Below are positions 1 through 64,000 of a stretch of DNA of 64,000 nucleotides, piece after piece. Numbering within the stretch: position 1 is the stretch's first letter; each line of letters begins with the position of its first letter. The position numbers and the translations under genes are program-made. Source of the DNA: Terriglobia bacterium (lineage in GTDB: Bacteria > Acidobacteriota > Terriglobia > Bryobacterales > Bryobacteraceae); the NCBI GenBank assembly GCA_010084195.1, contig RGPS01000003.1, positions 1-64,000 of the forward strand, given 5' to 3'. The notes under the pieces are model-generated. The model was not told the DNA's origin. It worked only from the letters and a program-made list of their open reading frames with translations, and searched no databases.

Positions 1-1934
1 GCGACGGGCGCAATCGCGAGCTCGCGCAGTTCCGCACCCGCGAGGTGCCGCGGACCGACGGCTACAGTGTCATGTTGTCCATCGACTCGACGGTGCAGGA
101 CATCGTGGAGCAGGAGTTGGCCGTGATTGGCCAAAAATACCAGCCGCTGAAAGCCACGGTTCTGAGCCTGTGGTGCCGCAACACGAACAGTGGTCACATC
201 GAAGACCGCATGCCGCGGCGAGCGGATCTCCGCAGCCAGCGTCCAGCCGTTTTTCCGAAGTGTGGCAGTTGACCCGTTCGTCACTACTTCTGCATCGGTC
301 ATCATGCCCCAGATGGCGTCCACCGGCTGATCGCTCCGAATCGAATCTTCCATTACGACCGCCTGCCGCTGTGCCACCCCAATCCGGCGTGTCCAACGAC
401 GCAATCTGGGACTGGTCTTGCCCAGTTCCACCTGCACAAAACTCAAATCCGGCAGCGTCTCCAGGCGTCCTATGCGGGCCTCAGCACGCGGCTCCTGGTT
501 CTCACCTTCCACCACTATCGTGTTGTGGGCTTCTGTTTTGACACGAAAGAACGAGTTGCGAGGCAGATTCGTGACCGTGTATTCGTCTGGCCCCAGGTCT
601 GAAGCCCAGCGCACGCCGCCGGCGTCCAGAACGAAACTGCCTAAATCCAGATGCCCGTGGGGCAACTTGTTGTCGCCGCCTTTTACGGCGAGGAACAGCG
701 CGGTCGGTTCATCCCAGGAACTTCGAAAGGTGGCAAGGCCAGCCGTTGAGAAAACGGCGTCCAGGGGCCAGTTCGAATTCTGTGGCCCCCGCGACTCGCG
801 CTCGAACCATGCCAGGTGCAGGGGATCGGCTCTCATCTTGTCCAGTAACCGTGTTTCGCTCCAGGCGAGAGCGGGAATATTGAAGCGCCTTGCCAGCAGG
901 AACATCTCCGGGGCAGCCATGGGTTCCTCGGGTGCATCCGCATAGTTGAAGAGGCGGTTGGCAGGCCCCAGCGTGAACGCCCGCAGCCTTCCGCTCTTCT
1001 CAATGCCCCGCATCCCGGCTGGCACCATGTCGCCTCCCAACGCCGTATCCAGAGAGGCCAGCAGCAGACAGGCATATCGGGTCGCGTAGGTCCCATAGAA
1101 CGGGCCTTCCGGCCAACTTCCGTCGCTGCCATACGAATTCAGCCCGTACGGTGTCGATTCCGACATTGCGTAGAGAACTTCCACCGATTTCTCTCTGGCT
1201 TCATCCGCCACTGCCAGAGCGGCCATACCGATGGCACTGTTACAGACCACATTCCAGTGAAATCGGTCCCGGGTCCACCAGCTTCGCTGCCGGTAGAACG
1301 GCAGGGCCTGATCGATGCCTTTGGCAAGAAGGGCCTCGCGAATCCAGCCCCGCTCGTCGTCGGAAAGTGAGTTGTATAGCCAGTCATACCCGATCGCGAA
1401 CGCATGCGTCATTTCCGCAGTATCAACAAATCGGCTCGGGTTCCAGTCACGGAAGTTAGACGCCGCATTCATTTCCATGACAGCTCGTCGCAACCAGGCA
1501 TCTCGCCCGGTCAGCCGGAACAGGAGCGAAAGCGTTGTGATTCGATCAATCGCGCGCCGCGTCTGCGTCTGGAGCCGGCCCCCCGTTATCTTGTACTCCA
1601 CCGGAGGTACGGAAAGCAGTCGATCACATTCCTTTTCCAAGTCTGCCTGAAGTTTTCGCGCGACAGGGTTTTCGCGGACCGCCTGGCGAATATGATCCAG
1701 TTCGGAATCGAGGAGCAACAATCGGGGGTGCCCGGTGCGCAGCCGACGCAACGGGTCTTCGGGCACCGGCGGCGCGACCGGGGGGTGCGGCGAGGCTGCA
1801 CCGGGAACCGGAGTCGTTACGGAAGGGGCAGGCACAGACGAGGCCGGGAATTGTCCCAACAGATGCTGGCCAATAAGTGCCTGACCAAATAGAACGCGCC
1901 TTGTAAATCCCCTCACATCCAGACAGTTTGGCAT
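1..1934 (-). CDS. Heparinase II/III family protein, 3' end cut or fused at the window edge
   Basis: The reverse frame is open from the ATG at 1934 to the left edge without a stop. The N-terminus carries a twin-arginine-like pair (FTRRVLFGQALIG) before a hydrophobic stretch and a Pro/Ala-rich linker, so export is likely. An alpha-helical toroid domain follows (about residues 60-330, with RDRFHWNVVCNSAIGMAAL), then the beta-sandwich with the family hallmark LPHGHLDLGSFVLDAGG (about residues 435-450) and DLGPDEY. Such enzymes cleave uronic-acid polysaccharides by beta-elimination; the substrate cannot be told. A GTG at 1916 is an alternative start. Similarity fades near base 150, where a PBP fragment begins on the other strand, so the true C-terminus may be lost. 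It is divergent from the HAD gene at 1974. Confidence 0.8.
   Translation of the reverse strand, partial: MPNCLDVRGFTRRVLFGQALIGQHLLGQFPASSVPAPSVTTPVPGAASPHPPVAPPVPEDPLRRLRTGHPRLLLLDSELDHIRQAVRENPVARKLQADLEKECDRLLSVPPVEYKITGGRLQTQTRRAIDRITTLSLLFRLTGRDAWLRRAVMEMNAASNFRDWNPSRFVDTAEMTHAFAIGYDWLYNSLSDDERGWIREALLAKGIDQALPFYRQRSWWTRDRFHWNVVCNSAIGMAALAVADEAREKSVEVLYAMSESTPYGLNSYGSDGSWPEGPFYGTYATRYACLLLASLDTALGGDMVPAGMRGIEKSGRLRAFTLGPANRLFNYADAPEEPMAAPEMFLLARRFNIPALAWSETRLLDKMRADPLHLAWFERESRGPQNSNWPLDAVFSTAGLATFRSSWDEPTALFLAVKGGDNKLPHGHLDLGSFVLDAGGVRWASDLGPDEYTVTNLPRNSFFRVKTEAHNTIVVEGENQEPRAEARIGRLETLPDLSFVQVELGKTSPRLRRWTRRIGVAQRQAVVMEDSIRSDQPVDAIWGMMTDAEVVTNGSTATLRKNGWTLAAEIRSPRHAVFDVTTVRVAAPQAQNRGFQRLVFLANHGQLLLHDVLHRRVDGQHDTVAVGPRHLAGAELRELAIAPV
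3..160 (+). pseudogene. Fragment of a penicillin-binding transpeptidase (PBP2/FtsI type)
   Basis: From base 3 the + frame reads a peptide typical of class B penicillin-binding proteins just where the dimerisation domain passes into the transpeptidase domain: RTREVPRTDGYSV, then LSIDSTVQDIVEQELA and QKYQPLKATV. After about codon 53 the similarity stops abruptly; the family would continue with a DPxTG-type segment, but here the frame enters sequence that belongs, on the other strand, to the heparinase gene. The fragment has neither start nor catalytic Ser-x-x-Lys. From memory the wording resembles Verrucomicrobia-type PBPs more than acidobacterial ones, which is a weak recollection. It is a gene remnant at a rearrangement or a chimeric contig end. 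Confidence 0.55.
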
Positions 1935-1973
1935 ACTCCAACGGTCTGCCTGCGGTCCTTCGATGGGTACCAG

Positions 1974-2807
1974 ATGATGGGCACCAGACCTCCAGTAGTT
2001 AGCCGGTGGGAAAATACCATCTTGATTGAACGAATCACAGCGCCCACCTCAACTGCTGCCAAAGCAGTCGTGTTTGACTTTGATGGCACGCTCGGTATGG
2101 TCCGGGCGGGCTGGATGCCCCTCATGCTCGACATGATGATGGAGACCCTGGCTCCTCTCGGGCCGGATCCGGTCCGTCTTCGTACCGAAGCCGAAGAGTA
2201 CGTTGCCCACTACACAGGCCGGGACACAGTGGAACAGATGAATGCCTTCGCCGCCCACGTCGCCAGCCTCGGCGGCAGCCCTTTGTCCGGGGTGGAATAC
2301 AAGGCCGAATTTCTCGTTCGGATCGAGGGTCTGCGCGCCGCCAGGCTCGATGCCCTCCGGGCAGGCGAAATCATACCCGACGATCTTCTGATTCCGGGGA
2401 CTCGTGCGTTCCTGGAATGCCTCCGCAGCCTCGGTTTACCCCTCTATCTGGCCAGCGGCAGCGATCACTCTGATATTTGCTTCGAGGCAAGACTGCTCGG
2501 GATCGACCACTATTTCGCGGGCATATACGGTTCGGCACCGGGCATTCTGAACAAGAAGGAACTGCTGGACGTAATCGTCGCCCAGGGTACATCGCCTGCC
2601 TGTATCCTCACTTTCGGCGACGGTCGCACCGAAATTGAGCTCACCCGGATTCTTGGTGGAAAAACCGTCGGTGTCGCATCCGATGAACCTGCATGCGTGG
2701 AAGTGGATATGAAAAAACGCGGCTGGCTCATTGCCGCCGGGGCCGGCTACATCATCCCCAACTACCTGGAACCGGAACTGCTGCGCCTGGTGGAAGGCAA
2801 AGTCTGA
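1974..2807 (+). CDS. HAD-superfamily hydrolase (probable sugar-phosphate phosphatase)
   Basis: A 277-residue protein with the four HAD motifs: DFDGTL with nucleophile Asp35 and Asp37, ASGSD (Ser161) as motif II, the lysine pair at 194-195, and FGDGRTE with Asp216 as motif IV. The roughly 100-residue helical insert between motifs I and II is a C1-type cap, as in beta-phosphoglucomutase and phosphoglycolate phosphatase relatives. It is predicted cytoplasmic and to remove phosphate from a small phosphorylated metabolite, possibly a sugar. The first 20-30 residues look non-conserved, so the start may be later (for example TTG at 2022). It is divergent from the heparinase gene, but no functional link is shown. 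Confidence 0.8.
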   Translation: MMGTRPPVVSRWENTILIERITAPTSTAAKAVVFDFDGTLGMVRAGWMPLMLDMMMETLAPLGPDPVRLRTEAEEYVAHYTGRDTVEQMNAFAAHVASLGGSPLSGVEYKAEFLVRIEGLRAARLDALRAGEIIPDDLLIPGTRAFLECLRSLGLPLYLASGSDHSDICFEARLLGIDHYFAGIYGSAPGILNKKELLDVIVAQGTSPACILTFGDGRTEIELTRILGGKTVGVASDEPACVEVDMKKRGWLIAAGAGYIIPNYLEPELLRLVEGKV

Positions 2808-3023
2808 CAGCCGGTGTGCCAGTGATCCGACCCCGAGCGCACCGTCGGATACTGCTTGCCCCGGCAGCTAAATCCGCAGGTCTGCGCCAATGCCGACGGC
2901 ACGAACCGTAAGCGTTTATCGGGCTGCGCGCCCCTCACCATGTCGTACCTGACGGCCTGCCAGTCACAGGTTCCCCCTGTCCGGCCCCTGCCAGTCAGCC
3001 GAAATGCTAATCTCAAGATACTT

Positions 3024-3938
3024 ATGGCCACGGCCACTCCTGATCTCCCACCGTCCCGTACCTTGGCACCGCCTCTGCCCTGGAAGATCCTGGCGACCGT
3101 GGCTGCACTTCTCCTCATCTGCTACGCGCCCGTTGTCAAAGCCCTTGTCATGCAATGGTATGACGATCCGGATATGGGGCACGGCTTTTTCGTTCCTGCA
3201 ATCGCCGCCTATATCGCCTGGCAGTTAAGGGATCAGCTCGCGTCGGTCCCCGCCGAGACGAATCTCTGGGGGTTGGTTGTAGTCGTTTGGGGTGGCTTCC
3301 AGCTTTACATCGCTACCCTGGGAGCCGAGTTGTTTCTGGCCCGCACCGCCATAGTGTTCTCGATCATCGGCGTGGTCCTGCTTCTGGGCGGGACCAAAAT
3401 CACCAGAATCTTCGCTTTTCCCCTGTTCCTCCTGTTCTTCATGGTGCCGATCCCCGCTGTCATCTACAACCAGCTCACGTTCCCGCTGCAACTGATCGCC
3501 AGTGAGGTCGCTGAGAACGCCATCAGCATGATTGGCATTCCCATCATCCGGGAGGGTAATGTTCTGGAACTGGCGGAGCAAAGGCTCAATGTCGTGGAAG
3601 CCTGCAGCGGTATTCGCTCGCTTCTGACCCTCACCTTCCTCTCGCTTGTTTACGGCTACTTCGCCGAAAAGCGCGTCTGGATCCGGGTCGCCCTGTTCCT
3701 CTCTACTATTCCGATTGCCATCACCGCCAATGCCGGACGTGTCACTATGACCGGCGTGATTGCCGATTTCAAGCCGGAACTGGCCGAGGGGCTCTTTCAC
3801 GAAGCCCAGGGCTGGGTGATATTTATGATTGCTTTCGCCCTTCTTGCGGTCGTCCACCAGATCTTCGTCAGGTTGGACAAGATGTTCACTAATAAGGCTG
3901 CGCCGCAACCTCCTGACGCGCAGCCAGAGGCGGCCTAG
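3024..3938 (+). CDS. Exosortase (EpsH/Xrt family transpeptidase)
   Basis: An integral membrane protein of 304 residues from the chosen ATG with about eight hydrophobic segments. The exosortase catalytic triad is present: Cys194 in VVEACSGIRSL, Arg239 in ITANAGRV, and His259 in LFHEAQGW. Exosortases sort PEP-CTERM-type proteins to the outer surface and are usually tied to exopolysaccharide loci. The frame is open upstream to 2856, but that stretch lacks membrane or family features, so MATATPDL at 3024 is preferred. The EpsI gene follows after 6 bases, making an operon. No protein with a PEP-CTERM tail was recognised in this window, so targets must lie elsewhere. Confidence 0.9.
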   Translation: MATATPDLPPSRTLAPPLPWKILATVAALLLICYAPVVKALVMQWYDDPDMGHGFFVPAIAAYIAWQLRDQLASVPAETNLWGLVVVVWGGFQLYIATLGAELFLARTAIVFSIIGVVLLLGGTKITRIFAFPLFLLFFMVPIPAVIYNQLTFPLQLIASEVAENAISMIGIPIIREGNVLELAEQRLNVVEACSGIRSLLTLTFLSLVYGYFAEKRVWIRVALFLSTIPIAITANAGRVTMTGVIADFKPELAEGLFHEAQGWVIFMIAFALLAVVHQIFVRLDKMFTNKAAPQPPDAQPEAA

Positions 3939-3944
3939 AAAATC

Positions 3945-4595
3945 ATGTTCAGGAAGAATGCTTTCGGAATCCTCGTCGCAGTTCTCGCCTTGCAGGCGGT
4001 CCTCTTCTACTCCGCGTCCCATGGCGATGCCACTCCCCTCAAAGCCCCTCTGATAGCTTTCCCCCGTGAGCTGAGTGAATTCCGGCTGGCCCAGGAAGGC
4101 GTGGTGGAACCGGAAGTGTTGGACGTGCTGAAGGCCGATGACACCCTGACCCGCTGGTATACAGATCCTTCCGGTGCCGGGGCCAATCTCTTTATCGCCT
4201 ACTTCCAGACACAGCGCTACGGCCAGTCGCCGCACTCCCCCAAGAATTGTTTGCCGGGGGCTGGTTTCCAGCCGGTAGATAACGAAAGTGGCAGCATTGA
4301 TGTGCCCATTGGGAACGAATCCATCCACGTCAACCGTTATGTGGTCTCCCGGGGTGACACGGAAAGCCTGGTTCTCTACTGGTACCAGTCGCAGGGCCGC
4401 GTCATCGCCGACGAATTCGCCGCTAAGTTCTACCTGATCGCTGACTCTATTCGCCGCCACCGCAGCGATACTTCGCTGGTACGTATCGTGGTTCCGGTGC
4501 ACAACGGTGCCGAAGGTCGCGCCGCCGCTAATAAGACCGCCCTCGCTTTTCTACGGGCAACCTATCCCGCTGTCAAGTCATTCCTGCCAAAGTAG
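3945..4595 (+). CDS. EpsI-domain protein (exosortase partner)
   Basis: A 216-residue protein with one N-terminal membrane anchor (about residues 7-23) and a periplasmic EpsI domain: LTRWYTDPSGA, FIAYFQTQRYGQSPHSPKNCLPGAGF with Cys102, and LVLYWYQSQGRV. In the family EpsI is either fused to the exosortase or encoded just behind it. Here it is separate, 6 bases downstream. Its biochemical role is not established; it is thought to assist exopolysaccharide production or protein sorting. The CLPG motif is the conserved core. Confidence 0.88.
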   Translation: MFRKNAFGILVAVLALQAVLFYSASHGDATPLKAPLIAFPRELSEFRLAQEGVVEPEVLDVLKADDTLTRWYTDPSGAGANLFIAYFQTQRYGQSPHSPKNCLPGAGFQPVDNESGSIDVPIGNESIHVNRYVVSRGDTESLVLYWYQSQGRVIADEFAAKFYLIADSIRRHRSDTSLVRIVVPVHNGAEGRAAANKTALAFLRATYPAVKSFLPK

Positions 4596-4607
4596 CCGGA
4601 GCCAGGC

Positions 4608-4871
4608 TTGCGCAAAAACACTCAAGGTTTCCTGTTGGCCCTGATCCTTATTTTTTCCCTTGGTGCCTACGTCGCCTTGTCCGGTCTGCCGGAATTGCTG
4701 GACGCCTGGAACCATCCGCGGGAACCCATAGTGCGGAAGGCTTTTGTGCCCCCCCCAAGGCCCACTATTGTCTCTGTGTCACCACCCGAAATTCCGGCTG
4801 ACGCGGTTCCGGCGCTCAAGACCGCGCAAATTCCCGGCCTCGTCGACCTGCCGAAGGGAAGAACCAAATGA
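4608..4871 (+). CDS. Small single-pass membrane protein with proline-rich tail
   Basis: An 87-residue protein beginning at TTG, preceded by GGAG six bases upstream. It has one transmembrane helix (about residues 7-27, LLALILIFSLGAYVALSGL) followed by a proline-rich extracytoplasmic tail (VPPPRPTIVSVSPPEIP). I do not recognise a family. It sits between epsI and the acetyltransferase, and its stop overlaps the next start by 4 bases (ATGA), so it is translated as part of the exosortase operon. It may be an accessory subunit of the sorting machinery. Confidence 0.6.
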   Translation: MRKNTQGFLLALILIFSLGAYVALSGLPELLDAWNHPREPIVRKAFVPPPRPTIVSVSPPEIPADAVPALKTAQIPGLVDLPKGRTK

Positions 4872-5338
4872 AAGTTGAATTTCGCAGGGCTGATACAACT
4901 TCAGAACTGCGTAGTCTGATGATATTTGACCGCAAGGTTTTCGGTGCAGATGCCTTCTCCCGCGAAATGTGGTCTGAAATGGACGCCTGGTGGATGCTGG
5001 TTGACGCGGTGAAAACCGGATGTTCCGCGTTTGAGCCCCATGTCGGCTTTGATCGCTATGGTGAGCCGACGCGCGAGCCCGGAACTCTCTACATTGCCAC
5101 GACAGGCATTCTGCCGCGCCGCCAGGGACGAGGTCTGGGGCTCCTGATGAAGGCCTGGCAAGTCGCTTGGGCCAGATCGCACAGCTATCGGCGGATTGTC
5201 ACGAATCACCGTGCGGGTAACCGGGGTATTATTGCTATGAATAAGGCATTCGGCTTCCGTAGAACGGGCCGGATCAAAGGGTATTATTCCTGCCCGGATG
5301 AGGATGCGATTTCCATGATACTGGAGCTGAAACAATGA
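4868..5338 (+). CDS. GNAT-family N-acetyltransferase
   Basis: A 156-residue GNAT protein. The acetyl-CoA pyrophosphate loop is seen in ILPRRQGRGLG (residues 81-91), and motif B in NRGIIAMNKAFGFRRTG (118-134). The substrate is unknown. It overlaps the preceding small membrane-protein gene and the following DUF1569 gene by 4 bases each, so it is translationally coupled to the exosortase operon. Modification of a sorted protein or a polysaccharide precursor is possible but unproven. Confidence 0.85.
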   Translation: MKVEFRRADTTSELRSLMIFDRKVFGADAFSREMWSEMDAWWMLVDAVKTGCSAFEPHVGFDRYGEPTREPGTLYIATTGILPRRQGRGLGLLMKAWQVAWARSHSYRRIVTNHRAGNRGIIAMNKAFGFRRTGRIKGYYSCPDEDAISMILELKQ

Positions 5339-5787
5339 AGAATCTCTACGACTCAGGCGTTGGTGCCGATATTGACGGCAGACTCGCCAACCTTCGCGCG
5401 GATAGCCAGCGGCAGTGGGGGAAAATGAACCTGGCACAGGCGCTTGCTCACTGTTCCGGGGGCATGGAATTCGCCGTCGGCGATGTCAATCCACCCCGGA
5501 TGCTGATTGGGCGGCTGGTGGGCTGGGCGGTCAAGCGAAAAACTGTGGCGGGTGACGCCCCCCTTGAGAAGAATACCCCCACGGCCAAGGGCCTGGTTAT
5601 CGAAGACCAAAGGGACCTGGAGCGCGAACGGGCCCGGCTCCGCGGCTTGTTGAACCGCTTCGTCGCGGCCGGCCCGAGTGGCTGTACGAAACATCCCCAC
5701 AGTTTCTTCGGTGACCTCACACCCGAAGAGTGGTCAACTCTGATGTACAAACATCTGGACCACCATCTTCGCCAATTCGGAGCGTAG
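5335..5787 (+). CDS. DUF1569 (DinB-like) family protein
   Basis: A 150-residue protein with the DUF1569 signature HSFFGDLTPEEWSTLMYKHL followed by DHHLRQFG at the C-terminus and the N-terminal helix MNLAQALAHCSGGMEFAVG. DUF1569 proteins fold as DinB-like four-helix bundles that can bind a metal through histidines; the His residues at the helix ends here fit that. The function of the family is unknown. It is the last gene of the exosortase operon by overlap, though this may only be fortuitous clustering. Confidence 0.85.
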   Translation: MKNLYDSGVGADIDGRLANLRADSQRQWGKMNLAQALAHCSGGMEFAVGDVNPPRMLIGRLVGWAVKRKTVAGDAPLEKNTPTAKGLVIEDQRDLERERARLRGLLNRFVAAGPSGCTKHPHSFFGDLTPEEWSTLMYKHLDHHLRQFGA

Positions 5788-5822
5788 GTCTGGCAGAAAC
5801 CCGACGGAGGGCCGACGGCTAG

Positions 5823-6683
5823 TTACCCGAGCGGATCTCCGCCCGTATCCTTGGTTCCGCTCAGAATCAGAACCTCTGTCGGAAAACGGAATTCGGTATC
5901 AGTTTTCCAGGCGAGCACCTCTTCGAGGGTTCGCCGCCGCACGTCGTGCACCTGCTCGGTTGTGAGCGTCGCCAAGTGTCCTCTTAGCTTGTCAGACATT
6001 TCACACCGCAGCGTCCAGAAGTCCGCCAACGATACAGGTACCATCATCTGGAAACGCAAGACCGTCTCCACCGGAGCCCTGACTCCGGCTTCCAGCAACA
6101 CCTCGCGCAGCTTGCCCGGAGTTGCGAAGCGAAACGAATTCGGGGAATCCGGTTCCGACGGTGCCATCGCAACATATTCAGCGAGGACTCTCTCGACCAC
6201 GCTGAAAAACGGGTTGAATTTCAAATGATGCCAGACAGCCAGGGCTACCTTGCCTCCAGACTTAACCACCCGCAGCATTTCCCGAATTCCTGCCACAGGT
6301 TCCGGAAAGAACATCACCCCAAAGCGGCTCACCGTGGCGTCGAAGGTCGCGGAAGGGAAGGGAAGCTGATCCCCTGAAGCAATTTCGAACCGGATGTTGC
6401 GCACCGCGAGTCGACTTGCCTCCCGGCGGGCAGCGGATACCATGGCGGGGACCGGATCGGTGCCATCCACCCATCCCTCGCTCCCAACCAGAGAAACCAG
6501 CCTGAACGCTGGGTCGCCGGGCCCCGTCGCGACGTCCAGCACCCTGTCACCCTTCCGGATCCCCGCAGCTGCGGCCAGCGCGTCCGTAACCGGGGCGAAC
6601 ATGTGCCCAATGAGCGTCCGGTGTTTCTCCCAGAAAGGAGCCGCTTCGCTCCATTCGTCGATCACTGCCTGATTCGGTTGCAT
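5823..6683 (-). CDS. Class I SAM-dependent methyltransferase
   Basis: A 286-residue protein with motif I RVLDVATGPGD (about residues 47-57), an acidic residue after beta-2 (GTDPVPAMV), and FDATVSRFGVMFF with the following LRVVKSGGKVALAVW typical of UbiE/Methyltransf_11 enzymes. It is similar in layout to ubiquinone/menaquinone-type methyltransferases, but the substrate cannot be named. It is the last gene of the reverse-strand series rpsA-HU-HIT-DedA, 18 bases after the DedA stop. Confidence 0.82.
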   Translation of the reverse strand: MQPNQAVIDEWSEAAPFWEKHRTLIGHMFAPVTDALAAAAGIRKGDRVLDVATGPGDPAFRLVSLVGSEGWVDGTDPVPAMVSAARREASRLAVRNIRFEIASGDQLPFPSATFDATVSRFGVMFFPEPVAGIREMLRVVKSGGKVALAVWHHLKFNPFFSVVERVLAEYVAMAPSEPDSPNSFRFATPGKLREVLLEAGVRAPVETVLRFQMMVPVSLADFWTLRCEMSDKLRGHLATLTTEQVHDVRRRTLEEVLAWKTDTEFRFPTEVLILSGTKDTGGDPLG

Positions 6684-6701
6684 TAGATCCGGTGAGGCTC
6701 T

Positions 6702-7298
6702 TTAGCTTGTTCCGGCAGGTGCCGGAACATTCGCGTCTCGCCACTTGATCCAGCCGATGAGCAGGGCCGCAAGAACCAGGGCCCCAACGCTGAAATGCAC
6801 CACATGGGCTTTCAGAAAGTCAGTGGATTGCATTCCCAACTGAACGCCCAGCCATGCCTCCCCGAAATACCGCAGAATGCGGGCAGCCAGCAACACCGAA
6901 ATGAACTGGCGAAAAGTAGTTCCCAGCACCCCCGCACTGATTACAAACAGCTTCAGGGGCATAGGAATCGGCATTAGCGCCGGAATGAAAACCGTCACCA
7001 GGCCGTACCTCCGAAACCAACTGCGAAAACGCGCAGCCCGGGTGCCCGGTTCCGGCTGTTTTGCAAAGCGTCCGCTGCCACTCCGTGCGGCTGAGAACAG
7101 GATTGTGCTGCCGACCATGGAACCCACTACCGCCATCCCCGCACACAACCACGCCACCGCCGGGTTCTTCGCCGATATCAGGATCAGCATGGCGTCAAAG
7201 ACGCCCGCCACCGGTACACCGCTGGAATCAAGAATTGAAAGGAGAAAAATGCCCGCAGGACCCCAGGCTACAAGAAGTTCGGTAAGTTGATGAAGCAA
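6702..7298 (-). CDS. DedA/VTT-domain membrane protein
   Basis: A 198-residue polytopic protein with five or so hydrophobic helices. Typical VTT-domain features are the early ILDSSGVPVAGVFDAML segment and the central FRRYGLVTVFIPALMPIPMP (RYG followed by a proline-rich reentrant loop). DedA-family proteins act in the inner membrane, and several are thought to flip undecaprenyl phosphate or phospholipids. It lies 9 bases after the HIT gene in the same operon. Confidence 0.82.
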   Translation of the reverse strand: MLHQLTELLVAWGPAGIFLLSILDSSGVPVAGVFDAMLILISAKNPAVAWLCAGMAVVGSMVGSTILFSAARSGSGRFAKQPEPGTRAARFRSWFRRYGLVTVFIPALMPIPMPLKLFVISAGVLGTTFRQFISVLLAARILRYFGEAWLGVQLGMQSTDFLKAHVVHFSVGALVLAALLIGWIKWRDANVPAPAGTS

Positions 7299-7307
7299 CT
7301 TACCAGT

Positions 7308-7799
7308 TTAGCGTGGATGGTTCCGAAAGGTTTCTGAAAGTCTGGTCCACGTCACATCCAGTTCCTCGGGGACCACCCGGGTCTCTCCAATAGTAGTCAT
7401 GAAGTTCGAATCTCCAAACCAGCGGGCCAGTACATGCATGTGCACGTGGCCCGCTACTCCGGCTCCAGCAGCCTCACCAAGGTTCATTCCAAGGTTGATA
7501 CCATCCGGGCGGTATACCGCGCGCAGGCAACTTTCCGCAGTGCGCGTCAGCGTCATCAACTCAGCGGCTGTTTCGGCAGGAATGGCAGCCAGCGACGAGG
7601 CGTGTTCGCAGGGAATCACCATCAGGTGCCCGCTAGTGTAAGGGAATCGGTTCAGGACGACATAGTTGCTGACACCGCGGTAGATCACAAGGTTCTCACG
7701 ATCCTCTGATGCGGCCGCAATACTACAAAAAATACAGTCGTCGGACTTTCGTGCCCCGGAAAGATAACGGTAGCGCCACGGACTCCAAATGTGGTCCAT
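7308..7799 (-). CDS. HIT-family nucleotide hydrolase/phosphorylase
   Basis: A 163-residue cytosolic protein with the histidine triad HVHMHV (His118, His120, His122) and an N-terminal zinc pair Cys22-x-x-Cys25, followed by NRFPYTSGHLMVIP. This arrangement is that of Ap4A phosphorylase-like HIT proteins that cleave dinucleoside polyphosphates or nucleotide phosphoramidates. The exact substrate is not readable from sequence. It is encoded 11 bases downstream of the HU gene. Confidence 0.9.
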   Translation of the reverse strand: MDHIWSPWRYRYLSGARKSDDCIFCSIAAASEDRENLVIYRGVSNYVVLNRFPYTSGHLMVIPCEHASSLAAIPAETAAELMTLTRTAESCLRAVYRPDGINLGMNLGEAAGAGVAGHVHMHVLARWFGDSNFMTTIGETRVVPEELDVTWTRLSETFRNHPR

Positions 7800-7810
7800 C
7801 GGCGTGTCGA

Positions 7811-8122
7811 CTAAGCCTTGGGGGCGTCGGGGGACAACTGGCCGGAACCCAAGTTTACTATATCCTTCAGTTCCTTCGACGGTTTGAAATAGGGGATTCG
7901 CTTAGCCGGCACTTCCACACGGGTGCCTGTTTTTGGGTTGCGGCCCACCCGGGACTGTCGCTGGCGGGTGCGAAATGACCCAAAGCCCCGGACCTCAATT
8001 TTGTCGCCATTGCGGAGGGAACGGACCACGCTGTCGAAGATTGCTTCGACAATGACTTCGGACTCCTTGCGCGTCATCTCAACCACTCGCGAGACTTCTT
8101 CGATCAGTTCAGCTTTCGTCAT
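7811..8122 (-). CDS. HU/IHF-family DNA-binding protein
   Basis: A 103-residue member of the bacterial histone-like family: MTKAELIEEVSR at the N-terminus, the beta-arm core VRGFGSFRTRQRQSR, and GRNPKTGTRVEVPAK, which contains the arm-tip proline that intercalates DNA in the family, then the closing helix KPSKELKD. A 12-residue C-terminal tail goes beyond the usual 90-95 residues. It lies 116 bases after rpsA on the same strand, a conserved rpsA-ihfB-like order in many bacteria. Confidence 0.93.
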   Translation of the reverse strand: MTKAELIEEVSRVVEMTRKESEVIVEAIFDSVVRSLRNGDKIEVRGFGSFRTRQRQSRVGRNPKTGTRVEVPAKRIPYFKPSKELKDIVNLGSGQLSPDAPKA

Positions 8123-8238
8123 TTCTTCCTCAGTTTATATCCCGCCCCCGCACGGCGCGCTCCAGCGGCTTTGCCCTCTGGAATGAAGCGAATACGGGTA
8201 AAGGAGATTATCCCGAAAACCGCCTCCGTTTGCAAATC

Positions 8239-9981
8239 CTACCTTTGGTTAGGCAGCAAATCTTCCAGTTCTGAGGCTGCGGAGGCTGCACGCTTCTGGT
8301 ACTGGTCCAGCCGGCTCCGTTCTTCGGCTTCTGCATGTGCTCGCAGGCTGAGGCCTATTTTCCGCTCTTCCTCGCTCATTCGAACAATCCGGAACTCCAG
8401 TTCCTGCCCTGGCGTGAAGGGAACTGCCTCCGACCTGCGGCCCGACCAGCCCGGAACTTCGGAGAAATGGCACAAACCCTCAACCCCATCCGCTAATTCC
8501 ACGAAGGCACCGAAGCCTGTGTGCCTCACTACCTTGCCTCGCACCGCGTCGTTCACGTTGTGCGCCTGAAACCAGGTTTCCCATGCGTCCGGCTGCAGCT
8601 GTTTGACACCCAGCGACAGACGCTTGTTCACGGCGTCAATAGCCAGAATTACCGCCTGGATCATCGAACCCTTCCGCAACATCTCATTCGGATGCTTCAG
8701 GCGTTTTGTCCAGGAGAGATCGGAAACATGGACCAGACCATCAATCCCTTCTTCAATCTCCAGGAAGGCCCCAAATTCGGTCATATTACGGACCCGGCCC
8801 TCCACCACAGAGCCGATCGAATAGCGCTGTTCCACCGTCGTCCACGGATTTGCTTCCAGCTGCTTCAGCCCCAGCGAGATGCGGCGTTCAGTCTTGCTCA
8901 CTTCCAGCACCACCGTCTCCACCGAATCATTCGGCTTCACAACCTTCGACGGGTGCTTCATGCGACGCGACCAGGTCATCTCACTGATATGTATCAGCCC
9001 TTCGATGCCCGGTTCCAGTTCTACAAAGGCTCCGTAGTCGGTAACAGTTACAATCCGGCCTACCACCCGCATTTGTGGCGAGTACCGCTCGGTCACACCT
9101 TCCCATGGGTCGGGGACCAACTGTTTAATGCCCAGCGAGACTCTTTGTTTGGCGGCATCGTACTTGAGCACACGGACGGAAATCTCCTCGCCCGCAGTCA
9201 GGATCTCGGAAGGGTGCGTGACCCGCCCATAAGAAATATCAGTGACATGAAGCAGGCCATCCAGCCCCCCGAGGTCAATAAACGCCCCATAATCCGTCAG
9301 GTTTTTCACAATACCGGTAACAATGGCACCCTCGTGCAAGGCCTCCAGCGTTTGGGCCTTCCGCAAAATGGTATCTTCCTCGATAGCTAGTTTTCGGGAA
9401 ACTACCGCATTGCCACGTTTTCGGTTGAGCTTGATGAGCCGTACCGGCACGTCCTGACTAACGTACTGTTCCGGGTTCCGCGGTGGTCTCACATCGATCT
9501 GGGAACCCGGCATGAACGCAGGCACTCCGATATCCACCGTCAGGCCGCCCTTCACCCGACCTGTTACCCGGCCCGACACGGTGAGGTTTTCGGCAAGCGC
9601 CTTATCCAGTGTGTCCCAAATCCGCAGGCGTGACGCTCGCTCGTGTGAAAGCCGGACATAGCCCTCTGAGGTGTGGCCATCCTCAATAATGACTTCCACG
9701 AGATCGCCGACCGCCACCGTAATGGAACCGTCAGCTTCCCGGAATTGTTCCACCGGGGCTACACCATCGGACTTGTGCCCCACGTCAATGAAGACCTGGG
9801 TTGCAGAGACCTTAAGGACCTTGCCTTCGAGCACCTCGTGCCGTGCGGGAGGCGCAAGGTGGCTATAGTCTTCCAGCAGGTGCTGGTATTCTTCCGGATC
9901 CACAACCTCCGGATCCACAGCTCCCGCATCAAAACCAACTGACGCGGATTCGAGACTCTCAGCCGCTTCGTTATCTGCCAA
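8239..9981 (-). CDS. rpsA: 30S ribosomal protein S1
   Basis: A 580-residue protein with six S1 RNA-binding repeats starting near residues 48, 134, 216, 301, 388 and 475; repeats 3-6 show the sequence DYGAF or EFGAF/GFGAF typical of the OB fold. The first two repeats are degenerate, as is usual for ribosome-docking repeats. S1 helps mRNA bind to the 30S subunit. The start is a TTG at 9981, preceded by AGGGGAGT about 10 bases upstream, which supports the choice. A strong promoter lies about 60 bases upstream. The length agrees with the 550-580 residues of the family. Confidence 0.97.
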   Translation of the reverse strand: MADNEAAESLESASVGFDAGAVDPEVVDPEEYQHLLEDYSHLAPPARHEVLEGKVLKVSATQVFIDVGHKSDGVAPVEQFREADGSITVAVGDLVEVIIEDGHTSEGYVRLSHERASRLRIWDTLDKALAENLTVSGRVTGRVKGGLTVDIGVPAFMPGSQIDVRPPRNPEQYVSQDVPVRLIKLNRKRGNAVVSRKLAIEEDTILRKAQTLEALHEGAIVTGIVKNLTDYGAFIDLGGLDGLLHVTDISYGRVTHPSEILTAGEEISVRVLKYDAAKQRVSLGIKQLVPDPWEGVTERYSPQMRVVGRIVTVTDYGAFVELEPGIEGLIHISEMTWSRRMKHPSKVVKPNDSVETVVLEVSKTERRISLGLKQLEANPWTTVEQRYSIGSVVEGRVRNMTEFGAFLEIEEGIDGLVHVSDLSWTKRLKHPNEMLRKGSMIQAVILAIDAVNKRLSLGVKQLQPDAWETWFQAHNVNDAVRGKVVRHTGFGAFVELADGVEGLCHFSEVPGWSGRRSEAVPFTPGQELEFRIVRMSEEERKIGLSLRAHAEAEERSRLDQYQKRAASAASELEDLLPNQR

Positions 9982-10047
9982 ACCTGTACTCCCCTGGTTC
10001 CTGTTGCACCCGAACTGAGAGTTCAGCTATAGCAGGAGATTCTAACA

Positions 10048-10076
10048 ACTATAGGAAGGGCGTCAGAGATTGTCAA
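10048..10076 (-). promoter_or_regulatory. Sigma70-type promoter of rpsA
   Basis: On the reverse strand TTGACA (10071-10076) and TATAGT (10048-10053) are separated by exactly 17 bases. Transcription would begin near 10041 and leave a 60-base leader before the TTG start of rpsA. This is the closest match to a consensus housekeeping promoter in this part of the window. Confidence 0.75.
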
Positions 10077-10123
10077 ACGGGTACAGGTTTGCGAAGTGTG
10101 GAATGCGTGGGTTACTCGCCAGG

Positions 10124-10615
10124 TTACTCACCTGCGGGCGCGACAGCAAGTGAAGTAATCCGCCCCATAACGTCAGTTACCCGGCCAGGATAGCCCTGAT
10201 TGCGGTTGTAAGCCCGAAGCTTGGCCAAAATGTCTTTGTTGCGGTACGACCGCCCTTCGGCAAGGCTCGAGGCCACTTTATGGATGGCTTCACCAATATT
10301 GGCGAAGTGGGTCTTTCCGTTGGCCCACCCGAAGAGGTTGTTGCCCCGGGCCTGCTTTCCTGCGCCGGTTTCAATCAAAGCGAGGCTGGGTAGTAACCGC
10401 CAGTCCAGGCCATGGGCATCGGCCTCTGCTACAAAGACGCCCGCGAAGTTTTCGACCGGAGAGTGGTTTTCTTTCAGGAAACGGCGAAGAATTGCTTCGC
10501 GGAGATCAAATTTCTTTCGGTTGGATGTTACATTCTGGTCTGCATGCGATGTAGCGGCTGCGATTCCCAGAACTCCTGCTGCGATGACAATGCCTGATTG
10601 AAGTATTCGCTTCAT
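10124..10615 (-). CDS. Secreted glucosaminidase-domain protein
   Basis: A 163-residue protein from the ATG at 10615, which has GGAG about 10 bases upstream and begins a signal peptide (MKRILQSGIVIAAGVLGIAA). The frame stays open to 10777, but that longer form would start upstream of the candidate -10 box and spoils the signal peptide. The mature part has the beta-N-acetylglucosaminidase (LytD/FlgJ-like) fold pattern: LALIETGAGKQARGNNLFGW with the catalytic Glu, and a C-terminal ILAKLRAYNRNQGYP. It probably trims peptidoglycan in the periplasm. Confidence 0.72.
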   Translation of the reverse strand: MKRILQSGIVIAAGVLGIAAATSHADQNVTSNRKKFDLREAILRRFLKENHSPVENFAGVFVAEADAHGLDWRLLPSLALIETGAGKQARGNNLFGWANGKTHFANIGEAIHKVASSLAEGRSYRNKDILAKLRAYNRNQGYPGRVTDVMGRITSLAVAPAGE

Positions 10616-10880
10616 TCGATGTCGTTCTCCTGTGGCTTCGAAGCTTGGAACTTCGGAGTGGGTGGACGGCGCTCGAATCTGTGTCAGGCCGATTTCACGG
10701 TCCTGACGGAGCTGCCGAAGGGGCGATTCAGGTCGGTGTATTACAAGATCATATAGAGCTATTATATCAGCCAGCACCCCGAAAGGGAATTCTGACTGCC
10801 CGTGTCCCTGTTCTCGGCGTTTCCGGCCCTGGAGTTGAGGGCAATTTTAAAGGATTTTATGTCACCCAATTTGAATCGCA
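10616..10880. promoter_or_regulatory. Divergent intergenic region with a -10-like box for the glucosaminidase gene
   Basis: This gap is AT-rich near 10745-10770. On the reverse strand TATAAT (complement of 10761-10766) is a perfect -10 hexamer about 145 bases ahead of the glucosaminidase ATG; the -35 at 17 bases spacing is poor. On the forward strand TTGAGG (10835-10840), 17 bases, TATGTC (10858-10863) is a weak alternative promoter for the bactofilin gene. I see no gene in the gap. Confidence 0.4.
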
Positions 10881-10909
10881 TTGCGCCAGGGCAATGGGCT
10901 GGTTAGACT
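10881..10909 (+). promoter_or_regulatory. Possible promoter placing the bactofilin start codon at the 5' end of the mRNA
   Basis: TTGCGC (10881-10886) and TAGACT (10904-10909) are 17 bases apart. Transcription would start at about 10915-10916, which is the GTG start codon of the bactofilin gene itself. No Shine-Dalgarno sequence precedes that GTG. Both hexamers match only partly, so this is a suggestion. Confidence 0.35.
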
Positions 10910-10915
10910 GAAACA

Positions 10916-11515
10916 GTGAGTCTCTGGAGCAAGAAAGAAGATCCGCCGGCACCGCGGCCTACCGTCGCGCAGCAGCCGCCTGTTTCGTACCAACCACCCG
11001 CCCGTCCGGCTGCACCCCCGGAACCCAAAAAGGAGTCTGTCCCCGTGTCCACAACGCCCTTCCGTAGTCCTGAACCTGACCGCAATTTTATTGGCAAAGC
11101 CGTGCGCGTCGTCGGCCAGATCTTCACCCGTGAAGATCTCTACGTGGATGGCGATGTCGAGGGTACCATTGAGTCCCTGGATACCCGCATCACCATTGGC
11201 ACCAACGGTCGCGTTCAGGCCAGTATCAAGGCCCGCGAAGTTGTCATCCTCGGCCAGATTCAAGGCGATGTTGAGGCAACTGACAAGGTGGATCTTAGAA
11301 AAGACGCCAAGCTGGTGGGGAACATCACCACCGCCCGCATCAGCATTGAAGATGGTGCTGTTTTCAAGGGCAGTATCGACATTCGTAAGTCCGAGCCGAA
11401 AGCGGCCGCGCCTGCCACGCCGGGGCCGGTTGCCCCGTCGGCTCCATCGTCAGCCCCGCCCGCAGCGGTAGCTCCCCCTGTGGGCGGCTTGCCCCCCGGC
11501 GCTGTTCGCCGCTAA
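10916..11515 (+). CDS. Bactofilin-family cytoskeletal protein
   Basis: A 199-residue protein with a central bactofilin (DUF583) right-handed beta-helix at about residues 58-155: FIGKAVRVVGQIFTREDLYV, IKAREVVILGQIQGDVEA, KLVGNITTARISIEDGAVF. It is flanked by proline- and alanine-rich disordered tails, as is normal. Bactofilins polymerise without nucleotide at the membrane and organise cell-wall enzymes, stalks or polysaccharide machinery. It starts with GTG and lies ahead of the E1-E2-ACP operon on the same strand, and opposite a peptidoglycan hydrolase; in other bacteria bactofilins often neighbour M23 peptidases or wall hydrolases. Confidence 0.9.
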   Translation: MSLWSKKEDPPAPRPTVAQQPPVSYQPPARPAAPPEPKKESVPVSTTPFRSPEPDRNFIGKAVRVVGQIFTREDLYVDGDVEGTIESLDTRITIGTNGRVQASIKAREVVILGQIQGDVEATDKVDLRKDAKLVGNITTARISIEDGAVFKGSIDIRKSEPKAAAPATPGPVAPSAPSSAPPAAVAPPVGGLPPGAVRR

Positions 11516-11554
11516 GAGTCGCGCGTATCTCGCAACTGCAACGTCCATAACGAT

Positions 11555-12271
11555 ATGGGGGCTACCATGCTAACTGACAAGCTGCGCACGTTGTTTCAAA
11601 GGAACGGCGGGGATCAGTTTGGTGCGCCCAATGTACAGGGCTACCGCACTCAGCTCCCCGGGTCCCTGTCTCGTCACGCTCAGGCCCCGGCTGCACCCGT
11701 TACGCGGGCCAGCCGGGGCGTGGAGCAGTTTTTCTTCAGCCTCCGCGGGACCGTCGGGTTGACCATTCTGGATCTGGCGATACCGAACCAGGACAACATC
11801 ACTCACCTCACGAATATGGGGCACAAACTGTACACCGCGGATCTCATCGGCTCTCTTGATGAAGCCTTCGGGCATGATCCTGATGAACAAACCAATGCGG
11901 GACGGATCGAGTATTTTCTCCGCAGCAGCCTCGACTACCCCGCAGCTACGTTTGATGGTGTTTTGCTCTGGGACAGCCTGCAGTTTATGGGGCCCGCCCT
12001 GTTAACCGCTACCATCGACCGATTGTACGAAGTCATGCGGCCAGATGCCTACCTGCTGGCTTTCGTGACTTCCAACGACAAAGTGACGGATGTCCCGGCA
12101 CACTCCTTCCGGATTATCGACAATAAGAATATCCTGATCACCGAACGTGGTTTACGGGCGTCCGGCCAGGTCTTCAACAACCGAAATATTGAAAAGCTCT
12201 TCGGTAACTTCCAGTCGGTTAAGTTCTTCCTCACCCGGGAGAGCCTGCGCGAAATCATCGTTCGCAGATAA
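11555..12271 (+). CDS. Degenerate methyltransferase-fold protein of unknown role
   Basis: A 238-residue protein. The segment GLTILDLAIPNQDNITHL followed by GHKLYTADLIGSLDE resembles beta-1/loop/beta-2 of class I methyltransferases, and FDGVLLWDSLQFM then LYEVMRPDAYLLAFV resembles beta-4 and beta-5. The glycine-rich SAM loop is missing, so SAM binding may be lost. It lies 39 bases after the bactofilin stop and 33 bases before the E1 gene. I do not recognise a named family; a scaffold or pseudo-enzyme role with the neighbouring bactofilin is possible. Confidence 0.7.
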   Translation: MGATMLTDKLRTLFQRNGGDQFGAPNVQGYRTQLPGSLSRHAQAPAAPVTRASRGVEQFFFSLRGTVGLTILDLAIPNQDNITHLTNMGHKLYTADLIGSLDEAFGHDPDEQTNAGRIEYFLRSSLDYPAATFDGVLLWDSLQFMGPALLTATIDRLYEVMRPDAYLLAFVTSNDKVTDVPAHSFRIIDNKNILITERGLRASGQVFNNRNIEKLFGNFQSVKFFLTRESLREIIVRR

Positions 12272-12304
12272 AGCTCTTTGCCCGAGCTATAATCATCCCG
12301 TTGC

Positions 12305-14341
12305 ATGCCAAACAATTGCGACGGCATCGCGATGCCAAACGGAAACGCCCCCACCCCCGAGTTGTTTGCCCGCGACGCCGATGGCAAGCCGCAGCTTGCC
12401 ACAACGGATCTCGATACCTTTCGTTATGGCACGCTCATTCGTGAGGCGGAAGAAGCGTTGTTGCGCCTCTTCGGCGAAGGCCAGCTCTCCGGCACTACAC
12501 ATACCTGCATCGGGCAGGAATTCTGCCAGATGGGGGTCGTCCGGGCGCTGAACCACCCTGACGACATCGTCCTTTCCAACCACCGCAATCACGGGCACTT
12601 TCTTACCTACTCGGGCAATTTCCCCGGCCTGATCGCCGAAATCATGGGCCGCGAGGCCGGTGCCTGCGGGGGCATCGGGGGCAGCCAGCACCTGGCTTAC
12701 CGCGGTTTCCACAGCAACGGCGTGCAGGGTGGAATGACGGCCATTGGGGCGGGCAGGGCACTGGCCCTTCGCAGGCGTGGCTCGGCCGGAATTGTCGCCG
12801 TCATTATTGGCGATGGCACGCTCGGCCAGGGCCTGCTGTACGAAAGCATGAACCTGGCTTCCGTTTGGGATGCTCCGCTCCTCGTCGTGGTGGAGAACAA
12901 CGGCATCGCGCAAACCACTCCAACATCCTGGACTATTGGCGGCACCATCGAAGGCCGAGCCAGGGCCTTTGGCCTCAACTTTCATCGTGTTGATGACGCC
13001 TCCCTGACCTTCTTTCAGGATGTCGATCAAGTGGTCCAAAGCGTCCGCAACTCCGCGCGTCCCGCCATGCTGGTCATCGACACCATGCGTCTGGGACCCC
13101 ATAGCAAAGGCGACGATCTCCGGGACGCAACCGAGCTCGACGCCATTCGCGCACGCGACCCCCTTTCCAGAGCTGGCGACCGCCTCCCGCCCACTGTTGC
13201 TGCCGAAATCCGCAGCCAGGCAAGGAGCTTCATCGACGACGCCTGCCGGGCGGCCGCAGCCTCTCCCCCGGCGAGCCACCTGCACGCCCAAACCTCCATT
13301 TTTGTAGCCCACGAGCCCCCTGCACCGTTAACCAGGGTGCCCACACCCCCAGGGAATGTGCGTAATTCCATCAACACCGCATTGCGCTACCTCCTCGAAA
13401 CCCATGGCGATGTCCTGCTGCTTGGCGAGGATATGCATGAGCCCTACGGCGGGGCCTTCAAGGTAACAGCAAAGCTTAGTTCTGCATTCCCGGGCCGGGT
13501 CATTTCCACGCCTATCAGCGAAGCCGGCGTCGTCGGAGCCGCCATCGGTCTGGCTCTCGCCGGGTATCGCCCAATCGTCGAAATCATGTTCGCAGATTTC
13601 ATTACCCTGGGTTTCGATCAGATTGTGAACCACGCAGTGAAGTTCCCCGGCATGTTCGAGGATTCCCCTGTGCCGCTGGTGATTCGTACGCCCGCCGGGG
13701 GACGACGAGGCTATGGCCCCACTCACAGCCAGAGTCCGGAAAATCTGCTCTGTGGTGTGCCCGGCCTGACAGTGGTCTTTCCCAGCCAACGGCACCAGGC
13801 GGGTGAAATCCTCGCCAATGTTGTGGAGCGATGGCTCTATCCCACTATTTTCCTGGAACACAAACTTCTGTACGGAACGACGGTCGATAGCGCCGGGTAT
13901 GAAGAGTTCCCCGCCTCTCCGCTGGATTCCGGGGCAAAACACTTCCCTTTACTTCGGCGCGGCTCCTTAGAGCCCGATGTCACCATCGTCGCCTACGGAG
14001 GCATGGTGGAAATCGCGGAAGCCGTAGCGGCTCAACTCGAAGCGGAGGAACTGGAAGTAGAACTTGTTCTGCCTGCACTGCTCGCCCCCTTGCCCGGACA
14101 TACCCTCACCAGCCTCCTGCTGTCTCGGGCCCGTGTGGTCGCCATTGAAGAAACCCACTCAGAGTGCGGTTTTGCTGCCGAGCTTGGCTCCGTCCTGCTG
14201 GAAGCGGGCTTTGCCGGTCGGTACGCCAGAGTGGGCACAGCTCCGGTCCCCATCCCCGCCGCCAGAAGTCTGGAAGCGCTGGTGATGCCGGACGCTAAAC
14301 GCGTGATGGATGAAATTCTCCGCCTTTTCGGAAGCGAATAA
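12305..14341 (+). CDS. Fused alpha-beta E1 of a 2-oxoacid dehydrogenase-like complex
   Basis: A 678-residue thiamine-diphosphate enzyme joining E1 alpha (residues about 35-320) and E1 beta (about 350-678). The ThDP/Mg motif runs from GDG (169-171) to NN (198-199). The alpha part shows HRNHGHFL and GGSQH. The beta part has LLLGEDMHEPYGG (Glu375) and GPTHSQSPENLL. Such enzymes decarboxylate pyruvate, branched-chain oxoacids or acetoin and pass the acyl group to the lipoyl arm of E2. A TATAAT hexamer ends 11 bases before the ATG. It is followed after 6 bases by E2. No E3 gene is nearby, so the complex would need lipoamide dehydrogenase from elsewhere, or works non-oxidatively. Confidence 0.9.
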   Translation: MPNNCDGIAMPNGNAPTPELFARDADGKPQLATTDLDTFRYGTLIREAEEALLRLFGEGQLSGTTHTCIGQEFCQMGVVRALNHPDDIVLSNHRNHGHFLTYSGNFPGLIAEIMGREAGACGGIGGSQHLAYRGFHSNGVQGGMTAIGAGRALALRRRGSAGIVAVIIGDGTLGQGLLYESMNLASVWDAPLLVVVENNGIAQTTPTSWTIGGTIEGRARAFGLNFHRVDDASLTFFQDVDQVVQSVRNSARPAMLVIDTMRLGPHSKGDDLRDATELDAIRARDPLSRAGDRLPPTVAAEIRSQARSFIDDACRAAAASPPASHLHAQTSIFVAHEPPAPLTRVPTPPGNVRNSINTALRYLLETHGDVLLLGEDMHEPYGGAFKVTAKLSSAFPGRVISTPISEAGVVGAAIGLALAGYRPIVEIMFADFITLGFDQIVNHAVKFPGMFEDSPVPLVIRTPAGGRRGYGPTHSQSPENLLCGVPGLTVVFPSQRHQAGEILANVVERWLYPTIFLEHKLLYGTTVDSAGYEEFPASPLDSGAKHFPLLRRGSLEPDVTIVAYGGMVEIAEAVAAQLEAEELEVELVLPALLAPLPGHTLTSLLLSRARVVAIEETHSECGFAAELGSVLLEAGFAGRYARVGTAPVPIPAARSLEALVMPDAKRVMDEILRLFGSE

Positions 14342-14347
14342 GCAAAC

Positions 14348-15526
14348 ATGCCTACTCCGGTCTTTACGCCAAGAATCAACAATAACGACGACACAGTTCG
14401 CCTCGCAGCCGTGCTCGTCGAGGTCGGCGCGGCAGTTCGTGCCGGGGACCCCATGATTGATGTCGAAACCGACAAGGCCACGTTTACCGTAGAGGCACCG
14501 GTCGACGGTTTCCTGCTGAAGGTTTTAGGATCTGTCGAAGATACCCTCGATGTCGGCTCTACCCTCGCCTGGCTGGGCGATACCCCTGACGAACCGATCC
14601 CTGGCGCACCGATCCACGGCAAAACCTCCGCCTCCGGCGGGGATATTGACATCTCGGGCGAACCCACCCTCAAAGCGCTCCTGCTCCTCAAGGCTTATGG
14701 CCTCACCTCAGCCGACGTTCCTGCCACGGGATCCCGCCTGGGCGTAGCGGACGTTGAAAAATGGGTGGCCGCCAAAGGTCTCGCCAAGAGCGGCACGACA
14801 CCCGCAGTACCCCCTGCCGCATCAGCCTGGTCTGCCCCCGATGTTCCCGGTATTCTCATCCCCTTCACGCCCGAACAGAAGGGTATGGCCCGAACCGTAG
14901 CCTGGCACCGTGACGAAGCTGCCGCCGGTTACATCGAACTGGCCTGGGACCCCGCACCGTGGGAAGCCTACGCAGCTGACTTCCAGAAGGCCAACGGCCT
15001 GATGATGAATCCGCTCCTGTCGCTCCTCGCCTGGCGGCTTGCCGCCATCGCCAAAGAAAATCCACGACTGAATGCGACCGTAGGTCCCAACCCTATGGCA
15101 CCTAAAGGCGTGTGGCAATATGACCAGGTGAACCTTGGGTTTACCGTGCAGGCTGGCACCAGCCTGTACGTCGCTGTCCTCCGCGACGCGGGTAGCCTTG
15201 CCGAAGCTGATTTTGTCCGTGAATTGGGCGCACTCCAGCGAGCGGCCATGAAACACGCGCTTTCCCCGGAGCAAAGTTCCGGAGCCACTATCGCCTTCAC
15301 CAGCATGGCCCGCTGGAAAGTGACCCGCCACATACCCATCCTGCCCCCAAATACTGGCCTGATTGTCGCCCACACCGCCACCATCAACGGCTCCGCCACC
15401 GTGGGGGCCTCGTATGACCACCGTCTTCTGACAGGCTTCGACGTAGTGCAGGCTCTCCAGTCGCTCGTTCAGCCGCCAGCCTTGGTCCCCCCTGGCCAAC
15501 CCTCCGAAGCCAAAGGAACCCTATGA
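14348..15526 (+). CDS. Lipoyl-bearing E2 acyltransferase with altered HRxxDG motif
   Basis: A 392-residue E2 homologue: one lipoyl domain (residues 1-80, lipoylation lysine Lys43 in ETDKAT), a subunit-binding domain (about 100-140, LKAYGLTSADVPATG), and a CAT-like catalytic domain (about 170-392). The family active site DHRxxDG reads DHRLLTG here: His358 is kept, but the aspartate is Thr362. That aspartate is close to invariant in classical E2s, so acceptor choice or chemistry may differ. Its stop overlaps the start of a dedicated acyl carrier protein by 4 bases (ATGA), which suggests the ACP phosphopantetheine may take the place of CoA as acyl acceptor. That is inference. Confidence 0.88.
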   Translation: MPTPVFTPRINNNDDTVRLAAVLVEVGAAVRAGDPMIDVETDKATFTVEAPVDGFLLKVLGSVEDTLDVGSTLAWLGDTPDEPIPGAPIHGKTSASGGDIDISGEPTLKALLLLKAYGLTSADVPATGSRLGVADVEKWVAAKGLAKSGTTPAVPPAASAWSAPDVPGILIPFTPEQKGMARTVAWHRDEAAAGYIELAWDPAPWEAYAADFQKANGLMMNPLLSLLAWRLAAIAKENPRLNATVGPNPMAPKGVWQYDQVNLGFTVQAGTSLYVAVLRDAGSLAEADFVRELGALQRAAMKHALSPEQSSGATIAFTSMARWKVTRHIPILPPNTGLIVAHTATINGSATVGASYDHRLLTGFDVVQALQSLVQPPALVPPGQPSEAKGTL

Positions 15527-15783
15527 ACCTGATCGTCCAAAGCGCCATCCACACCCGCATCGTCGAGATTGCCAAAAGCCTCGGCAACGACGCCCGGAAC
15601 CTCAAATCCGGCGACGAGATTCCCGCCAGCGGCTTGCTGGATTCCGCCGGGTTGATGGAGCTGATGTTCTGGTTCGAGACCGAATACGACCTCGAAATCC
15701 CGCAGGAAGACCTCACTATTGCCAACTTTGGCACCATCGACGCCATGGTTGACTACCTCGAACGAGCCCGGGCCGGAGCCTGA
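15523..15783 (+). CDS. Dedicated acyl carrier protein
   Basis: An 86-residue acyl carrier protein. The phosphopantetheine site is Ser41 in LLDSAGLMELMF, where housekeeping ACPs have DSLD; the change to DSAG is common among pathway-specific carriers. The rest follows the ACP four-helix pattern (EIPASG, YDLEIPQEDL, FGTIDAMVDYLE). It is sandwiched between E2 (4-base overlap) and the deacetylase-like gene (1-base overlap), so it is clearly part of this operon rather than of fatty-acid synthesis. Confidence 0.88.
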   Translation: MNLIVQSAIHTRIVEIAKSLGNDARNLKSGDEIPASGLLDSAGLMELMFWFETEYDLEIPQEDLTIANFGTIDAMVDYLERARAGA

Positions 15784-16712
15784 TGCCTTCCGTGCAGTGG
15801 CCCGAAGGCAAGCGCTTTGCCTTCACCGTGTTCGATGATCCCGATTCCCAGCCCGTCGCCGAAAGCCGCCTCATCTATGGCATGCTTGGCGACCTCGGTT
15901 TCCGCACCACCATGGGGGTCTGGCCCGCCGGACCGTTTCGCGAGGGCAACTCCCGCAGCGATTCCTGTCTGAACCCGGCCTACCTCGAACACGCACTCGC
16001 CACTCAGGCTCGCGGCTTTGAAATTGGCTATCACGGCAACGCTCTGCGCACCTCCCCTCGCGAGGAGACTGCCGGCGGCCTCGAAGCGTTTCGTGCCTTC
16101 TTCGGCCAATACCCAGCTGCCATGGCGAATCATTACGGCAATGCAGAGGCCATCTATTGGGGCCCCTCCCGCCTCTCCGGCCTTCCAAAGCTGATCTACC
16201 GAGCGGTCACCGGCAGCAAACGCGCCAACCAGTTCTTTGGCGAAGTCGAAGGTCACCCGTACTTCTGGGGCGACCTCTGCCAGGCCCGCATCCAGTACTG
16301 CCGGAACTTTGTCTTCAAAGAGATCAACACGCTGGCCCGGTGCCCCATGATGCCGTATCACGACCCCGCCCGCCCCTTCGTGCGCCAGTGGTATGCAGGC
16401 TCAGAAGGTGCCGACGCCGGCAAGTTTCTCAACACCATCTCCGAGGCAAATCAGGATCAGCTCGAAGCCGAAGGCGGGGCGTGCATCATGTACACACACT
16501 TTGGCAAAGGTTTCGTGGAGAATGGCCAGATCACCCCTCGCTTTCGGGAACTCATGACCCGGTTGGCGAAGAAGGGTGGCTGGTACGTTCCGGTCACCGA
16601 GCTCCTCAACCATATCCGCGCCGGTCGAGGCGAGCATACCCTGACCGATCAGGAGCGCAGTCAACTCGAGTGGCGCTGGTTGCTTCAAAAGTTGGCGGGA
16701 GGCACCTCCTGA
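15783..16712 (+). CDS. Polysaccharide-deacetylase-like protein
   Basis: A 309-residue protein of the NodB-like TIM-barrel class. Motif 1 reads FTVFDDPD (Asp18, Asp19) instead of TFDDGP, and motif 2 reads EIGYHGN instead of a two-histidine HxxxH; a later MYTHFGKGF resembles motif 5. With only one clear metal-binding histidine in motif 2 the enzyme is atypical and may use another ligand or another reaction. In the operon it could free an amino group on a sugar for acylation by the next gene product. The start overlaps the ACP stop (TGATG), as does its stop with the GNAT start. Confidence 0.7.
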   Translation: MPSVQWPEGKRFAFTVFDDPDSQPVAESRLIYGMLGDLGFRTTMGVWPAGPFREGNSRSDSCLNPAYLEHALATQARGFEIGYHGNALRTSPREETAGGLEAFRAFFGQYPAAMANHYGNAEAIYWGPSRLSGLPKLIYRAVTGSKRANQFFGEVEGHPYFWGDLCQARIQYCRNFVFKEINTLARCPMMPYHDPARPFVRQWYAGSEGADAGKFLNTISEANQDQLEAEGGACIMYTHFGKGFVENGQITPRFRELMTRLAKKGGWYVPVTELLNHIRAGRGEHTLTDQERSQLEWRWLLQKLAGGTS

Positions 16713-17818
16713 TGGCTATCTCAATCCGTCCCTATGCCGATGGCGATATTCCAGCGGCCAAAGCGTTTAACGAACGGATGCTGAGTGGCAACGCCCCGAG
16801 CGAGTTCATGCTCCCCGAGGCCATGCCACGACCCCTTTCGGAGCTTGCCGAGCCCCTGATTACGAGTACCTATTTCCTGGCCGGCGATGGCGAATTCGTT
16901 CGGGGTGGCTTCGTTCTTACTGATTACCCGGCTTCGCTTGCCGGAGAAAAGGTGAACGCCACCGATCTGATCGCTCCCCTTTCGGAAGGCATCATTGACC
17001 CCGCCTTCGGCATGACGGGCATGCAGTACATCAAGTATCTGCAGAAGTACACCAAATACGGCATGGCTGTAGGTATGGGAAACGTCAATAATCCCTTTCC
17101 CCGTTTATTGAAAGCCGCGGGCTGGAATGTGATGAGCGTGCCATTTTTCTTCCACGTCGTCCGCGCCGGGCGGTTTTTTAGCCAGATGCGAGTCTTCGAA
17201 GGCAGTATGGCAAAGAAACTGGTGGCAGGAATCGCCGGTCCCACCGGTCTGGGAGCTCTGGGTGTGGCCGCTCTTCAGTACCGCAAATGGACGGCAGGAG
17301 CGGTGTTGGACGTCGCCGATCCCGGTGAATGGGGCGCGTGGGCCGATGAGATCTGGCGTCGCTTTCTTCCCCACTGCTCATTCGCCATCACTCGCGACGC
17401 CGCAGCCCTGCGGGAATTCCACCCTCCCGCCGACAAGCGCATGGTTCGGCTGGTTTTGAAGCGCGCCGGGAAACCCGTCGGCTGGGCAGCGGCGCTGCTC
17501 ACCCAGATGCACGATGACAAATATTTTGGGAACCTGAAAGTTGCCACCATTATGGACTGTGTTGCCGCCGTGGAGGATCTTCCTGCCGCTATTGTGGCTT
17601 CCACAAACGATCTTGGCCGCCGCGGTGCCGATCTCGTCATCACCAATCAGACCCATTCCCTGTCCCAGAATGCTTTCCGTGGTGCCGGCTACCTGTCTGG
17701 GCCCTCGAACTACTGTCTGGGAGTTTCGAAGACAATCGCCGAAGTTGTAAAGGCCGCAGGGGGCGACGGAACCATCTACGTTACCCGCGCCGACGGCGAC
17801 GGGCGAATGCACCTGTAG
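16712..17818 (+). CDS. Large GNAT/FemAB-like acyltransferase
   Basis: A 368-residue protein starting at the ATG that overlaps the previous stop (TGATG); the frame is open further upstream, but that part is a shadow of the deacetylase gene. It appears to hold two GNAT-like halves: residues about 1-150 (RPYADGDIPAAKAFNE, GMGNVNNPFPRLLKAAGW) and about 230-350 (RMVRLVLKRAGKPVGWAAAL, IVASTNDLGRRGADLVITNQ). Similar proteins occur in polysaccharide clusters. It is the last gene of the E1-E2-ACP operon and the natural candidate for transferring the acyl group made upstream. Specific substrate unknown. Confidence 0.75.
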   Translation: MAISIRPYADGDIPAAKAFNERMLSGNAPSEFMLPEAMPRPLSELAEPLITSTYFLAGDGEFVRGGFVLTDYPASLAGEKVNATDLIAPLSEGIIDPAFGMTGMQYIKYLQKYTKYGMAVGMGNVNNPFPRLLKAAGWNVMSVPFFFHVVRAGRFFSQMRVFEGSMAKKLVAGIAGPTGLGALGVAALQYRKWTAGAVLDVADPGEWGAWADEIWRRFLPHCSFAITRDAAALREFHPPADKRMVRLVLKRAGKPVGWAAALLTQMHDDKYFGNLKVATIMDCVAAVEDLPAAIVASTNDLGRRGADLVITNQTHSLSQNAFRGAGYLSGPSNYCLGVSKTIAEVVKAAGGDGTIYVTRADGDGRMHL

Positions 17819-17861
17819 CTCCTGAGCCGGACTGAACTTCTCTACCTGTCGTCCTGCAAGG

Positions 17862-18077
17862 TCACCGTACGGTCGGCGTGAATACCGCCACAAGCTGCCC
17901 AAAAAAAACAAGCTCCAAACAGGCAAGGATGCAGGCCGAGAGCGCGATGCGCAGAGCATTTCCGCAATTCGCATAGACCGGTCCGTTTGCGGGCCAAGCT
18001 GGTAACTTTCTGTCGGGCTGCCATCCCGACAACGCAGCCCGGACTACAGTAATTGTGAAAATGGTCTGAAAAATCAA
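17862..18077 (-). CDS. Doubtful small ORF in an otherwise empty 250-base gap
   Basis: The gap between the GNAT stop and the xylulokinase stop has no clear gene. A 71-residue reverse ORF ends in a hydrophobic stretch (IALSACILACLELVFFGQ) that could be one membrane helix. It has no recognisable family and overlaps the xylB stop by 4 bases, which would allow coupled translation. The remaining sequence holds no strong terminator. Confidence 0.2.
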   Translation of the reverse strand: MIFQTIFTITVVRAALSGWQPDRKLPAWPANGPVYANCGNALRIALSACILACLELVFFGQLVAVFTPTVR

Positions 18078-19549
18078 CCCAGGGCGGACTTCAGCGCCGG
18101 GTACAGCGCCTGATAGACGCGGTGGCCGCTGGCGTAGACTGCCGCAGCGTCAGGCTCCGCTTCCACTCGCGCATTTTCCAGGATCACGGCTCCACAGACT
18201 TCAGGAACGTCGCTGTACGCTCCGGTTCCCACCATGGCCAGCAAGGCCGCCCCGAGAGCTGACCCCTCCTGAGATTCCAGGGTTTCGACCGGTTTGCTGA
18301 AGACATCGGCGAGGATTTGACGCCACAAGGGGCTCTTGGCACCTCCTCCTGAAGCACGAACGGAGGCAACCTGGACTCCGAGCGCTTCGACAATGTCGAG
18401 GCAGTCCTTTTGACTGTAGGAAATACCTTCGATCAGAGCCCGAATCAGGTCCGCGCGGCGATGGCTGTTGGTGAGGCCGATCCAGCCTCCCCTTGCCGTG
18501 GCATCCAGATGGGGCGTGCGCTCCCCCATGAGGTACGGCAGCCAGTAAAGTCCCTGTGAACCGGCCGGTGCGGTGGCCGCTTCAGCCATCAGGTCGTCAT
18601 AGGGCGTACCGGGTGCAAGTTGATTGCGGAACCACTGGAGGCTCAGGCCCGCACCCTGAGTGACTCCCATCACATGCCATTTACCCTTCACGGCGTGGCA
18701 GAAGGTGTGGACACGCCCGGCGGGATCGTACTGTACCTGGTCCATGTGAGCGAAGACAACACCTGACGTCCCCAGTGTGCACGAAACAATTCCGGGAGCG
18801 ACAATGCCGTTGCCCACAGCTGACGCCGCCTGATCCCCGCCACCGCCCACGACGGGCGTTCCCGCACTCAGGCCCGTCCGCGCCGCCACTTCCGGCGTGA
18901 TTCGCCCGGTAATTTCGCTGGACTCGTAACAGGCCGGGAGGAACGCTCGGTCAACACCGACAGCGTCGGCAAGCTCGAAAGACCAGCGCCGGTTCACTAC
19001 ATCGAAAAGTGCCGTGCCCGAGGCATCAGAGACTTCGGTGGCAAATTCCCCGGTGAGACGAAAGCGGACATAGTCCTTTGGAAGAAGCATCTTACGGATG
19101 CGTTCATAAAGTAAAGGTTCATTATCACGAACCCACAAAAGTTTCGGGAGCGTGAAGCCGGTGAGGACCGGATTGGCGATGCAGGCGAGGACCTTCGCCT
19201 TACCCACGGTCTGGTTCACCCAATCGACTTGCGCCTGGCTTCGCTGGTCACACCAAATGAGGGAAGGCCGGATTACCTGGTTTGCGTCGTCGAGGATGAC
19301 GAGGCCATGCATCTGGCCGGAGAGGCCGATCCCCTGGATTTCTGAGCCTGCGACCCCGGCTTGCGCGAGAACTCCCTGAATGGCGGCAACAGCGGCCTCC
19401 CACCAGTTTTCGGGCCGCTGCTCAGCCCAGAGTGGCTGCAACTGCGCCATCTCCTCATGTGCCACTGTATGAGCCGCCACGACACGGCCCGCGCGATCTA
19501 CCAGCAGCGCCCGGCTGCCGCCTGTTCCAATATCAATTCCGAGCCACAT
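18074..19549 (-). CDS. xylB: Xylulokinase
   Basis: A 491-residue FGGY-family carbohydrate kinase: GIDIGTGGSRALLVD at the N-terminus (phosphate-1 loop), GLSGQMHGLV and PSLIWCDQRS, characteristic of xylulokinases, and the catalytic-base region VVGGGGDQAASAVG. The second domain has LMGERTPHLD and SGGGAKSPLWRQILAD, again xylulokinase-like. It phosphorylates D-xylulose for the pentose phosphate pathway. Upstream and co-oriented, 39 bases away, is a ROK sugar kinase, so the two may be co-transcribed. Confidence 0.92.
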   Translation of the reverse strand: MWLGIDIGTGGSRALLVDRAGRVVAAHTVAHEEMAQLQPLWAEQRPENWWEAAVAAIQGVLAQAGVAGSEIQGIGLSGQMHGLVILDDANQVIRPSLIWCDQRSQAQVDWVNQTVGKAKVLACIANPVLTGFTLPKLLWVRDNEPLLYERIRKMLLPKDYVRFRLTGEFATEVSDASGTALFDVVNRRWSFELADAVGVDRAFLPACYESSEITGRITPEVAARTGLSAGTPVVGGGGDQAASAVGNGIVAPGIVSCTLGTSGVVFAHMDQVQYDPAGRVHTFCHAVKGKWHVMGVTQGAGLSLQWFRNQLAPGTPYDDLMAEAATAPAGSQGLYWLPYLMGERTPHLDATARGGWIGLTNSHRRADLIRALIEGISYSQKDCLDIVEALGVQVASVRASGGGAKSPLWRQILADVFSKPVETLESQEGSALGAALLAMVGTGAYSDVPEVCGAVILENARVEAEPDAAAVYASGHRVYQALYPALKSALG

Positions 19550-19588
19550 TCCAGTTATTGTTTCATGCGGGCACGTTGTTGAGGATTA

Positions 19589-20503
19589 CTACTCGCAGAA
19601 CGGCAGGTAGGCAGCCCCGTAGAGCCCCGCCTCGTTACCCAGTTGCGCCATAGCCACCCGCGTGTCTTCGGTGCGGAAAGTGAACGAGCGCCGTTTGGCT
19701 TCAGCGATCATGGCAGGGGCGAACGCGTCCCAACCGGCGATCATTCCGCCGGCAATCAGGTAAAGCGGAAAATCGAAGGCGTTGATCAGCATGGCAAGCA
19801 GAATGCCGAGCGATTCACCCATCGCGTTATAGATAGCCTGCGCTTTTTCGTTGCCACCTTTCGCCATCTCGTACAGGTCACGAGCGGTGAGGGATTCGTC
19901 GCCAAGGCCCAACATGCGAGCCTGAGCTGTCACGGAAGTCGCCGAAGCATACTTTTCCACGCAGCCCTGATTGCCGCAGCCGCAAGGGTTGCCGTCGGGC
20001 ACAACAGTAATGTGGCCCAGTTCCCCTGCCATGCCGTGTCCCCCGCGCAGAACCCGGCCACCGGAGATGATGCCGCCACCGAGACCGGTACCCAGCGTCA
20101 GCATCACCAGGTCATCCACCTGTCGACCGGCACCAATCCACTTCTCGCCCAAGGCTGCCGCGTTGGCATCATTTTCGAGGATGATCCGGGTCCCGAGACG
20201 GCGACCGATCTCCTCGCGGATAGGGAAGTTTTCCAGAGATGCAATGTTGTTGCAGTTCCGAATAATCCCTTCCTTCAGTGAGATGAAGCCGGGAACGCCG
20301 ATTCCGATACCCTTGAGGTGTGCCACGCCATGGCGCGCGCGAAGCGTCTCAATGGCTTCCACCATGTCGTAAATAATGGCTTCGCGGCCTTCCCAATATT
20401 GGGTGCGGCCGGAAACTTTTTCCAGCATCCTGCCTTCGTCCGAAACGGCGGCAGCGCGGAGGTTGGTACCGCCAAGATCTAAACCAATGCTGTAGGGAGT
20501 CAT
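19589..20503 (-). CDS. ROK-family sugar kinase (glucokinase type)
   Basis: A 304-residue ROK protein: DLGGTNLRAAAV at the ATP loop, ILENDANAAALGE with the catalytic Asp, GTGLGGGII, and the zinc site beginning with GELGHITV and continuing CGCGNQGCVEKYAS. No N-terminal helix-turn-helix is present, so it is a kinase rather than a NagC-type repressor. Glucose or N-acetyl sugar phosphorylation is likely. It precedes xylB in the same orientation. Confidence 0.9.
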   Translation of the reverse strand: MTPYSIGLDLGGTNLRAAAVSDEGRMLEKVSGRTQYWEGREAIIYDMVEAIETLRARHGVAHLKGIGIGVPGFISLKEGIIRNCNNIASLENFPIREEIGRRLGTRIILENDANAAALGEKWIGAGRQVDDLVMLTLGTGLGGGIISGGRVLRGGHGMAGELGHITVVPDGNPCGCGNQGCVEKYASATSVTAQARMLGLGDESLTARDLYEMAKGGNEKAQAIYNAMGESLGILLAMLINAFDFPLYLIAGGMIAGWDAFAPAMIAEAKRRSFTFRTEDTRVAMAQLGNEAGLYGAAYLPFCE

Positions 20504-20646
20504 GGAGTTTCGGTTTCTCGCCGGGCTGGCCCTGGCGCAAGGCGCATCATAGCACTGGGGCAGGGCAGTAGAGCGCCGAGCCAGCTGTCGAGCAACGTGT
20601 CGCCCTCGTGTCCAAGGTGTCGCGGTAAAATCAGATTGAGTCTGAA

Positions 20647-21297
20647 ATGGCAGTTAAGATACATACCGCATCGTTCATCGCAGCGCTTTTGGCTGCGGCG
20701 CCGGGCAATGTCAATTTTGATTCTCTGCGTCAGGGTGTGGCACCGCAGAACTGGACCTTGGTAGGGCCGACTGATGCAGGCCAGTTTCTGCGGGTCCGCT
20801 ATGATGCCTCGGCACCCAGTCGGGGCAATGTCCTGGAGACTTCAGCCCGCAGCGGGACAGCATCACTTGCGATCTTTGATCCTGTGGTCTGCCATGATGG
20901 CGACCTGAGTGTCAAATTTCGGATTGAGCCGCAGGCCGCATCCGGCACCATCGGCGTTGTCTGGAGGTATCAGGATCCAAAGAACTACTACCTGCTCGAA
21001 TTCAGCTCGTCACTCGGTGTGATTGCCGTGTATCGGGTACGGGAGGGCGTGAGGGCGCCGGTACGGCGTCGCGGCGCAAAGTCAGGAGACGCAGTTCTCC
21101 GACACGAAGTGAAGTCGGGAGAGTGGCATGTGGCCCGCGTCAATTTCCGCGGTGACAGAATCAAAGCGTTCCTGGGTTACCGTCGCTTGTTTGAAGCGGA
21201 AGCTGCCGGTTTCCGGGGGGCGGGAAAAGCGGGGGTGGTCACCAGCGGTTCACTGGTAGCAACCTTCGATGATTTTCGTATTGAGAAAAAATTGTAG
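20647..21297 (+). CDS. Secreted concanavalin-like (DUF1080-like) protein
   Basis: A 216-residue protein with a short signal peptide (FIAALLAAAPGNV) and a beta-sandwich pattern: FRIEPQAASGTIGVVWRYQD, NYYLLEFSSSLGVIAVYRV and AGVVTSGSLVATFDDFRIE, typical of laminin-G/DUF1080-like carbohydrate-binding folds common in Acidobacteria and Planctomycetes. Catalytic residues are not evident, so it may bind glycans. A TAAAAT box lies 15 bases before the ATG. It is followed by another secreted protein on the same strand. Confidence 0.65.
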   Translation: MAVKIHTASFIAALLAAAPGNVNFDSLRQGVAPQNWTLVGPTDAGQFLRVRYDASAPSRGNVLETSARSGTASLAIFDPVVCHDGDLSVKFRIEPQAASGTIGVVWRYQDPKNYYLLEFSSSLGVIAVYRVREGVRAPVRRRGAKSGDAVLRHEVKSGEWHVARVNFRGDRIKAFLGYRRLFEAEAAGFRGAGKAGVVTSGSLVATFDDFRIEKKL

Positions 21298-21363
21298 CGG
21301 CCTGTTAATCGTTTGGGACGTGTCCGGTCATGCTTAGCGTAGGACGAAAGGATTTATAACACC

Positions 21364-22308
21364 ATGCGCATCAGACTTTTCTTCGCCAGTGCCACCTTCG
21401 CCAGTGCGACTTTTTTCAGCTCCGCAGCCCTTGCGGCCGACACCCAGCTACTGAATCTCGTCATGCCCGACGCACAGATCATGGCGGGCATGAACGTGAC
21501 GACCGCGAAGATCAGCCCTTTCGGTCAGTATGTCCTGAGTCAGTTCCGTTCTGACGAAAAGGGATTTCAGGAGTTCGTCAGCCAGACCGGCTTCGATCCC
21601 CGCCAAGACGTGACCGAAATTATGGCAGCCTCCTCAGGTGATCTGAAGAGCAAAGCCGGCCTGGTCCTGGCACGCGGCAGCTTTGATGCAACAAAGATGG
21701 CTGCCGCAGTGAATTCAGGCAAATCGAAGGCGACCATCACGCAGTACGCGGGTGCCACGTTGATTTCCCTCAGTGAGCAGGCAGAGCACTCCGTGGCGTT
21801 TATCGGAAATTCGATTGTTGTGGTCGGCGATACGGCTTCGGTGAAGGCCGCGTTGGACCGAGCCGACAAGGTGAACTCGATCAGTCCCGCTCTGGCGGCA
21901 AGGGTCCAGACCTTAAGCACCACGCTCGACGCCTGGACAGTTAGCCTTGCTTCCCTCGGGTCTTTGCTTCCCTCCGAGCTTGGCGGTGCAAAGGGTCCGG
22001 CCTCGCAACCCCTGGCGCTTGTGAAGAACATCGAGTCCTCCAGCGGTGGCGTTAAGTTTGGTGCCAACGTTGAGATCTCCGGGCAGGCCGTGGCGAACAA
22101 TGAGCAGAATGCGAAAGCGCTCGCCGACATCGTACGGATGGTGGCCGGACTGTTCACGCTCAGCAGTGCGCAGGATCCGAAGATGGCCGGGTTGGTGCAG
22201 GTGGTTCAGTCTCTGAAGGTGGAGAATGTCGGGACCGCGGTCAACATCTCGGCCAGCGTTCCGGAAGCCCAACTGGAAGCGCTGATGAAACCTGCAGCTG
22301 CCAAATAG
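21364..22308 (+). CDS. Secreted protein of unknown function
   Basis: A 314-residue protein with a signal peptide ending near SSAALAADT. The mature part is rich in alpha/beta segments with an internal similarity between KAGLVLARGSFDATKMAAAV and GNSIVVVGDTASVKAAL, as in a family of acidobacterial secreted proteins whose role is unknown to me. No lipid-attachment cysteine. It ends 20 bases before a strong bidirectional terminator. A translation-start context (GAAAGGATTTATAACACC) precedes the ATG. Confidence 0.7.
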   Translation: MRIRLFFASATFASATFFSSAALAADTQLLNLVMPDAQIMAGMNVTTAKISPFGQYVLSQFRSDEKGFQEFVSQTGFDPRQDVTEIMAASSGDLKSKAGLVLARGSFDATKMAAAVNSGKSKATITQYAGATLISLSEQAEHSVAFIGNSIVVVGDTASVKAALDRADKVNSISPALAARVQTLSTTLDAWTVSLASLGSLLPSELGGAKGPASQPLALVKNIESSSGGVKFGANVEISGQAVANNEQNAKALADIVRMVAGLFTLSSAQDPKMAGLVQVVQSLKVENVGTAVNISASVPEAQLEALMKPAAAK

Positions 22309-22327
22309 CCTGTGTCAGTTCCAAAGG

Positions 22328-22367
22328 AAAAGGGGGCCGGCTTCATTGCGAAGCCAGCCCCCTTTTT
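22328..22367. terminator. Bidirectional rho-independent terminator
   Basis: A 17-base-pair stem with a single mismatch (left arm 22328-22344, loop ATTGC, right arm 22350-22366) has A-rich and T-rich flanks, so it yields a U-tract on both strands. It separates the forward gene ending at 22308 from the reverse thuA-like gene ending at 22386 and would serve both. Confidence 0.85.
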
Positions 22368-22385
22368 CCGTTACTGAAGTGTCGC

Positions 22386-23288
22386 TTACTGAGCGCCGCG
22401 GCCGGGGCCAGCGCCCGGGGCCCCAGCTGCTCCACCGCGTCCGCCAGCCGGACGAACCGGGGCGACGTAGTCAATCAACTCATCCACGGGCTTCTTGCCG
22501 GCCCAGGCGATACCACGAAGCAGCGTCCGCTGCATCTGGTAGTTGGAGAAGTTGGCGTAAGTATGGCCCTGCATCCAGACGAAGGCACGGGCCGGCTGGC
22601 CACCGGCAACGGTGTGTTCCCAGGTCCACATCTGCGGAGCAATCTCGCCCTTATGTTCACCGGCGCTGCGGGTGGGGGGGATTACGTTGTTGACGAGAAC
22701 ATGCACTGCCGGGTCCTTCGCCCAGGTCATCAGGAAAAAGGACTCATCCAGCAAAGTCAGGTCGGTCATGTCCTTCAGGATGGGGTTGGCTTTATCCGCG
22801 ATCGTGTACGTAATGGGCGCTTCCAGTGTGTAATTGACTTCACCATGTTTCTTGGCCGCACCGGTGATGGTGGAAAAATAGGCGGGGTCGGGGCCGCAGA
22901 GGGAGTCATGCATGCTGACAACGCCGCCGCCACGTTTTACATAGGCGTCGAGAGTAGCTTTCTGGGCTTCACTGAGGAAGCCGGCGTCACCTTTATAGAT
23001 GACGACAACATCAGTCCCTTCGAGGTCGGCAGCCGTGGGCATATGGAGCGAGCCCTGGACGACAGCGCCACGTTCAGTGAGCAGCTTACTCCAATCGGCG
23101 AGGAACTGGGGATAGTCGTGCTGTCCGGCACCGTGGGATTTCAGGCCCGCCCAGATAAAGACGTGCATCCCGTTGGGATTCTGCCCCGGAGGCTGCGGTA
23201 CACCGCCACGACCACCCTGCGCGAAGGCAGAGATTCCGCCCGCGACGATCAAAAATAATGCGTTCAATGCCGTAATTTTGTGTTTCAC
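22386..23288 (-). CDS. Secreted ThuA-like protein
   Basis: A 300-residue protein starting with GTG (23288), with GAGGT about 10 bases upstream and a signal peptide (LNALFLIVAGGISAFAQ). The glutamine-amidotransferase-like ThuA fold is visible: HVFIWAGLKSHG, DVVVIYKGDAG, GGGVVSMHDSLCG and a final FSNYQMQRTLLRGIAWAG. ThuA proteins are linked to trehalose or other disaccharide metabolism; many acidobacterial and planctomycete forms are secreted and poorly understood. The C-terminus is Gly/Ala/Pro-rich. Confidence 0.82.
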   Translation of the reverse strand: MKHKITALNALFLIVAGGISAFAQGGRGGVPQPPGQNPNGMHVFIWAGLKSHGAGQHDYPQFLADWSKLLTERGAVVQGSLHMPTAADLEGTDVVVIYKGDAGFLSEAQKATLDAYVKRGGGVVSMHDSLCGPDPAYFSTITGAAKKHGEVNYTLEAPITYTIADKANPILKDMTDLTLLDESFFLMTWAKDPAVHVLVNNVIPPTRSAGEHKGEIAPQMWTWEHTVAGGQPARAFVWMQGHTYANFSNYQMQRTLLRGIAWAGKKPVDELIDYVAPVRPAGGRGGAAGAPGAGPGRGAQ

Positions 23289-23582
23289 CGATCACTACCT
23301 CGTCAATTAATGGAGGGCAGTCACGCCACTGAAGTGGCGGAACGACCCCCGGCAAGCTGCCACAATGATGCTATCTCATGCCAGCGGTTTGTTTGCAGCC
23401 CGGCGCCTGCCGTGGTGTTCAACAGGACACGCGAAGTCGGCCAAACAGGCGATGCCCGAGCGCACCTATATGCAGCGTGACGGATGGACGCAACCCGCAC
23501 GGCGATGGCATTTGGAGGCCACCGGGCAACAGCAGGTCTGCTGCGATACCCGCCCCAGCCTCCGCTTTCACATCGCACACCC
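23289..23582. other. Gap between the ThuA-like and NHL genes with a small hairpin
   Basis: No gene is supported in this stretch. A 7-base inverted repeat CGCCACT/AGTGGCG with a 2-base centre (23324-23339) lies about 40 bases ahead of the thuA-like start and could be a leader hairpin or operator. The NHL gene ends at 23583. Confidence 0.35.
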
Positions 23583-24623
23583 TCACTGCACGCGGCGAAT
23601 TCGATGATTTTCTGAGTCGCCTATGAACACCACACCCTTCGTATCGACAAATACGCCATGTGGGCGCGCCAGCCGAGCCTTCTTCGGATCTCCGTCGGGA
23701 CCGTCGCCCCTCTCACCGGTCCCGGCCAGTGTCGTAATCACGCCTTTCGTGTCCACTTTCCGGATGGCGTGGTTCTCCGTGTCCGCGATGTACAAGCTTC
23801 CGTCCGGGGCCAGCGCAACGCCCTTCGGCCCTGCAAGTGTTGCGCTGGTTGCCGGGCCACCGTCGCCAGTGAAGCCTTTCTGTCCGGTGCCGGCAAACAG
23901 TGTCATTCGGCCCGCCTTTACATCCATCTTGTAAATTGCATTGCCCTCGCGCAGCGCCAGATAATAGTTGCCCTTCTTATCTACCGCAATCGCTCGCGGA
24001 CCAGCGAGAGGAGTCCCGGCAATGGGGGCTTCCACCCCGGCCTTGCCCGTGACTCCGGTTCCGGCCCAGGTTTCGACCTTACCGCTCTTCAGGTCCACCT
24101 TGCGGATGCGAAAATTCAGAATGTCACAGATCAACAGGGACCCATCCGGCGCGAAGACAATCGAGTGAGGTTGCTTGAACTGAGCCGCCGCAGCCAGACC
24201 ACCATCCCCGCTGTAGCCCTCTTTACCTGTCCCCGCCACAGTCGAAATCAACTGCGTCCTGCGGTCAATCTTACGGACCACATGCGCCAGTCGGTCACAG
24301 AAAAACAGATCTCCCGCACGATTGAAAGCAATCTCATAGGGCTCATCCAGCAGCGCGGCGGTCGCTTTGCCGCCATCTCCCGCGTTGCCTTTCTGCCCTG
24401 TTCCGGCCACCACGGTCAACTTCTTCGTCTTCATGTCCAGACGACTGATCCGGTGATTGCCGACCTCCGTGAAGTACAAAGCCCCGTCCGGCCCAATACC
24501 CAGGCCAAAAGGCTGATCCATTTTGCCGCCGTCGGTCCCGACAGCACCGGTGCCGGCTATCGTCGAGATCGTCTGGCCGAAACCAGCCGCAGCCACTAAT
24601 AAGAAAATTCCAAGCGTCTTCAT
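23583..24623 (-). CDS. Secreted NHL-repeat beta-propeller protein
   Basis: A 346-residue protein with a signal peptide (MKTLGIFLLVAAAGFGQ) and about six NHL blades. Each has a recurring pattern such as DQPFGLGIGPDGALYFTE or GPKGVALAPDGSLYIADT, and between them a repeated TVAGTGxxGxxGDGG element. NHL propellers bind proteins, peptides or carbohydrates, and the family is very expanded in Solibacter-type genomes. The start overlaps the stop of the upstream serine hydrolase by 4 bases, so the two are translationally coupled. Confidence 0.88.
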   Translation of the reverse strand: MKTLGIFLLVAAAGFGQTISTIAGTGAVGTDGGKMDQPFGLGIGPDGALYFTEVGNHRISRLDMKTKKLTVVAGTGQKGNAGDGGKATAALLDEPYEIAFNRAGDLFFCDRLAHVVRKIDRRTQLISTVAGTGKEGYSGDGGLAAAAQFKQPHSIVFAPDGSLLICDILNFRIRKVDLKSGKVETWAGTGVTGKAGVEAPIAGTPLAGPRAIAVDKKGNYYLALREGNAIYKMDVKAGRMTLFAGTGQKGFTGDGGPATSATLAGPKGVALAPDGSLYIADTENHAIRKVDTKGVITTLAGTGERGDGPDGDPKKARLARPHGVFVDTKGVVFIGDSENHRIRRVQ

Positions 24624-25804
24624 TTACTTTCAATCGCCCCCGCTGCCATGGTCAAAAACGCGTTAATCTCGTCGGAGACATCGCCGTTTCCGTTCGTTCG
24701 CTGCATCATCAAAACACCAACCAGATCTTTCTGGAAGTCTACAAATTCATAAGTGCGGTAGGCCCCGCCCTTGACCACGCTCCCCACCGAGTTATAACGA
24801 ACGGTGGCGGCTCCGTTGCGGACCACTTCATACCCGAAACCATGTCCCACACCGGGGGCGAAGCCCGTCTTCATGTCACCCGTCAGGCTGGTCGCCATCA
24901 ACTCCACGGCAGCTGCGGAAAGAACACGCTTGCCGTTAAGGCTACCCTTATTCAGTACCATCTGGTTGAAGTGGAACATGTCCTCAGCGGTGCTGAACAA
25001 GCCCCCCTGCGGCGTTGGGATTTTTGCTTCCAGGGTCGATTTATCAACCGCAGCCGCGCGCTCCAGTGTCGTTCCGCGGTCGGTATAAAGTGCGGCGACA
25101 CGTGCCTTCTGCGCAGGGTTCGGAAAAAAAGTGGTATCGGGCATGGCCAGGGGCAGGAAGAGTTTCTCAGTCAGAAAAGCGTCATAGGGCATACCCGAGA
25201 CAACCTCAATGATCCGCCCCAGCGTAGCATACCCTAGGTTGCTGTAGTTCCAGTTCGTACCGGGTTCAAACAGCAGCGTGACCTTGCCGCCCGGGGCCAC
25301 CATTCCCGCAAGATTTGTCGGTGCCGGAGCGTCCGGCGCAGGGGGTGCGGCAGCAGGCAGGCCGGAGGTATGGGTCATCAGATCCGCGATAGTGATGGGT
25401 CGCTGTGGAGCCACTGGCGAACATTCCAGGCCTGATCCGGTACCGCACCTTGTCACCTTTTGCCCTTTGAACTCCGGCAGGTACTTCTCCACCGGGTCGA
25501 TCACCGAGAGCTTGCCTTCATCGACAAGCACCATTATGCCGGCGCAGGTGACGGGCTTCGTCAGGCTCGCAATCCGGAAGATACTATCCTTCTTCATCGG
25601 GACCTTCGCTTCCAGATCCTGGAAGCCTACCGCCTCGAACGAGACGATCTGGCCGTGACGAGCCACCAGGGTCACGACGCCGGCCGTTTTTCTGGCCTCC
25701 ACGAACTCCTTCATTCGGGCCGGAATTCGGTTCAGTCGCTCCGCATCCATCCCAACGTCTGCAGCCAGAGCCGCCAAACCCAGCAAACCACACACTATAC
25801 GCAT
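24620..25804 (-). CDS. Secreted beta-lactamase-fold serine hydrolase
   Basis: A 394-residue protein of the class C beta-lactamase/esterase family (PF00144). The signal peptide is short (MRIVCGLLGLAALAA). The nucleophile motif S-x-x-K is Ser80-Leu-Thr-Lys83, the second motif Y-S-N is in NWNYSNLGYATLG, and the third is represented by GHGFGYEV rather than HTG. Such proteins act as esterases, D-aminopeptidases or amide hydrolases rather than true beta-lactamases. It precedes the NHL gene with a 4-base overlap. Confidence 0.87.
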   Translation of the reverse strand: MRIVCGLLGLAALAADVGMDAERLNRIPARMKEFVEARKTAGVVTLVARHGQIVSFEAVGFQDLEAKVPMKKDSIFRIASLTKPVTCAGIMVLVDEGKLSVIDPVEKYLPEFKGQKVTRCGTGSGLECSPVAPQRPITIADLMTHTSGLPAAAPPAPDAPAPTNLAGMVAPGGKVTLLFEPGTNWNYSNLGYATLGRIIEVVSGMPYDAFLTEKLFLPLAMPDTTFFPNPAQKARVAALYTDRGTTLERAAAVDKSTLEAKIPTPQGGLFSTAEDMFHFNQMVLNKGSLNGKRVLSAAAVELMATSLTGDMKTGFAPGVGHGFGYEVVRNGAATVRYNSVGSVVKGGAYRTYEFVDFQKDLVGVLMMQRTNGNGDVSDEINAFLTMAAGAIESK

Positions 25805-25857
25805 GAATGGGATTCTACAGGAACCTTTTCAAAAAGTGCGACAATACCTCCAGGGAC

Positions 25858-26784
25858 GTGAAAAAAGCCGTCATCATCGTCGCGCTTATGGCCCTGCCCC
25901 TCGTGGCTGGAAAGCCTGATCAGAAGCGCGACCCGAATGCCATTGGAGGCCGCAAGGTTGCCTCTGGCGTGAACTTCTACAGTCTGGAGAAGGAGCTCGC
26001 CCTAGGCAAGCAGTTGGCCGAAGAAATTCGCAAACAGGCCCGCCTCGTGGAAGACCCGATTGTCGCCGAGTATGTGAATCGTCTCGGCCAGAATCTGGCG
26101 CGGAACTCGGACATCACGTTTCCGGTTACGTTCAACCTGATCGAGTCGGAAGAAATTGGAGCCTTCACACTTCCTGGCGGCTTCATTTACGTCAATACGG
26201 CCACGCTGAAGCTTTCGGATAACGAGTCCGAACTGGCTTCGGTCATCGCACACGAATTGGGCCACGCGGCTGCAAGGCACGCCACCCGGCAGGCCAGTAC
26301 CCAGAAACTCCTCGATCTGGCCACTTTGCCCGTTGCCATTTTCGGAGGCATCGGCGGTTATGCACTGCGCCAACTGGGTGCACCCCTCGCCCTCTTTCAT
26401 TTTTCGCGCGACTTCGAAACTGAGGCAGACTTTCTTGGCCTGCAGTACCTGTGGAAAGCCGGTTACGACCCGGAATCCAGCATCAACATGTTTGAGCGGG
26501 TCGAGTCTATGGAGCGCAGGCAGCCAGGGGCCGTCTCCCAACTGTTCCGCACACACCCAATGACGGCAGATCGGATTGCCAGGACTCAGCGCGATATCGG
26601 TCAGATTCTTCCCAATCGTGCGGAGTACGTCATCAATACCTCTGACTACGAGGACATCCGTACGAGGTTGCTTGACATCCTCGAAGTCCAGAGGGCGAAG
26701 GATGCGACAGCACCCCAGCCTCCCACGCTTCGTCGCCCAAACGAACAGCTTGACCTCGACGAACGTCCCTCATTCCAACTATGA
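25858..26784 (+). CDS. M48-family zinc metalloprotease
   Basis: From the GTG at 25858 the protein has 308 residues and a clean signal peptide (KKAVIIVALMALPLVAG). An ATG at 25807 in the same frame gives 17 extra residues but lies 3 bases from the divergent gene and leaves no room for a promoter, so GTG is preferred. HELGH (residues 132-136) and the downstream Glu in FETEADFLG form the zinc site. The layout matches BepA-like periplasmic M48 proteases that help assemble or degrade outer-membrane proteins; no TPR tail is present. Confidence 0.88.
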   Translation: MKKAVIIVALMALPLVAGKPDQKRDPNAIGGRKVASGVNFYSLEKELALGKQLAEEIRKQARLVEDPIVAEYVNRLGQNLARNSDITFPVTFNLIESEEIGAFTLPGGFIYVNTATLKLSDNESELASVIAHELGHAAARHATRQASTQKLLDLATLPVAIFGGIGGYALRQLGAPLALFHFSRDFETEADFLGLQYLWKAGYDPESSINMFERVESMERRQPGAVSQLFRTHPMTADRIARTQRDIGQILPNRAEYVINTSDYEDIRTRLLDILEVQRAKDATAPQPPTLRRPNEQLDLDERPSFQL

Positions 26785-26803
26785 CAGCGGCCTGGCCGCT
26801 GTC
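26783..26803 (+). terminator. Hairpin at the M48 gene stop
   Basis: GACAGCGG, a 5-base centre, then CCGCTGTC form a perfect 8-base stem that begins inside the stop codon; pairing could extend by two more bases. The U-tract after it is weak, so this may slow rather than stop transcription. Confidence 0.45.
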
Positions 26804-27113
26804 GTCCGTTATACCCCCCGGGGGTTCCAGCGTATTGTGGGGCCGAACCGAGTACGGTGTGAGCGTCGACGCCACAACTGCCGGCGTCAATTCTTTGGTT
26901 CTCATCCACGATGGTGACCAGTTGGATGTCGCCTTCGTTCCGCAGGCGTCGTTTTTGCCGGGCAATGGCGCGGGGGACCGGCTCGGAGCCACCCCCTTTC
27001 CCGATTCGACAGCGGACGCAACAGTACGGGTGTCATGCCCCACGTCAACATAGTCATGGAAAAGGCGACCGGCCAAGGAATCGTGGTCGCCTTGTTTGAA
27101 GGACTTGAATTTC
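26804..27113. other. Gap of about 310 bases without a confident gene
   Basis: Both strands have open frames here, for example a 174-residue reverse frame from 27157 and a 90-residue forward frame from 26781, but none shows a recognisable domain, signal peptide or ribosome binding site, and the reverse one overlaps the end of the M48 gene. The codon pattern does not favour either. The stretch may be a decayed gene or regulatory DNA. Confidence 0.4.
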
Positions 27114-27144
27114 AGAGGCGCGAGCGCATGGCGCTCGCGCCTCT
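27114..27144. terminator. Perfect 14-base-pair hairpin beyond the SDR gene
   Basis: Left arm 27114-27127 (AGAGGCGCGAGCGC), loop ATG, right arm 27131-27144 is an exact inverted repeat. It lies 13 bases beyond the SDR stop codon on the reverse strand, the usual place of a terminator, but no U-run follows on either strand. It could act as an mRNA 3' stabiliser or a protein-binding palindrome. Confidence 0.55.
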
Positions 27145-27157
27145 TAGCCGAAGTCAC

Positions 27158-27931
27158 TCAACCGTGGGCAATGTAGTCCATGCGACCGCCATCTACGGTG
27201 AGGACCTGCGCGGTAATGAAGCTGGAAGCAGGGCTGGCAAGGAAGGCGACTGCATGGGCAATATCGGCCGGCTCGCCTGTGCGGCCAGTCATGGCGTTCT
27301 TCCGCATTCGTTCCAGAGTGGCCTCGTACTCCTCCGGGGTGCGACCGTCCTTCACCATGTCAGTGAGGATAAAGCCCGGAGCCACAGCGTTCACGGTGAT
27401 TCCATGCCCCCCCAACTCCATAGCAAAGCGCTTCGTCAGAACGGTAACCGCAGCCTTGGTGGCTGCATAAAACGCATTGCCGGGCAGGGCAGTGCCGAAG
27501 CCGGCAATTGACGTCAGATTCACAATCCGCCCATAGTTCTTCTCGCGCATTTTCGGGGCCGCGAAACGAGTCACGTGAATCAGACCGTCCACGTTGGTAC
27601 GCCGCATTCTTTCCATGCCTCGAACGTCGAACGTGTCGAGCGTGGCACGGTAGGCGAGGCCCGCGTTATTCACCAGGATGGAAAGGTGACCGAACTCACT
27701 GCAGGCCCTTTCCACCAGAGCCTCCGCCTGTCCGGGGTCACCGATATCTGCCTGCATTGCAAACGCCTGGCCCCCGGCGGCGCGAATCTCGTCCACCACA
27801 ACTTCGGCCTGGGCGAAATTGGTGGAGTAGTTCACGCAGACAGCAGCACCTTCCCGCGCCAGCCGAATGGCAATAGCGCGCCCGAGGCCGCGCGAAGCGC
27901 CGGTAACAATCGCAGTTTGATCTTTAAGCAT
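27158..27931 (-). CDS. SDR-family oxidoreductase (FabG-like)
   Basis: A 257-residue classical short-chain dehydrogenase: cofactor loop TGASRGLG (residues 10-17), NNAG (88-91), catalytic Ser141, Tyr155 and Lys159 (YAATK), and the closing TVDGG. Basic residue Arg14 in the loop suggests NADPH. The sequence is close to 3-oxoacyl-ACP reductases, but with no other fatty-acid genes nearby the substrate is open. Its start region overlaps the divergent YkgJ-type gene. Confidence 0.88.
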   Translation of the reverse strand: MLKDQTAIVTGASRGLGRAIAIRLAREGAAVCVNYSTNFAQAEVVVDEIRAAGGQAFAMQADIGDPGQAEALVERACSEFGHLSILVNNAGLAYRATLDTFDVRGMERMRRTNVDGLIHVTRFAAPKMREKNYGRIVNLTSIAGFGTALPGNAFYAATKAAVTVLTKRFAMELGGHGITVNAVAPGFILTDMVKDGRTPEEYEATLERMRKNAMTGRTGEPADIAHAVAFLASPASSFITAQVLTVDGGRMDYIAHG

Positions 27932-28393
27932 GATGGCTCAAATTATACTGGCAATATCCCCACCCACTCACCACGACCTCAGCAACGCTTCGAGTGCCAG
28001 CGCGGCTGCGTCAATTGTTGTGACCAGCGGGGCTTCGTCTACCTGACCGAAGCGGACCATCTCCGCATAGCCGCCCATCTGGGCCTGACACCCGACGCCT
28101 TCGAGAAAAAGTACCTGTACCGCACGAAAAAACTGCGGCGTCTGCGTATTCCCCGCGACGTGCAATGCACTTTCCTGAGTGGCAGCGGCTGTGGAATTCA
28201 CGCTGTCAAACCCCTGCAATGCCAAACCTTTCCCTACTGGCCCAACTTGCTCGATAACCCTATGGAATGGGAAAAGACCAAAGAATGGTGCCCGGGAATG
28301 AGTCACGGGCCGCTGGTGAATATCAAGCTGGCGAAGAGGCACGTGAAAGAGATGCTGGCCGCGCACCCGCACCTCTACGTGCCGGACGTCTAA
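27917..28393 (+). CDS. YkgJ-type cysteine-cluster (zinc/iron-chelating) protein
   Basis: The recognisable part begins at FECQRGCVNCCDQRGFVYLT, followed by AFEKKYLYRTKKLRRLRIP, CTFLSGSGCGIHAVKPLQC and FPYWPNL, the CxxxxCxxCC...C...C arrangement of YkgJ/PF03692 proteins that coordinate a metal or Fe-S centre. About 158 residues from a TTG at 27917, which is the only credible start before the domain; there is no in-frame ATG or GTG close by and the start would overlap the divergent SDR gene by 15 bases. The start is therefore uncertain. Biological role of the family is unclear. Confidence 0.78.
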   Translation: MIFKHDGSNYTGNIPTHSPRPQQRFECQRGCVNCCDQRGFVYLTEADHLRIAAHLGLTPDAFEKKYLYRTKKLRRLRIPRDVQCTFLSGSGCGIHAVKPLQCQTFPYWPNLLDNPMEWEKTKEWCPGMSHGPLVNIKLAKRHVKEMLAAHPHLYVPDV

Positions 28394-28399
28394 AGACGC

Positions 28400-29944
28400 T
28401 TAACGCAGATCGGCCCACGTGTCGCCGGGTATTCTGACCTCCGGGCGTGCGGGCCGAAAGGCACTCATATTTGCTTGTGTCACCCGGGTCTGATCCACAT
28501 CCAGGTACCGCAGGGCAGGGAAGGCCGCAGCGATGCTGTCGAGGCCCGAGTCAGTAATTGACGTCTCCCACAGCACCACTTCCTTCAAAACGGGCAGCTC
28601 GCCCAGGGTCTGGAGGATCCGATCTGTGACCCTGGTGCCGCCCAGATTGATGGTTTCCAGATCTCGAAGTCGTGACAGCCAGGTCGCGCAGGCATCGGAG
28701 ACCTGCGTCAGGCCAAGGTTCAGATTCCGCAGCCCCGTATTCTGTTGCACCGCCTCCAGGTCGGCATCCGTTGTCTTCGTTTCATAGAGACTCAGGTCTC
28801 TCAGCGATGTCATGTGGCGCAACCCGCGCAGGCCATGGCCGACAACCCCTGATGAATCGAGGTTTAGCTTCCGGAGCCAGATGCACTCTTCAAGGCGCAG
28901 TAGACCCTCATCGTCAAAACTGGTCTCTGCCAGGTCAAGAAGCCTCAGTTCGTGCAGTTGCGGAAAATGGTCAAACACCCTGCCTGTGATTTCAGTACCG
29001 CTGAGGCAAATCACCTCCAGGCCAGGAAACCGTGCCAGCGGTTGTACCTCCGCATCATTCAGGCTGATGAAGTTTGGTGCGTGCATCAGAATGCCCTGCA
29101 AGTCGCCGGGTTCGAGCGCGAGTAGTGGAGCAAGATCTCGCGAGTTCCCCGCAAGTTGCAGGAGGATTGCCTGATCAAAGGGGGCTGAAACGATGCCGCG
29201 GGCTGAACCAAGCGCCGCAGTGGGGGCGTCAATATTCCGAAGGTCTCGATGGAACAGTTCCCCCAGGCTGCGGTTTCCCCGGAACCTGATCTCTCGTATC
29301 ATCCCAAGAGCTGAGAGGTCGTTTGCCGCGCGTGCCAACAGGTTCGGGAATCCGGAACCCTGGCAGGCCTGATTGGTGCCCGCCAGCAGAGTCTGCTCCA
29401 GCAGCGAAATTACGTAACCCGCAAGCTGCCGCAACAGATCGGTATTGCGATGTCTGGCGTACTCGCAACGCTCCCGGAGCCGACAGGAAGCCGACCGGGA
29501 AATCGCCGCCAACTCGCGCGAAACATCGCCGCAGTCACGTATCCTGGACAGCACTTCCAGACGTGCCAGATCCTGTTGCTGCCACGCAAGGGTGACTTCC
29601 ATCATCAACTGCTGGCGAACCAGGCGGCGGGGCTCGTCGGAGGCCAGATCCGGGTGAAAATAGCGGGCCAGTTCCCGATAGAGACCCTTCATCTCCGCCG
29701 GATCAGTCCCGCCCCTGGATAGTGCCTGAGCACACTCATCGGCGGCTTGCCGGGCCGCCGCAGCAGCGGCGACGGCCTCCCTGTTGGTGCCCGGGTTGAG
29801 CCGCGCCCGTGCTGTCGCGACCCTGGCTCTGGCTTCATCCAACCGCACGTAGAGATGCCCTGCAACGTCGTAAAACTCGCGCTCGAATGTGTGCAGCTGC
29901 GCGTACATCAGCGCCAGTTCCAGGTGTCCGGCGGAGGCTTCCAT
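28400..29944 (-). CDS. J-domain-like / leucine-rich-repeat fusion protein
   Basis: A 514-residue protein from ATG 29944 (a TTG two codons earlier is possible). Residues about 10-75 are helical (coiled-coil-like, Ala/Arg rich). Residues about 85-130 contain YRELARYFHPDLASDE, the helix II-HPD-helix III signature of a J-domain, followed by LMMEVTLAWQQQDLARL. From about residue 300 to the end there are eight or so leucine-rich repeats of the cysteine-containing type (LRKLNLDSSGV, LRNLNLGLTQVSD, LETINLGGTRVTD, LRYLDVDQTRVTQ). No signal peptide, so it is cytoplasmic. It begins 6 bases after the AsmA gene stop. I know of no described protein with this order; it may recruit DnaK to LRR-bound clients. 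Confidence 0.72.
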   Translation of the reverse strand: MEASAGHLELALMYAQLHTFEREFYDVAGHLYVRLDEARARVATARARLNPGTNREAVAAAAAARQAADECAQALSRGGTDPAEMKGLYRELARYFHPDLASDEPRRLVRQQLMMEVTLAWQQQDLARLEVLSRIRDCGDVSRELAAISRSASCRLRERCEYARHRNTDLLRQLAGYVISLLEQTLLAGTNQACQGSGFPNLLARAANDLSALGMIREIRFRGNRSLGELFHRDLRNIDAPTAALGSARGIVSAPFDQAILLQLAGNSRDLAPLLALEPGDLQGILMHAPNFISLNDAEVQPLARFPGLEVICLSGTEITGRVFDHFPQLHELRLLDLAETSFDDEGLLRLEECIWLRKLNLDSSGVVGHGLRGLRHMTSLRDLSLYETKTTDADLEAVQQNTGLRNLNLGLTQVSDACATWLSRLRDLETINLGGTRVTDRILQTLGELPVLKEVVLWETSITDSGLDSIAAAFPALRYLDVDQTRVTQANMSAFRPARPEVRIPGDTWADLR

Positions 29945-29950
29945 GCGCAA

Positions 29951-32239
29951 CTATTTCTTCTTCTTGAACAAGTCGATAATGGACTGGGTCGGGTTCGCCT
30001 GCCGGGGCTGCTCGGCTGCCGGTTGGCCCTCGCCTGTGGGGGCAGCGGGCCTGCCCTTGCCAAAGATGCCCATGATCCCCTGTGGCGTGATGCCGCCCGG
30101 CATGAGGTTTTTCAGTTTCATTTCGGCAAAACGCGCGGCGTCGGGAGCAAAACGCGGCTTATCAAAAGTCCCCGTAATGAGGACCGGCAGGACGAGTTCG
30201 CCTTTGTTGTTTGAGAGCGCGGTCGAAAGGTAACCTCCAATACCGGTGCCTCCAACCTTCTGGCTGAATACCTTGTCAAGAATCGCTATGGCTTTCAGAT
30301 TAATCGTCTGATCGACCAGATTTACGGTGCCGGTGGCCCCCAGCGAACCGCCCTCCATTGCCATTTGCAGGTTACTGGTCGTAGCCAGACCATCTTGGAA
30401 ATCGACATCGCCACCCAGTTGCATGATATTTGTTATGGCCTGCGGGTTGCCCTGGTAACCGAGGAACTTGCCCACTCCGGCGAGTTCCTTCAGGATGTTC
30501 GTCCCGGTCAAACGGCCATTCGCGAGGTTGGCGCTGAGGCGACCGTTGAGGGACTTTGGCATGTCTCCGGAACCGAGGCGCATGGTTAGACCACCATTGG
30601 CCGCGAGGGCACCGTAAAGCCGATTCCGGATAGAACTGGTGGCGGAAAGCAACTGGTTCGCCTCCACGCCGACCATCTTGATATCGAGCGAAACCGACGG
30701 AACGTCGGAACGGAGATCCGCTATCAAACGTCCGGTTTGGGTACCCCCGAAGAGAGTTGCGGTCAGAGGCGAAAGGGTGAGTTGCTTGTTCAGATAGAGA
30801 GCCTGTGCCTGGACCTCAGTTAACTGCAACCCCTGACTAATCAGGGTGCCGATGTGCAGGCTCCCCTGCGCGAATATGGCGGATGGGGGGGCGGACGGAG
30901 GCGGGCTGGAAGACCGGCTGGAGGACGAGGCGCTGGGGGCCGACAACTGCTGCCATTCGGCTACATCCAGCTTGTCCGCGCTGAGATCAAATTTAAACGA
31001 GGGTGACGCAAAATTCGTTACGGAGGCGGTGCCCCTGACATTGGTTCCGGCTAAGGACGCATCCAGATTGGAAATCGCGGCGGAACGCCCATCCAGCCTG
31101 ATGGCAGCCGTCTTGATGCTCACTGGCTTAGTCAACGAAGCCAGGTTGAGGGTGACATCGCGCAGAGCAGCGGTTCCCGAGTATACCGGCGTTGCGGCCG
31201 GGCCCTGTAGTTTCAGGTCGAGGGAGACAGTCCCGGTGCCTGTGGCATCGGGGCCCCCAAAAACTTGCGACAAAGCGAGAAGCTCGGCCATGTCCGCACC
31301 CGGAAGACTCAGTTTTCCGCTGACGGTGGAGGCTCTTGTGTCATACTCACCGGAACCTTTTGCCGAGAGTTTCCCGGCGGAAACATCCAGCCGCGAGGCC
31401 TGAATTTTCCCGGTAGCGGAGTCATCAACGACACTGAAATCCAGCGCCATCGGAATATTGAGGGCCTTGCCGTTGCGCGTTGCGTTGGCAAGATCGAAGT
31501 GACCGGCCAGGCTGCTGTGAGCCTGATCCGACTTCAGGGTGACGTCCCCCGACAGCGCTCCATCCAGCACAGATCTGGTTCCGGCGAAAGCAGTCAGGCC
31601 GGAGAGTGAGGCACCTTTCGCATTCAGTTTTCCTTCGAACGGAGACGGGCCTGTCCCTTCGAAATCCAGAGTTCCACCCTTGCCAACAGGCAGATGAATG
31701 GAGGCACGGATGTCCATCCTGCGGTTGGGGCCGATGCCGGTGATCTCCACATCCAGGTGCTGGTAAACAGCCCTGGTGTCGAAGAGGGAGATGGAGCCGT
31801 CCTCAATCTTCAGCAGGTCGAGCGTGACGGGCTTGTTGCCGGAACCGTCACTCGTGGTCAGGTCGGCAAAATTCCACTTGCCGTCTTTGCCCCTGGCGAG
31901 CGAGATGACGGGCGAATTCAGAACGAGCGAATCCACTGAGATTTGCCCTTTGAGCAGCGTAAACAAATCCGCCTTCACCCGAACGCTTTTTGCTGTGGCA
32001 AACGGCTGGCCTGTCGGTATTTCGGACTTCTCCCCAATGGCAAGATCTTCAATGCCGACGCCCAGCGGGTAAAGACTCAGGCTCATCTTGCCCAGGCTGA
32101 CCGGGCGATGCAGTTGTTTCTGCAACTCACCAGCGATCTGCCCCCGAAAGCTGTTCGGGTCCACCAGCAGAAAAAGAGCCGCCAAACCAAGAAGCAGGGC
32201 TCCGAGTGCAACACCGAATACCAGCAGAACCTTACGCAT
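29951..32239 (-). CDS. AsmA-family protein
   Basis: A 762-residue protein with an N-terminal membrane anchor (VLLVFGVALGALLLGLAALF) and a long beta-rich body typical of AsmA/DUF3971 lipid-transfer bridge proteins: FRGQIAGELQKQLHRPVSLG near the start and GRLTGTNILKELAGVGKF, then QTINLKAIAILDKVFSQK near the end. AsmA-like proteins span the periplasm and help move phospholipids to the outer membrane. The C-terminus carries a Pro/Ala/Gln-rich linker and a lysine tail. It is 4 bases downstream of the glycosidase gene. Confidence 0.87.
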   Translation of the reverse strand: MRKVLLVFGVALGALLLGLAALFLLVDPNSFRGQIAGELQKQLHRPVSLGKMSLSLYPLGVGIEDLAIGEKSEIPTGQPFATAKSVRVKADLFTLLKGQISVDSLVLNSPVISLARGKDGKWNFADLTTSDGSGNKPVTLDLLKIEDGSISLFDTRAVYQHLDVEITGIGPNRRMDIRASIHLPVGKGGTLDFEGTGPSPFEGKLNAKGASLSGLTAFAGTRSVLDGALSGDVTLKSDQAHSSLAGHFDLANATRNGKALNIPMALDFSVVDDSATGKIQASRLDVSAGKLSAKGSGEYDTRASTVSGKLSLPGADMAELLALSQVFGGPDATGTGTVSLDLKLQGPAATPVYSGTAALRDVTLNLASLTKPVSIKTAAIRLDGRSAAISNLDASLAGTNVRGTASVTNFASPSFKFDLSADKLDVAEWQQLSAPSASSSSRSSSPPPSAPPSAIFAQGSLHIGTLISQGLQLTEVQAQALYLNKQLTLSPLTATLFGGTQTGRLIADLRSDVPSVSLDIKMVGVEANQLLSATSSIRNRLYGALAANGGLTMRLGSGDMPKSLNGRLSANLANGRLTGTNILKELAGVGKFLGYQGNPQAITNIMQLGGDVDFQDGLATTSNLQMAMEGGSLGATGTVNLVDQTINLKAIAILDKVFSQKVGGTGIGGYLSTALSNNKGELVLPVLITGTFDKPRFAPDAARFAEMKLKNLMPGGITPQGIMGIFGKGRPAAPTGEGQPAAEQPRQANPTQSIIDLFKKKK

Positions 32240-32243
32240 ACCT

Positions 32244-34949
<2,706 letters not shown>

Positions 34950-35260
34950 GTACTTTCTATGATGATGCGCATGGTTGTTTTATCCTAAAAACGGCAATTG
35001 ACCTCGGCGGTCACCCGCAAGCACTGGAATCCATTGAGGTTGCACCTGCTTCGCACTTCCCCAATTTGGTGACAACTGCTCTCACTGTAACAGCTTGCAG
35101 ACACAAGACTTGGGCGAAAACCGAGTCCTCAACTGCCGTTTTTAGGCTGATGGACAGGAATGGTGGCGGCGGCCTCGGGCATGGACCCGAAACCATCCGT
35201 ACCAGTCCTTTTAGAACTATTTACGCCGGAGGGATGTTCGAGTTGCCCCGCCGCCGATAA
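34950..35260. other. Upstream region of the glycosidase gene, no gene seen
   Basis: No coding frame in this stretch has a recognisable domain. A 107-residue forward frame (34937-35260) shows no family feature and overlaps the glycosidase start. It probably holds the promoter of the reverse-strand operon, but no clean -35/-10 pair could be assigned. Confidence 0.4.
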
Positions 35261-35413
35261 ATTGCTTGCCAGGCTACAACGGTGACCAGTTCCAGTAGTT
35301 TCCGGTTTACGAATGGGTTTGTGGATTTCATAGCCCCCGTCGTTATGCGATTTGCAGCGCAGAAAATGATGGCCGATCTGCAACATTTCAAACAGAACGT
35401 GGAGAAGGAATAG
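35261..35413 (+). pseudogene. C-terminal remnant of an SRPBCC-like protein
   Basis: The frame ending at the TAG at 35411 reads about 50 residues that look like the last strand and long C-terminal helix of a START/SRPBCC (polyketide-cyclase-like) protein: FRFTNGFVDFIAPVVM then KMMADLQHFKQNVEKE. A stop at 35258 closes the frame upstream and no start codon or N-terminal domain is present. The match is by appearance only, so the family assignment is tentative. Confidence 0.35.
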
Positions 35414-35416
35414 ACT

Positions 35417-35656
35417 GATGGCTCACCCGGCGAAGCTGGCTACGGTATTCCCGGATACCTCACCTCGCTGGGCCACGAGCCGCACCAACAGGTGAACGTC
35501 TACATCGAGGTGGACGACGTGTCGGCGTACCTGGCGAAGGTAGTCGCGGCCGGGGGCAAGAAACTCGTTGGGCCTGTGGATATTCCGACGGGCACGTTTG
35601 CGTGGTTTCAGGACCCGGGCGGGAACATGCTGGGGCTTTGGGAAAACAAACGTTAG
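35417..35656 (+). pseudogene. Truncated VOC (glyoxalase-fold) gene remnant
   Basis: The frame beginning at 35417 reads GYGIPGYL, then VNVYIEVDDVSAYLAKVVAA, VDIPTGTFAWFQDPGGN and LGLWENKR before TAG. This is the C-terminal half of a VOC/glyoxalase-bleomycin-resistance protein. The N-terminal beta-alpha-beta half is missing. An ATG at 35418, well placed after GGAGAAGGA, is in another frame, so a deletion after the original start codon probably fused the start to the wrong frame. It converges on the oxidoreductase gene, with stops overlapping. Confidence 0.7.
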
Positions 35657-36816
35657 ATTCGAGGCACTTCCACTTCCTGGCCTTTTCGGTCTGCTGAGAG
35701 ATAGCCGGCGTAGATCGCCAGGGTCGTGTCGATGGCGAGTTCGAGATCGCACTCCGGCTGGCGACCTTCCTGCATGCAGGTGACAAAGTCGCGCATTTCG
35801 TAGTACTGGCCGTTGCTCCAGCCGAACTCAGGGAAGGCGGGGATCCAGCCTTCATTGGAACTGATTTTCTCCATCAGGTCCATGCCGGCAAACTCTTTTT
35901 TATCCGGGCTGTACAGGTCCACCACCTTGACGGGCTGGATGTGGCATCGGGTGCGGTGGTTGTTGGCAAAGACCTCAATGAAGTCATAGACGCCGCCGAG
36001 GACGAGTTCGCTGGTCATGACATCGGCAACAGTGCCGTCTTCGAAAATGACGTGGAGGAACGCGTAGTCCTCGCCATCCTCATAGTGGGCACGAAGATAG
36101 CCACGATCTTCGAATGCCGGAAGTTTGGTAATAGAGTGCGTCCGGCAACTCACCGCGACCGGTCGGATGGCCGTGCCGTTGCGGGCGAGGCCCTCCTTGC
36201 GTTTGAGATAGAGCACCCCGCCGAGAGGATGGCAACCTTTGCCAATGAGCGAACCGCCGCCGGATTCTGACCAAATGCCATAGACGGGCGAGTGGGAGCC
36301 GGAGTGCGATTCTTCAGCGGTCATGCGGAGGATCTGCGCTTTGGAGCGTTCGATGATCTCGCGTTCGCGCTGGACGGATGGAGCGTAGATGATGTTCTCG
36401 GCATACCCCAGAAGGATTCCGGAATCGGTAACGACCTTGCGGAGGTCGCGGAGTTCTTCGGTGACTGCAGCGAGCATTTCCTCTTTCGGGTGCTCTTTGG
36501 GAGACCCAAAGAAGCCGTGAAAAGGTTTCTCAACGATCACATGCTTGCCGGCAGCGGCGGCTTTACGGATGTAAGCCGCGTGGGATGAGGGCGGCGTGCA
36601 GATATCGAGGACGTCGATGTCCGGGAGCATTTCATCAACCGAGGCATAGGCACGGACCCCGAATTCAGCCGCGAAGGCTTCACGGGATGAGGCACGGGTG
36701 CTGGTGACGCCAACGGTGACGGCGGGGAGACCGCGAAGGTTGCGGTGGTGGAACTTACCGGCGAAGCCGGAACCGGCGATGCCAATTTTGAGCGGAGAAG
36801 TCTGCATGGGGTCCAA
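35653..36816 (-). CDS. Gfo/Idh/MocA-family oxidoreductase
   Basis: A 387-residue NAD(P)-dependent oxidoreductase: Rossmann loop IGIAGSGFAGKFHHRNL, CTPPSSH, and the conserved lysine motif VIVEKPFHG. The C-terminal beta-sheet domain has GSLIGKGCHPLGGVLYLKR with the catalytic His region. Such enzymes oxidise or epimerise sugars, inositols or sugar-derived acids. A start at MQTSPLK (36807) is equally possible. It is the only intact gene in a stretch of remnants (35.2-38.2 kb). Confidence 0.88.
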   Translation of the reverse strand: MDPMQTSPLKIGIAGSGFAGKFHHRNLRGLPAVTVGVTSTRASSREAFAAEFGVRAYASVDEMLPDIDVLDICTPPSSHAAYIRKAAAAGKHVIVEKPFHGFFGSPKEHPKEEMLAAVTEELRDLRKVVTDSGILLGYAENIIYAPSVQREREIIERSKAQILRMTAEESHSGSHSPVYGIWSESGGGSLIGKGCHPLGGVLYLKRKEGLARNGTAIRPVAVSCRTHSITKLPAFEDRGYLRAHYEDGEDYAFLHVIFEDGTVADVMTSELVLGGVYDFIEVFANNHRTRCHIQPVKVVDLYSPDKKEFAGMDLMEKISSNEGWIPAFPEFGWSNGQYYEMRDFVTCMQEGRQPECDLELAIDTTLAIYAGYLSADRKGQEVEVPRI

Positions 36817-36869
36817 TAGGTTATTTTAAGTCTCACCGGTGGTGCCGTGTGGCTGGTGGGGGCTTACTC

Positions 36870-36900
36870 AATACATAATTTGACATAATATGTGTTATCG
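36870..36900. promoter_or_regulatory. AT-rich promoter-like island
   Basis: This short AT-rich stretch in GC-rich DNA holds TTGACA (36880-36885) and overlapping direct/inverted ATAAT-type elements. It lies 55-85 bases ahead of the oxidoreductase start and probably includes its promoter on the reverse strand, though a full hexamer pair is not clear. Confidence 0.35.
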
Positions 36901-36996
36901 GAAGTTAAGTCCGTCACGGACAGAGTATGTCTACGGTGAGGCTGTTTGATGCTGCCCCCTAAGAATCCGGAGCAACAAGCGTACCGAGGCTCCCGC

Positions 36997-37450
36997 CTAC
37001 CGCAACGACGTCTCAAACAATTTCAGGATTCGCTTGTACTCATCGGCCCAACTGGCTGGCTGAACGAAGGCGTGATCTTCCAACGGGTAAACGGCAAGCT
37101 CCCAGTCGTCCTTCTTCAACTCAATTAATTTCTGCACCAACCGAACGGTGTCCACAAACTGCACATTTGTATCCACCATGCCATGCGCAGTAAGAAGCTT
37201 ACCTTTCAGCCCACCCGCAAAATAGATCGGTGACAACTGGTGATACGCCTCCGAATCCTTCTGAGGTTGATTTAAGATATTACCGCTATACTGCTGATTG
37301 TAATAGGCCCAGTCGCTAACGGGCCGAAGCGCCGCACCCGCCACAAAAACGTCCCGCTGAGTGAACATCGCCATCAACGTGATAAAGCCACCGTAGCTCC
37401 CACCGTAGAGTCCGATCTTCTTCGGACCACAGCCCTGTTGGTTGCGCAAA
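36997..37450 (-). pseudogene. C-terminal catalytic remnant of an S9 (prolyl oligopeptidase/DPP-IV) peptidase
   Basis: The last ~150 codons of an S9 peptidase are intact: nucleophile motif GLYGGSYGG, the Asp in GMVDTNVQF and the His in PLEDHAFVQP, ending FETSLR. Everything upstream (beta-propeller and signal peptide, usually over 500 residues) is missing. Homology breaks at about 37440, where a divergent metallo-beta-lactamase gene begins within a few bases. The frame happens to stay open to 37560, but those residues are the shadow of the other gene. Confidence 0.8.
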
Positions 37451-38205
37451 ATAACATCCCGGGAAACCAGCCGTTTCCCGCCCACAAAGTAGTCGCCAAC
37501 ATTTACTATGTGGGCGCGGATGACTTTACCTCGTACCTCACTACGACGCCGGCTGGCCACATCGTTCTGAACGCCGGCTATGCCGAGACGGTGCCGATCA
37601 TAGAAGCAGGGATTCGAAAGCTGGGGTTCAACCCTCGCGATGTGAAGGTTCTACTGAACGGCCAGGCCCATTTTGACCATGTGGCGGGGATGGCCGCGTT
37701 GCAGAAGGTAACGGGGGGTAAGGTCTATTCGAGTGAACGCGATGCGCCGGTCCTGGAGAGCGGCGGCGTGAAGGATCCGCGTTGGGGCAAGGAGCAGACC
37801 TATCCCCCGGTCAAAGTGGATCACATTCTGTGCGATGGCGAGAAGATCACGCTCGGCGGAGTGACGGTGCACACCAGGTTGACGCCCGGCCACAGTATGG
37901 GCTGCACCACCTTCACCACGACGGTGGATGACAAGGGCAGGAAGCTGGAAGTAGTTTTTCTTGGAGGTACGTCGATCAACCCGGGAGTGCATTTTGTGGG
38001 ATAGCCTACGTGGCCCGGCATCGCCGAAGATTTCCAGAAGGGCTTCAGCCTGCTGAAGTGCCTGAAGTGCGATATGTTTCTCGGAGCCCACGGAAACTAC
38101 TACGGAATGAACGCGAAATACGAAAAGCTGACCGCAGGTGGGAACCCATTTCTGGATCCCGACGGTTACCGCGCGTTTGTGGCCAAATCGGAGCAGGCAC
38201 GGTAA
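37438..38205 (+). pseudogene. Subclass B3 metallo-beta-lactamase-like gene with in-frame amber stop
   Basis: The frame reads NIYYVGADDFTSYLTTTPAG, then LLNGQAHFDHVAG, then RLTPGHSMGCTTF, the B3-type zinc sites. The first ligand of the HxHxDH motif is Gln, as in the GOB-type B3 enzymes. At 38002 a TAG interrupts the frame after VHFVG; without a shift it continues PTWPGIAEDFQKGF and MFLGAHGNYYGMNAKYEK, the family's C-terminus, to TAA at 38203. The signal peptide is also missing. So the gene is both 5'-truncated and carries a single nonsense codon. Confidence 0.8.
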
Positions 38206-39300
38206 CTACTCGAAATCCACTGAGGCGATAATCAAAGCGCGTTCCCGCCCATCGCTGGCCGAAGTCGGCAACGCTTTGTCCGTGGAGAAGTGAACTTCCG
38301 TTCCTGCACTACCCTGCCCGCCAAGCCGCCGAACCAGAGTCCAGGCCCCGGCTTCCCCGAGCACGATCGGGGCCAGGTTCTGGCCGTTCACACTGACGCT
38401 CAGCCGGACAGCCCCCAATGCCTGGAGAACAGTTTCCGGGAGAAACCCCTTCACCGTGAGAGTCTCACGAGGTTGATCCACACGGACCGAAAAGCTGCTC
38501 GCCACCCAGCGCCAGCCCGTGTCCTCCGGTTCATGAAAGCCAGGCCCCAATTTTACGTTCGCCATGCCGTATCGACTCCGAAGCAGACAGAACGCCCGTT
38601 CGTCATGCTCGCGGGAGGTCGGGTTAGAACGCGAAGTATCACCTCCGGTGAAGAACTCTACAACCTCCCAGTGGGTGCGCGAAATGAGGCGGCGAAGACC
38701 TGCTTCGTTGAAGATCCAGTAGTTGCTGTCGTCAGCGTTCAGTTCGTCAGGAGCCAACAGGTACGCCATCGGGTGTTGGGGCGGCATAACCGCACCATCA
38801 GGAAATTGTCGGGCGATGCGGGTACTGAGAACGCAATAGTCGCAGCTTTTTGCAAGGCGTTCCAGAGCGTGGAATGGGTTCTTGAGGTGATAAAGAATAC
38901 CCAGAAACACAGCAAGGCGGAAGCGATTCGGCGGCAGGGTGAACTGGGAATCGATATCCGCTTCCAGAATCTCCACCGACGAGCCAAGGAGGTTGCGGAG
39001 AGTGCGAATCCCCAGCATTCCGTTGTGGTTCGTCGACGGATGATCGATGGCCGTTACCGGGTAGCCAAGGGATTCCAGCAGGAAAGCCAGGTCGCCGTCC
39101 GCGCATCCGATGTCGAGGATTCCGGATGCGCCCGGAACCCCGAGGATCGCCTCATAGTTGCCCGCTAGCAGCCGATCCAGATGCCCGGCGTTGGTGAGGG
39201 ATTCGTAGGGATACCACTCGAAAGCCTGGGGCTTGCCGGCCCGAAGAGCCGTAAGCTTTTGGCGAAACTGCAGAGCTGCCGGTAACAGTTCCTCGATCAT
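38206..39300 (-). CDS. SAM-dependent methyltransferase (CmoB/DUF1698-like) with C-terminal extension
   Basis: A 364-residue protein: FEWYPYESLTNAGHLDRLL, motif I SGILDIGCADGDLAF (about residues 59-73), an acidic VTAIDHPSTN and LAVFLGILYHLKNPFHAL. The layout resembles CmoB-like (DUF1698) methyltransferases but the substrate is unknown. The last 120 residues form a beta-rich extension (VASSFSVRVDQPRETLTVKG) not usual in CmoB. Its ATG overlaps the stop of the upstream TolC-family gene (TAATG), so it is translationally coupled to the efflux pair. Confidence 0.78.
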   Translation of the reverse strand: MIEELLPAALQFRQKLTALRAGKPQAFEWYPYESLTNAGHLDRLLAGNYEAILGVPGASGILDIGCADGDLAFLLESLGYPVTAIDHPSTNHNGMLGIRTLRNLLGSSVEILEADIDSQFTLPPNRFRLAVFLGILYHLKNPFHALERLAKSCDYCVLSTRIARQFPDGAVMPPQHPMAYLLAPDELNADDSNYWIFNEAGLRRLISRTHWEVVEFFTGGDTSRSNPTSREHDERAFCLLRSRYGMANVKLGPGFHEPEDTGWRWVASSFSVRVDQPRETLTVKGFLPETVLQALGAVRLSVSVNGQNLAPIVLGEAGAWTLVRRLGGQGSAGTEVHFSTDKALPTSASDGRERALIIASVDFE

Positions 39301-41207
39301 TATTGCGGCAACTGCGCTGGCAGCGACGAGACTTGTGTCATCCGACCAGCCCTTGCCTCGGCGATGGAAACCTTGTTGGCCTCCAGAATGGTGCCGGTGT
39401 TCTGGTCCAGATTGGTCTTGGCATTGCGATACCCCACCAGTGCGGAGAGTTCCGATGCACGGGCGTTGGTAAGATCCCGGGTAACCTGCGTCACCGTGTA
39501 AGTAGTAGACTCCCCTGCAGCGAACTTCTTCTGCTCTGCGTCCAGGAGCTTTTCCTGCAACTTACGATTTTCCACCGCCGCTTCATGTCTGCCCCGGGCC
39601 TGCTGAATGGCCACAACGGCATTGGTGATATCGACGGCTACCTGATTGCGTTCTTTAACGGCGCTCAGTTCCTGCTGGCGATTGGAAAGCTGGTCGATCC
39701 CCTGGTCAGCCAGGGCCTGCCGATTGTTGATCGTGGCACGCCCGAATACCCCGATACTCTGAGTGGGATAGGTCTGGCGAAACATCTGCCCCAGCGCAGT
39801 GCCAAGACCACCGTTGAATGCCGGATCCGCAGTTTGGCCGCGCACAATCCGGGGCGTGCCGCCAAGACCAGCTGTTGACCGGGTACCAAAGACCTGCAGC
39901 GACGGCAAAATGCCGTTCGCCGTGCCCATATTCGAGATTTCGGTTTGCTTCAGAGCATTTTCCGTGGTCTTGATATCCGGGCGGTTGGTATAGGCCAGCT
40001 TGACCAGTTCGCTGACGGGGAGCAGGTCGTCTGTGGCGGGCAGATCCAGCGTGTCGAGAGGAATAATTGAGATGCCCTGCAAGGCCGGTTCCGCAAGCCC
40101 GGTTCGGCTGAGGAGATTCTTCAGTGTCACCTGACGTTGTTCGAGCGTCACGCTGGAGTTTGTCAGGGCGAGGCGGGCCTGCGCCACCTGATTGCGTGCG
40201 GTCGTCAAGTCGAGCTGCGCAACCGCGCCCAGTTCCAGACGCCGCGAGGTTTCGCCCAGAAACTTGAGGGCGGCGTCGAGTGCCCCCTGTTTCGAGGCAA
40301 CATCGAGGTAATCCCCCACCAGGCCATAGTAAGTATTGAGTACCTGAGAAACGGTCCGGGTAATCTGTGATCGGAAAGTATTATCCGACATCGCCAAGTT
40401 CATTTTGGCTATGGTGATATTCCGGGCACCCAGCTTAATACCCCTGCCCTGTAGTAGATTGTGCTGGGCCGAAATTGAGAGTGATACCGATTCGGACGGG
40501 TTCAAAATGTTCGACGGCGAGTTTTCACTCAGATATCGCCCACTGTAGGTAAGGGTAACGCTGCCGCCGGAGACCAGACCCTGCTGAATCGAGCCGGAGT
40601 GCGACCGGGAATCCTGGACGATAACCTGAGTTACAGATTGCGTGGCGTTGGATTGGGGGAGACTGCGGTGCGAGAACGCGGAAGTCTCCTGAAAGGCCGC
40701 ATCGAGATTCTGAGTTACCGGCCCGATCTGCGAGATGGTCGCGTTGCCGGACTGCCGAGAGATTCCGGCATTACCACCGGCAGCGCCAACGGCCTGCTGA
40801 CTTCCAAGGACGCCCTGGCCGGCAGTATTCGCGGCGGCCTGGCCTGACGCGCTGGGCACGCCGGGGAGGGCTCCACCCGCCTGAGCGCGTTCCAGACGCC
40901 ATTCCAGAAGCGGTAAATTGTAGCGCGACACTTCAACGTCAATATTGTTTTCGAGCGCCAGGGCGATTGCGTCCTGCGCTGTCAGATACAGCTTACCGGC
41001 CCGAATCAGGTTCCCAAAACGACTGGAGTTTCCAAGTCGAACCGGGGGGATGACGGCAGGCAGATAGGGCCGACGATAGACGGGACCAACAGGGCGAATC
41101 GCCTCAATTCCGGGAGCCTGCTGGGCTTCGGCGACCGTCACGAAGCAACAGAGGCCACAGGCCACGATTTGTCCAAAGGCTGAATGCCGGGTACGCATCG
41201 GGGTCAC
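39300..41207 (-). CDS. TolC-family outer-membrane efflux protein (second copy)
   Basis: A 635-residue protein with a signal peptide and TolC-type (OEP, PF02321) coiled-coil repeats. The N-terminal LTAQDAIALALENNIDVEVSRYNLPLLEW is the conserved start of the family; long helices follow (LDVASKQGALDAALKFLGET, AVAIQQARGRHEAAVENRKL). A Gly/Ala/Gln-rich loop at about residues 100-150 is specific to acidobacterial forms. It overlaps the end of the first tolC-like gene by 4 bases. No membrane-fusion or inner-membrane pump gene lies next to it. Confidence 0.87.
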   Translation of the reverse strand: MTPMRTRHSAFGQIVACGLCCFVTVAEAQQAPGIEAIRPVGPVYRRPYLPAVIPPVRLGNSSRFGNLIRAGKLYLTAQDAIALALENNIDVEVSRYNLPLLEWRLERAQAGGALPGVPSASGQAAANTAGQGVLGSQQAVGAAGGNAGISRQSGNATISQIGPVTQNLDAAFQETSAFSHRSLPQSNATQSVTQVIVQDSRSHSGSIQQGLVSGGSVTLTYSGRYLSENSPSNILNPSESVSLSISAQHNLLQGRGIKLGARNITIAKMNLAMSDNTFRSQITRTVSQVLNTYYGLVGDYLDVASKQGALDAALKFLGETSRRLELGAVAQLDLTTARNQVAQARLALTNSSVTLEQRQVTLKNLLSRTGLAEPALQGISIIPLDTLDLPATDDLLPVSELVKLAYTNRPDIKTTENALKQTEISNMGTANGILPSLQVFGTRSTAGLGGTPRIVRGQTADPAFNGGLGTALGQMFRQTYPTQSIGVFGRATINNRQALADQGIDQLSNRQQELSAVKERNQVAVDITNAVVAIQQARGRHEAAVENRKLQEKLLDAEQKKFAAGESTTYTVTQVTRDLTNARASELSALVGYRNAKTNLDQNTGTILEANKVSIAEARAGRMTQVSSLPAQLPQ

Positions 41208-43126
41208 CGTGCCGTCACCGGAGCTGTGACCTTACCGGCCATGGCTTCCGTGAGTGAGATATGGTTGACTTCCAGCGTGGCGCCGATAGCCTGATCCAGG
41301 GCAATTCGGGCGTGGCTGTAGTTTGCCATGGCCTGCACTTCTGAGCTTTGGGCCGCAGCGAGGTCACGCTGATCCTGTACTACCTGATAGGGCGTGGCTG
41401 CTCCCAGATCGTACTTTCGCTTGTCGCCCTCGAAGGTGGCCTCAGAGAGTTTTCGCGCTTCTACCGCAGCTTCGTAGCGAACTCGTGCCTGCTGCAGGCC
41501 GATGACCGCGTTCTGAACGTCTACCCGAACCTGGTTTATCTGCTTCTGTAACTGCAGTTCACTTTGCCGGAACTCCAGCATGGTGGTCGCGTAGTCGGAC
41601 TGAGCCGCGCGGTTGCGCAGCGGGATATTCAGGGAGAAGCCGGCTGAATAGTTCGGGTAGTTGCGGCGCAGGATCTGGGCCAGGGCACTGCCATAGCCGC
41701 CAGCGAAAACGGGTACGCCTCCCTGGGCGAGGGCAAAGGCGGTCGCATTACCCGCCAAACCATTGTTAGTCATCTGTCCGAATGCCTGCAGCGAGGGCTT
41801 GAGGGCGCTCTTAACGCCCGCCATGTTCATCTTTGTGCTTTCCAGATTGATCTTGTCGGTTTCGATCTCAATCCGGGATTCGAGCGCCTGAAGTACCAGT
41901 TGATCCACTGTTTTCAGGTCATCCTTCTCCGGGATCACAATCCTGTCAAGCGGTACCACGTGGAGGTTAGCCAGATCTGTTGTACCCACCCCGGACCGGC
42001 TGATCACATTCTTCAGGATCGTTTCCTGCTGCAGCTGGTTGGTCTGGGCAATGAGCAGATCCTGCTTCGCGGCATATAACTGCGACTGGGCACGGGTCAC
42101 TTCAATCTCAGCCAGTGTTCCAATCTGGACCTGGCGGCGATTGTTGTCGAGCAGTTGCTGCGCGGTGCTGACAGCCTGTTGGCGCGACTTCACGTCTTCG
42201 CTGAAACCGACGAGATCCCAATAAAGGTTGAGGGCCGCGCTGACGGTGGTAGTCACCTGCTGCTTAAACTGCAGGTCTGTGACCTTCAGATTGTTCTTTT
42301 GGACACGAATATTGCGGGTGTTCACCGGGCGGCCAAAGCCGTTCAGAAGGTTCTGAGTCAGTGAGACATCGAGATTCGCATTCGTGTATGGATTCAGACT
42401 AAAGAACGCACTGTTCACTTTTTGGCGCTGGGTGGAAAAGCTGGCACTGCCGGAAAGCCCAAAGTCGGTGGCCTGCGAGTAGGAAACCTGGAACGTGCGG
42501 CTATCGATCACCAACGACTGTGTCCCGCTGAGCAGGGTATTGCTTTGCGGGATGGTCTGGTGCTGGAACTGAGTAAAACCAGAGATGGAGGGGTCGAACG
42601 AGGGGATGGAGGGGCCAAGCTGAGTCAGAACGCTGGAATTCACGCCTCCCGCTGAGGTGGCGGGCGCGCCATTGGTATTCACACTCACACCAGCCAGGCT
42701 TACTGAGGTTGGCCCGGCAGCTACACCCTGCCCGACACTGCGAAGCAGGCCGCCACCCTGGGCTCGGCGAAGAACTTCCCGGGCGAGCAGGGGGCCGTAG
42801 CGCTGAACTTCAATATCAATATTGTTTTCGAGAACCAGAGAGACGACATCTTGGGCGGTCAGGTACAGGTTACCCGCCTTGATGAGGGCATCGAGCCGGG
42901 AGGTATTGGCCAGATTGATCGGAGGGACGGTGCGGGGCTGGTAATTCCTGATTAGCCAGCCGACCTTGCCGGCGGCCGGCTCATCAATACGAATTGAAGT
43001 TTGGCCTGCGGCTGGCATGGTTGCCAGCGTCGCGGCGAGAATCCCGGCTGTGACCAGGCGAAAACGGCTTTGTGCGGCCCGGAGTACGAAGGGGGCAGTC
43101 GGACGGCGATCTTGTTGATCCATCAT
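41204..43126 (-). CDS. TolC-family outer-membrane efflux protein (first copy)
   Basis: A 640-residue paralogue of the following gene, with a signal peptide (GILAATLATMPAAGQ), the same LTAQDVVSLVLENNIDIEVQRYG start of the OEP domain, and paired long helices (SRQQAVSTAQQLLDNNRRQV; AVIGLQQARVRYEAAVEARK). TolC proteins form trimeric channels through the outer membrane and periplasm. The pair probably arose by tandem duplication. Upstream lies the 150-base intergenic region shared with divergent pyrE. Confidence 0.88.
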   Translation of the reverse strand: MMDQQDRRPTAPFVLRAAQSRFRLVTAGILAATLATMPAAGQTSIRIDEPAAGKVGWLIRNYQPRTVPPINLANTSRLDALIKAGNLYLTAQDVVSLVLENNIDIEVQRYGPLLAREVLRRAQGGGLLRSVGQGVAAGPTSVSLAGVSVNTNGAPATSAGGVNSSVLTQLGPSIPSFDPSISGFTQFQHQTIPQSNTLLSGTQSLVIDSRTFQVSYSQATDFGLSGSASFSTQRQKVNSAFFSLNPYTNANLDVSLTQNLLNGFGRPVNTRNIRVQKNNLKVTDLQFKQQVTTTVSAALNLYWDLVGFSEDVKSRQQAVSTAQQLLDNNRRQVQIGTLAEIEVTRAQSQLYAAKQDLLIAQTNQLQQETILKNVISRSGVGTTDLANLHVVPLDRIVIPEKDDLKTVDQLVLQALESRIEIETDKINLESTKMNMAGVKSALKPSLQAFGQMTNNGLAGNATAFALAQGGVPVFAGGYGSALAQILRRNYPNYSAGFSLNIPLRNRAAQSDYATTMLEFRQSELQLQKQINQVRVDVQNAVIGLQQARVRYEAAVEARKLSEATFEGDKRKYDLGAATPYQVVQDQRDLAAAQSSEVQAMANYSHARIALDQAIGATLEVNHISLTEAMAGKVTAPVTAR

Positions 43127-43275
43127 CTACTTAATGCCTTACGGCTGTAACCTCTCTTTGGTTCGCAAAAAGTACTGCGTCATCACATAACGACGCGGAA
43201 AAATGCGCTGTGAAACGGGTTCTGACGGGGCCCGAAAAAGGCTTACTCTCTCAGATGTTATAGTAGCCATTGCAG

Positions 43276-43878
43276 ATGTCACATTTGAGCCCTAAAGCTG
43301 GCGAAACTCTCCAACTCTTTCAGGATACAGGGGCTTACCTCACAGGCCACTTCCGACTCACGAGCGGCAAACACAGCCCGAACTACCTGCAGTCGGCCAT
43401 CGTGCTGCAGTACCCCGTCCACGCGGAGACTCTAGGACGAGGCCTGGCCTCTAAACTACAGGAACTGGTCGGTGACGTGAAGATCGAGCTGGTCGTCTCC
43501 CCTGCCCTCGGTGGTCTGATCATTGGGCATGAGGTGGCGCGGGCCCTGGGGGTTCCGTTCCAGTTCACGGAACGCGACGCCGATCGTAAGATGAGTCTCC
43601 GTCGAGGCTTTGAGATTCCTCCCGGGACCGCAGTCGTCGTAGTGGAAGATGTGATCACTACCGGAGGCAGTACAAGGGAAGTAATTGAAATCATGGAGGC
43701 AAAAGGTGCTGTAGTTCTGGCAGCCGGCTCCATAATTGATCGCAGCGGTGGTGCTGCCGACGTGGGTGCTCCCCGGGCAGCGCTGGAAACCCTGCAGGTG
43801 GAGGCATGGGCACCGGATACTTGCCCGCTGTGTGCTACGGGCAGCCTGGCGGAAAAGCCCGGTTCGCGTCCGGCCTGA
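43276..43878 (+). CDS. pyrE: Orotate phosphoribosyltransferase
   Basis: A 200-residue enzyme from ATG 43276 (TTG at 43270 is in frame). Key features are HFRLTSGKHSPNYLQ, the PRPP-binding loop VVVVEDVITTGGST and the flexible-loop TERDADRKMSLRRGF. It converts orotate and PRPP to OMP in pyrimidine synthesis. The C-terminal CPLC pair is common in the bacterial class of about 200 residues. TATAGT at 43259-43264 is a plausible -10 box just upstream but the -35 is poor. Confidence 0.93.
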   Translation: MSHLSPKAGETLQLFQDTGAYLTGHFRLTSGKHSPNYLQSAIVLQYPVHAETLGRGLASKLQELVGDVKIELVVSPALGGLIIGHEVARALGVPFQFTERDADRKMSLRRGFEIPPGTAVVVVEDVITTGGSTREVIEIMEAKGAVVLAAGSIIDRSGGAADVGAPRAALETLQVEAWAPDTCPLCATGSLAEKPGSRPA

Positions 43879-43932
43879 TTTTCGCAAGCAATCTCATGCC
43901 GACCGCCACTTCCCTGATTCGGATCGAAGGCA

Positions 43933-44121
43933 GTGTGCTGCATTTACCCCATTCAGCGCCGCATCATGGTCTTCACGCAAACGGCGATTCGAGAGTTCCG
44001 CGGCAGCGATAGTTTGGAACTGCCAGAACTCCTGCCGGGCTTTACCATGCCACTTGTGGCTGTTTTTGGCCCACTCAACGACTCACCGCCCCTATCTAAG
44101 ACTGAAATTGTCCTAATTTAA
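43933..44121 (+). pseudogene. Possible C-terminal remnant of a Uma2-type nuclease
   Basis: The 318-base gap between pyrE and iscR holds a forward frame whose peptide FTQTAIREFRGSDSLELPEL continues LPGFTMPLVAVFG. This resembles the last beta-strand segment and LPGFxLPL tail of Uma2 family (PD-(D/E)XK-like) proteins. No catalytic part is present. It may be a leftover of a degraded gene; identification is by appearance. Confidence 0.35.
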
Positions 44122-44125
44122 CCTG

Positions 44126-44154
44126 TTGACGACAGGCCACATAGAGGATATGAT
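44126..44154 (+). promoter_or_regulatory. Promoter of the isc operon
   Basis: TTGACG (44126-44131) and TATGAT (44149-44154) are separated by 17 bases, a near-consensus sigma70 promoter. Transcription should begin near 44161, giving a leader of about 36 bases before iscR. Confidence 0.78.
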
Positions 44155-44160
44155 GGATTC

Positions 44161-44177
44161 AGGACTAATTCCGTCCT
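44161..44177 (+). promoter_or_regulatory. Candidate Rrf2/IscR operator at the isc transcription start
   Basis: AGGACTAATTCCGTCCT is an interrupted palindrome (AGGAC, 7 bases, GTCCT) exactly at the predicted start of transcription. A related string GTCCTAATT occurs just upstream of the -35 box (44110-44118). Rrf2-family regulators such as IscR repress their own operon by binding in this position, so autoregulation by the next gene is likely. Confidence 0.5.
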
Positions 44178-44196
44178 CGATCGCATTCTCAGCGTC

Positions 44197-44712
44197 ATGT
44201 TGAAACTCACCAAGAAAGCCGACTACGGGTTAATTGCGCTTCGCCACCTGGCGTCCATCCCGACGTTGACGGCGTCGACTAAAGAGATCGCTGAAACCTA
44301 TCATTTGCCTGTACCCCTGCTCGCCAAGGTCCTGCAGCGCCTGACCCAGACCAAAATTCTGATCTCGGTGGCCGGAACCAATGGCGGCTACCGCCTGGCT
44401 CGGGATGCCTCGAAGATCAGCGCCCTCGAAGTGGTCCGTGCGATTGATGGCCCGGTAATCCTGACCAATTGTTTTACCGAACACGGATCCTGCGACCAGA
44501 GCGATAGTTGCACGGTTCGCGAACCCCTTCGTCGGGTTCACGAAGCTATCCTCGACGTTCTCACCCGCTTCACCATAACCGATCTTGCGGAGCCGTCACC
44601 TGCCCCAAAACTGGTCTCAAAGTTGACGCCTCTGCCCACTCCGCTGCATCCATTAATCAGCACCATGCAACCTGCCATTCCAACTTCTGGAATTCATAGC
44701 CCCGGTCTCTAA
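44197..44712 (+). CDS. iscR: Rrf2-family Fe-S regulator, IscR-like
   Basis: A 171-residue winged-helix protein: LTKKADYGLIALRHLAS at the N-terminus, LAKVLQRLTQTKILISVAGT recognition helix and wing, then NCFTEHGSCDQSDSCTV, which carries the three cysteines that hold a [2Fe-2S] cluster in IscR. It should sense Fe-S status and repress the operon when the cluster is bound. A C-terminal Pro/Thr-rich tail of about 35 residues is beyond the conserved domain. The gene is first in the isc operon, 6 bases before iscS. Confidence 0.9.
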   Translation: MLKLTKKADYGLIALRHLASIPTLTASTKEIAETYHLPVPLLAKVLQRLTQTKILISVAGTNGGYRLARDASKISALEVVRAIDGPVILTNCFTEHGSCDQSDSCTVREPLRRVHEAILDVLTRFTITDLAEPSPAPKLVSKLTPLPTPLHPLISTMQPAIPTSGIHSPGL

Positions 44713-44718
44713 AACGAC

Positions 44719-45933
44719 ATGAAATCACCTATCTACCTCGACAATCACGCAACCACACGGGTTGACCCCCGCGTCGTGGAAGCCATGCTTCCCTACTTCA
44801 CCGAGAGCTTCGGCAATGCCGCCAGTCGGAACCACGAATTTGGCTGGGTAGCCGAACAGGGCGTCGAAAATGCCCGCAAGCAGGTCGCCAGCCTGATCGG
44901 TGCCAGCCCCAAGGAAATCATCTTCACCAGCGGTGCCACTGAATCCAATAATCTCGCCATCAAGGGCGTGGCCGAGATGTACGCGGAAAAGGGAAACCAC
45001 ATCATTACGGCGGCCACCGAACACAAGGCGGTTCTCGATACCTGCAAGAAGCTCGAAAAGCAGGGTTTCCGGATCACTATTCTGCCAGTAAAAGGCGATG
45101 GACTGGTAGACCTCGACATGCTGCGCGAAGCGATCACGGACAAAACGATCCTCGTCAGCATCATGTATGCCAACAACGAAATCGGGGTGGTCCAGCCGGT
45201 TGCGGAGATCGGCAAGATCTGCCGCGAGCGGGGTGTTCTGTTCCACACGGACGCCGTTCAGGCGGTTGGCAAGATCCCTGTAGACGTGAACGCCGATAAC
45301 ATCGACATCGCTTCCCTGACGGCTCACAAGGTATACGGCCCCAAGGGTGTCGGCGCTCTGTACGTTCGCCGTCGTAATCCTCGTGTTCAGCTGACAGCGC
45401 AGATGGACGGCGGCGGGCACGAGCGCGGTATGCGCTCGGGCACCATGAACGTTCCGGCCATTGTTGGCCTCGGCGAGGCCTGTGCCATTGCCCAGCGCGA
45501 GATGGCGGCGGAAATTGAATACTCGCGGACACTCCGGGATCGTCTGAAAGCCCGCCTCGAAGCCGGTCTCGATGAAGTTTACGTCAACGGCTCCATGGAA
45601 CATCGCCTCCCGGGCAACCTGAACATCAGCTTCGCCTATGTAGAAGGTGAATCCCTGCTGATGGGCATTAGCGATGTGGCGGTTTCCAGCGGTTCGGCCT
45701 GTACTTCGGCCACGCTCGAACCCAGCTATGTTCTGAAGGCCCTCGGTCTGGGTGACGAAATTGCACACTCGTCCATCCGTTTTGGTATCGGTCGCTTCAA
45801 TACCCAGGAAGAAGTGGACTACGTGGCCGACAAGCTCATCGACGTGGTCACCAAGCTCCGCGAACTATCTCCTCTCTACGAGATGTTCAAAGAAGGTATC
45901 GACCTCAGCACCGTCCAGTGGGCACACGACTAA
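44719..45933 (+). CDS. iscS: Cysteine desulfurase IscS
   Basis: A 404-residue PLP enzyme: [14 protein letters not shown], the schiff-base lysine Lys204 in [27 protein letters not shown], and the active-site Cys328 in [17 protein letters not shown]. It takes sulfur from cysteine as an enzyme persulfide for IscU. Length and motifs agree with group I (IscS) enzymes. It lies 6 bases after iscR and 30 bases before iscU. Confidence 0.96.
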
Positions 45934-45963
45934 GTTCATAGATCAAACAAGGAGATATTTCAA

Positions 45964-46383
45964 ATGGCATATTCCGATAAAGTTCTCGACCACTACAACA
46001 ATCCCCGCAACGTTGGCTCCCTCGACCGCACCTCGTCCAGTGTCGGGACCGGCATGGTGGGCGCGCCCGAATGCGGCGACGTGATGAAGCTGCAAATCCA
46101 GGTGAACGACGCGACGGGCATTATTGAAGACGCGAAGTTCAAGACCTTCGGCTGCGGCTCCGCGATCGCCAGTTCCTCGCTCGCCACCGAATGGCTGAAG
46201 GGCAGGAGCGTTGACGAAGCTCTGATGATCAAAAACACCGACATCGTCAACGAACTCAGCCTGCCCCCGGTGAAGATTCACTGCTCCGTGCTGGCAGAAG
46301 ATGCCATCAAGGCAGCGATCTCGGACTACCGCAAGAAGCAGGGTTCTGAAGTCGCCACGCCTGTCGCTCAAACGGTGGCCTAA
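45964..46383 (+). CDS. iscU: Fe-S scaffold protein IscU
   Basis: A 139-residue scaffold: VGAPECGDVMKLQ with Cys37 and Asp39, TFGCGSAIASSS with Cys64, and the HscA-recognition LPPVKIHCSVLAED with Cys107. All three cluster cysteines and the chaperone motif LPPVK are intact. A clear AAGGAG ribosome binding site sits about 12 bases before the ATG. It builds [2Fe-2S] clusters from IscS sulfur. Confidence 0.96.
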   Translation: MAYSDKVLDHYNNPRNVGSLDRTSSSVGTGMVGAPECGDVMKLQIQVNDATGIIEDAKFKTFGCGSAIASSSLATEWLKGRSVDEALMIKNTDIVNELSLPPVKIHCSVLAEDAIKAAISDYRKKQGSEVATPVAQTVA

Positions 46384-46385
46384 TT

Positions 46386-46730
46386 ATGTCGACCGTTGCC
46401 GCAGCCGGGGTGGAAGTCACGCCGAAGGCTGTTCAGAAGATCCGTCAGACCTTTGAAAAAATGGGCGTACAGGGAGGCGGTTTGCGCCTCGGCGTTCTTG
46501 GCGGAGGTTGCACGGGCCTGAGCTATCAGTTCAAGTTCGATTCTCAGCCCCGCGCCAAAGACAATGTCTATGATTTCGACGGCGTGCAGATCTTCGTTGA
46601 TCCGAAGAGCCTGCTTTATCTTCATGGTTTGACCCTCGACTACAAAGAGTCGTTGATGCAGTCTGGCTTCGTTTTTGAAAATCCCAATGCGAAGAAAAAC
46701 TGCGGCTGCGGGACGTCGTTCTCGGCCTGA
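46386..46730 (+). CDS. iscA: A-type Fe-S carrier IscA
   Basis: A 114-residue A-type carrier with the three conserved cysteines: Cys42 in GGGCTGLSYQF, and Cys106 and Cys108 in NCGCGTSF. It accepts clusters from IscU and hands them to apoproteins or makes [4Fe-4S] units. It starts 2 bases after the iscU stop. Confidence 0.95.
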   Translation: MSTVAAAGVEVTPKAVQKIRQTFEKMGVQGGGLRLGVLGGGCTGLSYQFKFDSQPRAKDNVYDFDGVQIFVDPKSLLYLHGLTLDYKESLMQSGFVFENPNAKKNCGCGTSFSA

Positions 46731-46827
46731 TGCCTTATCCTGTTTGTTCTCCGGTCAGGTTTGTGGGGCGGGTTGGCAACCTGCCTCTTGCGCCGCTTGA
46801 CAGTCGGCTACAGCCGACGATTCTGCG

Positions 46828-47433
46828 ATGACCTGCTGGAATTGCGGCGCGGCCGAGCCCGCACGTTTTTGTGTTTCTTGTAAGGCCTTGCAGCCTCCGG
46901 TCCCTGAGTACTTCGCGTTCTTTGAGCTTGCTCCACAGTTGGCTTTAGACGAGAAAGACCTGCAGCAGCGCTTTTACGGGCTGAGCCGCAAGCTACACCC
47001 TGATCTGTTTTCCCGTAAGTCGCCTGCAGAGAATGAACACGCTCTGGAGGCGACTGCCGTTTTGAATGACGCCTACAGAACGCTTCGCGATCCCATTGCG
47101 CGCGCCCTGTACGTCCTGAAACTGGAGGGCTTGGATGTGGGGGAGCAATCCACCAAAGACGTCCCTCCCGAACTGCTCGAAGAGGTCTTTGAGCTCAACA
47201 TGGCGCTCGAAGAAGCCCGCATGGGTGATGCCGATGCACTTGCCCAGCTACCGGGTTTTCGTGTTCGCTTTGAAGCCATGCGCGCAGAAACAGACCTTGC
47301 TGTTGCCCAGGTTTCCACAGCCTGGGATGCCACCCACGCCAAACAGGCGCTGACAGACCTTCGTGGTCACCTCAACCGCCGAAAATACATCACGAATCTC
47401 ATCGACAAAACGAATGTTCCAGATCGAGTTTGA
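46828..47433 (+). CDS. hscB: Fe-S assembly co-chaperone HscB with N-terminal zinc ribbon
   Basis: A 201-residue J-protein. The first 18 residues hold CWNC and CVSC (Cys3, Cys6, Cys15, Cys18), a zinc-ribbon seen in eukaryote-type and some bacterial HscBs but not in the E. coli protein. The J-domain follows (about 27-100) with HPD at residues 57-59, and a C-terminal helical bundle for IscU binding. It stimulates HscA ATPase and delivers IscU. It overlaps hscA by 20 bases. Confidence 0.92.
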   Translation: MTCWNCGAAEPARFCVSCKALQPPVPEYFAFFELAPQLALDEKDLQQRFYGLSRKLHPDLFSRKSPAENEHALEATAVLNDAYRTLRDPIARALYVLKLEGLDVGEQSTKDVPPELLEEVFELNMALEEARMGDADALAQLPGFRVRFEAMRAETDLAVAQVSTAWDATHAKQALTDLRGHLNRRKYITNLIDKTNVPDRV

Positions 47434-49258
47434 CAACCAACCGGACCTAGTCGTAGGCATTGACCTCGGCACCACCAATAGCCTTGTTGCGTGGATGAAT
47501 CTGACTCAGCCCGAGGTTATCCCCGGTGAGGACGGTGACAAACTTGTCCCCAGCATCGTTTCGCTTACTGAAGCGGGCGAGCTCATCGTAGGCAACGCGG
47601 CCCGCCAGGAGTTGATTGACCACCCTGAGCGCAGTATCTATTCGGTGAAGCGGTTGATGGGGCGCGGGATCGAAGATGTCCGCGATGAACTCAAGCTTTT
47701 TCCTTTCCGGATTGCAGAGGGCAGCGAGAATGTCATTCGGGTGGCGCTCGGGGATCAGACTTTTACCCCCCCGGAGATCTCTGCGTTTATCCTGCGGCAG
47801 TTGAAGAAGAATGCCGAGACGGCTCTGGATGCCAGAGTTACGAAAGCAGTCATCACGGTGCCCGCCTACTTCAATGACGCCCAGCGGCAGGCAACTCGTG
47901 ATGCGGGGCGCCTGGCCGGTCTGGAAGTTCTCCGCCTGGTGAATGAACCGACGGCTGCAGCTCTCGCGTACGGCCTCGACAAGCGCAAAGAAGGCGTGGT
48001 TGCTGTGTATGACCTGGGCGGCGGCACGTTCGATGTCTCCATCCTCAAGTTGCAGGAGGGGATTTTTGAAGTCCTCGCCACCAACGGCGATACCCACCTT
48101 GGCGGCGACGACATCGATAACCGGTTGATGCAAATTGCGATTGAGGACATTCAGGCAGAGTGGGGCGAAGGTATCGCGCATTCCGGTGAGGCCATTCAGA
48201 CGCTGCGTCAGGATGTAATCCGCGTCAAAGAAGCCCTCTCCTTTGCTCCCAGTGTGAACCTTGAGTTCGCCTGGCATGGAAAGAAGTATCAGCGCACCAT
48301 CACCCGCGAGCTTTTTGACGGTCTGATTCAGGACATTGTGGATCGCACGCTGGGCCCTTGCCGCGATTGCATGAAAGACGCAGGCGTCACTCCCGAACAG
48401 ATCGACGAAGTGGTGTTGGTGGGTGGTTCGACGAGGATTCCACTGGTGCGGAGCGCCGTGGAAGTCCTCTTCCGCGCCCGACCTCATACCGAGCTCAACC
48501 CGGATGAAGTGGTAGCTCTTGGTGCCGCGGTACAGGCTGGTATTCTGGCTGGCACAGTCGAAAACCAGCTACTCCTCGACGTCACACCCCTCTCGCTCGG
48601 GATCGAGATGTATGGCGGCGTGGCTTCGAAAATCATCCACCGCAACTCGACCATTCCGGCCAGCGCCGGCGAAACGTTTACTACTGGAGTGGATCGCCAA
48701 ACCAATGTCCTGATCCATGTAGTGCAGGGCGAACGCGAACTCGCGAAAGACTGCCGCAGCCTCGCTCGTTTCGATCTCAAGGGCATCGATCCTATGCCCG
48801 CCGGATTCGCCCGTATCGAAGTCCGCTTCCTCATTGATGCCAACGGTATCCTTTCCGTCACCGCCCGCGATGCGCGCACAGGAAAAGAACAAACGGTCGA
48901 AGTAAAACCGTCCTACGGCCTCACCGATGAGCAGGTGGAAGCGATGATTGAAGCTTCCATCGATAACGCCGAAGCCGATTACAAAGCAGCGCAGTTGTCC
49001 GGCATCCGGATTGAAGCAGACGGCATCATGGCTGCAACCGAAAAAGCCATGCGCAACAAGGCCTGGCTAACTTTGACCGACGAAGAGCGCGCCGAAGTAA
49101 CCGCAGCCATGAATCGGCTCAAGGTGGTCTATTGCATCAACGACCACCACCTGATTCACGCCCAGGTGGATATTCTGAACCAGGCGACCCACAAGCTTGC
49201 CGAGAACATGATGAATACGGCAGTGCAAGGGGCGCTGCAGGGTACTAAGGTCGAGTAG
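47414..49258 (+). CDS. hscA: Fe-S assembly chaperone HscA (Hsp70)
   Basis: A 614-residue Hsp70 from the ATG at 47414 (the frame is open to 47363, but that part reads hscB). Signature motifs are VGIDLGTTNSLVAW, VYDLGGGTFDVSIL, and VVLVGGSTRIPLVR, with the substrate-binding domain starting at LLLDVTPLSLGIE. Overlap with hscB and presence of iscU with LPPVK support HscA rather than DnaK. It releases clusters from IscU in an ATP-driven cycle. Its 3' end overlaps the convergent nagB-like gene by 14 bases. No ferredoxin or iscX follows. Confidence 0.93.
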   Translation: MFQIEFDNQPDLVVGIDLGTTNSLVAWMNLTQPEVIPGEDGDKLVPSIVSLTEAGELIVGNAARQELIDHPERSIYSVKRLMGRGIEDVRDELKLFPFRIAEGSENVIRVALGDQTFTPPEISAFILRQLKKNAETALDARVTKAVITVPAYFNDAQRQATRDAGRLAGLEVLRLVNEPTAAALAYGLDKRKEGVVAVYDLGGGTFDVSILKLQEGIFEVLATNGDTHLGGDDIDNRLMQIAIEDIQAEWGEGIAHSGEAIQTLRQDVIRVKEALSFAPSVNLEFAWHGKKYQRTITRELFDGLIQDIVDRTLGPCRDCMKDAGVTPEQIDEVVLVGGSTRIPLVRSAVEVLFRARPHTELNPDEVVALGAAVQAGILAGTVENQLLLDVTPLSLGIEMYGGVASKIIHRNSTIPASAGETFTTGVDRQTNVLIHVVQGERELAKDCRSLARFDLKGIDPMPAGFARIEVRFLIDANGILSVTARDARTGKEQTVEVKPSYGLTDEQVEAMIEASIDNAEADYKAAQLSGIRIEADGIMAATEKAMRNKAWLTLTDEERAEVTAAMNRLKVVYCINDHHLIHAQVDILNQATHKLAENMMNTAVQGALQGTKVE

Positions 49259-50003
49259 CCCAAACGGGCGACAAGAGCGAAGCTGACTCCGCATCCAGAT
49301 ACAGCGTGGCCCCCGAGTGAACTCGGAGTAAAGAACCGGGACACGCCGTCGTCAGGGGCCCTTCCAATGAATCCCGTACCGCGACAGCCTTGCGGAAATC
49401 GGGAACCGAACAGATCAGCGTTTCAGCCGCCATCAACTGAGGGCAGGTAAAGCTCACAGCTTCCGTCGGCACGGCCTCAAGGTTCGCGAAGTGCCCTTCC
49501 CCGACTTGCTGCAACCGACAAACCTCATCCAGCGGCACTTTCTTTATCCTTTTCGGATCGAGAAAATCTGCAACAGGCGGGTCATTGAACGCTATGTGCC
49601 CATTCTCGCCGATGCCAATAAAAGCCAGGTCGAGTGGCCCCGCTGCCAGCAGGTCTGAATAGCGCCTCAGTTCTGCGTCGAGATCGGTCGCGTCTCCATT
49701 GATGTAGTGGACAACCCGGGGCTGAACCTTGTCCTCAAAGCGAGTCCGAATCCACAAACGGAAAGCCGCCGGGTGAGTAGCCGGCAACCCAACGTATTCG
49801 TCCAGGTGAAACGCTTCCACCGCGCCCCACGGAATTTCGGGAAGTGTCACCAATTTCTCCATCATGGCTACCTGGGAGTTACCCGTCGCGACCACAATGC
49901 GCGCATGTCCCTTCCGCGCCACTATCCGCCGGATTACCTCGGCAGCCTGCAAGGCCGCCGCCAGTGCGAGGGCTTCTTTTTTCTCAAAGATATGAACAGT
50001 CAT
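49245..50003 (-). CDS. nagB: Glucosamine-6-phosphate deaminase-like protein
   Basis: A 252-residue NagB/6-phosphogluconolactonase-family protein: AFHLDEYVGLPATHPAAF, GIGENGHIAFNDPP with the conserved catalytic Asp-Glu-His pattern, and LDPKRIKKVPLDEVCRLQQ. The order fits NagB, which converts glucosamine-6-P to fructose-6-P and ammonia; isomerase-type SIS domains are absent. It is slightly shorter than E. coli NagB. It converges on hscA with overlapping ends and lies 8 bases from the preceding reverse gene's stop. Confidence 0.85.
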   Translation of the reverse strand: MTVHIFEKKEALALAAALQAAEVIRRIVARKGHARIVVATGNSQVAMMEKLVTLPEIPWGAVEAFHLDEYVGLPATHPAAFRLWIRTRFEDKVQPRVVHYINGDATDLDAELRRYSDLLAAGPLDLAFIGIGENGHIAFNDPPVADFLDPKRIKKVPLDEVCRLQQVGEGHFANLEAVPTEAVSFTCPQLMAAETLICSVPDFRKAVAVRDSLEGPLTTACPGSLLRVHSGATLYLDAESASLLSPVWATRP

Positions 50004-50011
50004 GTCTGTAT

Positions 50012-51823
50012 TTATTGAATGGCGATAAAAGCGGTATTGGAACTGCGACCATTGCTGGTAACTACTACCGGCAACGCATTACCTGTCAAGCCTGCCGGGA
50101 TCTGACAGTTGATCTGGTCCAAACCGGCGAAGCCGGGAGAACGCCCGGCATAGGTAACCGGAACCGACTGTCCGCCGATGGTGATAACCGGAACCATGGT
50201 GGCATACTCCAGAGTATCTCTGACGCTGGTCGCCCCCAGCCCCGTGAGGTATAAAGACAGAAAATCGCCTGTCCGCAGAGGAGCTGTTGTGCTGACCACA
50301 ACACCCGACAGGGCATTCAGAGCCGCGGCGGCGCCGTTGGCATCCAGCAGGAAAATGCTCGGCGTCGTCGGGGCGACGCGAACATTGACCGTATGTTGCC
50401 CGTTGGCGTTTCTTACTGTTAACTGAGTCAGGCCCGGTGCGACCACAGGATAAACAAAGTTGATCTGTCCGCTGCCGACAGAAACAATCTGGGCCAGGGT
50501 GGTACCGACGATAACCTGAACATCGCCGATCTGCGCAGGATATGGCCGAGACGCTATCTGGCTGGAACTTGCCAGATTCGTCCCGTAAATCGAGACGTAG
50601 GCACCGGGCGAGACATCGTAGGGGAATGGCGCGGGACCCGCAGCCGGGATAACCCCACGTGGCAAAATCACAGGCCCAGGCTTTACAATCTGCACCGACG
50701 AGGTGGCTGAGGCAAGGGATACGGCAGCGGGCTGCACGCTTCCGCTCAGCGGGCTAATGGAGAGCTGAACGGTCTGCGCAGCGCTCAAAGCCTCTGCATA
50801 GGCGATATTCCCGGCGTTCGCCGGAACACTCACGTTCGGGGTCGCATTGGTAACATTAGCGCCGATGATCTATACCGGCACATCACTCGTGTCACGCAAC
50901 TGGAGCAACAACCCGCCCGTTCCACTCAAGGTGGTCTGCGACTCGGAGGCAATCCCGGTAGTTTTCCAGGCCGCAGTCCCGGTCAGGAACGACGTGATGA
51001 TCTGGGTGACGGGGTTCGTGATGTTCGTGATGATGTCATTGATGACGGGCGCAGAGGATGCGCAAAAGCCAAACAGAGACAACAATGAGTTCCCGGTATG
51101 GCAATGCGGCACAATCCTGGTGACACCTGGGCGATAGAAGCCGAGCGACGAACTTGTGAGCGCGACAACTCCATCATCAAAGCCAGCGGTTTTGGAAGCC
51201 GTACCCGTTCCACCATTACCGGCAATTGAAATCGCGTCTATTCCGCGAAGGTCATCGAATCCCTGATTCCAGCTGTTGAGATCAAACAGAAACTGGCTGC
51301 CGAGGGACATCGCCTGAGTCTGCCGGTCCGAACCCAGCGCGCTCGCGATGGAGGAGCCGAAATGGGGAGTCGCGATGAAGATTGCTTTGCGAACCGGAAC
51401 CGTGGCTGGAGGCGCAAATGAGGCCGGCGAAACATCCTGCTTCCCCGAAAGATAGCAGCGCAGGATCAACCCACCCATGCTGTGAACAATCACATCTACC
51501 TGCGTAACGGTCGAGCCATCTGCGTACTTCAGGGAAGCCAGGAACTGGCCGAACGCAATGCCCTCCGCTTCGATAGACGCCCGCAATGAACCAGTGCCAC
51601 CGATGGAGCAGTTATCAAAATAGAGACTGACAATCCCGGACGCCTGCAAAACCTTGTCTGCGCCCCCGAAGTTTGCCGCCAGCCCGGTATCGGTGCAGTT
51701 GGCCTGATAGCCATTAATGAAGACTACGGGGGGATTCGGCCCTTTAGGAATCGCCTGGGTGCCGGTAATGAGCTGCGCGACCAAGAAGCCGGGGATGAGA
51801 AAAAGCACAAGGGCGAGACGCAT
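50012..51823 (-). pseudogene. Secreted lipase-like protein with Solibacter-type C-terminal domain, split by an in-frame amber codon
   Basis: Codons 1-317 from ATG 51823 give a signal peptide (LALVLFLIPGFLVAQ) and an alpha/beta-hydrolase: VDVIVHSMGGLILRCYL with the nucleophile Ser in HSMGG, IATPHFGSSI, and a later Asp/His. At 50870-50872 the frame meets TAG after SDVPV. In the same frame it continues without a break as IIGANVTNATPNVSV and then the TIGR03437-type domain (GAYVSIYGTNLA, QINFVYPVV, DFLSLYLTGLGATSV) up to 50012. A GTG at 50833 lacks a ribosome binding site, so the second half is not an independent gene. Nonsense mutation, sequencing error or readthrough are the options. Confidence 0.75.
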
Positions 51824-51824
51824 A

Positions 51825-52778
51825 CTACTGCAATGGTAATCGGCTTGCGACGGTCAGGACTTCCGTCGCGCAACCCTTTGCTGGAATCTGAACCCCTTGA
51901 GGCCCGGCGAGCTCCCTTACCCTGAGCGGATAACCTTCTCCGAACGCTGACAACTGGTACCGCCCCGCCACCAGACCATCAAACCAAAACCGGCCTTCCG
52001 CATCCGACGCAGTGAACCGATGCTGCCCTTCCGGCGTCGTCATGCCGACTACAACCCCGGCTACCGGGGCTTCAATACGGTCTGAATAGGTTGGACGATC
52101 CTGGTCGCGCTTGCTGGTGACAAAGCCCTCCAGTCGGGTAGTTGCTTCCCCGCCCTTCTCATATTGATAGAGAAACGCCAAGTCCGCGCCCGCGTCGGCA
52201 AGTCGCCTGGTGCGGTAGCAGATGCTGGTCTTGAGCCGCCCCGTCTCTTCGTCATAGTCGGCATAGACAAGATAGGTCTCACCCGTCTGGAAGTGGACTC
52301 CGCAGTCGCCGGAATCGCTCCAGACAGTTGTGAAGTCGTCGCTCTCCGGTTCCTCGTCATCGTCTCCCTGAGGTAACTTGTACCGCTTCAGGACCTTGAA
52401 ACGGGTCCGCACTCCCCCCGATGCGATGGAGTTGAAGGAATCTTCCAGTTCCCGCAGGGTGGGGGCGTTTTCCAACTGGGTACGCTCCTGCATTGGCAGG
52501 TCACCAGACAGTTCCAGATACAGAGCGCGAAGTTCTTCGAGGGCTCCCTGGCTCCGCAGACGGGATAATTTCTCAAGCGGGAGTTTTGGAACACCGTTGG
52601 CCAACCGCCAATAATCCAGGTACTTTGGCTGTACGCTCTCAGCTACCCCAATGAAGACAGCATCCGTCGAGCGCACTTCACGGCAGATGGGGTAAACACT
52701 AAGGCACTCACAGGCCCGGGCCGGAAAAGGAAGTATCGCCAAAAGAATCGATATTGGCACTCCGAGCCTGCGAGGCAT
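51825..52778 (-). CDS. Secreted NTR/TIMP-like protein with carboxypeptidase-regulatory domain
   Basis: A 317-residue protein. Signal peptide to about residue 22, cleaved just before CECLSVYPICREVRSTDAVF, where a cysteine right at the mature N-terminus followed by a second Cys pair and VFIGVAESVQ resembles the OB-fold start of NTR/TIMP-like domains. SGDCGVHFQTGETYLVYA with CYRTRRL continues that domain. A beta-sandwich of the carboxypeptidase-regulatory type (PVAGVVVGM, SDAEGRFWFDGLVAGRYQL) closes it. Role unknown; possibly protease inhibition or binding. It lies 8 bases after tpiA and adjoins the lipase gene. Confidence 0.68.
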   Translation of the reverse strand: MPRRLGVPISILLAILPFPARACECLSVYPICREVRSTDAVFIGVAESVQPKYLDYWRLANGVPKLPLEKLSRLRSQGALEELRALYLELSGDLPMQERTQLENAPTLRELEDSFNSIASGGVRTRFKVLKRYKLPQGDDDEEPESDDFTTVWSDSGDCGVHFQTGETYLVYADYDEETGRLKTSICYRTRRLADAGADLAFLYQYEKGGEATTRLEGFVTSKRDQDRPTYSDRIEAPVAGVVVGMTTPEGQHRFTASDAEGRFWFDGLVAGRYQLSAFGEGYPLRVRELAGPQGVQIPAKGCATEVLTVASRLPLQ

Positions 52779-52786
52779 CTGATTCC

Positions 52787-53539
52787 CTATGCGTCGAAGT
52801 TGACTACAGCCGCAAAAGAATCGGCCTTGAGGCTGGCACCGCCGACCAGGGCGCCGTCAATTTCCTCTTCTGCCATCAGGACCTTCACATTGCCCGGGTT
52901 CACGCTGCCGCCGTAGAGGATACGGACTGACGCTGCCGCATCGGCACCGAACTTATCAGCAGCCAGCTGGCGGATGGTGCGGTGCGCGGCTGCAGCCATT
53001 TCCGGCGTCGCCACCTTGCCGGTGCCAATGGCCCAGACAGGCTCATAGGCGATGACGGATTTTGCGAACTGTTCAGCCGTGAGGCCCGCGATACCGCCAT
53101 CAAACTGTTCGGTCAGAACTTCATCTGTACGATTTCCTTCGCGCTCGGCCAGAGTTTCACCAACACAGATAATCGGCGTCAGGCCGTGTTCGAGCGCCGC
53201 CTGCGTGCGCTGCAGGACAGTGGCGTCCGTTTCCCCAAAGTACTGGCGGCGTTCGGAATGGCCGACGATCACCCAGGCGCAGCCGGCAGCCTTCAACATA
53301 GGTCCTGAAACTTCGCCGGTAAAAGCACCTTCTGTGCCCCAGTAGATGTTCTGGGCGCCGATGCCGACATTGGAACCGGCAGTTTCTTCAACGGCTGCCG
53401 CGATATCAACCAGCGGAGGGCAAATGACGATGTCATTGGAAGAGGCCGCAACCAGGGGATTAAAAGCCTGAAAGAAGGCACGTGTCTCGGTCGGGTTCTT
53501 GAACATCTTCCAGTTCCCGGCCAGTAATGGTTTTCTCAT
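52787..53539 (-). CDS. tpiA: Triosephosphate isomerase
   Basis: A 250-residue TIM-barrel enzyme: LLAGNWKMFKN with the catalytic Lys, VGHSERRQYFGE with His95-type residue, AYEPVWAIGTGKVAT with the catalytic Glu, and the phosphate-binding LYGGSVNPGN and LVGGASLK. It interconverts the triose phosphates in glycolysis. It overlaps deoB by 4 bases, so the two are co-translated. Confidence 0.97.
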   Translation of the reverse strand: MRKPLLAGNWKMFKNPTETRAFFQAFNPLVAASSNDIVICPPLVDIAAAVEETAGSNVGIGAQNIYWGTEGAFTGEVSGPMLKAAGCAWVIVGHSERRQYFGETDATVLQRTQAALEHGLTPIICVGETLAEREGNRTDEVLTEQFDGGIAGLTAEQFAKSVIAYEPVWAIGTGKVATPEMAAAAHRTIRQLAADKFGADAAASVRILYGGSVNPGNVKVLMAEEEIDGALVGGASLKADSFAAVVNFDA

Positions 53540-54705
53540 AATAGTTCGTGTAAAAAGCTCGTACCTTTCACGATCGAGGTCCCGAAATTCTCGGCGATCG
53601 TTTGTCCCATGTCGCTCAGGGTTGCCCGCAGGCCAAGGTCCACGCCATGGCGCGCCTTTGGCCCGAAAGCGATCAAGGGCGTGTATTCACGGCTGTGATC
53701 GGTGGAAGGTGTTGTCGGGTCGCAACCATGGTCGGCGGTCAGCATCACCAGATCATCCGGCCCCAGTGCTGCCTCCAACGTTGGCAACCACGCATCGAAC
53801 TCCTCCAGGGCGGCCCCATAACCTTCGACATCATTCCGATGTCCAAAAAGCTGATCAAAATCGACGAGGTTGACGTAAATAACGCCCTCGGGTGCCTCGG
53901 TCATCGCTGTCAGCGTCTTCGCCATACCTTCGGCGTTGCTCCTGGTCTTGACGTGCTCCCCGATCCCATGCCCCACGAAGACATCGAAGATCTTGCCGAC
54001 GCTGTAAACCGGGACTCCTTTGTCAGACAACTGGTCCAGCAGCATGCCGGCAGGGGGAGGAACCGCATAATCATGTCGGTTCGATGTCCGCTTGAAGCTG
54101 CCGGGCTCGCCTTCGAAGGGTCTGGCGATCACACGACCTACTTCATAAGGACCAGCCAGAAGTTCCCTGGCAATTTCGCAAATTCGATAAAGCTCCCAGA
54201 GCGGGATCGTTTCTTCATGCGCGGCCACCTGGAACACACTGTCAGCCGACGTATAGATGATGGGCGACCCGGTCTCCATATGGAGTTCGCCCAGTTCGGT
54301 AATGATCTCGGTGCCGGATGCAGCCTTGTTCCCCAGGGTGGACCGTCCGATACGATCCTCAAACGGCTTTATGATCTCGGGTGGAAAGCCGTTCGGGAAT
54401 AGCGGAAAAGGCTTATCCAGGTGGATGCCTACCATCTCCCAATGTCCCGTAGTGGTGTCTTTACCCGGCGACGCCAGAGTACACCGTCCAAACGAACCCT
54501 CCGGGTGATCGGCTGCCGGTAACTCCGGAATCGGCTTCAGGTTGCCGAGCCCCAGACGACAGAGATTCGGCAATTTCAAACCACGGAGCCTGGCAATATT
54601 GCCCAGCGTGTCGCTGCCCAGGTCGCCATAGGCTGCGGCGTCGGGCATCTCACCCACCCCCACACTGTCGAGAACTATCCAAACAACTCGCTTAAAGACG
54701 GGCAA
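53536..54705 (-). CDS. deoB: Phosphopentomutase
   Basis: A 389-residue metalloenzyme from the TTG at 54705: VVWIVLDSVGVGEMPDA with metal-binding Asp, GKDTTTGHWEM with the phosphorylated Thr, and LVMLTADHGCDPTTPSTDHS with further metal ligands. The frame is open upstream to 55041, but that part belongs to the divergent receptor gene. The length matches the family (about 390). It moves phosphate between C1 and C5 of (deoxy)ribose in nucleoside salvage. Confidence 0.92.
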   Translation of the reverse strand: MPVFKRVVWIVLDSVGVGEMPDAAAYGDLGSDTLGNIARLRGLKLPNLCRLGLGNLKPIPELPAADHPEGSFGRCTLASPGKDTTTGHWEMVGIHLDKPFPLFPNGFPPEIIKPFEDRIGRSTLGNKAASGTEIITELGELHMETGSPIIYTSADSVFQVAAHEETIPLWELYRICEIARELLAGPYEVGRVIARPFEGEPGSFKRTSNRHDYAVPPPAGMLLDQLSDKGVPVYSVGKIFDVFVGHGIGEHVKTRSNAEGMAKTLTAMTEAPEGVIYVNLVDFDQLFGHRNDVEGYGAALEEFDAWLPTLEAALGPDDLVMLTADHGCDPTTPSTDHSREYTPLIAFGPKARHGVDLGLRATLSDMGQTIAENFGTSIVKGTSFLHELL

Positions 54706-54786
54706 GTCACCAATGTACCAATATGGGAAGCAATCCCCAAAGCTGCCCATCCACTTGTGATAGCGTATCCCAGAGAGGGTCTCTTC

Positions 54787-57700
54787 ATGAAAATCAAAAA
54801 TCTGGCACTTTGCCTGTGCCTGATCGCCTTTAACGTTTTCGCGCAGAATGAGCGCGGGAGTATCAGTGGTCTGTTGACCGACCAAACGGGAGCGGCCGTC
54901 GCCAGTGCTGCGCTCTCTATCACGCAGACTGCCACCAATGCGATCACAAGAACCGTCTCGAACGCCTCGGGCGAGTACTCTGCCCCGAACCTGGTACCCG
55001 GCACCTATCGGATCGACGTGTCCATGGCCGGCTTCAAACACTTCGTCCAGCAGAATGTGACGGTTTCGGCTGGCGGTACGGTGCGAATCGACGTGGTGCT
55101 GCAGCTTGGACAGGTATCGGAATCAGTGGAGGTAACGACAACCGCCGCGGCCATTCAAACCGAGAATGCCAAGGTTTCCACCACGGTTCAGAACAAAATG
55201 GTGGACCAACTCCCGCTCGTCGTGGGTGGTGCGATGCGGAGTCCTTTTAACCTGGTTGCCGTGGCCGCAGAAGCTCGAGGCGATGGCCAGCGACTCTCCG
55301 TGGGCGGCGGCCAGGCGGCACAGTGGGATGCCACCCTGGACGGCCACTCGGTCGGCACCAATCGCTCCGGCGACACAGCAGAAGCGGCCCTGAATACCCC
55401 TTCTGTGGAATCGCTCACGGAGTTTTCAGTCGATACCAACGGCTTCAAGGCCGAATACGGCCAGGCGGGCGGTGGCGTCATGACCTTCGCCTCGAAGTCC
55501 GGTACCAATCAGTTCCATGGCTCCGCGTATGATTTCCTGCGCAACGATGCGATGGACGCAAGGAACTTCTTCGCCGCAAAGCGCTCCATATACCGCCAGA
55601 ACGACTACGGATTTACCGCCGCCGGTCCCGTAGTGATTCCCCGGCTTTACAACGGCAGGGATAAGACCTTCTTCTTTGTCTCTTACGAAGGCTTCCGCAA
55701 CCGTGTCGGGGCCAATGACACAATCCTCTCCGTCCCCACACCGGAAATGTACACGGGTGATTTCAGCAAGTGGGTAGACCAGACCAACAAGCCAATCACC
55801 GTATACAATCCCAACACGACCCGGGCCTCCGGTACCGGCTCCATTCGGGATCCGTACCCCGGCAACATCATTCCGGCCAGCCAGTTCTCTGCCACCGCAG
55901 TTTCCATCGCTTCCTTTGGTAAGGCCGTTACCCCCAACCGTGGTTTTGCGCCGGGCACCAGTGGCTACGTCCGCAATAATTATCTGGTTTCGGGCGGCAC
56001 CCAGATCACCCCCACGGACAAAATCTCCGTCAAGGGTGACCAGATCATCGGGAGTCGTCAACGTGCCAGCATCCTCTGGAACACAACTGAATTTCGCAAT
56101 AAGCCCGGTCCGGCGGGTGCGCCTGGCCTGCCGCAGCCCCTCTGGAACGGTCAGATTCAAGCTTGGGATACGGAAGCTTTTCGGCTGGCCCATGACTTTA
56201 CCGTCTCCCCCAACATGGTGAACCACCTTTCCTTCGCGAAGAATACCTTCACCAAGAACAGTTTCTCGGCCAATGTGGATCAGAACTGGAGCAGCAAGGT
56301 TTGCATCAAGAACGTAGTTGACTGCAACCAGAATTTCCCCAGCATCAACTTCACGGAATTTACCGGTTGGGGGGGCGCTTCCTACAACGGGACCAACCAG
56401 CCTGGCTGGGGTCTGAAGGATGACCTGAGCTATATCCGCGGAAAACATACCCTGAAGTTTGGATTTTCGTTCCAGGATCAACATGCCGACGGCTTCGGTC
56501 AGCAGGATATTGCGGGGCGGGCCGATTTCAGCTTCCAGAGCACTAGCATCCCCGGCAATACCTCTTTCCCGAACAGCGGTGGAAGCTCCTTCGCCTCCTT
56601 CCTCACCGGCCAGGCCTTCCTCGGTCGCACCGAAACTATTCGCAACGTAACCCAACGCTTTCCCTATTACGGTCTCTACGCGCAGGATGACTTCCGCATC
56701 ACCCGGAAGCTGATCATCAACTTCGGGCTCCGGTTCGACCTGACCATGCCACCCACCAATGCGAAGGACGAATACTCCGACTTCAATCCCACCAGATCAA
56801 ATCCTGCCGCCGGCAATATCCCCGGAGCTCTGTGGTTTGCCGGTAATGGTGCTGGTCGCGAGGGCAAACGGAGCCTCGTTCCCGGCTGGTACGGCGGCTG
56901 GGGTCCGCGCATCGGACTTGCGTACACCCTGAATGACAAAACCACCATCCGCGCCGGCTTTGGACGGTCGTTTTCCCGCGTCACTGCTGTCCAGGGAAGC
57001 GGACACTTCGCCGGCTTCATTGGCCAGTACCAGTTCAACAATGGTTCCCAGGGTGTCTCCCCAACCTTCCTGCTCGACCAGGGTCTGCCCGCCTACACGC
57101 TGCCGCCCTCGATTAACCCAGGCTTTTCCAACGGCAATACTGTTGATTACTGGAATGGGCAGGATGCCACCCGGGCTCCCGAGAGTCTGTCCTGGACTCT
57201 GACAATCCAGCGCCAGCTCTCGCCCAACATGACGATGGAAATCGGCTACAACGCCAGCGCCGGTGTCCACCTGCAGACAGGCCTGCAGAATCTGAATCAG
57301 GTGCCAACCAAAGTGATGAACGACATGATCGCGAAGTTCGGCACCACCCAGGCGCTCGCGATTCTCCGTTCCGACATCACGTCGGCCACCGCATCTGGTG
57401 CCGGGTACCGGGAACCGTTCGCCGGCTTCAAGGCGCTGTGGGGTGGTTCTGCGACTGTGGCGCAGTCGCTTCGCCCCTTTCCCCAGTATTCATCCATCAA
57501 CACCGGCGTTCAGAATGGCGACAAGAGCGGCCATTCCACGTACCACGCCGCAGTGCTCAAAATTGATCGCCGCCTGAGCCGGGGCCTGACTTTCCAGTCG
57601 AGCTACGTTTTCTCGAAAATCCTGACTGACTCCGACACCTACTTTGCAACCGGCGCCACCACGCAGGATCAATACAACCGTGGTCTCGAAAAATCAATCG

Positions 57701-58269
57701 GCCAGAATGACCAGACGCACGCGATCAAGTTCTCCAGCATCTACGACCTGCCATTCGGCAAGGGCGGACGCTGGATGACTACGGGCTTCCTGAGCAAGGT
57801 GACTGGGGGCTGGAGAATCGCCGGAATTCAGGTCTATAGCAGTGGCACGCCCATTGCGCTAACCCGCAACAACGCGTTGCCGATCTTCAACACCAGCACA
57901 CGTCCCCAGGTTGACTCCTACGACAACTGGCGTGCACCGCTCGTCGGGGAGAGCTTTGATCCGGCCGTTGACCGCTTTTTGAAACCAGCCAGTCAGTTCC
58001 CGGTCCAGCCAATCGGCTTCGGCAACGCAACCCGCTTCAACCCCAAGGTCCGTTCCTTCTGGGGACAGCAGGAAAATGTGAGCATCGCCCGCACCTTCTC
58101 CGTTACAGAAAAGATCCGGATGGATATTCGCGCGGAAGCCTTCAACATCTTCAATCGGGTCATCTTCGGTACCGGTTCCACCAGCCTGAATGCCGGCAAC
58201 TTCGGTATTGTAACCAACACCTCGAATGACCCCCGCCAGATGCAGCTGGGCTTGAAACTGTACTGGTAG
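54787..58269 (+). CDS. Oar-like TonB-dependent receptor with N-terminal carboxypeptidase-regulatory domain
   Basis: A 1160-residue outer-membrane protein from ATG 54787 (30 bases of open frame upstream are not needed). Signal peptide (LALCLCLIAFNVFAQ), then a carboxypeptidase-regulatory domain (ISGLLTDQTGAAV, SGEYSAPNLVPGTYRI), plug (PSVESLTEFSVDTNGFKAEY), and a long beta-barrel ending in QLGLKLYW with a terminal aromatic. This architecture, common in Solibacter and myxobacterial Oar proteins, takes up or binds large carbohydrates or peptides. No TonB or sigma/anti-sigma genes are next to it. A GC-rich hairpin follows. Confidence 0.93.
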   Translation: MKIKNLALCLCLIAFNVFAQNERGSISGLLTDQTGAAVASAALSITQTATNAITRTVSNASGEYSAPNLVPGTYRIDVSMAGFKHFVQQNVTVSAGGTVRIDVVLQLGQVSESVEVTTTAAAIQTENAKVSTTVQNKMVDQLPLVVGGAMRSPFNLVAVAAEARGDGQRLSVGGGQAAQWDATLDGHSVGTNRSGDTAEAALNTPSVESLTEFSVDTNGFKAEYGQAGGGVMTFASKSGTNQFHGSAYDFLRNDAMDARNFFAAKRSIYRQNDYGFTAAGPVVIPRLYNGRDKTFFFVSYEGFRNRVGANDTILSVPTPEMYTGDFSKWVDQTNKPITVYNPNTTRASGTGSIRDPYPGNIIPASQFSATAVSIASFGKAVTPNRGFAPGTSGYVRNNYLVSGGTQITPTDKISVKGDQIIGSRQRASILWNTTEFRNKPGPAGAPGLPQPLWNGQIQAWDTEAFRLAHDFTVSPNMVNHLSFAKNTFTKNSFSANVDQNWSSKVCIKNVVDCNQNFPSINFTEFTGWGGASYNGTNQPGWGLKDDLSYIRGKHTLKFGFSFQDQHADGFGQQDIAGRADFSFQSTSIPGNTSFPNSGGSSFASFLTGQAFLGRTETIRNVTQRFPYYGLYAQDDFRITRKLIINFGLRFDLTMPPTNAKDEYSDFNPTRSNPAAGNIPGALWFAGNGAGREGKRSLVPGWYGGWGPRIGLAYTLNDKTTIRAGFGRSFSRVTAVQGSGHFAGFIGQYQFNNGSQGVSPTFLLDQGLPAYTLPPSINPGFSNGNTVDYWNGQDATRAPESLSWTLTIQRQLSPNMTMEIGYNASAGVHLQTGLQNLNQVPTKVMNDMIAKFGTTQALAILRSDITSATASGAGYREPFAGFKALWGGSATVAQSLRPFPQYSSINTGVQNGDKSGHSTYHAAVLKIDRRLSRGLTFQSSYVFSKILTDSDTYFATGATTQDQYNRGLEKSIGQNDQTHAIKFSSIYDLPFGKGGRWMTTGFLSKVTGGWRIAGIQVYSSGTPIALTRNNALPIFNTSTRPQVDSYDNWRAPLVGESFDPAVDRFLKPASQFPVQPIGFGNATRFNPKVRSFWGQQENVSIARTFSVTEKIRMDIRAEAFNIFNRVIFGTGSTSLNAGNFGIVTNTSNDPRQMQLGLKLYW

Positions 58270-58287
58270 TAACATCCTCCCCAGCCG

Positions 58288-58317
58288 TTCCGGGGGCGTC
58301 GCCACGAGCCCCCGGAA
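58288..58317 (+). terminator. Terminator-like hairpin after the TonB receptor
   Basis: TTCCGGGGGC (58288-58297), a 10-base loop and GCCCCCGGAA (58308-58317) form a perfect 10-base stem 19 bases past the receptor stop. A U-tract is lacking, so termination may be partial or factor-aided. Confidence 0.6.
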
Positions 58318-58423
58318 GTCTCATAAAATACAGTACCTTTAATAGTTCCGCCGGGTTAAGAATTGGTTAGAACCGAGTGTTATACTTACGTTGCCTGGGT
58401 GACCGCTTCACGGCCGCAACATT

Positions 58424-60007
58424 TTGATGTCGCCATGGTTAGGAATGGAGGCTATCAGTATCCGCGTACATCTTGTAAATCCGAGTGACATGTCCTTCGG
58501 GACAGCCGTCATCACGCCACGCTGGCTCTATGTGCTGGCGGCGGCGACACCAGAGCAGTTTGGCGATCCCGTAATCTGGGACGAAACCCTCGAACTCATT
58601 GATCTGACCCAAATCCTGGCGGGCGATATTGTCGGCATTGGGATGCACACGGGGAACGCCTTGCGTGGTTACGCGCTCGGCCGGGAACTGAATGCCAAGG
58701 GCGCAACCGTGGTGTTCGGCGGCATTCACCCGACACTGTATCCGGAAGAAGCCCTCGAAATCGGTGGTGCCCATGCCGTAGTCAAGGGTGACGGCGACCT
58801 CATCTGGGGCGATGTCCTTCGGGACGCTGTCGCGGGTTCACTGGGTCGTATTTACGACGGTGGCCGTGTCGGTGCCGAAGACTTCAAACAGGCACGTTGG
58901 GATCTGATGCCGGATAACGCCTACATGTGGGCGTCCGTGCAAACCGTTCGCGGCTGTCCCAAGCACTGCTCGTTCTGCTCAGTATGGCGCACAGACGGCC
59001 AAAAGCCGCGGCAGCGCTCTACAGATGCCGTCATCGAAGAAGTGGTTCAACTGCGGCGCAAGGGTTTCCGCTTTATCGCCCTCGCCGATGACAACTTCTA
59101 TCCGGTTTCTCTCACCGACATCAAACTGGCCGAACGCCAAAAGAACGACGCCCGCGTTGAGCTGTTGAAAGCAACCCGCGCCGAACGTTTTGAGCTGATG
59201 GAACAGATGGCCAAACTGCCCAAGGACATGGTCTTCTTCACGCAGATCACCATGGAGGCAGCCGAAGATACCGACTTCCTCGACGCCATGCGTAATGCCA
59301 ACATCAAGGGTGCGCTGGTAGGCATCGAAGCGGTCACCCCCGCAGGTCTGAAGGACGTCTACAAGGACTTCAACGCTACCGGCGATGAACTCATCAAGCG
59401 TCTCCAGGTTTTCAAAACTCACGGCGTACACGTTTTGGGTTCGTTTATTTTTGGCTTGCCCAGCGACCGCGAAAATACTTTCGACGCCACCTGTGAACTT
59501 GCAGAAAAGGCCGGAGTTACCTTCGCTCAGTTCGTCATGCTGACGCCCTTCGCAGGGACTGTGGATTTCGAGCACTGGGAAAAGGCTTTCAAAGGCGAGC
59601 CGCCCACAGTGAACGGTGTCCCGCTGACCCGCTATTGGCTGATCCCGCAGGAAGATCGCCCCAAGATGTTCATGAAGCATCCGACCATGGAGTCGGACGA
59701 TATGCGGCAGAGAACCCAGGGCGTCTGGGATCGCTTCTACAACTTCAGCAATATCTGGAAGCGTTCCGGCTGTGTCAAAAGCCTGAAGTCGCGCCTGATG
59801 TTCGTGCTGATTTCCAAGCTCTACCGCGCCATGTACGCCAGCACGGGAATCGCAACGGACTCTGCCCGCAAGGCCAAGGCCAATAGTTGGGCCCGTCTGT
59901 TGCTGAAGCCGACCCGGCGTCTCTTCCAGGCTCCCCCTATGCCGGAACTCCAGATGCCGCACCCGGTTCGCCGCAAGAGCGACGAATTGCTTCGCGTCAT
60001 CGGTTAG
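58424..60007 (+). CDS. B12-binding-domain radical SAM protein
   Basis: A 527-residue protein with a Rossmann-like cobalamin-binding domain at residues about 12-140 (GDIVGIGMHTGN, TVVFGGIHPTLYPEEAL) and a radical SAM domain at about 170-400 with the cluster motif GCPKHCSFC (Cys178, Cys182, Cys185). DLMPDNAYMWASVQTVRG leads into it. The classical DxHxxG is absent, so cobalamin may bind base-on or not at all, as in other B12-like radical SAM proteins. Functions in the class include C-methylation and lipid or cofactor modification; the substrate here is unknown. Start may instead be one of the ATGs at 58427 or 58445. Confidence 0.88.
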   Translation: MMSPWLGMEAISIRVHLVNPSDMSFGTAVITPRWLYVLAAATPEQFGDPVIWDETLELIDLTQILAGDIVGIGMHTGNALRGYALGRELNAKGATVVFGGIHPTLYPEEALEIGGAHAVVKGDGDLIWGDVLRDAVAGSLGRIYDGGRVGAEDFKQARWDLMPDNAYMWASVQTVRGCPKHCSFCSVWRTDGQKPRQRSTDAVIEEVVQLRRKGFRFIALADDNFYPVSLTDIKLAERQKNDARVELLKATRAERFELMEQMAKLPKDMVFFTQITMEAAEDTDFLDAMRNANIKGALVGIEAVTPAGLKDVYKDFNATGDELIKRLQVFKTHGVHVLGSFIFGLPSDRENTFDATCELAEKAGVTFAQFVMLTPFAGTVDFEHWEKAFKGEPPTVNGVPLTRYWLIPQEDRPKMFMKHPTMESDDMRQRTQGVWDRFYNFSNIWKRSGCVKSLKSRLMFVLISKLYRAMYASTGIATDSARKAKANSWARLLLKPTRRLFQAPPMPELQMPHPVRRKSDELLRVIG

Positions 60008-60013
60008 AACACC

Positions 60014-60244
60014 ATGCACTCCCGCAGAACCCGTTGTCCCGATTGAGCCTCAGGGTTCCTTCAGAGCAACGGGAACTGCGGGAAGTGTGATGGAACCGGA
60101 ATCAATACCAACGTGAGTTCGATTCAACCAGAGTGCCCTTACTGCAAAGGCAGTGGCATCTGTGGGGAGTGCCAGGGAACCGGGCTCATTGGGTCGGACC
60201 CGGAAGATACACCCTTTATCCTCACTCTTTTCGGCCCGAAATAG
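60014..60244 (+). pseudogene. Small DnaJ-type zinc-finger ORF with an in-frame TGA at the second cysteine position
   Basis: The frame from ATG 60014 reads MHSRRTRCPD, then TGA (60044-60046), then ASGFLQSNGNCGKCDGTG, ECPYCKGSG and CGECQGTG to TAG at 60242. Three CxxCxGxG repeats like DnaJ's cysteine-rich domain are clear; the first repeat has CPD followed by TGA where the second cysteine should be. With no start codon after the TGA the ORF is not usable unless TGA is read through. Either a nonsense mutation (TGC or TGT to TGA) or, less likely, selenocysteine. It lies 6 bases after the radical SAM gene stop. Confidence 0.6.
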
Positions 60245-60316
60245 ACCGGGGTCGTACGTCTTCGCAGGCGGACTCTGCCATGCCCCTTGTCGGCGACGTA
60301 CGGAGGATGTTTTTCG

Positions 60317-60859
60317 CTATTGCTTTTTCTGACCAGGTGCCAGAGAACTCGTTTCCCGGAGTGCATGATCAAGTTCGGCATTGTAAGGGGTCTTATCCCG
60401 TACAGGTTGGCGCAAGCCCAGAAAAAATCGCCAAGGGCTGGTAACTCGTAATTCCAGACTGCACAGGTCCGCCGACCAGTTCCAGGTCTCGATTTCGCTC
60501 CACCGAAAGACCATAGAGCCTAAGTCGATGCCACCACGACAGATCACGCCCCCTTTACTCATCCGGCGAAGAAGTATTGCGCCGAGGAAGTAGAACAGCG
60601 CAATATCAAAATCGGGGAGCGAAGTGACTACACCCTTGTTCATGGTCCAGAATCCATCCGCCGCCTTGAAAATGGCAAAGCCCAGGACGAACCGGGGAAC
60701 CCATTTCGAGATCCGCGACGGGAGACGGATCACTGCGGGCCCTAAATCAGCCGAGACCGCCCGAATTCGCGACGCAACGGCAGCGGCGGCCCCAACAATC
60801 AAAACGTCAATCGCCAAACTAATCGCGTCAATTGTGCTCATGGACGTGGGCAGCATCAT
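60317..60859 (-). CDS. Small membrane protein with C-terminal PH-like region
   Basis: A 180-residue protein starting at ATG 60859, which overlaps the stop of the alginate-lyase-like gene (ATGA). Three hydrophobic segments (IDVLIVGAAAAVASRI; FVLGFAIFKAADGFW; IALFYFLGAILLRR) precede a soluble part with CRGGIDLGSMVFRWSEIETW, which resembles the PH-like fold of DUF5673-type proteins. The function is unknown. It converges on the zinc-finger ORF. Confidence 0.6.
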   Translation of the reverse strand: MMLPTSMSTIDAISLAIDVLIVGAAAAVASRIRAVSADLGPAVIRLPSRISKWVPRFVLGFAIFKAADGFWTMNKGVVTSLPDFDIALFYFLGAILLRRMSKGGVICRGGIDLGSMVFRWSEIETWNWSADLCSLELRVTSPWRFFLGLRQPVRDKTPYNAELDHALRETSSLAPGQKKQ

Positions 60860-62010
60860 GCGACCCACAACACGGGCTGACGGATGAAAAAATTGCGAAC
60901 CACCTCGTCAACCTCGGAATCAGCGGGTAACTTCTTCCAGACCTCCAGGTAATCGTTGCGCTGGTAAGCGAGAGCCCCGAAGAAAAGCGCTTCCTGGCGC
61001 ATGGGCCACTGGTCGAAGTACATCACGTCGGGCTGACTCTTCCAGGTCTTCTTGTCCTCAATGTAAGGGAACATGTATTCGATGGCTTTGCGGACACTGC
61101 GCCCATCCGGAGTTTCAAACGTCCAGAGGTTGTCGCCCGTCTCAGAGATGATTTGAGCCAGCGTGGTGAGGGCCTCCAGGTTGAAGAGGCAATAGCCGTA
61201 GGGCTTGGTGCGCCGCAGTTCCTGAGGCTGGCTCCCATCGGGTTCAATCTGGCCAGGGAGAATTACCTTCTTAAATCGCTCAGCACAGAACGAGAGTAGT
61301 TCCCTGTTGCCCGTAAGCTTCGCAAATGCCGCCACCTGCATAAACCAGCACGTCGTGTGGTTATTCTTCGTATCGCGCTCTTCAATACCGTTCTTGCTGG
61401 TAGCCATCCAGTTGGCGTAGTCAGCGAACCACTGCTTCACTGCTGAGTCCTGCGATGAAGTCAAAGCCCCCGACTCTGCGATGAAGGGGACGGCCCGCGC
61501 AACCTCAACCAGGTGGATCGTATCGATCACGCCGGTTCCCCTCCCCGTGGTACGGCCCTGGATTGCCTGCGCATATTGGAGGTTGGGATTCATCCTGGTA
61601 CCCTCCTCCACGAACCAGGCTCGCAGGTGCGACGCCGCGTGGAGGGCGTACTTCTTGTCCCTCGTCAACTTCCACGCCGCGGCCAGAGCAGGAACCTGAA
61701 CACTAAGTTTCATCAGAAACTGGCGATGCCGGACAAAATTATCCGGATTGGTCATGCCATCCCTCTGTACGTAAGGCCCGGCGGGCTTGGCCGGATCAGG
61801 CCACCAATAATCGCCCTCTGAAAAGAAATCATGTGCGCCTCCGGCCGACCGTTTCGACTGCGCGGCGGTGACCGTAGCTGGCTTTTCAAGCAGATATCTT
61901 CGCGCACCTCGGAGCACGCGCACCCGGTCGAAGGAGGCAACATCAAACCGGGTTTCTGCTGAGGTGGTTGCCGCCCAAACACAAGTGCCAAGGAATGCTC
62001 GTCGATCCAT
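60856..62010 (-). CDS. Secreted alginate-lyase-like (PF05426) protein
   Basis: A 384-residue protein with a twin-arginine-like start (MDRRAFLGTCVWAATTS). The alpha/alpha-toroid of alginate lyases is recognisable: DYWWPDP, NPDNFVRHRQFLMKLSVQVP, AYALH-type helix (KKYALHAASHLRAWFVEE), NPNLQYAQAIQGRTTGRGTG and NNHTTCWFMQVAAFAKLTG, where the Asn-Asn-His pattern carries the active site. It would degrade uronate polysaccharides by beta-elimination; whether alginate is the real substrate cannot be told. It diverges from a sulfatase gene, separated by 41 bases. Confidence 0.85.
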   Translation of the reverse strand: MDRRAFLGTCVWAATTSAETRFDVASFDRVRVLRGARRYLLEKPATVTAAQSKRSAGGAHDFFSEGDYWWPDPAKPAGPYVQRDGMTNPDNFVRHRQFLMKLSVQVPALAAAWKLTRDKKYALHAASHLRAWFVEEGTRMNPNLQYAQAIQGRTTGRGTGVIDTIHLVEVARAVPFIAESGALTSSQDSAVKQWFADYANWMATSKNGIEERDTKNNHTTCWFMQVAAFAKLTGNRELLSFCAERFKKVILPGQIEPDGSQPQELRRTKPYGYCLFNLEALTTLAQIISETGDNLWTFETPDGRSVRKAIEYMFPYIEDKKTWKSQPDVMYFDQWPMRQEALFFGALAYQRNDYLEVWKKLPADSEVDEVVRNFFIRQPVLWVA

Positions 62011-62045
62011 AGTTCCCCCAGTGTAAACGTGCAGGAACTACACTG
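62011..62045. promoter_or_regulatory. Interleaved inverted repeats in the divergent lyase-sulfatase promoter
   Basis: AGTTCC (62011-62016) pairs with GGAACT (62034-62039), and CAGTGTA (62019-62025) pairs exactly with TACACTG (62039-62045). The two repeats interlock (a-b-a'-b'). In a 41-base gap that must serve two genes this may be an operator for a shared regulator. Confidence 0.4.
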
Positions 62046-62051
62046 TCGGAG

Positions 62052-63509
62052 ATGACCTATTCACGCAGATCCGTTTTGGCGATGGCCGGAACCGCTTTGG
62101 GCACCACAACCCTAAACGCAGCCGCAGCGCCCCCGAATATCGTCTACATCCTGGCGGACGACCTCGGCTGGGGTGATCTGCGTTGTTACAACCCAAAGTC
62201 CGGGGTTCCCACGCCAAATGCAGATCGGCTCGCATCCCAGGCGATGCGCTTTACAGACATGCACTCTCCTTCGGCGGTCTGCACACCGACTCGCTATGGC
62301 ATCATGACCGGCCGATATTGCTGGCGGAGCAGCCTCAAAAAGGGAGTCCTGAACGGCTATTCCCCGAATCTCATCGAAAGCGGTCGAATGACGGTTCCGG
62401 ACATGCTGAAATCTCAGGGCTACTATACGGCAGGTTTGGGGAAATGGCACCTCGGACTGGGCAACAACGAGAAGACGGACTTCGCGAAACCCCTCCGCCC
62501 TGGGCCGGCTACCCATGGCTTCGACTACTACTACGGGATTCCCGCCTCGCTCGACATGGACCCGTACGTCTATTTTGAAAATGACCGAACAGTAGCCCAA
62601 CCCACGGAGACAACGCCGGGGGAGAACAAGCCTCGCGGGGTGTTTTGGAGAGGCGGCGGCATCGCCCCGGGGTTCTCGGTTCCAGGGGTTCTGCCCAACC
62701 TCACTGATAAAGCCGTCTCCGTTTTGCAGGCACGGGCAAAGACACCCTCACAGCCCTTCTTCCTGTATCTGGCCCTCACCGCACCCCACACACCCTGGGT
62801 TCCGGAAGAACGGTTCAGGGGTAAATCGCAGGCCGGAACATATGGGGATTTTGTTGCCGCTGTCGATGACACGCTCGGTCGCGTCATGAAAGCGCTGCAT
62901 GATACCGGGCTCGCGAGCAACACGCTTGTCATCTTCACCAGTGACAATGGGGCCGACTGGAAGGTAGAGGACAAGGCTCAATTCCCCCACCGAGCCAACG
63001 CAGACTGGCGCGGTGAAAAAGCCGATATCTGGGACGGCGGTCATCGGATACCGTTCCTCGCCAGGTGGCCTGGGCAGATCAAGCCCGGCTCTGTTTCCGG
63101 CCAACTGGGCTGCCTGACGGATCTAATGGCAACGGCTGCCGCCATAACCGGATACAAGCTGCCCGCAACCGCAGCTGAAGACAGCTTCAACCTTCTGCCC
63201 GTCCTCAAGGGCAAGACAACAAAACCCATTCGCGACAGCATCGTTCACCATTCGGTTGACGGCATCTTCTCCATCCGCAAGGGCGAGTGGAAGCTGGAAC
63301 TTGGCCTCGGCTCCGGCGGTTTCACCAAACCAGCAAAGGAAGAACCAGTGCCCGGCGGCCCGACCGGTCAGTTGTACAACCTCGCGCAGGATCCCGGCGA
63401 GACCAGGAACCTATGGTCTGAACGTCAGGACATCGTAAAGAGCCTGAGTGATCTGCTCTTGAAACAACAAGCCCAGGGCTTCAGCGCGATCCGGCCAAAG
63501 CATCTATAA
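62052..63509 (+). CDS. Secreted sulfatase (arylsulfatase family)
   Basis: A 485-residue sulfatase with a twin-arginine-like signal (SRRSVLAMAGTALG). Formylglycine site Cys77 in SAVCTPTRYGIMTGR (C-x-P-x-R), metal-binding ADDLGWGD (Asp36, Asp37) and later TSDNGAD; GLGKWHLG and TAPHTPW are also typical. It hydrolyses sulfate esters, probably of a polysaccharide, and needs a formylglycine-generating enzyme not found here. Its ATG directly follows GGAG, too close for normal spacing, so the start or leader is unusual. Confidence 0.92.
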   Translation: MTYSRRSVLAMAGTALGTTTLNAAAAPPNIVYILADDLGWGDLRCYNPKSGVPTPNADRLASQAMRFTDMHSPSAVCTPTRYGIMTGRYCWRSSLKKGVLNGYSPNLIESGRMTVPDMLKSQGYYTAGLGKWHLGLGNNEKTDFAKPLRPGPATHGFDYYYGIPASLDMDPYVYFENDRTVAQPTETTPGENKPRGVFWRGGGIAPGFSVPGVLPNLTDKAVSVLQARAKTPSQPFFLYLALTAPHTPWVPEERFRGKSQAGTYGDFVAAVDDTLGRVMKALHDTGLASNTLVIFTSDNGADWKVEDKAQFPHRANADWRGEKADIWDGGHRIPFLARWPGQIKPGSVSGQLGCLTDLMATAAAITGYKLPATAAEDSFNLLPVLKGKTTKPIRDSIVHHSVDGIFSIRKGEWKLELGLGSGGFTKPAKEEPVPGGPTGQLYNLAQDPGETRNLWSERQDIVKSLSDLLLKQQAQGFSAIRPKHL

Positions 63510-63519
63510 TCGTCCTGAC

Positions 63520-64000
63520 ATGAACCCAATGAGCCCAAACCTGATGACGCCTGCCCTGCTCCTTGCCCTGACCTTTGCCCTGCCCGCCATGGCACAGGAG
63601 GCTTTTCGATGGCCTGAAGGGAAACGCGCCGCCGTCAGCCTCTCGTTCGACGATGCACGCGTAAGTCAGCCGAAACTCGGGTTGGACCTGTTCCGACGGC
63701 ACCCTGCCAAAGTAACTTTCTACGTTGGGCCCCGAGGTGTTGAGAAGGACCTGGCCGGATGGAAGAGCCTGGTTGCGGACGGCCATGAAATCGGGAACCA
63801 TTCCACCTCTCACCCCTGCCCCGGCAACTTTGCCTGGTCCAGAAAGAACGCGCTGGAGGACTATTCTATGGCTCGCCTCGAAGCGGACGTTGATGCCGCA
63901 ACGCGCGACATCGAACTTCTGCTTGGCGTCAGGACAGCTTCCTTCGCCTACCCTTGCGGCATGAAGACAATCGGACGAGGCGTGGAAACTCAAAGCTACG
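63520..64000 (+). CDS. Secreted polysaccharide deacetylase, cut by the right edge
   Basis: The first 160 codons of a NodB-type (CE4) protein. Signal peptide (LLLALTFALPAMAQ), motif 1 VSLSFDDAR with both metal/catalytic aspartates, and motif 2 HEIGNHSTSHP with the two histidines HxxxH; FAYPCGMK is motif 3. It removes acetyl groups from N-acetylated sugars. It begins 10 bases after the sulfatase stop, and a perfect TATAAT hexamer (63505-63510) overlaps that stop, though a -35 box is poor. The C-terminal half lies outside. Confidence 0.85.
   Translation, partial: MNPMSPNLMTPALLLALTFALPAMAQEAFRWPEGKRAAVSLSFDDARVSQPKLGLDLFRRHPAKVTFYVGPRGVEKDLAGWKSLVADGHEIGNHSTSHPCPGNFAWSRKNALEDYSMARLEADVDAATRDIELLLGVRTASFAYPCGMKTIGRGVETQSY

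Follow-up and report, generated by a model that had tools for sequence, protein, structure and literature searches.

Organization of the locus

The window, the whole 64,000-nucleotide stretch of contig RGPS01000003.1 analysed here, contains five open reading frames on the forward strand that are joined by spacings of 6, -4, -1 and -1 bases. These genes, and the frame that directly precedes them, are as follows.

11555-12271, +: protein without family assignment, bearing a trace of methyltransferase similarity; directly 5' of the E1 gene
12305..14341, +: fused E1 alpha-beta, 678 aa (Pfam, tree, motifs)
14348..15526, +: E2, 392 aa, with a lipoyl domain (ETDKA) and an acyltransferase domain (Pfam, motif comparison)
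15523..15783, +: acyl carrier protein (ACP), 86 aa, phosphopantetheine Ser within LDSAGL (PF00550, alignment)
15783..16712, +: CE4/NodB-fold protein, 309 aa, the constant member of the set (31-homologue alignment, AlphaFold model, fold search)
16712..17818, +: tandem-GNAT acyltransferase, 368 aa, its constant partner, without a Pfam family (alignment, AlphaFold model, fold search)

The order and spacings agree with those of an earlier note on this DNA, which had named the products a fused E1, a lipoyl E2, an ACP, a NodB-like protein and a GNAT. The first three names are borne out by Pfam matches, of the E1 to PF00676 (E1_dh), PF02779 (Transket_pyr) and PF02780 (Transketolase_C), of the E2 to PF00364 (Biotin_lipoyl) and PF00198 (2-oxoacid_dh), and of the ACP to PF00550 (PP-binding), while the last two hold because the predicted structures display a CE4/NodB fold and a tandem GNAT. 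Upstream of the operon lie a bactofilin gene and the unassigned frame listed above, which was rejected as a sixth operon member since none of the related loci tested encodes a homologue. Downstream are FGGY and ROK kinase genes, and neither these nor the bactofilin resembles a member of the set.

The same note held that no E3 is present, which is true of the operon and not of the genome, as lpd is found on another contig; with this enzyme encoded in trans, the missing E3 is no anomaly. Carrier proteins need a phosphopantetheinyl transferase (PPTase), and no PPTase family match was found in the window genome (a 94%-complete assembly), where the enzyme is probably missing or divergent.

The E1 and E2 components

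The E1 of the window bears the motifs GTTHTC, HSKGDD and GGRRGYGPTHSQ, in keeping with the GT(T/V)HT, HSK(G/S)DD and RGYGxTHSQ motifs common to the cassette E1s, RenH and other NRPS-linked E1s; the His residues of the latter two motifs are taken to be catalytic, as in E1 enzymes generally. A search of plasmid-borne proteins returned as top matches RenH, from the renieramycin symbiont (E 2e-98, 338 bits, 91% of the E1 covered), and proteins of Streptomyces loci, compared to about 150-220 bits for ordinary pyruvate dehydrogenase (PDH) or acetoin E1s, and the protein scores far under the NCBIfam PDH cut-offs. One of the Streptomyces relatives is encoded in an ACP-E1a-E1b-E2 block adjoining NRPS genes. 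The corresponding search with the E2 gave weak matches, one of which pointed to the S. cattleyicolor locus. A tree built from the concatenated alpha and beta parts of the cassette E1s, RenH, the S. cattleyicolor and NBC_01136 proteins, and nine PDH/acetoin-type controls places the cassette E1s together with RenH and the Streptomyces NRPS-linked E1s, apart from the controls, with 100/100 support. The enzyme is thus probably, on the strength of its sequence, a two-component transketolase of the NRPS-linked type that loads glycolyl groups onto ACPs and not of the PDH/acetoin type, a class assignment that is anchored by RenH and by Streptomyces loci without assigned products rather than by the validated QncN/QncL/NapB/NapD sequences.

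The E2 is altered in a corresponding set of proteins. Where the HxxxDG motif is expected, the window enzyme has HRLLTG, and its subunit-binding region is degenerate. The Asp is replaced in every one of the ten ACP-linked E2s compared and retained in all four ordinary E2s, while the lipoyl Lys is retained in each of the ten. An ordinary PDH-type complex is rejected in view of the E1 tree, the E2 motif and the presence of the ACP. The earlier proposal that the acyl group is made from a 2-oxoacid is likewise probably wrong, given an E1 that falls in the NRPS-linked clade with motifs of its own and an E2 without the HxxxDG Asp.

The published systems nearest to this arrangement are those that load glycolyl groups. 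QncN/QncL/QncM and SclQ1-4 convert a ketose phosphate to a glycolyl group on an ACP (PMC6335953), and NapB/NapD and DinU/DinS load glycolyl-ACP likewise (PMC7570522). An E1 module, a lipoyl/acyltransferase module and a stand-alone ACP are encoded together in the window as in the Qnc/Scl architecture; the Qnc, Nap and Scl loaders (and, by sequence, RenH/RenI) share with it the E1 alpha and beta modules, the joined lipoyl and acyltransferase module and the separate ACP, and RenH/RenI and their Streptomyces relatives also share the E1 clade and motifs and the E2 without the HxxxDG Asp. QncN-QncL-QncM, NapB-NapD-NapC and SclQ1-4 feed NRPS assembly lines, however, whereas here the loader is accompanied by a CE4-fold protein and a tandem GNAT and, in a relative, lies in an exopolysaccharide (EPS) cluster. 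It is because of the E1 clade and motifs, the loss of the E2 Asp and the published Qnc/Scl/Nap loading that glycolyl is favoured as the loaded acyl group, which would give glycolyl-ACP and, ultimately, an N-glycolyl sugar.

The CE4-fold protein and the tandem GNAT

Neither of the last two proteins has a Pfam or NCBIfam match. The AlphaFold model of the NodB-like protein (pLDDT 93) nevertheless displays a CE4/NodB fold, matched by Foldseek with probability 1.00 to a polysaccharide deacetylase (3rxz), PuuE, ArnD and PdaC. The window protein has no gathering match to PF01522, and weak DUF2334 matches are seen in 11 of its 31 homologues. Across the alignment of these 31 homologues, Asp18, Asp21, His84, His117 and His239 are invariant and Asp19 nearly so, but the usual second metal-binding His (the +4 position of H-x3-H) is not conserved; the invariant His117 may stand in for it. 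ArnD deacylates a lipid-linked amino sugar. The Salmonella enzyme (8t0j) shares the CE4 fold with the window protein, yet the two are only 12% identical and differ in the conservation of the second metal His.

The fifth protein was modelled with a pLDDT of 90 as a tandem GNAT, and the fold search returned NMT, Eis-like proteins and the clavulanate tandem GNAT with probability 1.00. None of 18 homologues matches Pfam at E<=0.1.

Distribution of the cassette and its acyl loaders

The CE4-fold protein is patchily distributed, as full-length homologues (about 50% identity) are present in just 4 of 60 relatives, one of which (L007, identical to L016) has the whole operon. Within the class, 14 of 299 genomes have a match, and a profile scan of one genome per species, with phyla assigned by record title, extended the family to Acidobacteria, Verrucomicrobia, Planctomycetes, Bacteroidota, Pseudomonadota, Deinococcota, Chloroflexi, Neomarinimicrobiota, Myxococcota and Gemmatimonadota. 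The five-gene order, which the earlier note had suggested seeking in other Acidobacteria and other phyla, does recur: all five components occur together in seven loci of Acidobacteria and Verrucomicrobia, namely the window, L013, L014, L016, L107, L029 (Chthoniobacter flavus) and L038 (Verrucomicrobia). In L013 the GNAT gene is divergent and upstream, and in L029 and L038 the E1 is split into two genes. The operon order is repeated in other Acidobacteria at E1/E2 protein identities of 50-66% and is therefore not due to chance. No paper describing the five-gene set was found among the open-access papers searched.

Among 33 CE4 loci, the window included, 17 contain an acyl loader belonging to one of three unrelated kinds: E1/E2 (6), FkbH (6), or an AMP-ligase with LuxE and LuxC (4), with FkbH and the AMP-ligase set both present in one more. 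About half of the loci have no visible loader, many of these lying on short contigs. FkbH provides a glyceryl group, a short hydroxyacyl; its identity was confirmed by TIGR01686 above cut-off in the two loci checked, while in the window genome FkbH gave no match in a search whose control was equally silent. In L008, LuxE, LuxC and the AMP-binding protein are recognised by Pfam. ACPs with a DS motif accompany all three kinds of loader. In a planctomycete locus (L022:4416-8700), the CE4 and GNAT genes are joined by those for FkbH, AMP-ligase, LuxE, LuxC and a pair of ACPs. The GNAT gene adjoins the CE4 gene in most loci and is substituted in four by another GNAT family, one member of which matches PF13480. 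What stays constant is thus the pair of CE4-fold protein and GNAT, in most cases accompanied by an ACP, and the means of charging the ACP is what varies.

Glycan context and a second architecture

The earlier note had advised looking for glycosyltransferases (GTs) nearby. None adjoins the operon in the window, the sugar-phosphate transferases of this genome being encoded elsewhere, but they do occur beside homologues. In the cultured C. flavus (L029), the cassette lies inside an EPS cluster, between Wzy_C/GT2/GT4 genes and an EPS polyprenyl glycosylphosphotransferase gene. A DegT sugar aminotransferase is encoded near the CE4 gene in eight loci, mostly with a bacterial sugar transferase (Bac_transf) and GTs, and three of the eight also have a GDP-mannose 4,6-dehydratase-like gene. 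With DegT, sugar transferase and GT genes beside the homologues and an EPS cluster around the C. flavus cassette, the gene context supports the view that the acyl group is accepted by an amino sugar in a surface glycan.

When 299 genomes were scanned for the E1 motif, seven had such an E1. Three contain the full cassette (the window genome, G018 and G071), and L104, in a fourth, probably represents another copy, on a contig that ends within the E2. The remaining three present a different gene setting.

L106:3644-12434: E1, E2, PPTase, hexapeptide acyltransferase, GT2 and Wzx-like flippase genes
L105:3160-9390: E1, E2 and PPTase genes
L103:5636-7270, -: lipoyl domain fused to a hexapeptide acyltransferase, adjoining a same-clade E1 and near a GT-like gene

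Their E1s cluster with RenH (support 99.8/100), and the E2s of L106 and L105 have HQLSEG and HQLAEG, respectively, in place of HRxxDG. The fusion in L103 suggests direct transfer of the acyl group from lipoyl to sugar. That the same kind of E1 is linked to sugar acyltransferases in this second form strengthens the general proposal.

A proposed route to N-acylated surface glycans

Taken as a whole, it is rather probable that the operon makes an acyl-ACP with which a surface polysaccharide is N-acylated on an amino sugar, probably while still lipid-linked, the acyl group being glycolyl drawn from a ketose phosphate. The E1 would take up a two-carbon unit as a ThDP adduct, a ketose phosphate (xylulose-5-phosphate, for example) being the likeliest donor, and move it oxidatively to the lipoyl arm of the E2 to form glycolyl-dihydrolipoyl-E2. 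The E2 would hand this group on to the ACP of the operon, at its phosphopantetheine, and not to CoA, and the general E3 of the genome would re-oxidise the lipoyl arm of the E2. The CE4-fold protein would act much as ArnD does, freeing or trimming the amine that serves as acceptor, and the tandem GNAT would move the acyl group from the ACP onto this amine. The core of the earlier proposal, that a surface glycan is acylated by way of an ACP, is supported by the ACP beside every type of loader, the EPS cluster around the C. flavus cassette, the genes for amino-sugar formation and sugar-phosphate transfer beside the homologues, and conservation across phyla.

Its choice of precedent fares less well. 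Tetronate E2-like acyltransferases (Agg4/QmnD3 type) are E2-type acyltransferases of an ACP pathway which, to our knowledge, act in tetronate formation and not as part of an E1/E2 loader of the ACP. The Nap, Qnc and Scl systems and the pepteridine pathway (plu2792-2799; PMC5384830) are better ones. In the latter, an E1 and an E2-like protein prime a carrier, the acyl group then passes to a free amine and the cell supplies the E3, all as proposed here; unlike the window operon, its E2 is fused to the carrier and a condensation domain, its substrates are 2-oxoacids and its acceptor is a pterin. A third point of comparison is provided by RfbK/RfbL of Vibrio cholerae O1, which activate the acyl group of perosamine, 2,4-dihydroxybutanoyl (PMC12208996). 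Here too the acyl group is activated, with proposed carriage on a dedicated carrier, RfbK, in an O-antigen cluster, and related CE4 loci have AMP-ligase, LuxC-type reductase, DegT and GDP-mannose dehydratase genes, but the system is without E1/E2 and its acyl group is different.

The same ACP-to-sugar route might instead be fed by a 2-oxoacid (pyruvate, 2-oxobutyrate or a branched one). The E1 and E2 are by Pfam homologues of 2-oxoacid dehydrogenases, and E1/E2-to-carrier loading in pepteridine biosynthesis takes pyruvate and 2-oxobutyrate (PMC5384830). The separation of the E1 from the nine PDH/acetoin-type controls at 100%, and the active-site motifs it has in common with RenH and the NRPS-linked E1s, speak for a different donor. 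So does the alternative loader FkbH, which likewise supplies a short hydroxyacyl (glyceryl) group, and a 2-oxoacid source seems unlikely, if still the most plausible of the alternatives.

Less probable again is a small secreted metabolite of the scleric acid or pepteridine kind, for which the GNAT would pass the acyl group from the ACP to a small amine. It would accord with the closest annotated E1 relatives being in NRPS clusters and with the absence of glycan genes next to the window operon; against this, no NRPS or PKS genes were recognised beside the cassette among the classified neighbours, EPS clusters that include sugar-phosphate transferase, DegT and GT genes surround homologues, and enzymes acting on glycans are where a CE4 fold is typically found. 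Least credible is a catabolic or housekeeping complex in which the E2 acylates CoA, the ACP is incidental and the neighbours are unrelated. General E1/E2 homology would permit it, but the cassettes have a dedicated ACP between the E2 and CE4 genes, the E2 has lost the HxxxDG Asp, and the order with the CE4 and GNAT genes is kept across phyla.

Implications

The N-glycolylation of a surface glycan through the ACP may be one version of a wider scheme. The evidence is evenly poised on whether many phyla have a modular kit for coat acylation, in which a CE4-fold and tandem-GNAT pair and a dedicated ACP would be served by swappable loaders: E1/E2 for glycolyl from a ketose phosphate, FkbH for a glyceryl-type group, and AMP-ligase/LuxE/LuxC for another acyl group. 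In its E1/E2 version the kit would then provide N-glycolyl sugars by a new route, which the fused relative would shorten to a direct step from lipoyl to sugar. The system is best described as the combination of glycolyl-ACP loading of the NRPS type with ACP-borne acylation of surface glycans, by a constant enzyme pair that is undescribed and loaders that are swappable.

If true, acyl loading known from secondary metabolism, glycolyl-ACP from sugar phosphates, would be linked to surface polysaccharides, and the E1/E2 version would draw N-glycolyl groups from central sugar phosphates. Two widespread, uncharacterised protein families, the CE4-fold and the tandem-GNAT proteins, would gain a testable job, and N-acyl variation of bacterial coats would be explained by the swap of one module. 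Coats of Acidobacteria, and that of C. flavus, would be predicted to contain N-glycolyl sugars.

Two features of individual loci are also recorded here. The GNAT gene of an FkbH-type locus from a metagenome assembly (L009:10212-11300, -) is interrupted by an in-frame stop some 80 codons in. In two Bacteroidota loci (L028 and L032, around 9050-10930), the CE4-fold gene lies directly 3' of a gene from a second, ordinary family of polysaccharide deacetylases.
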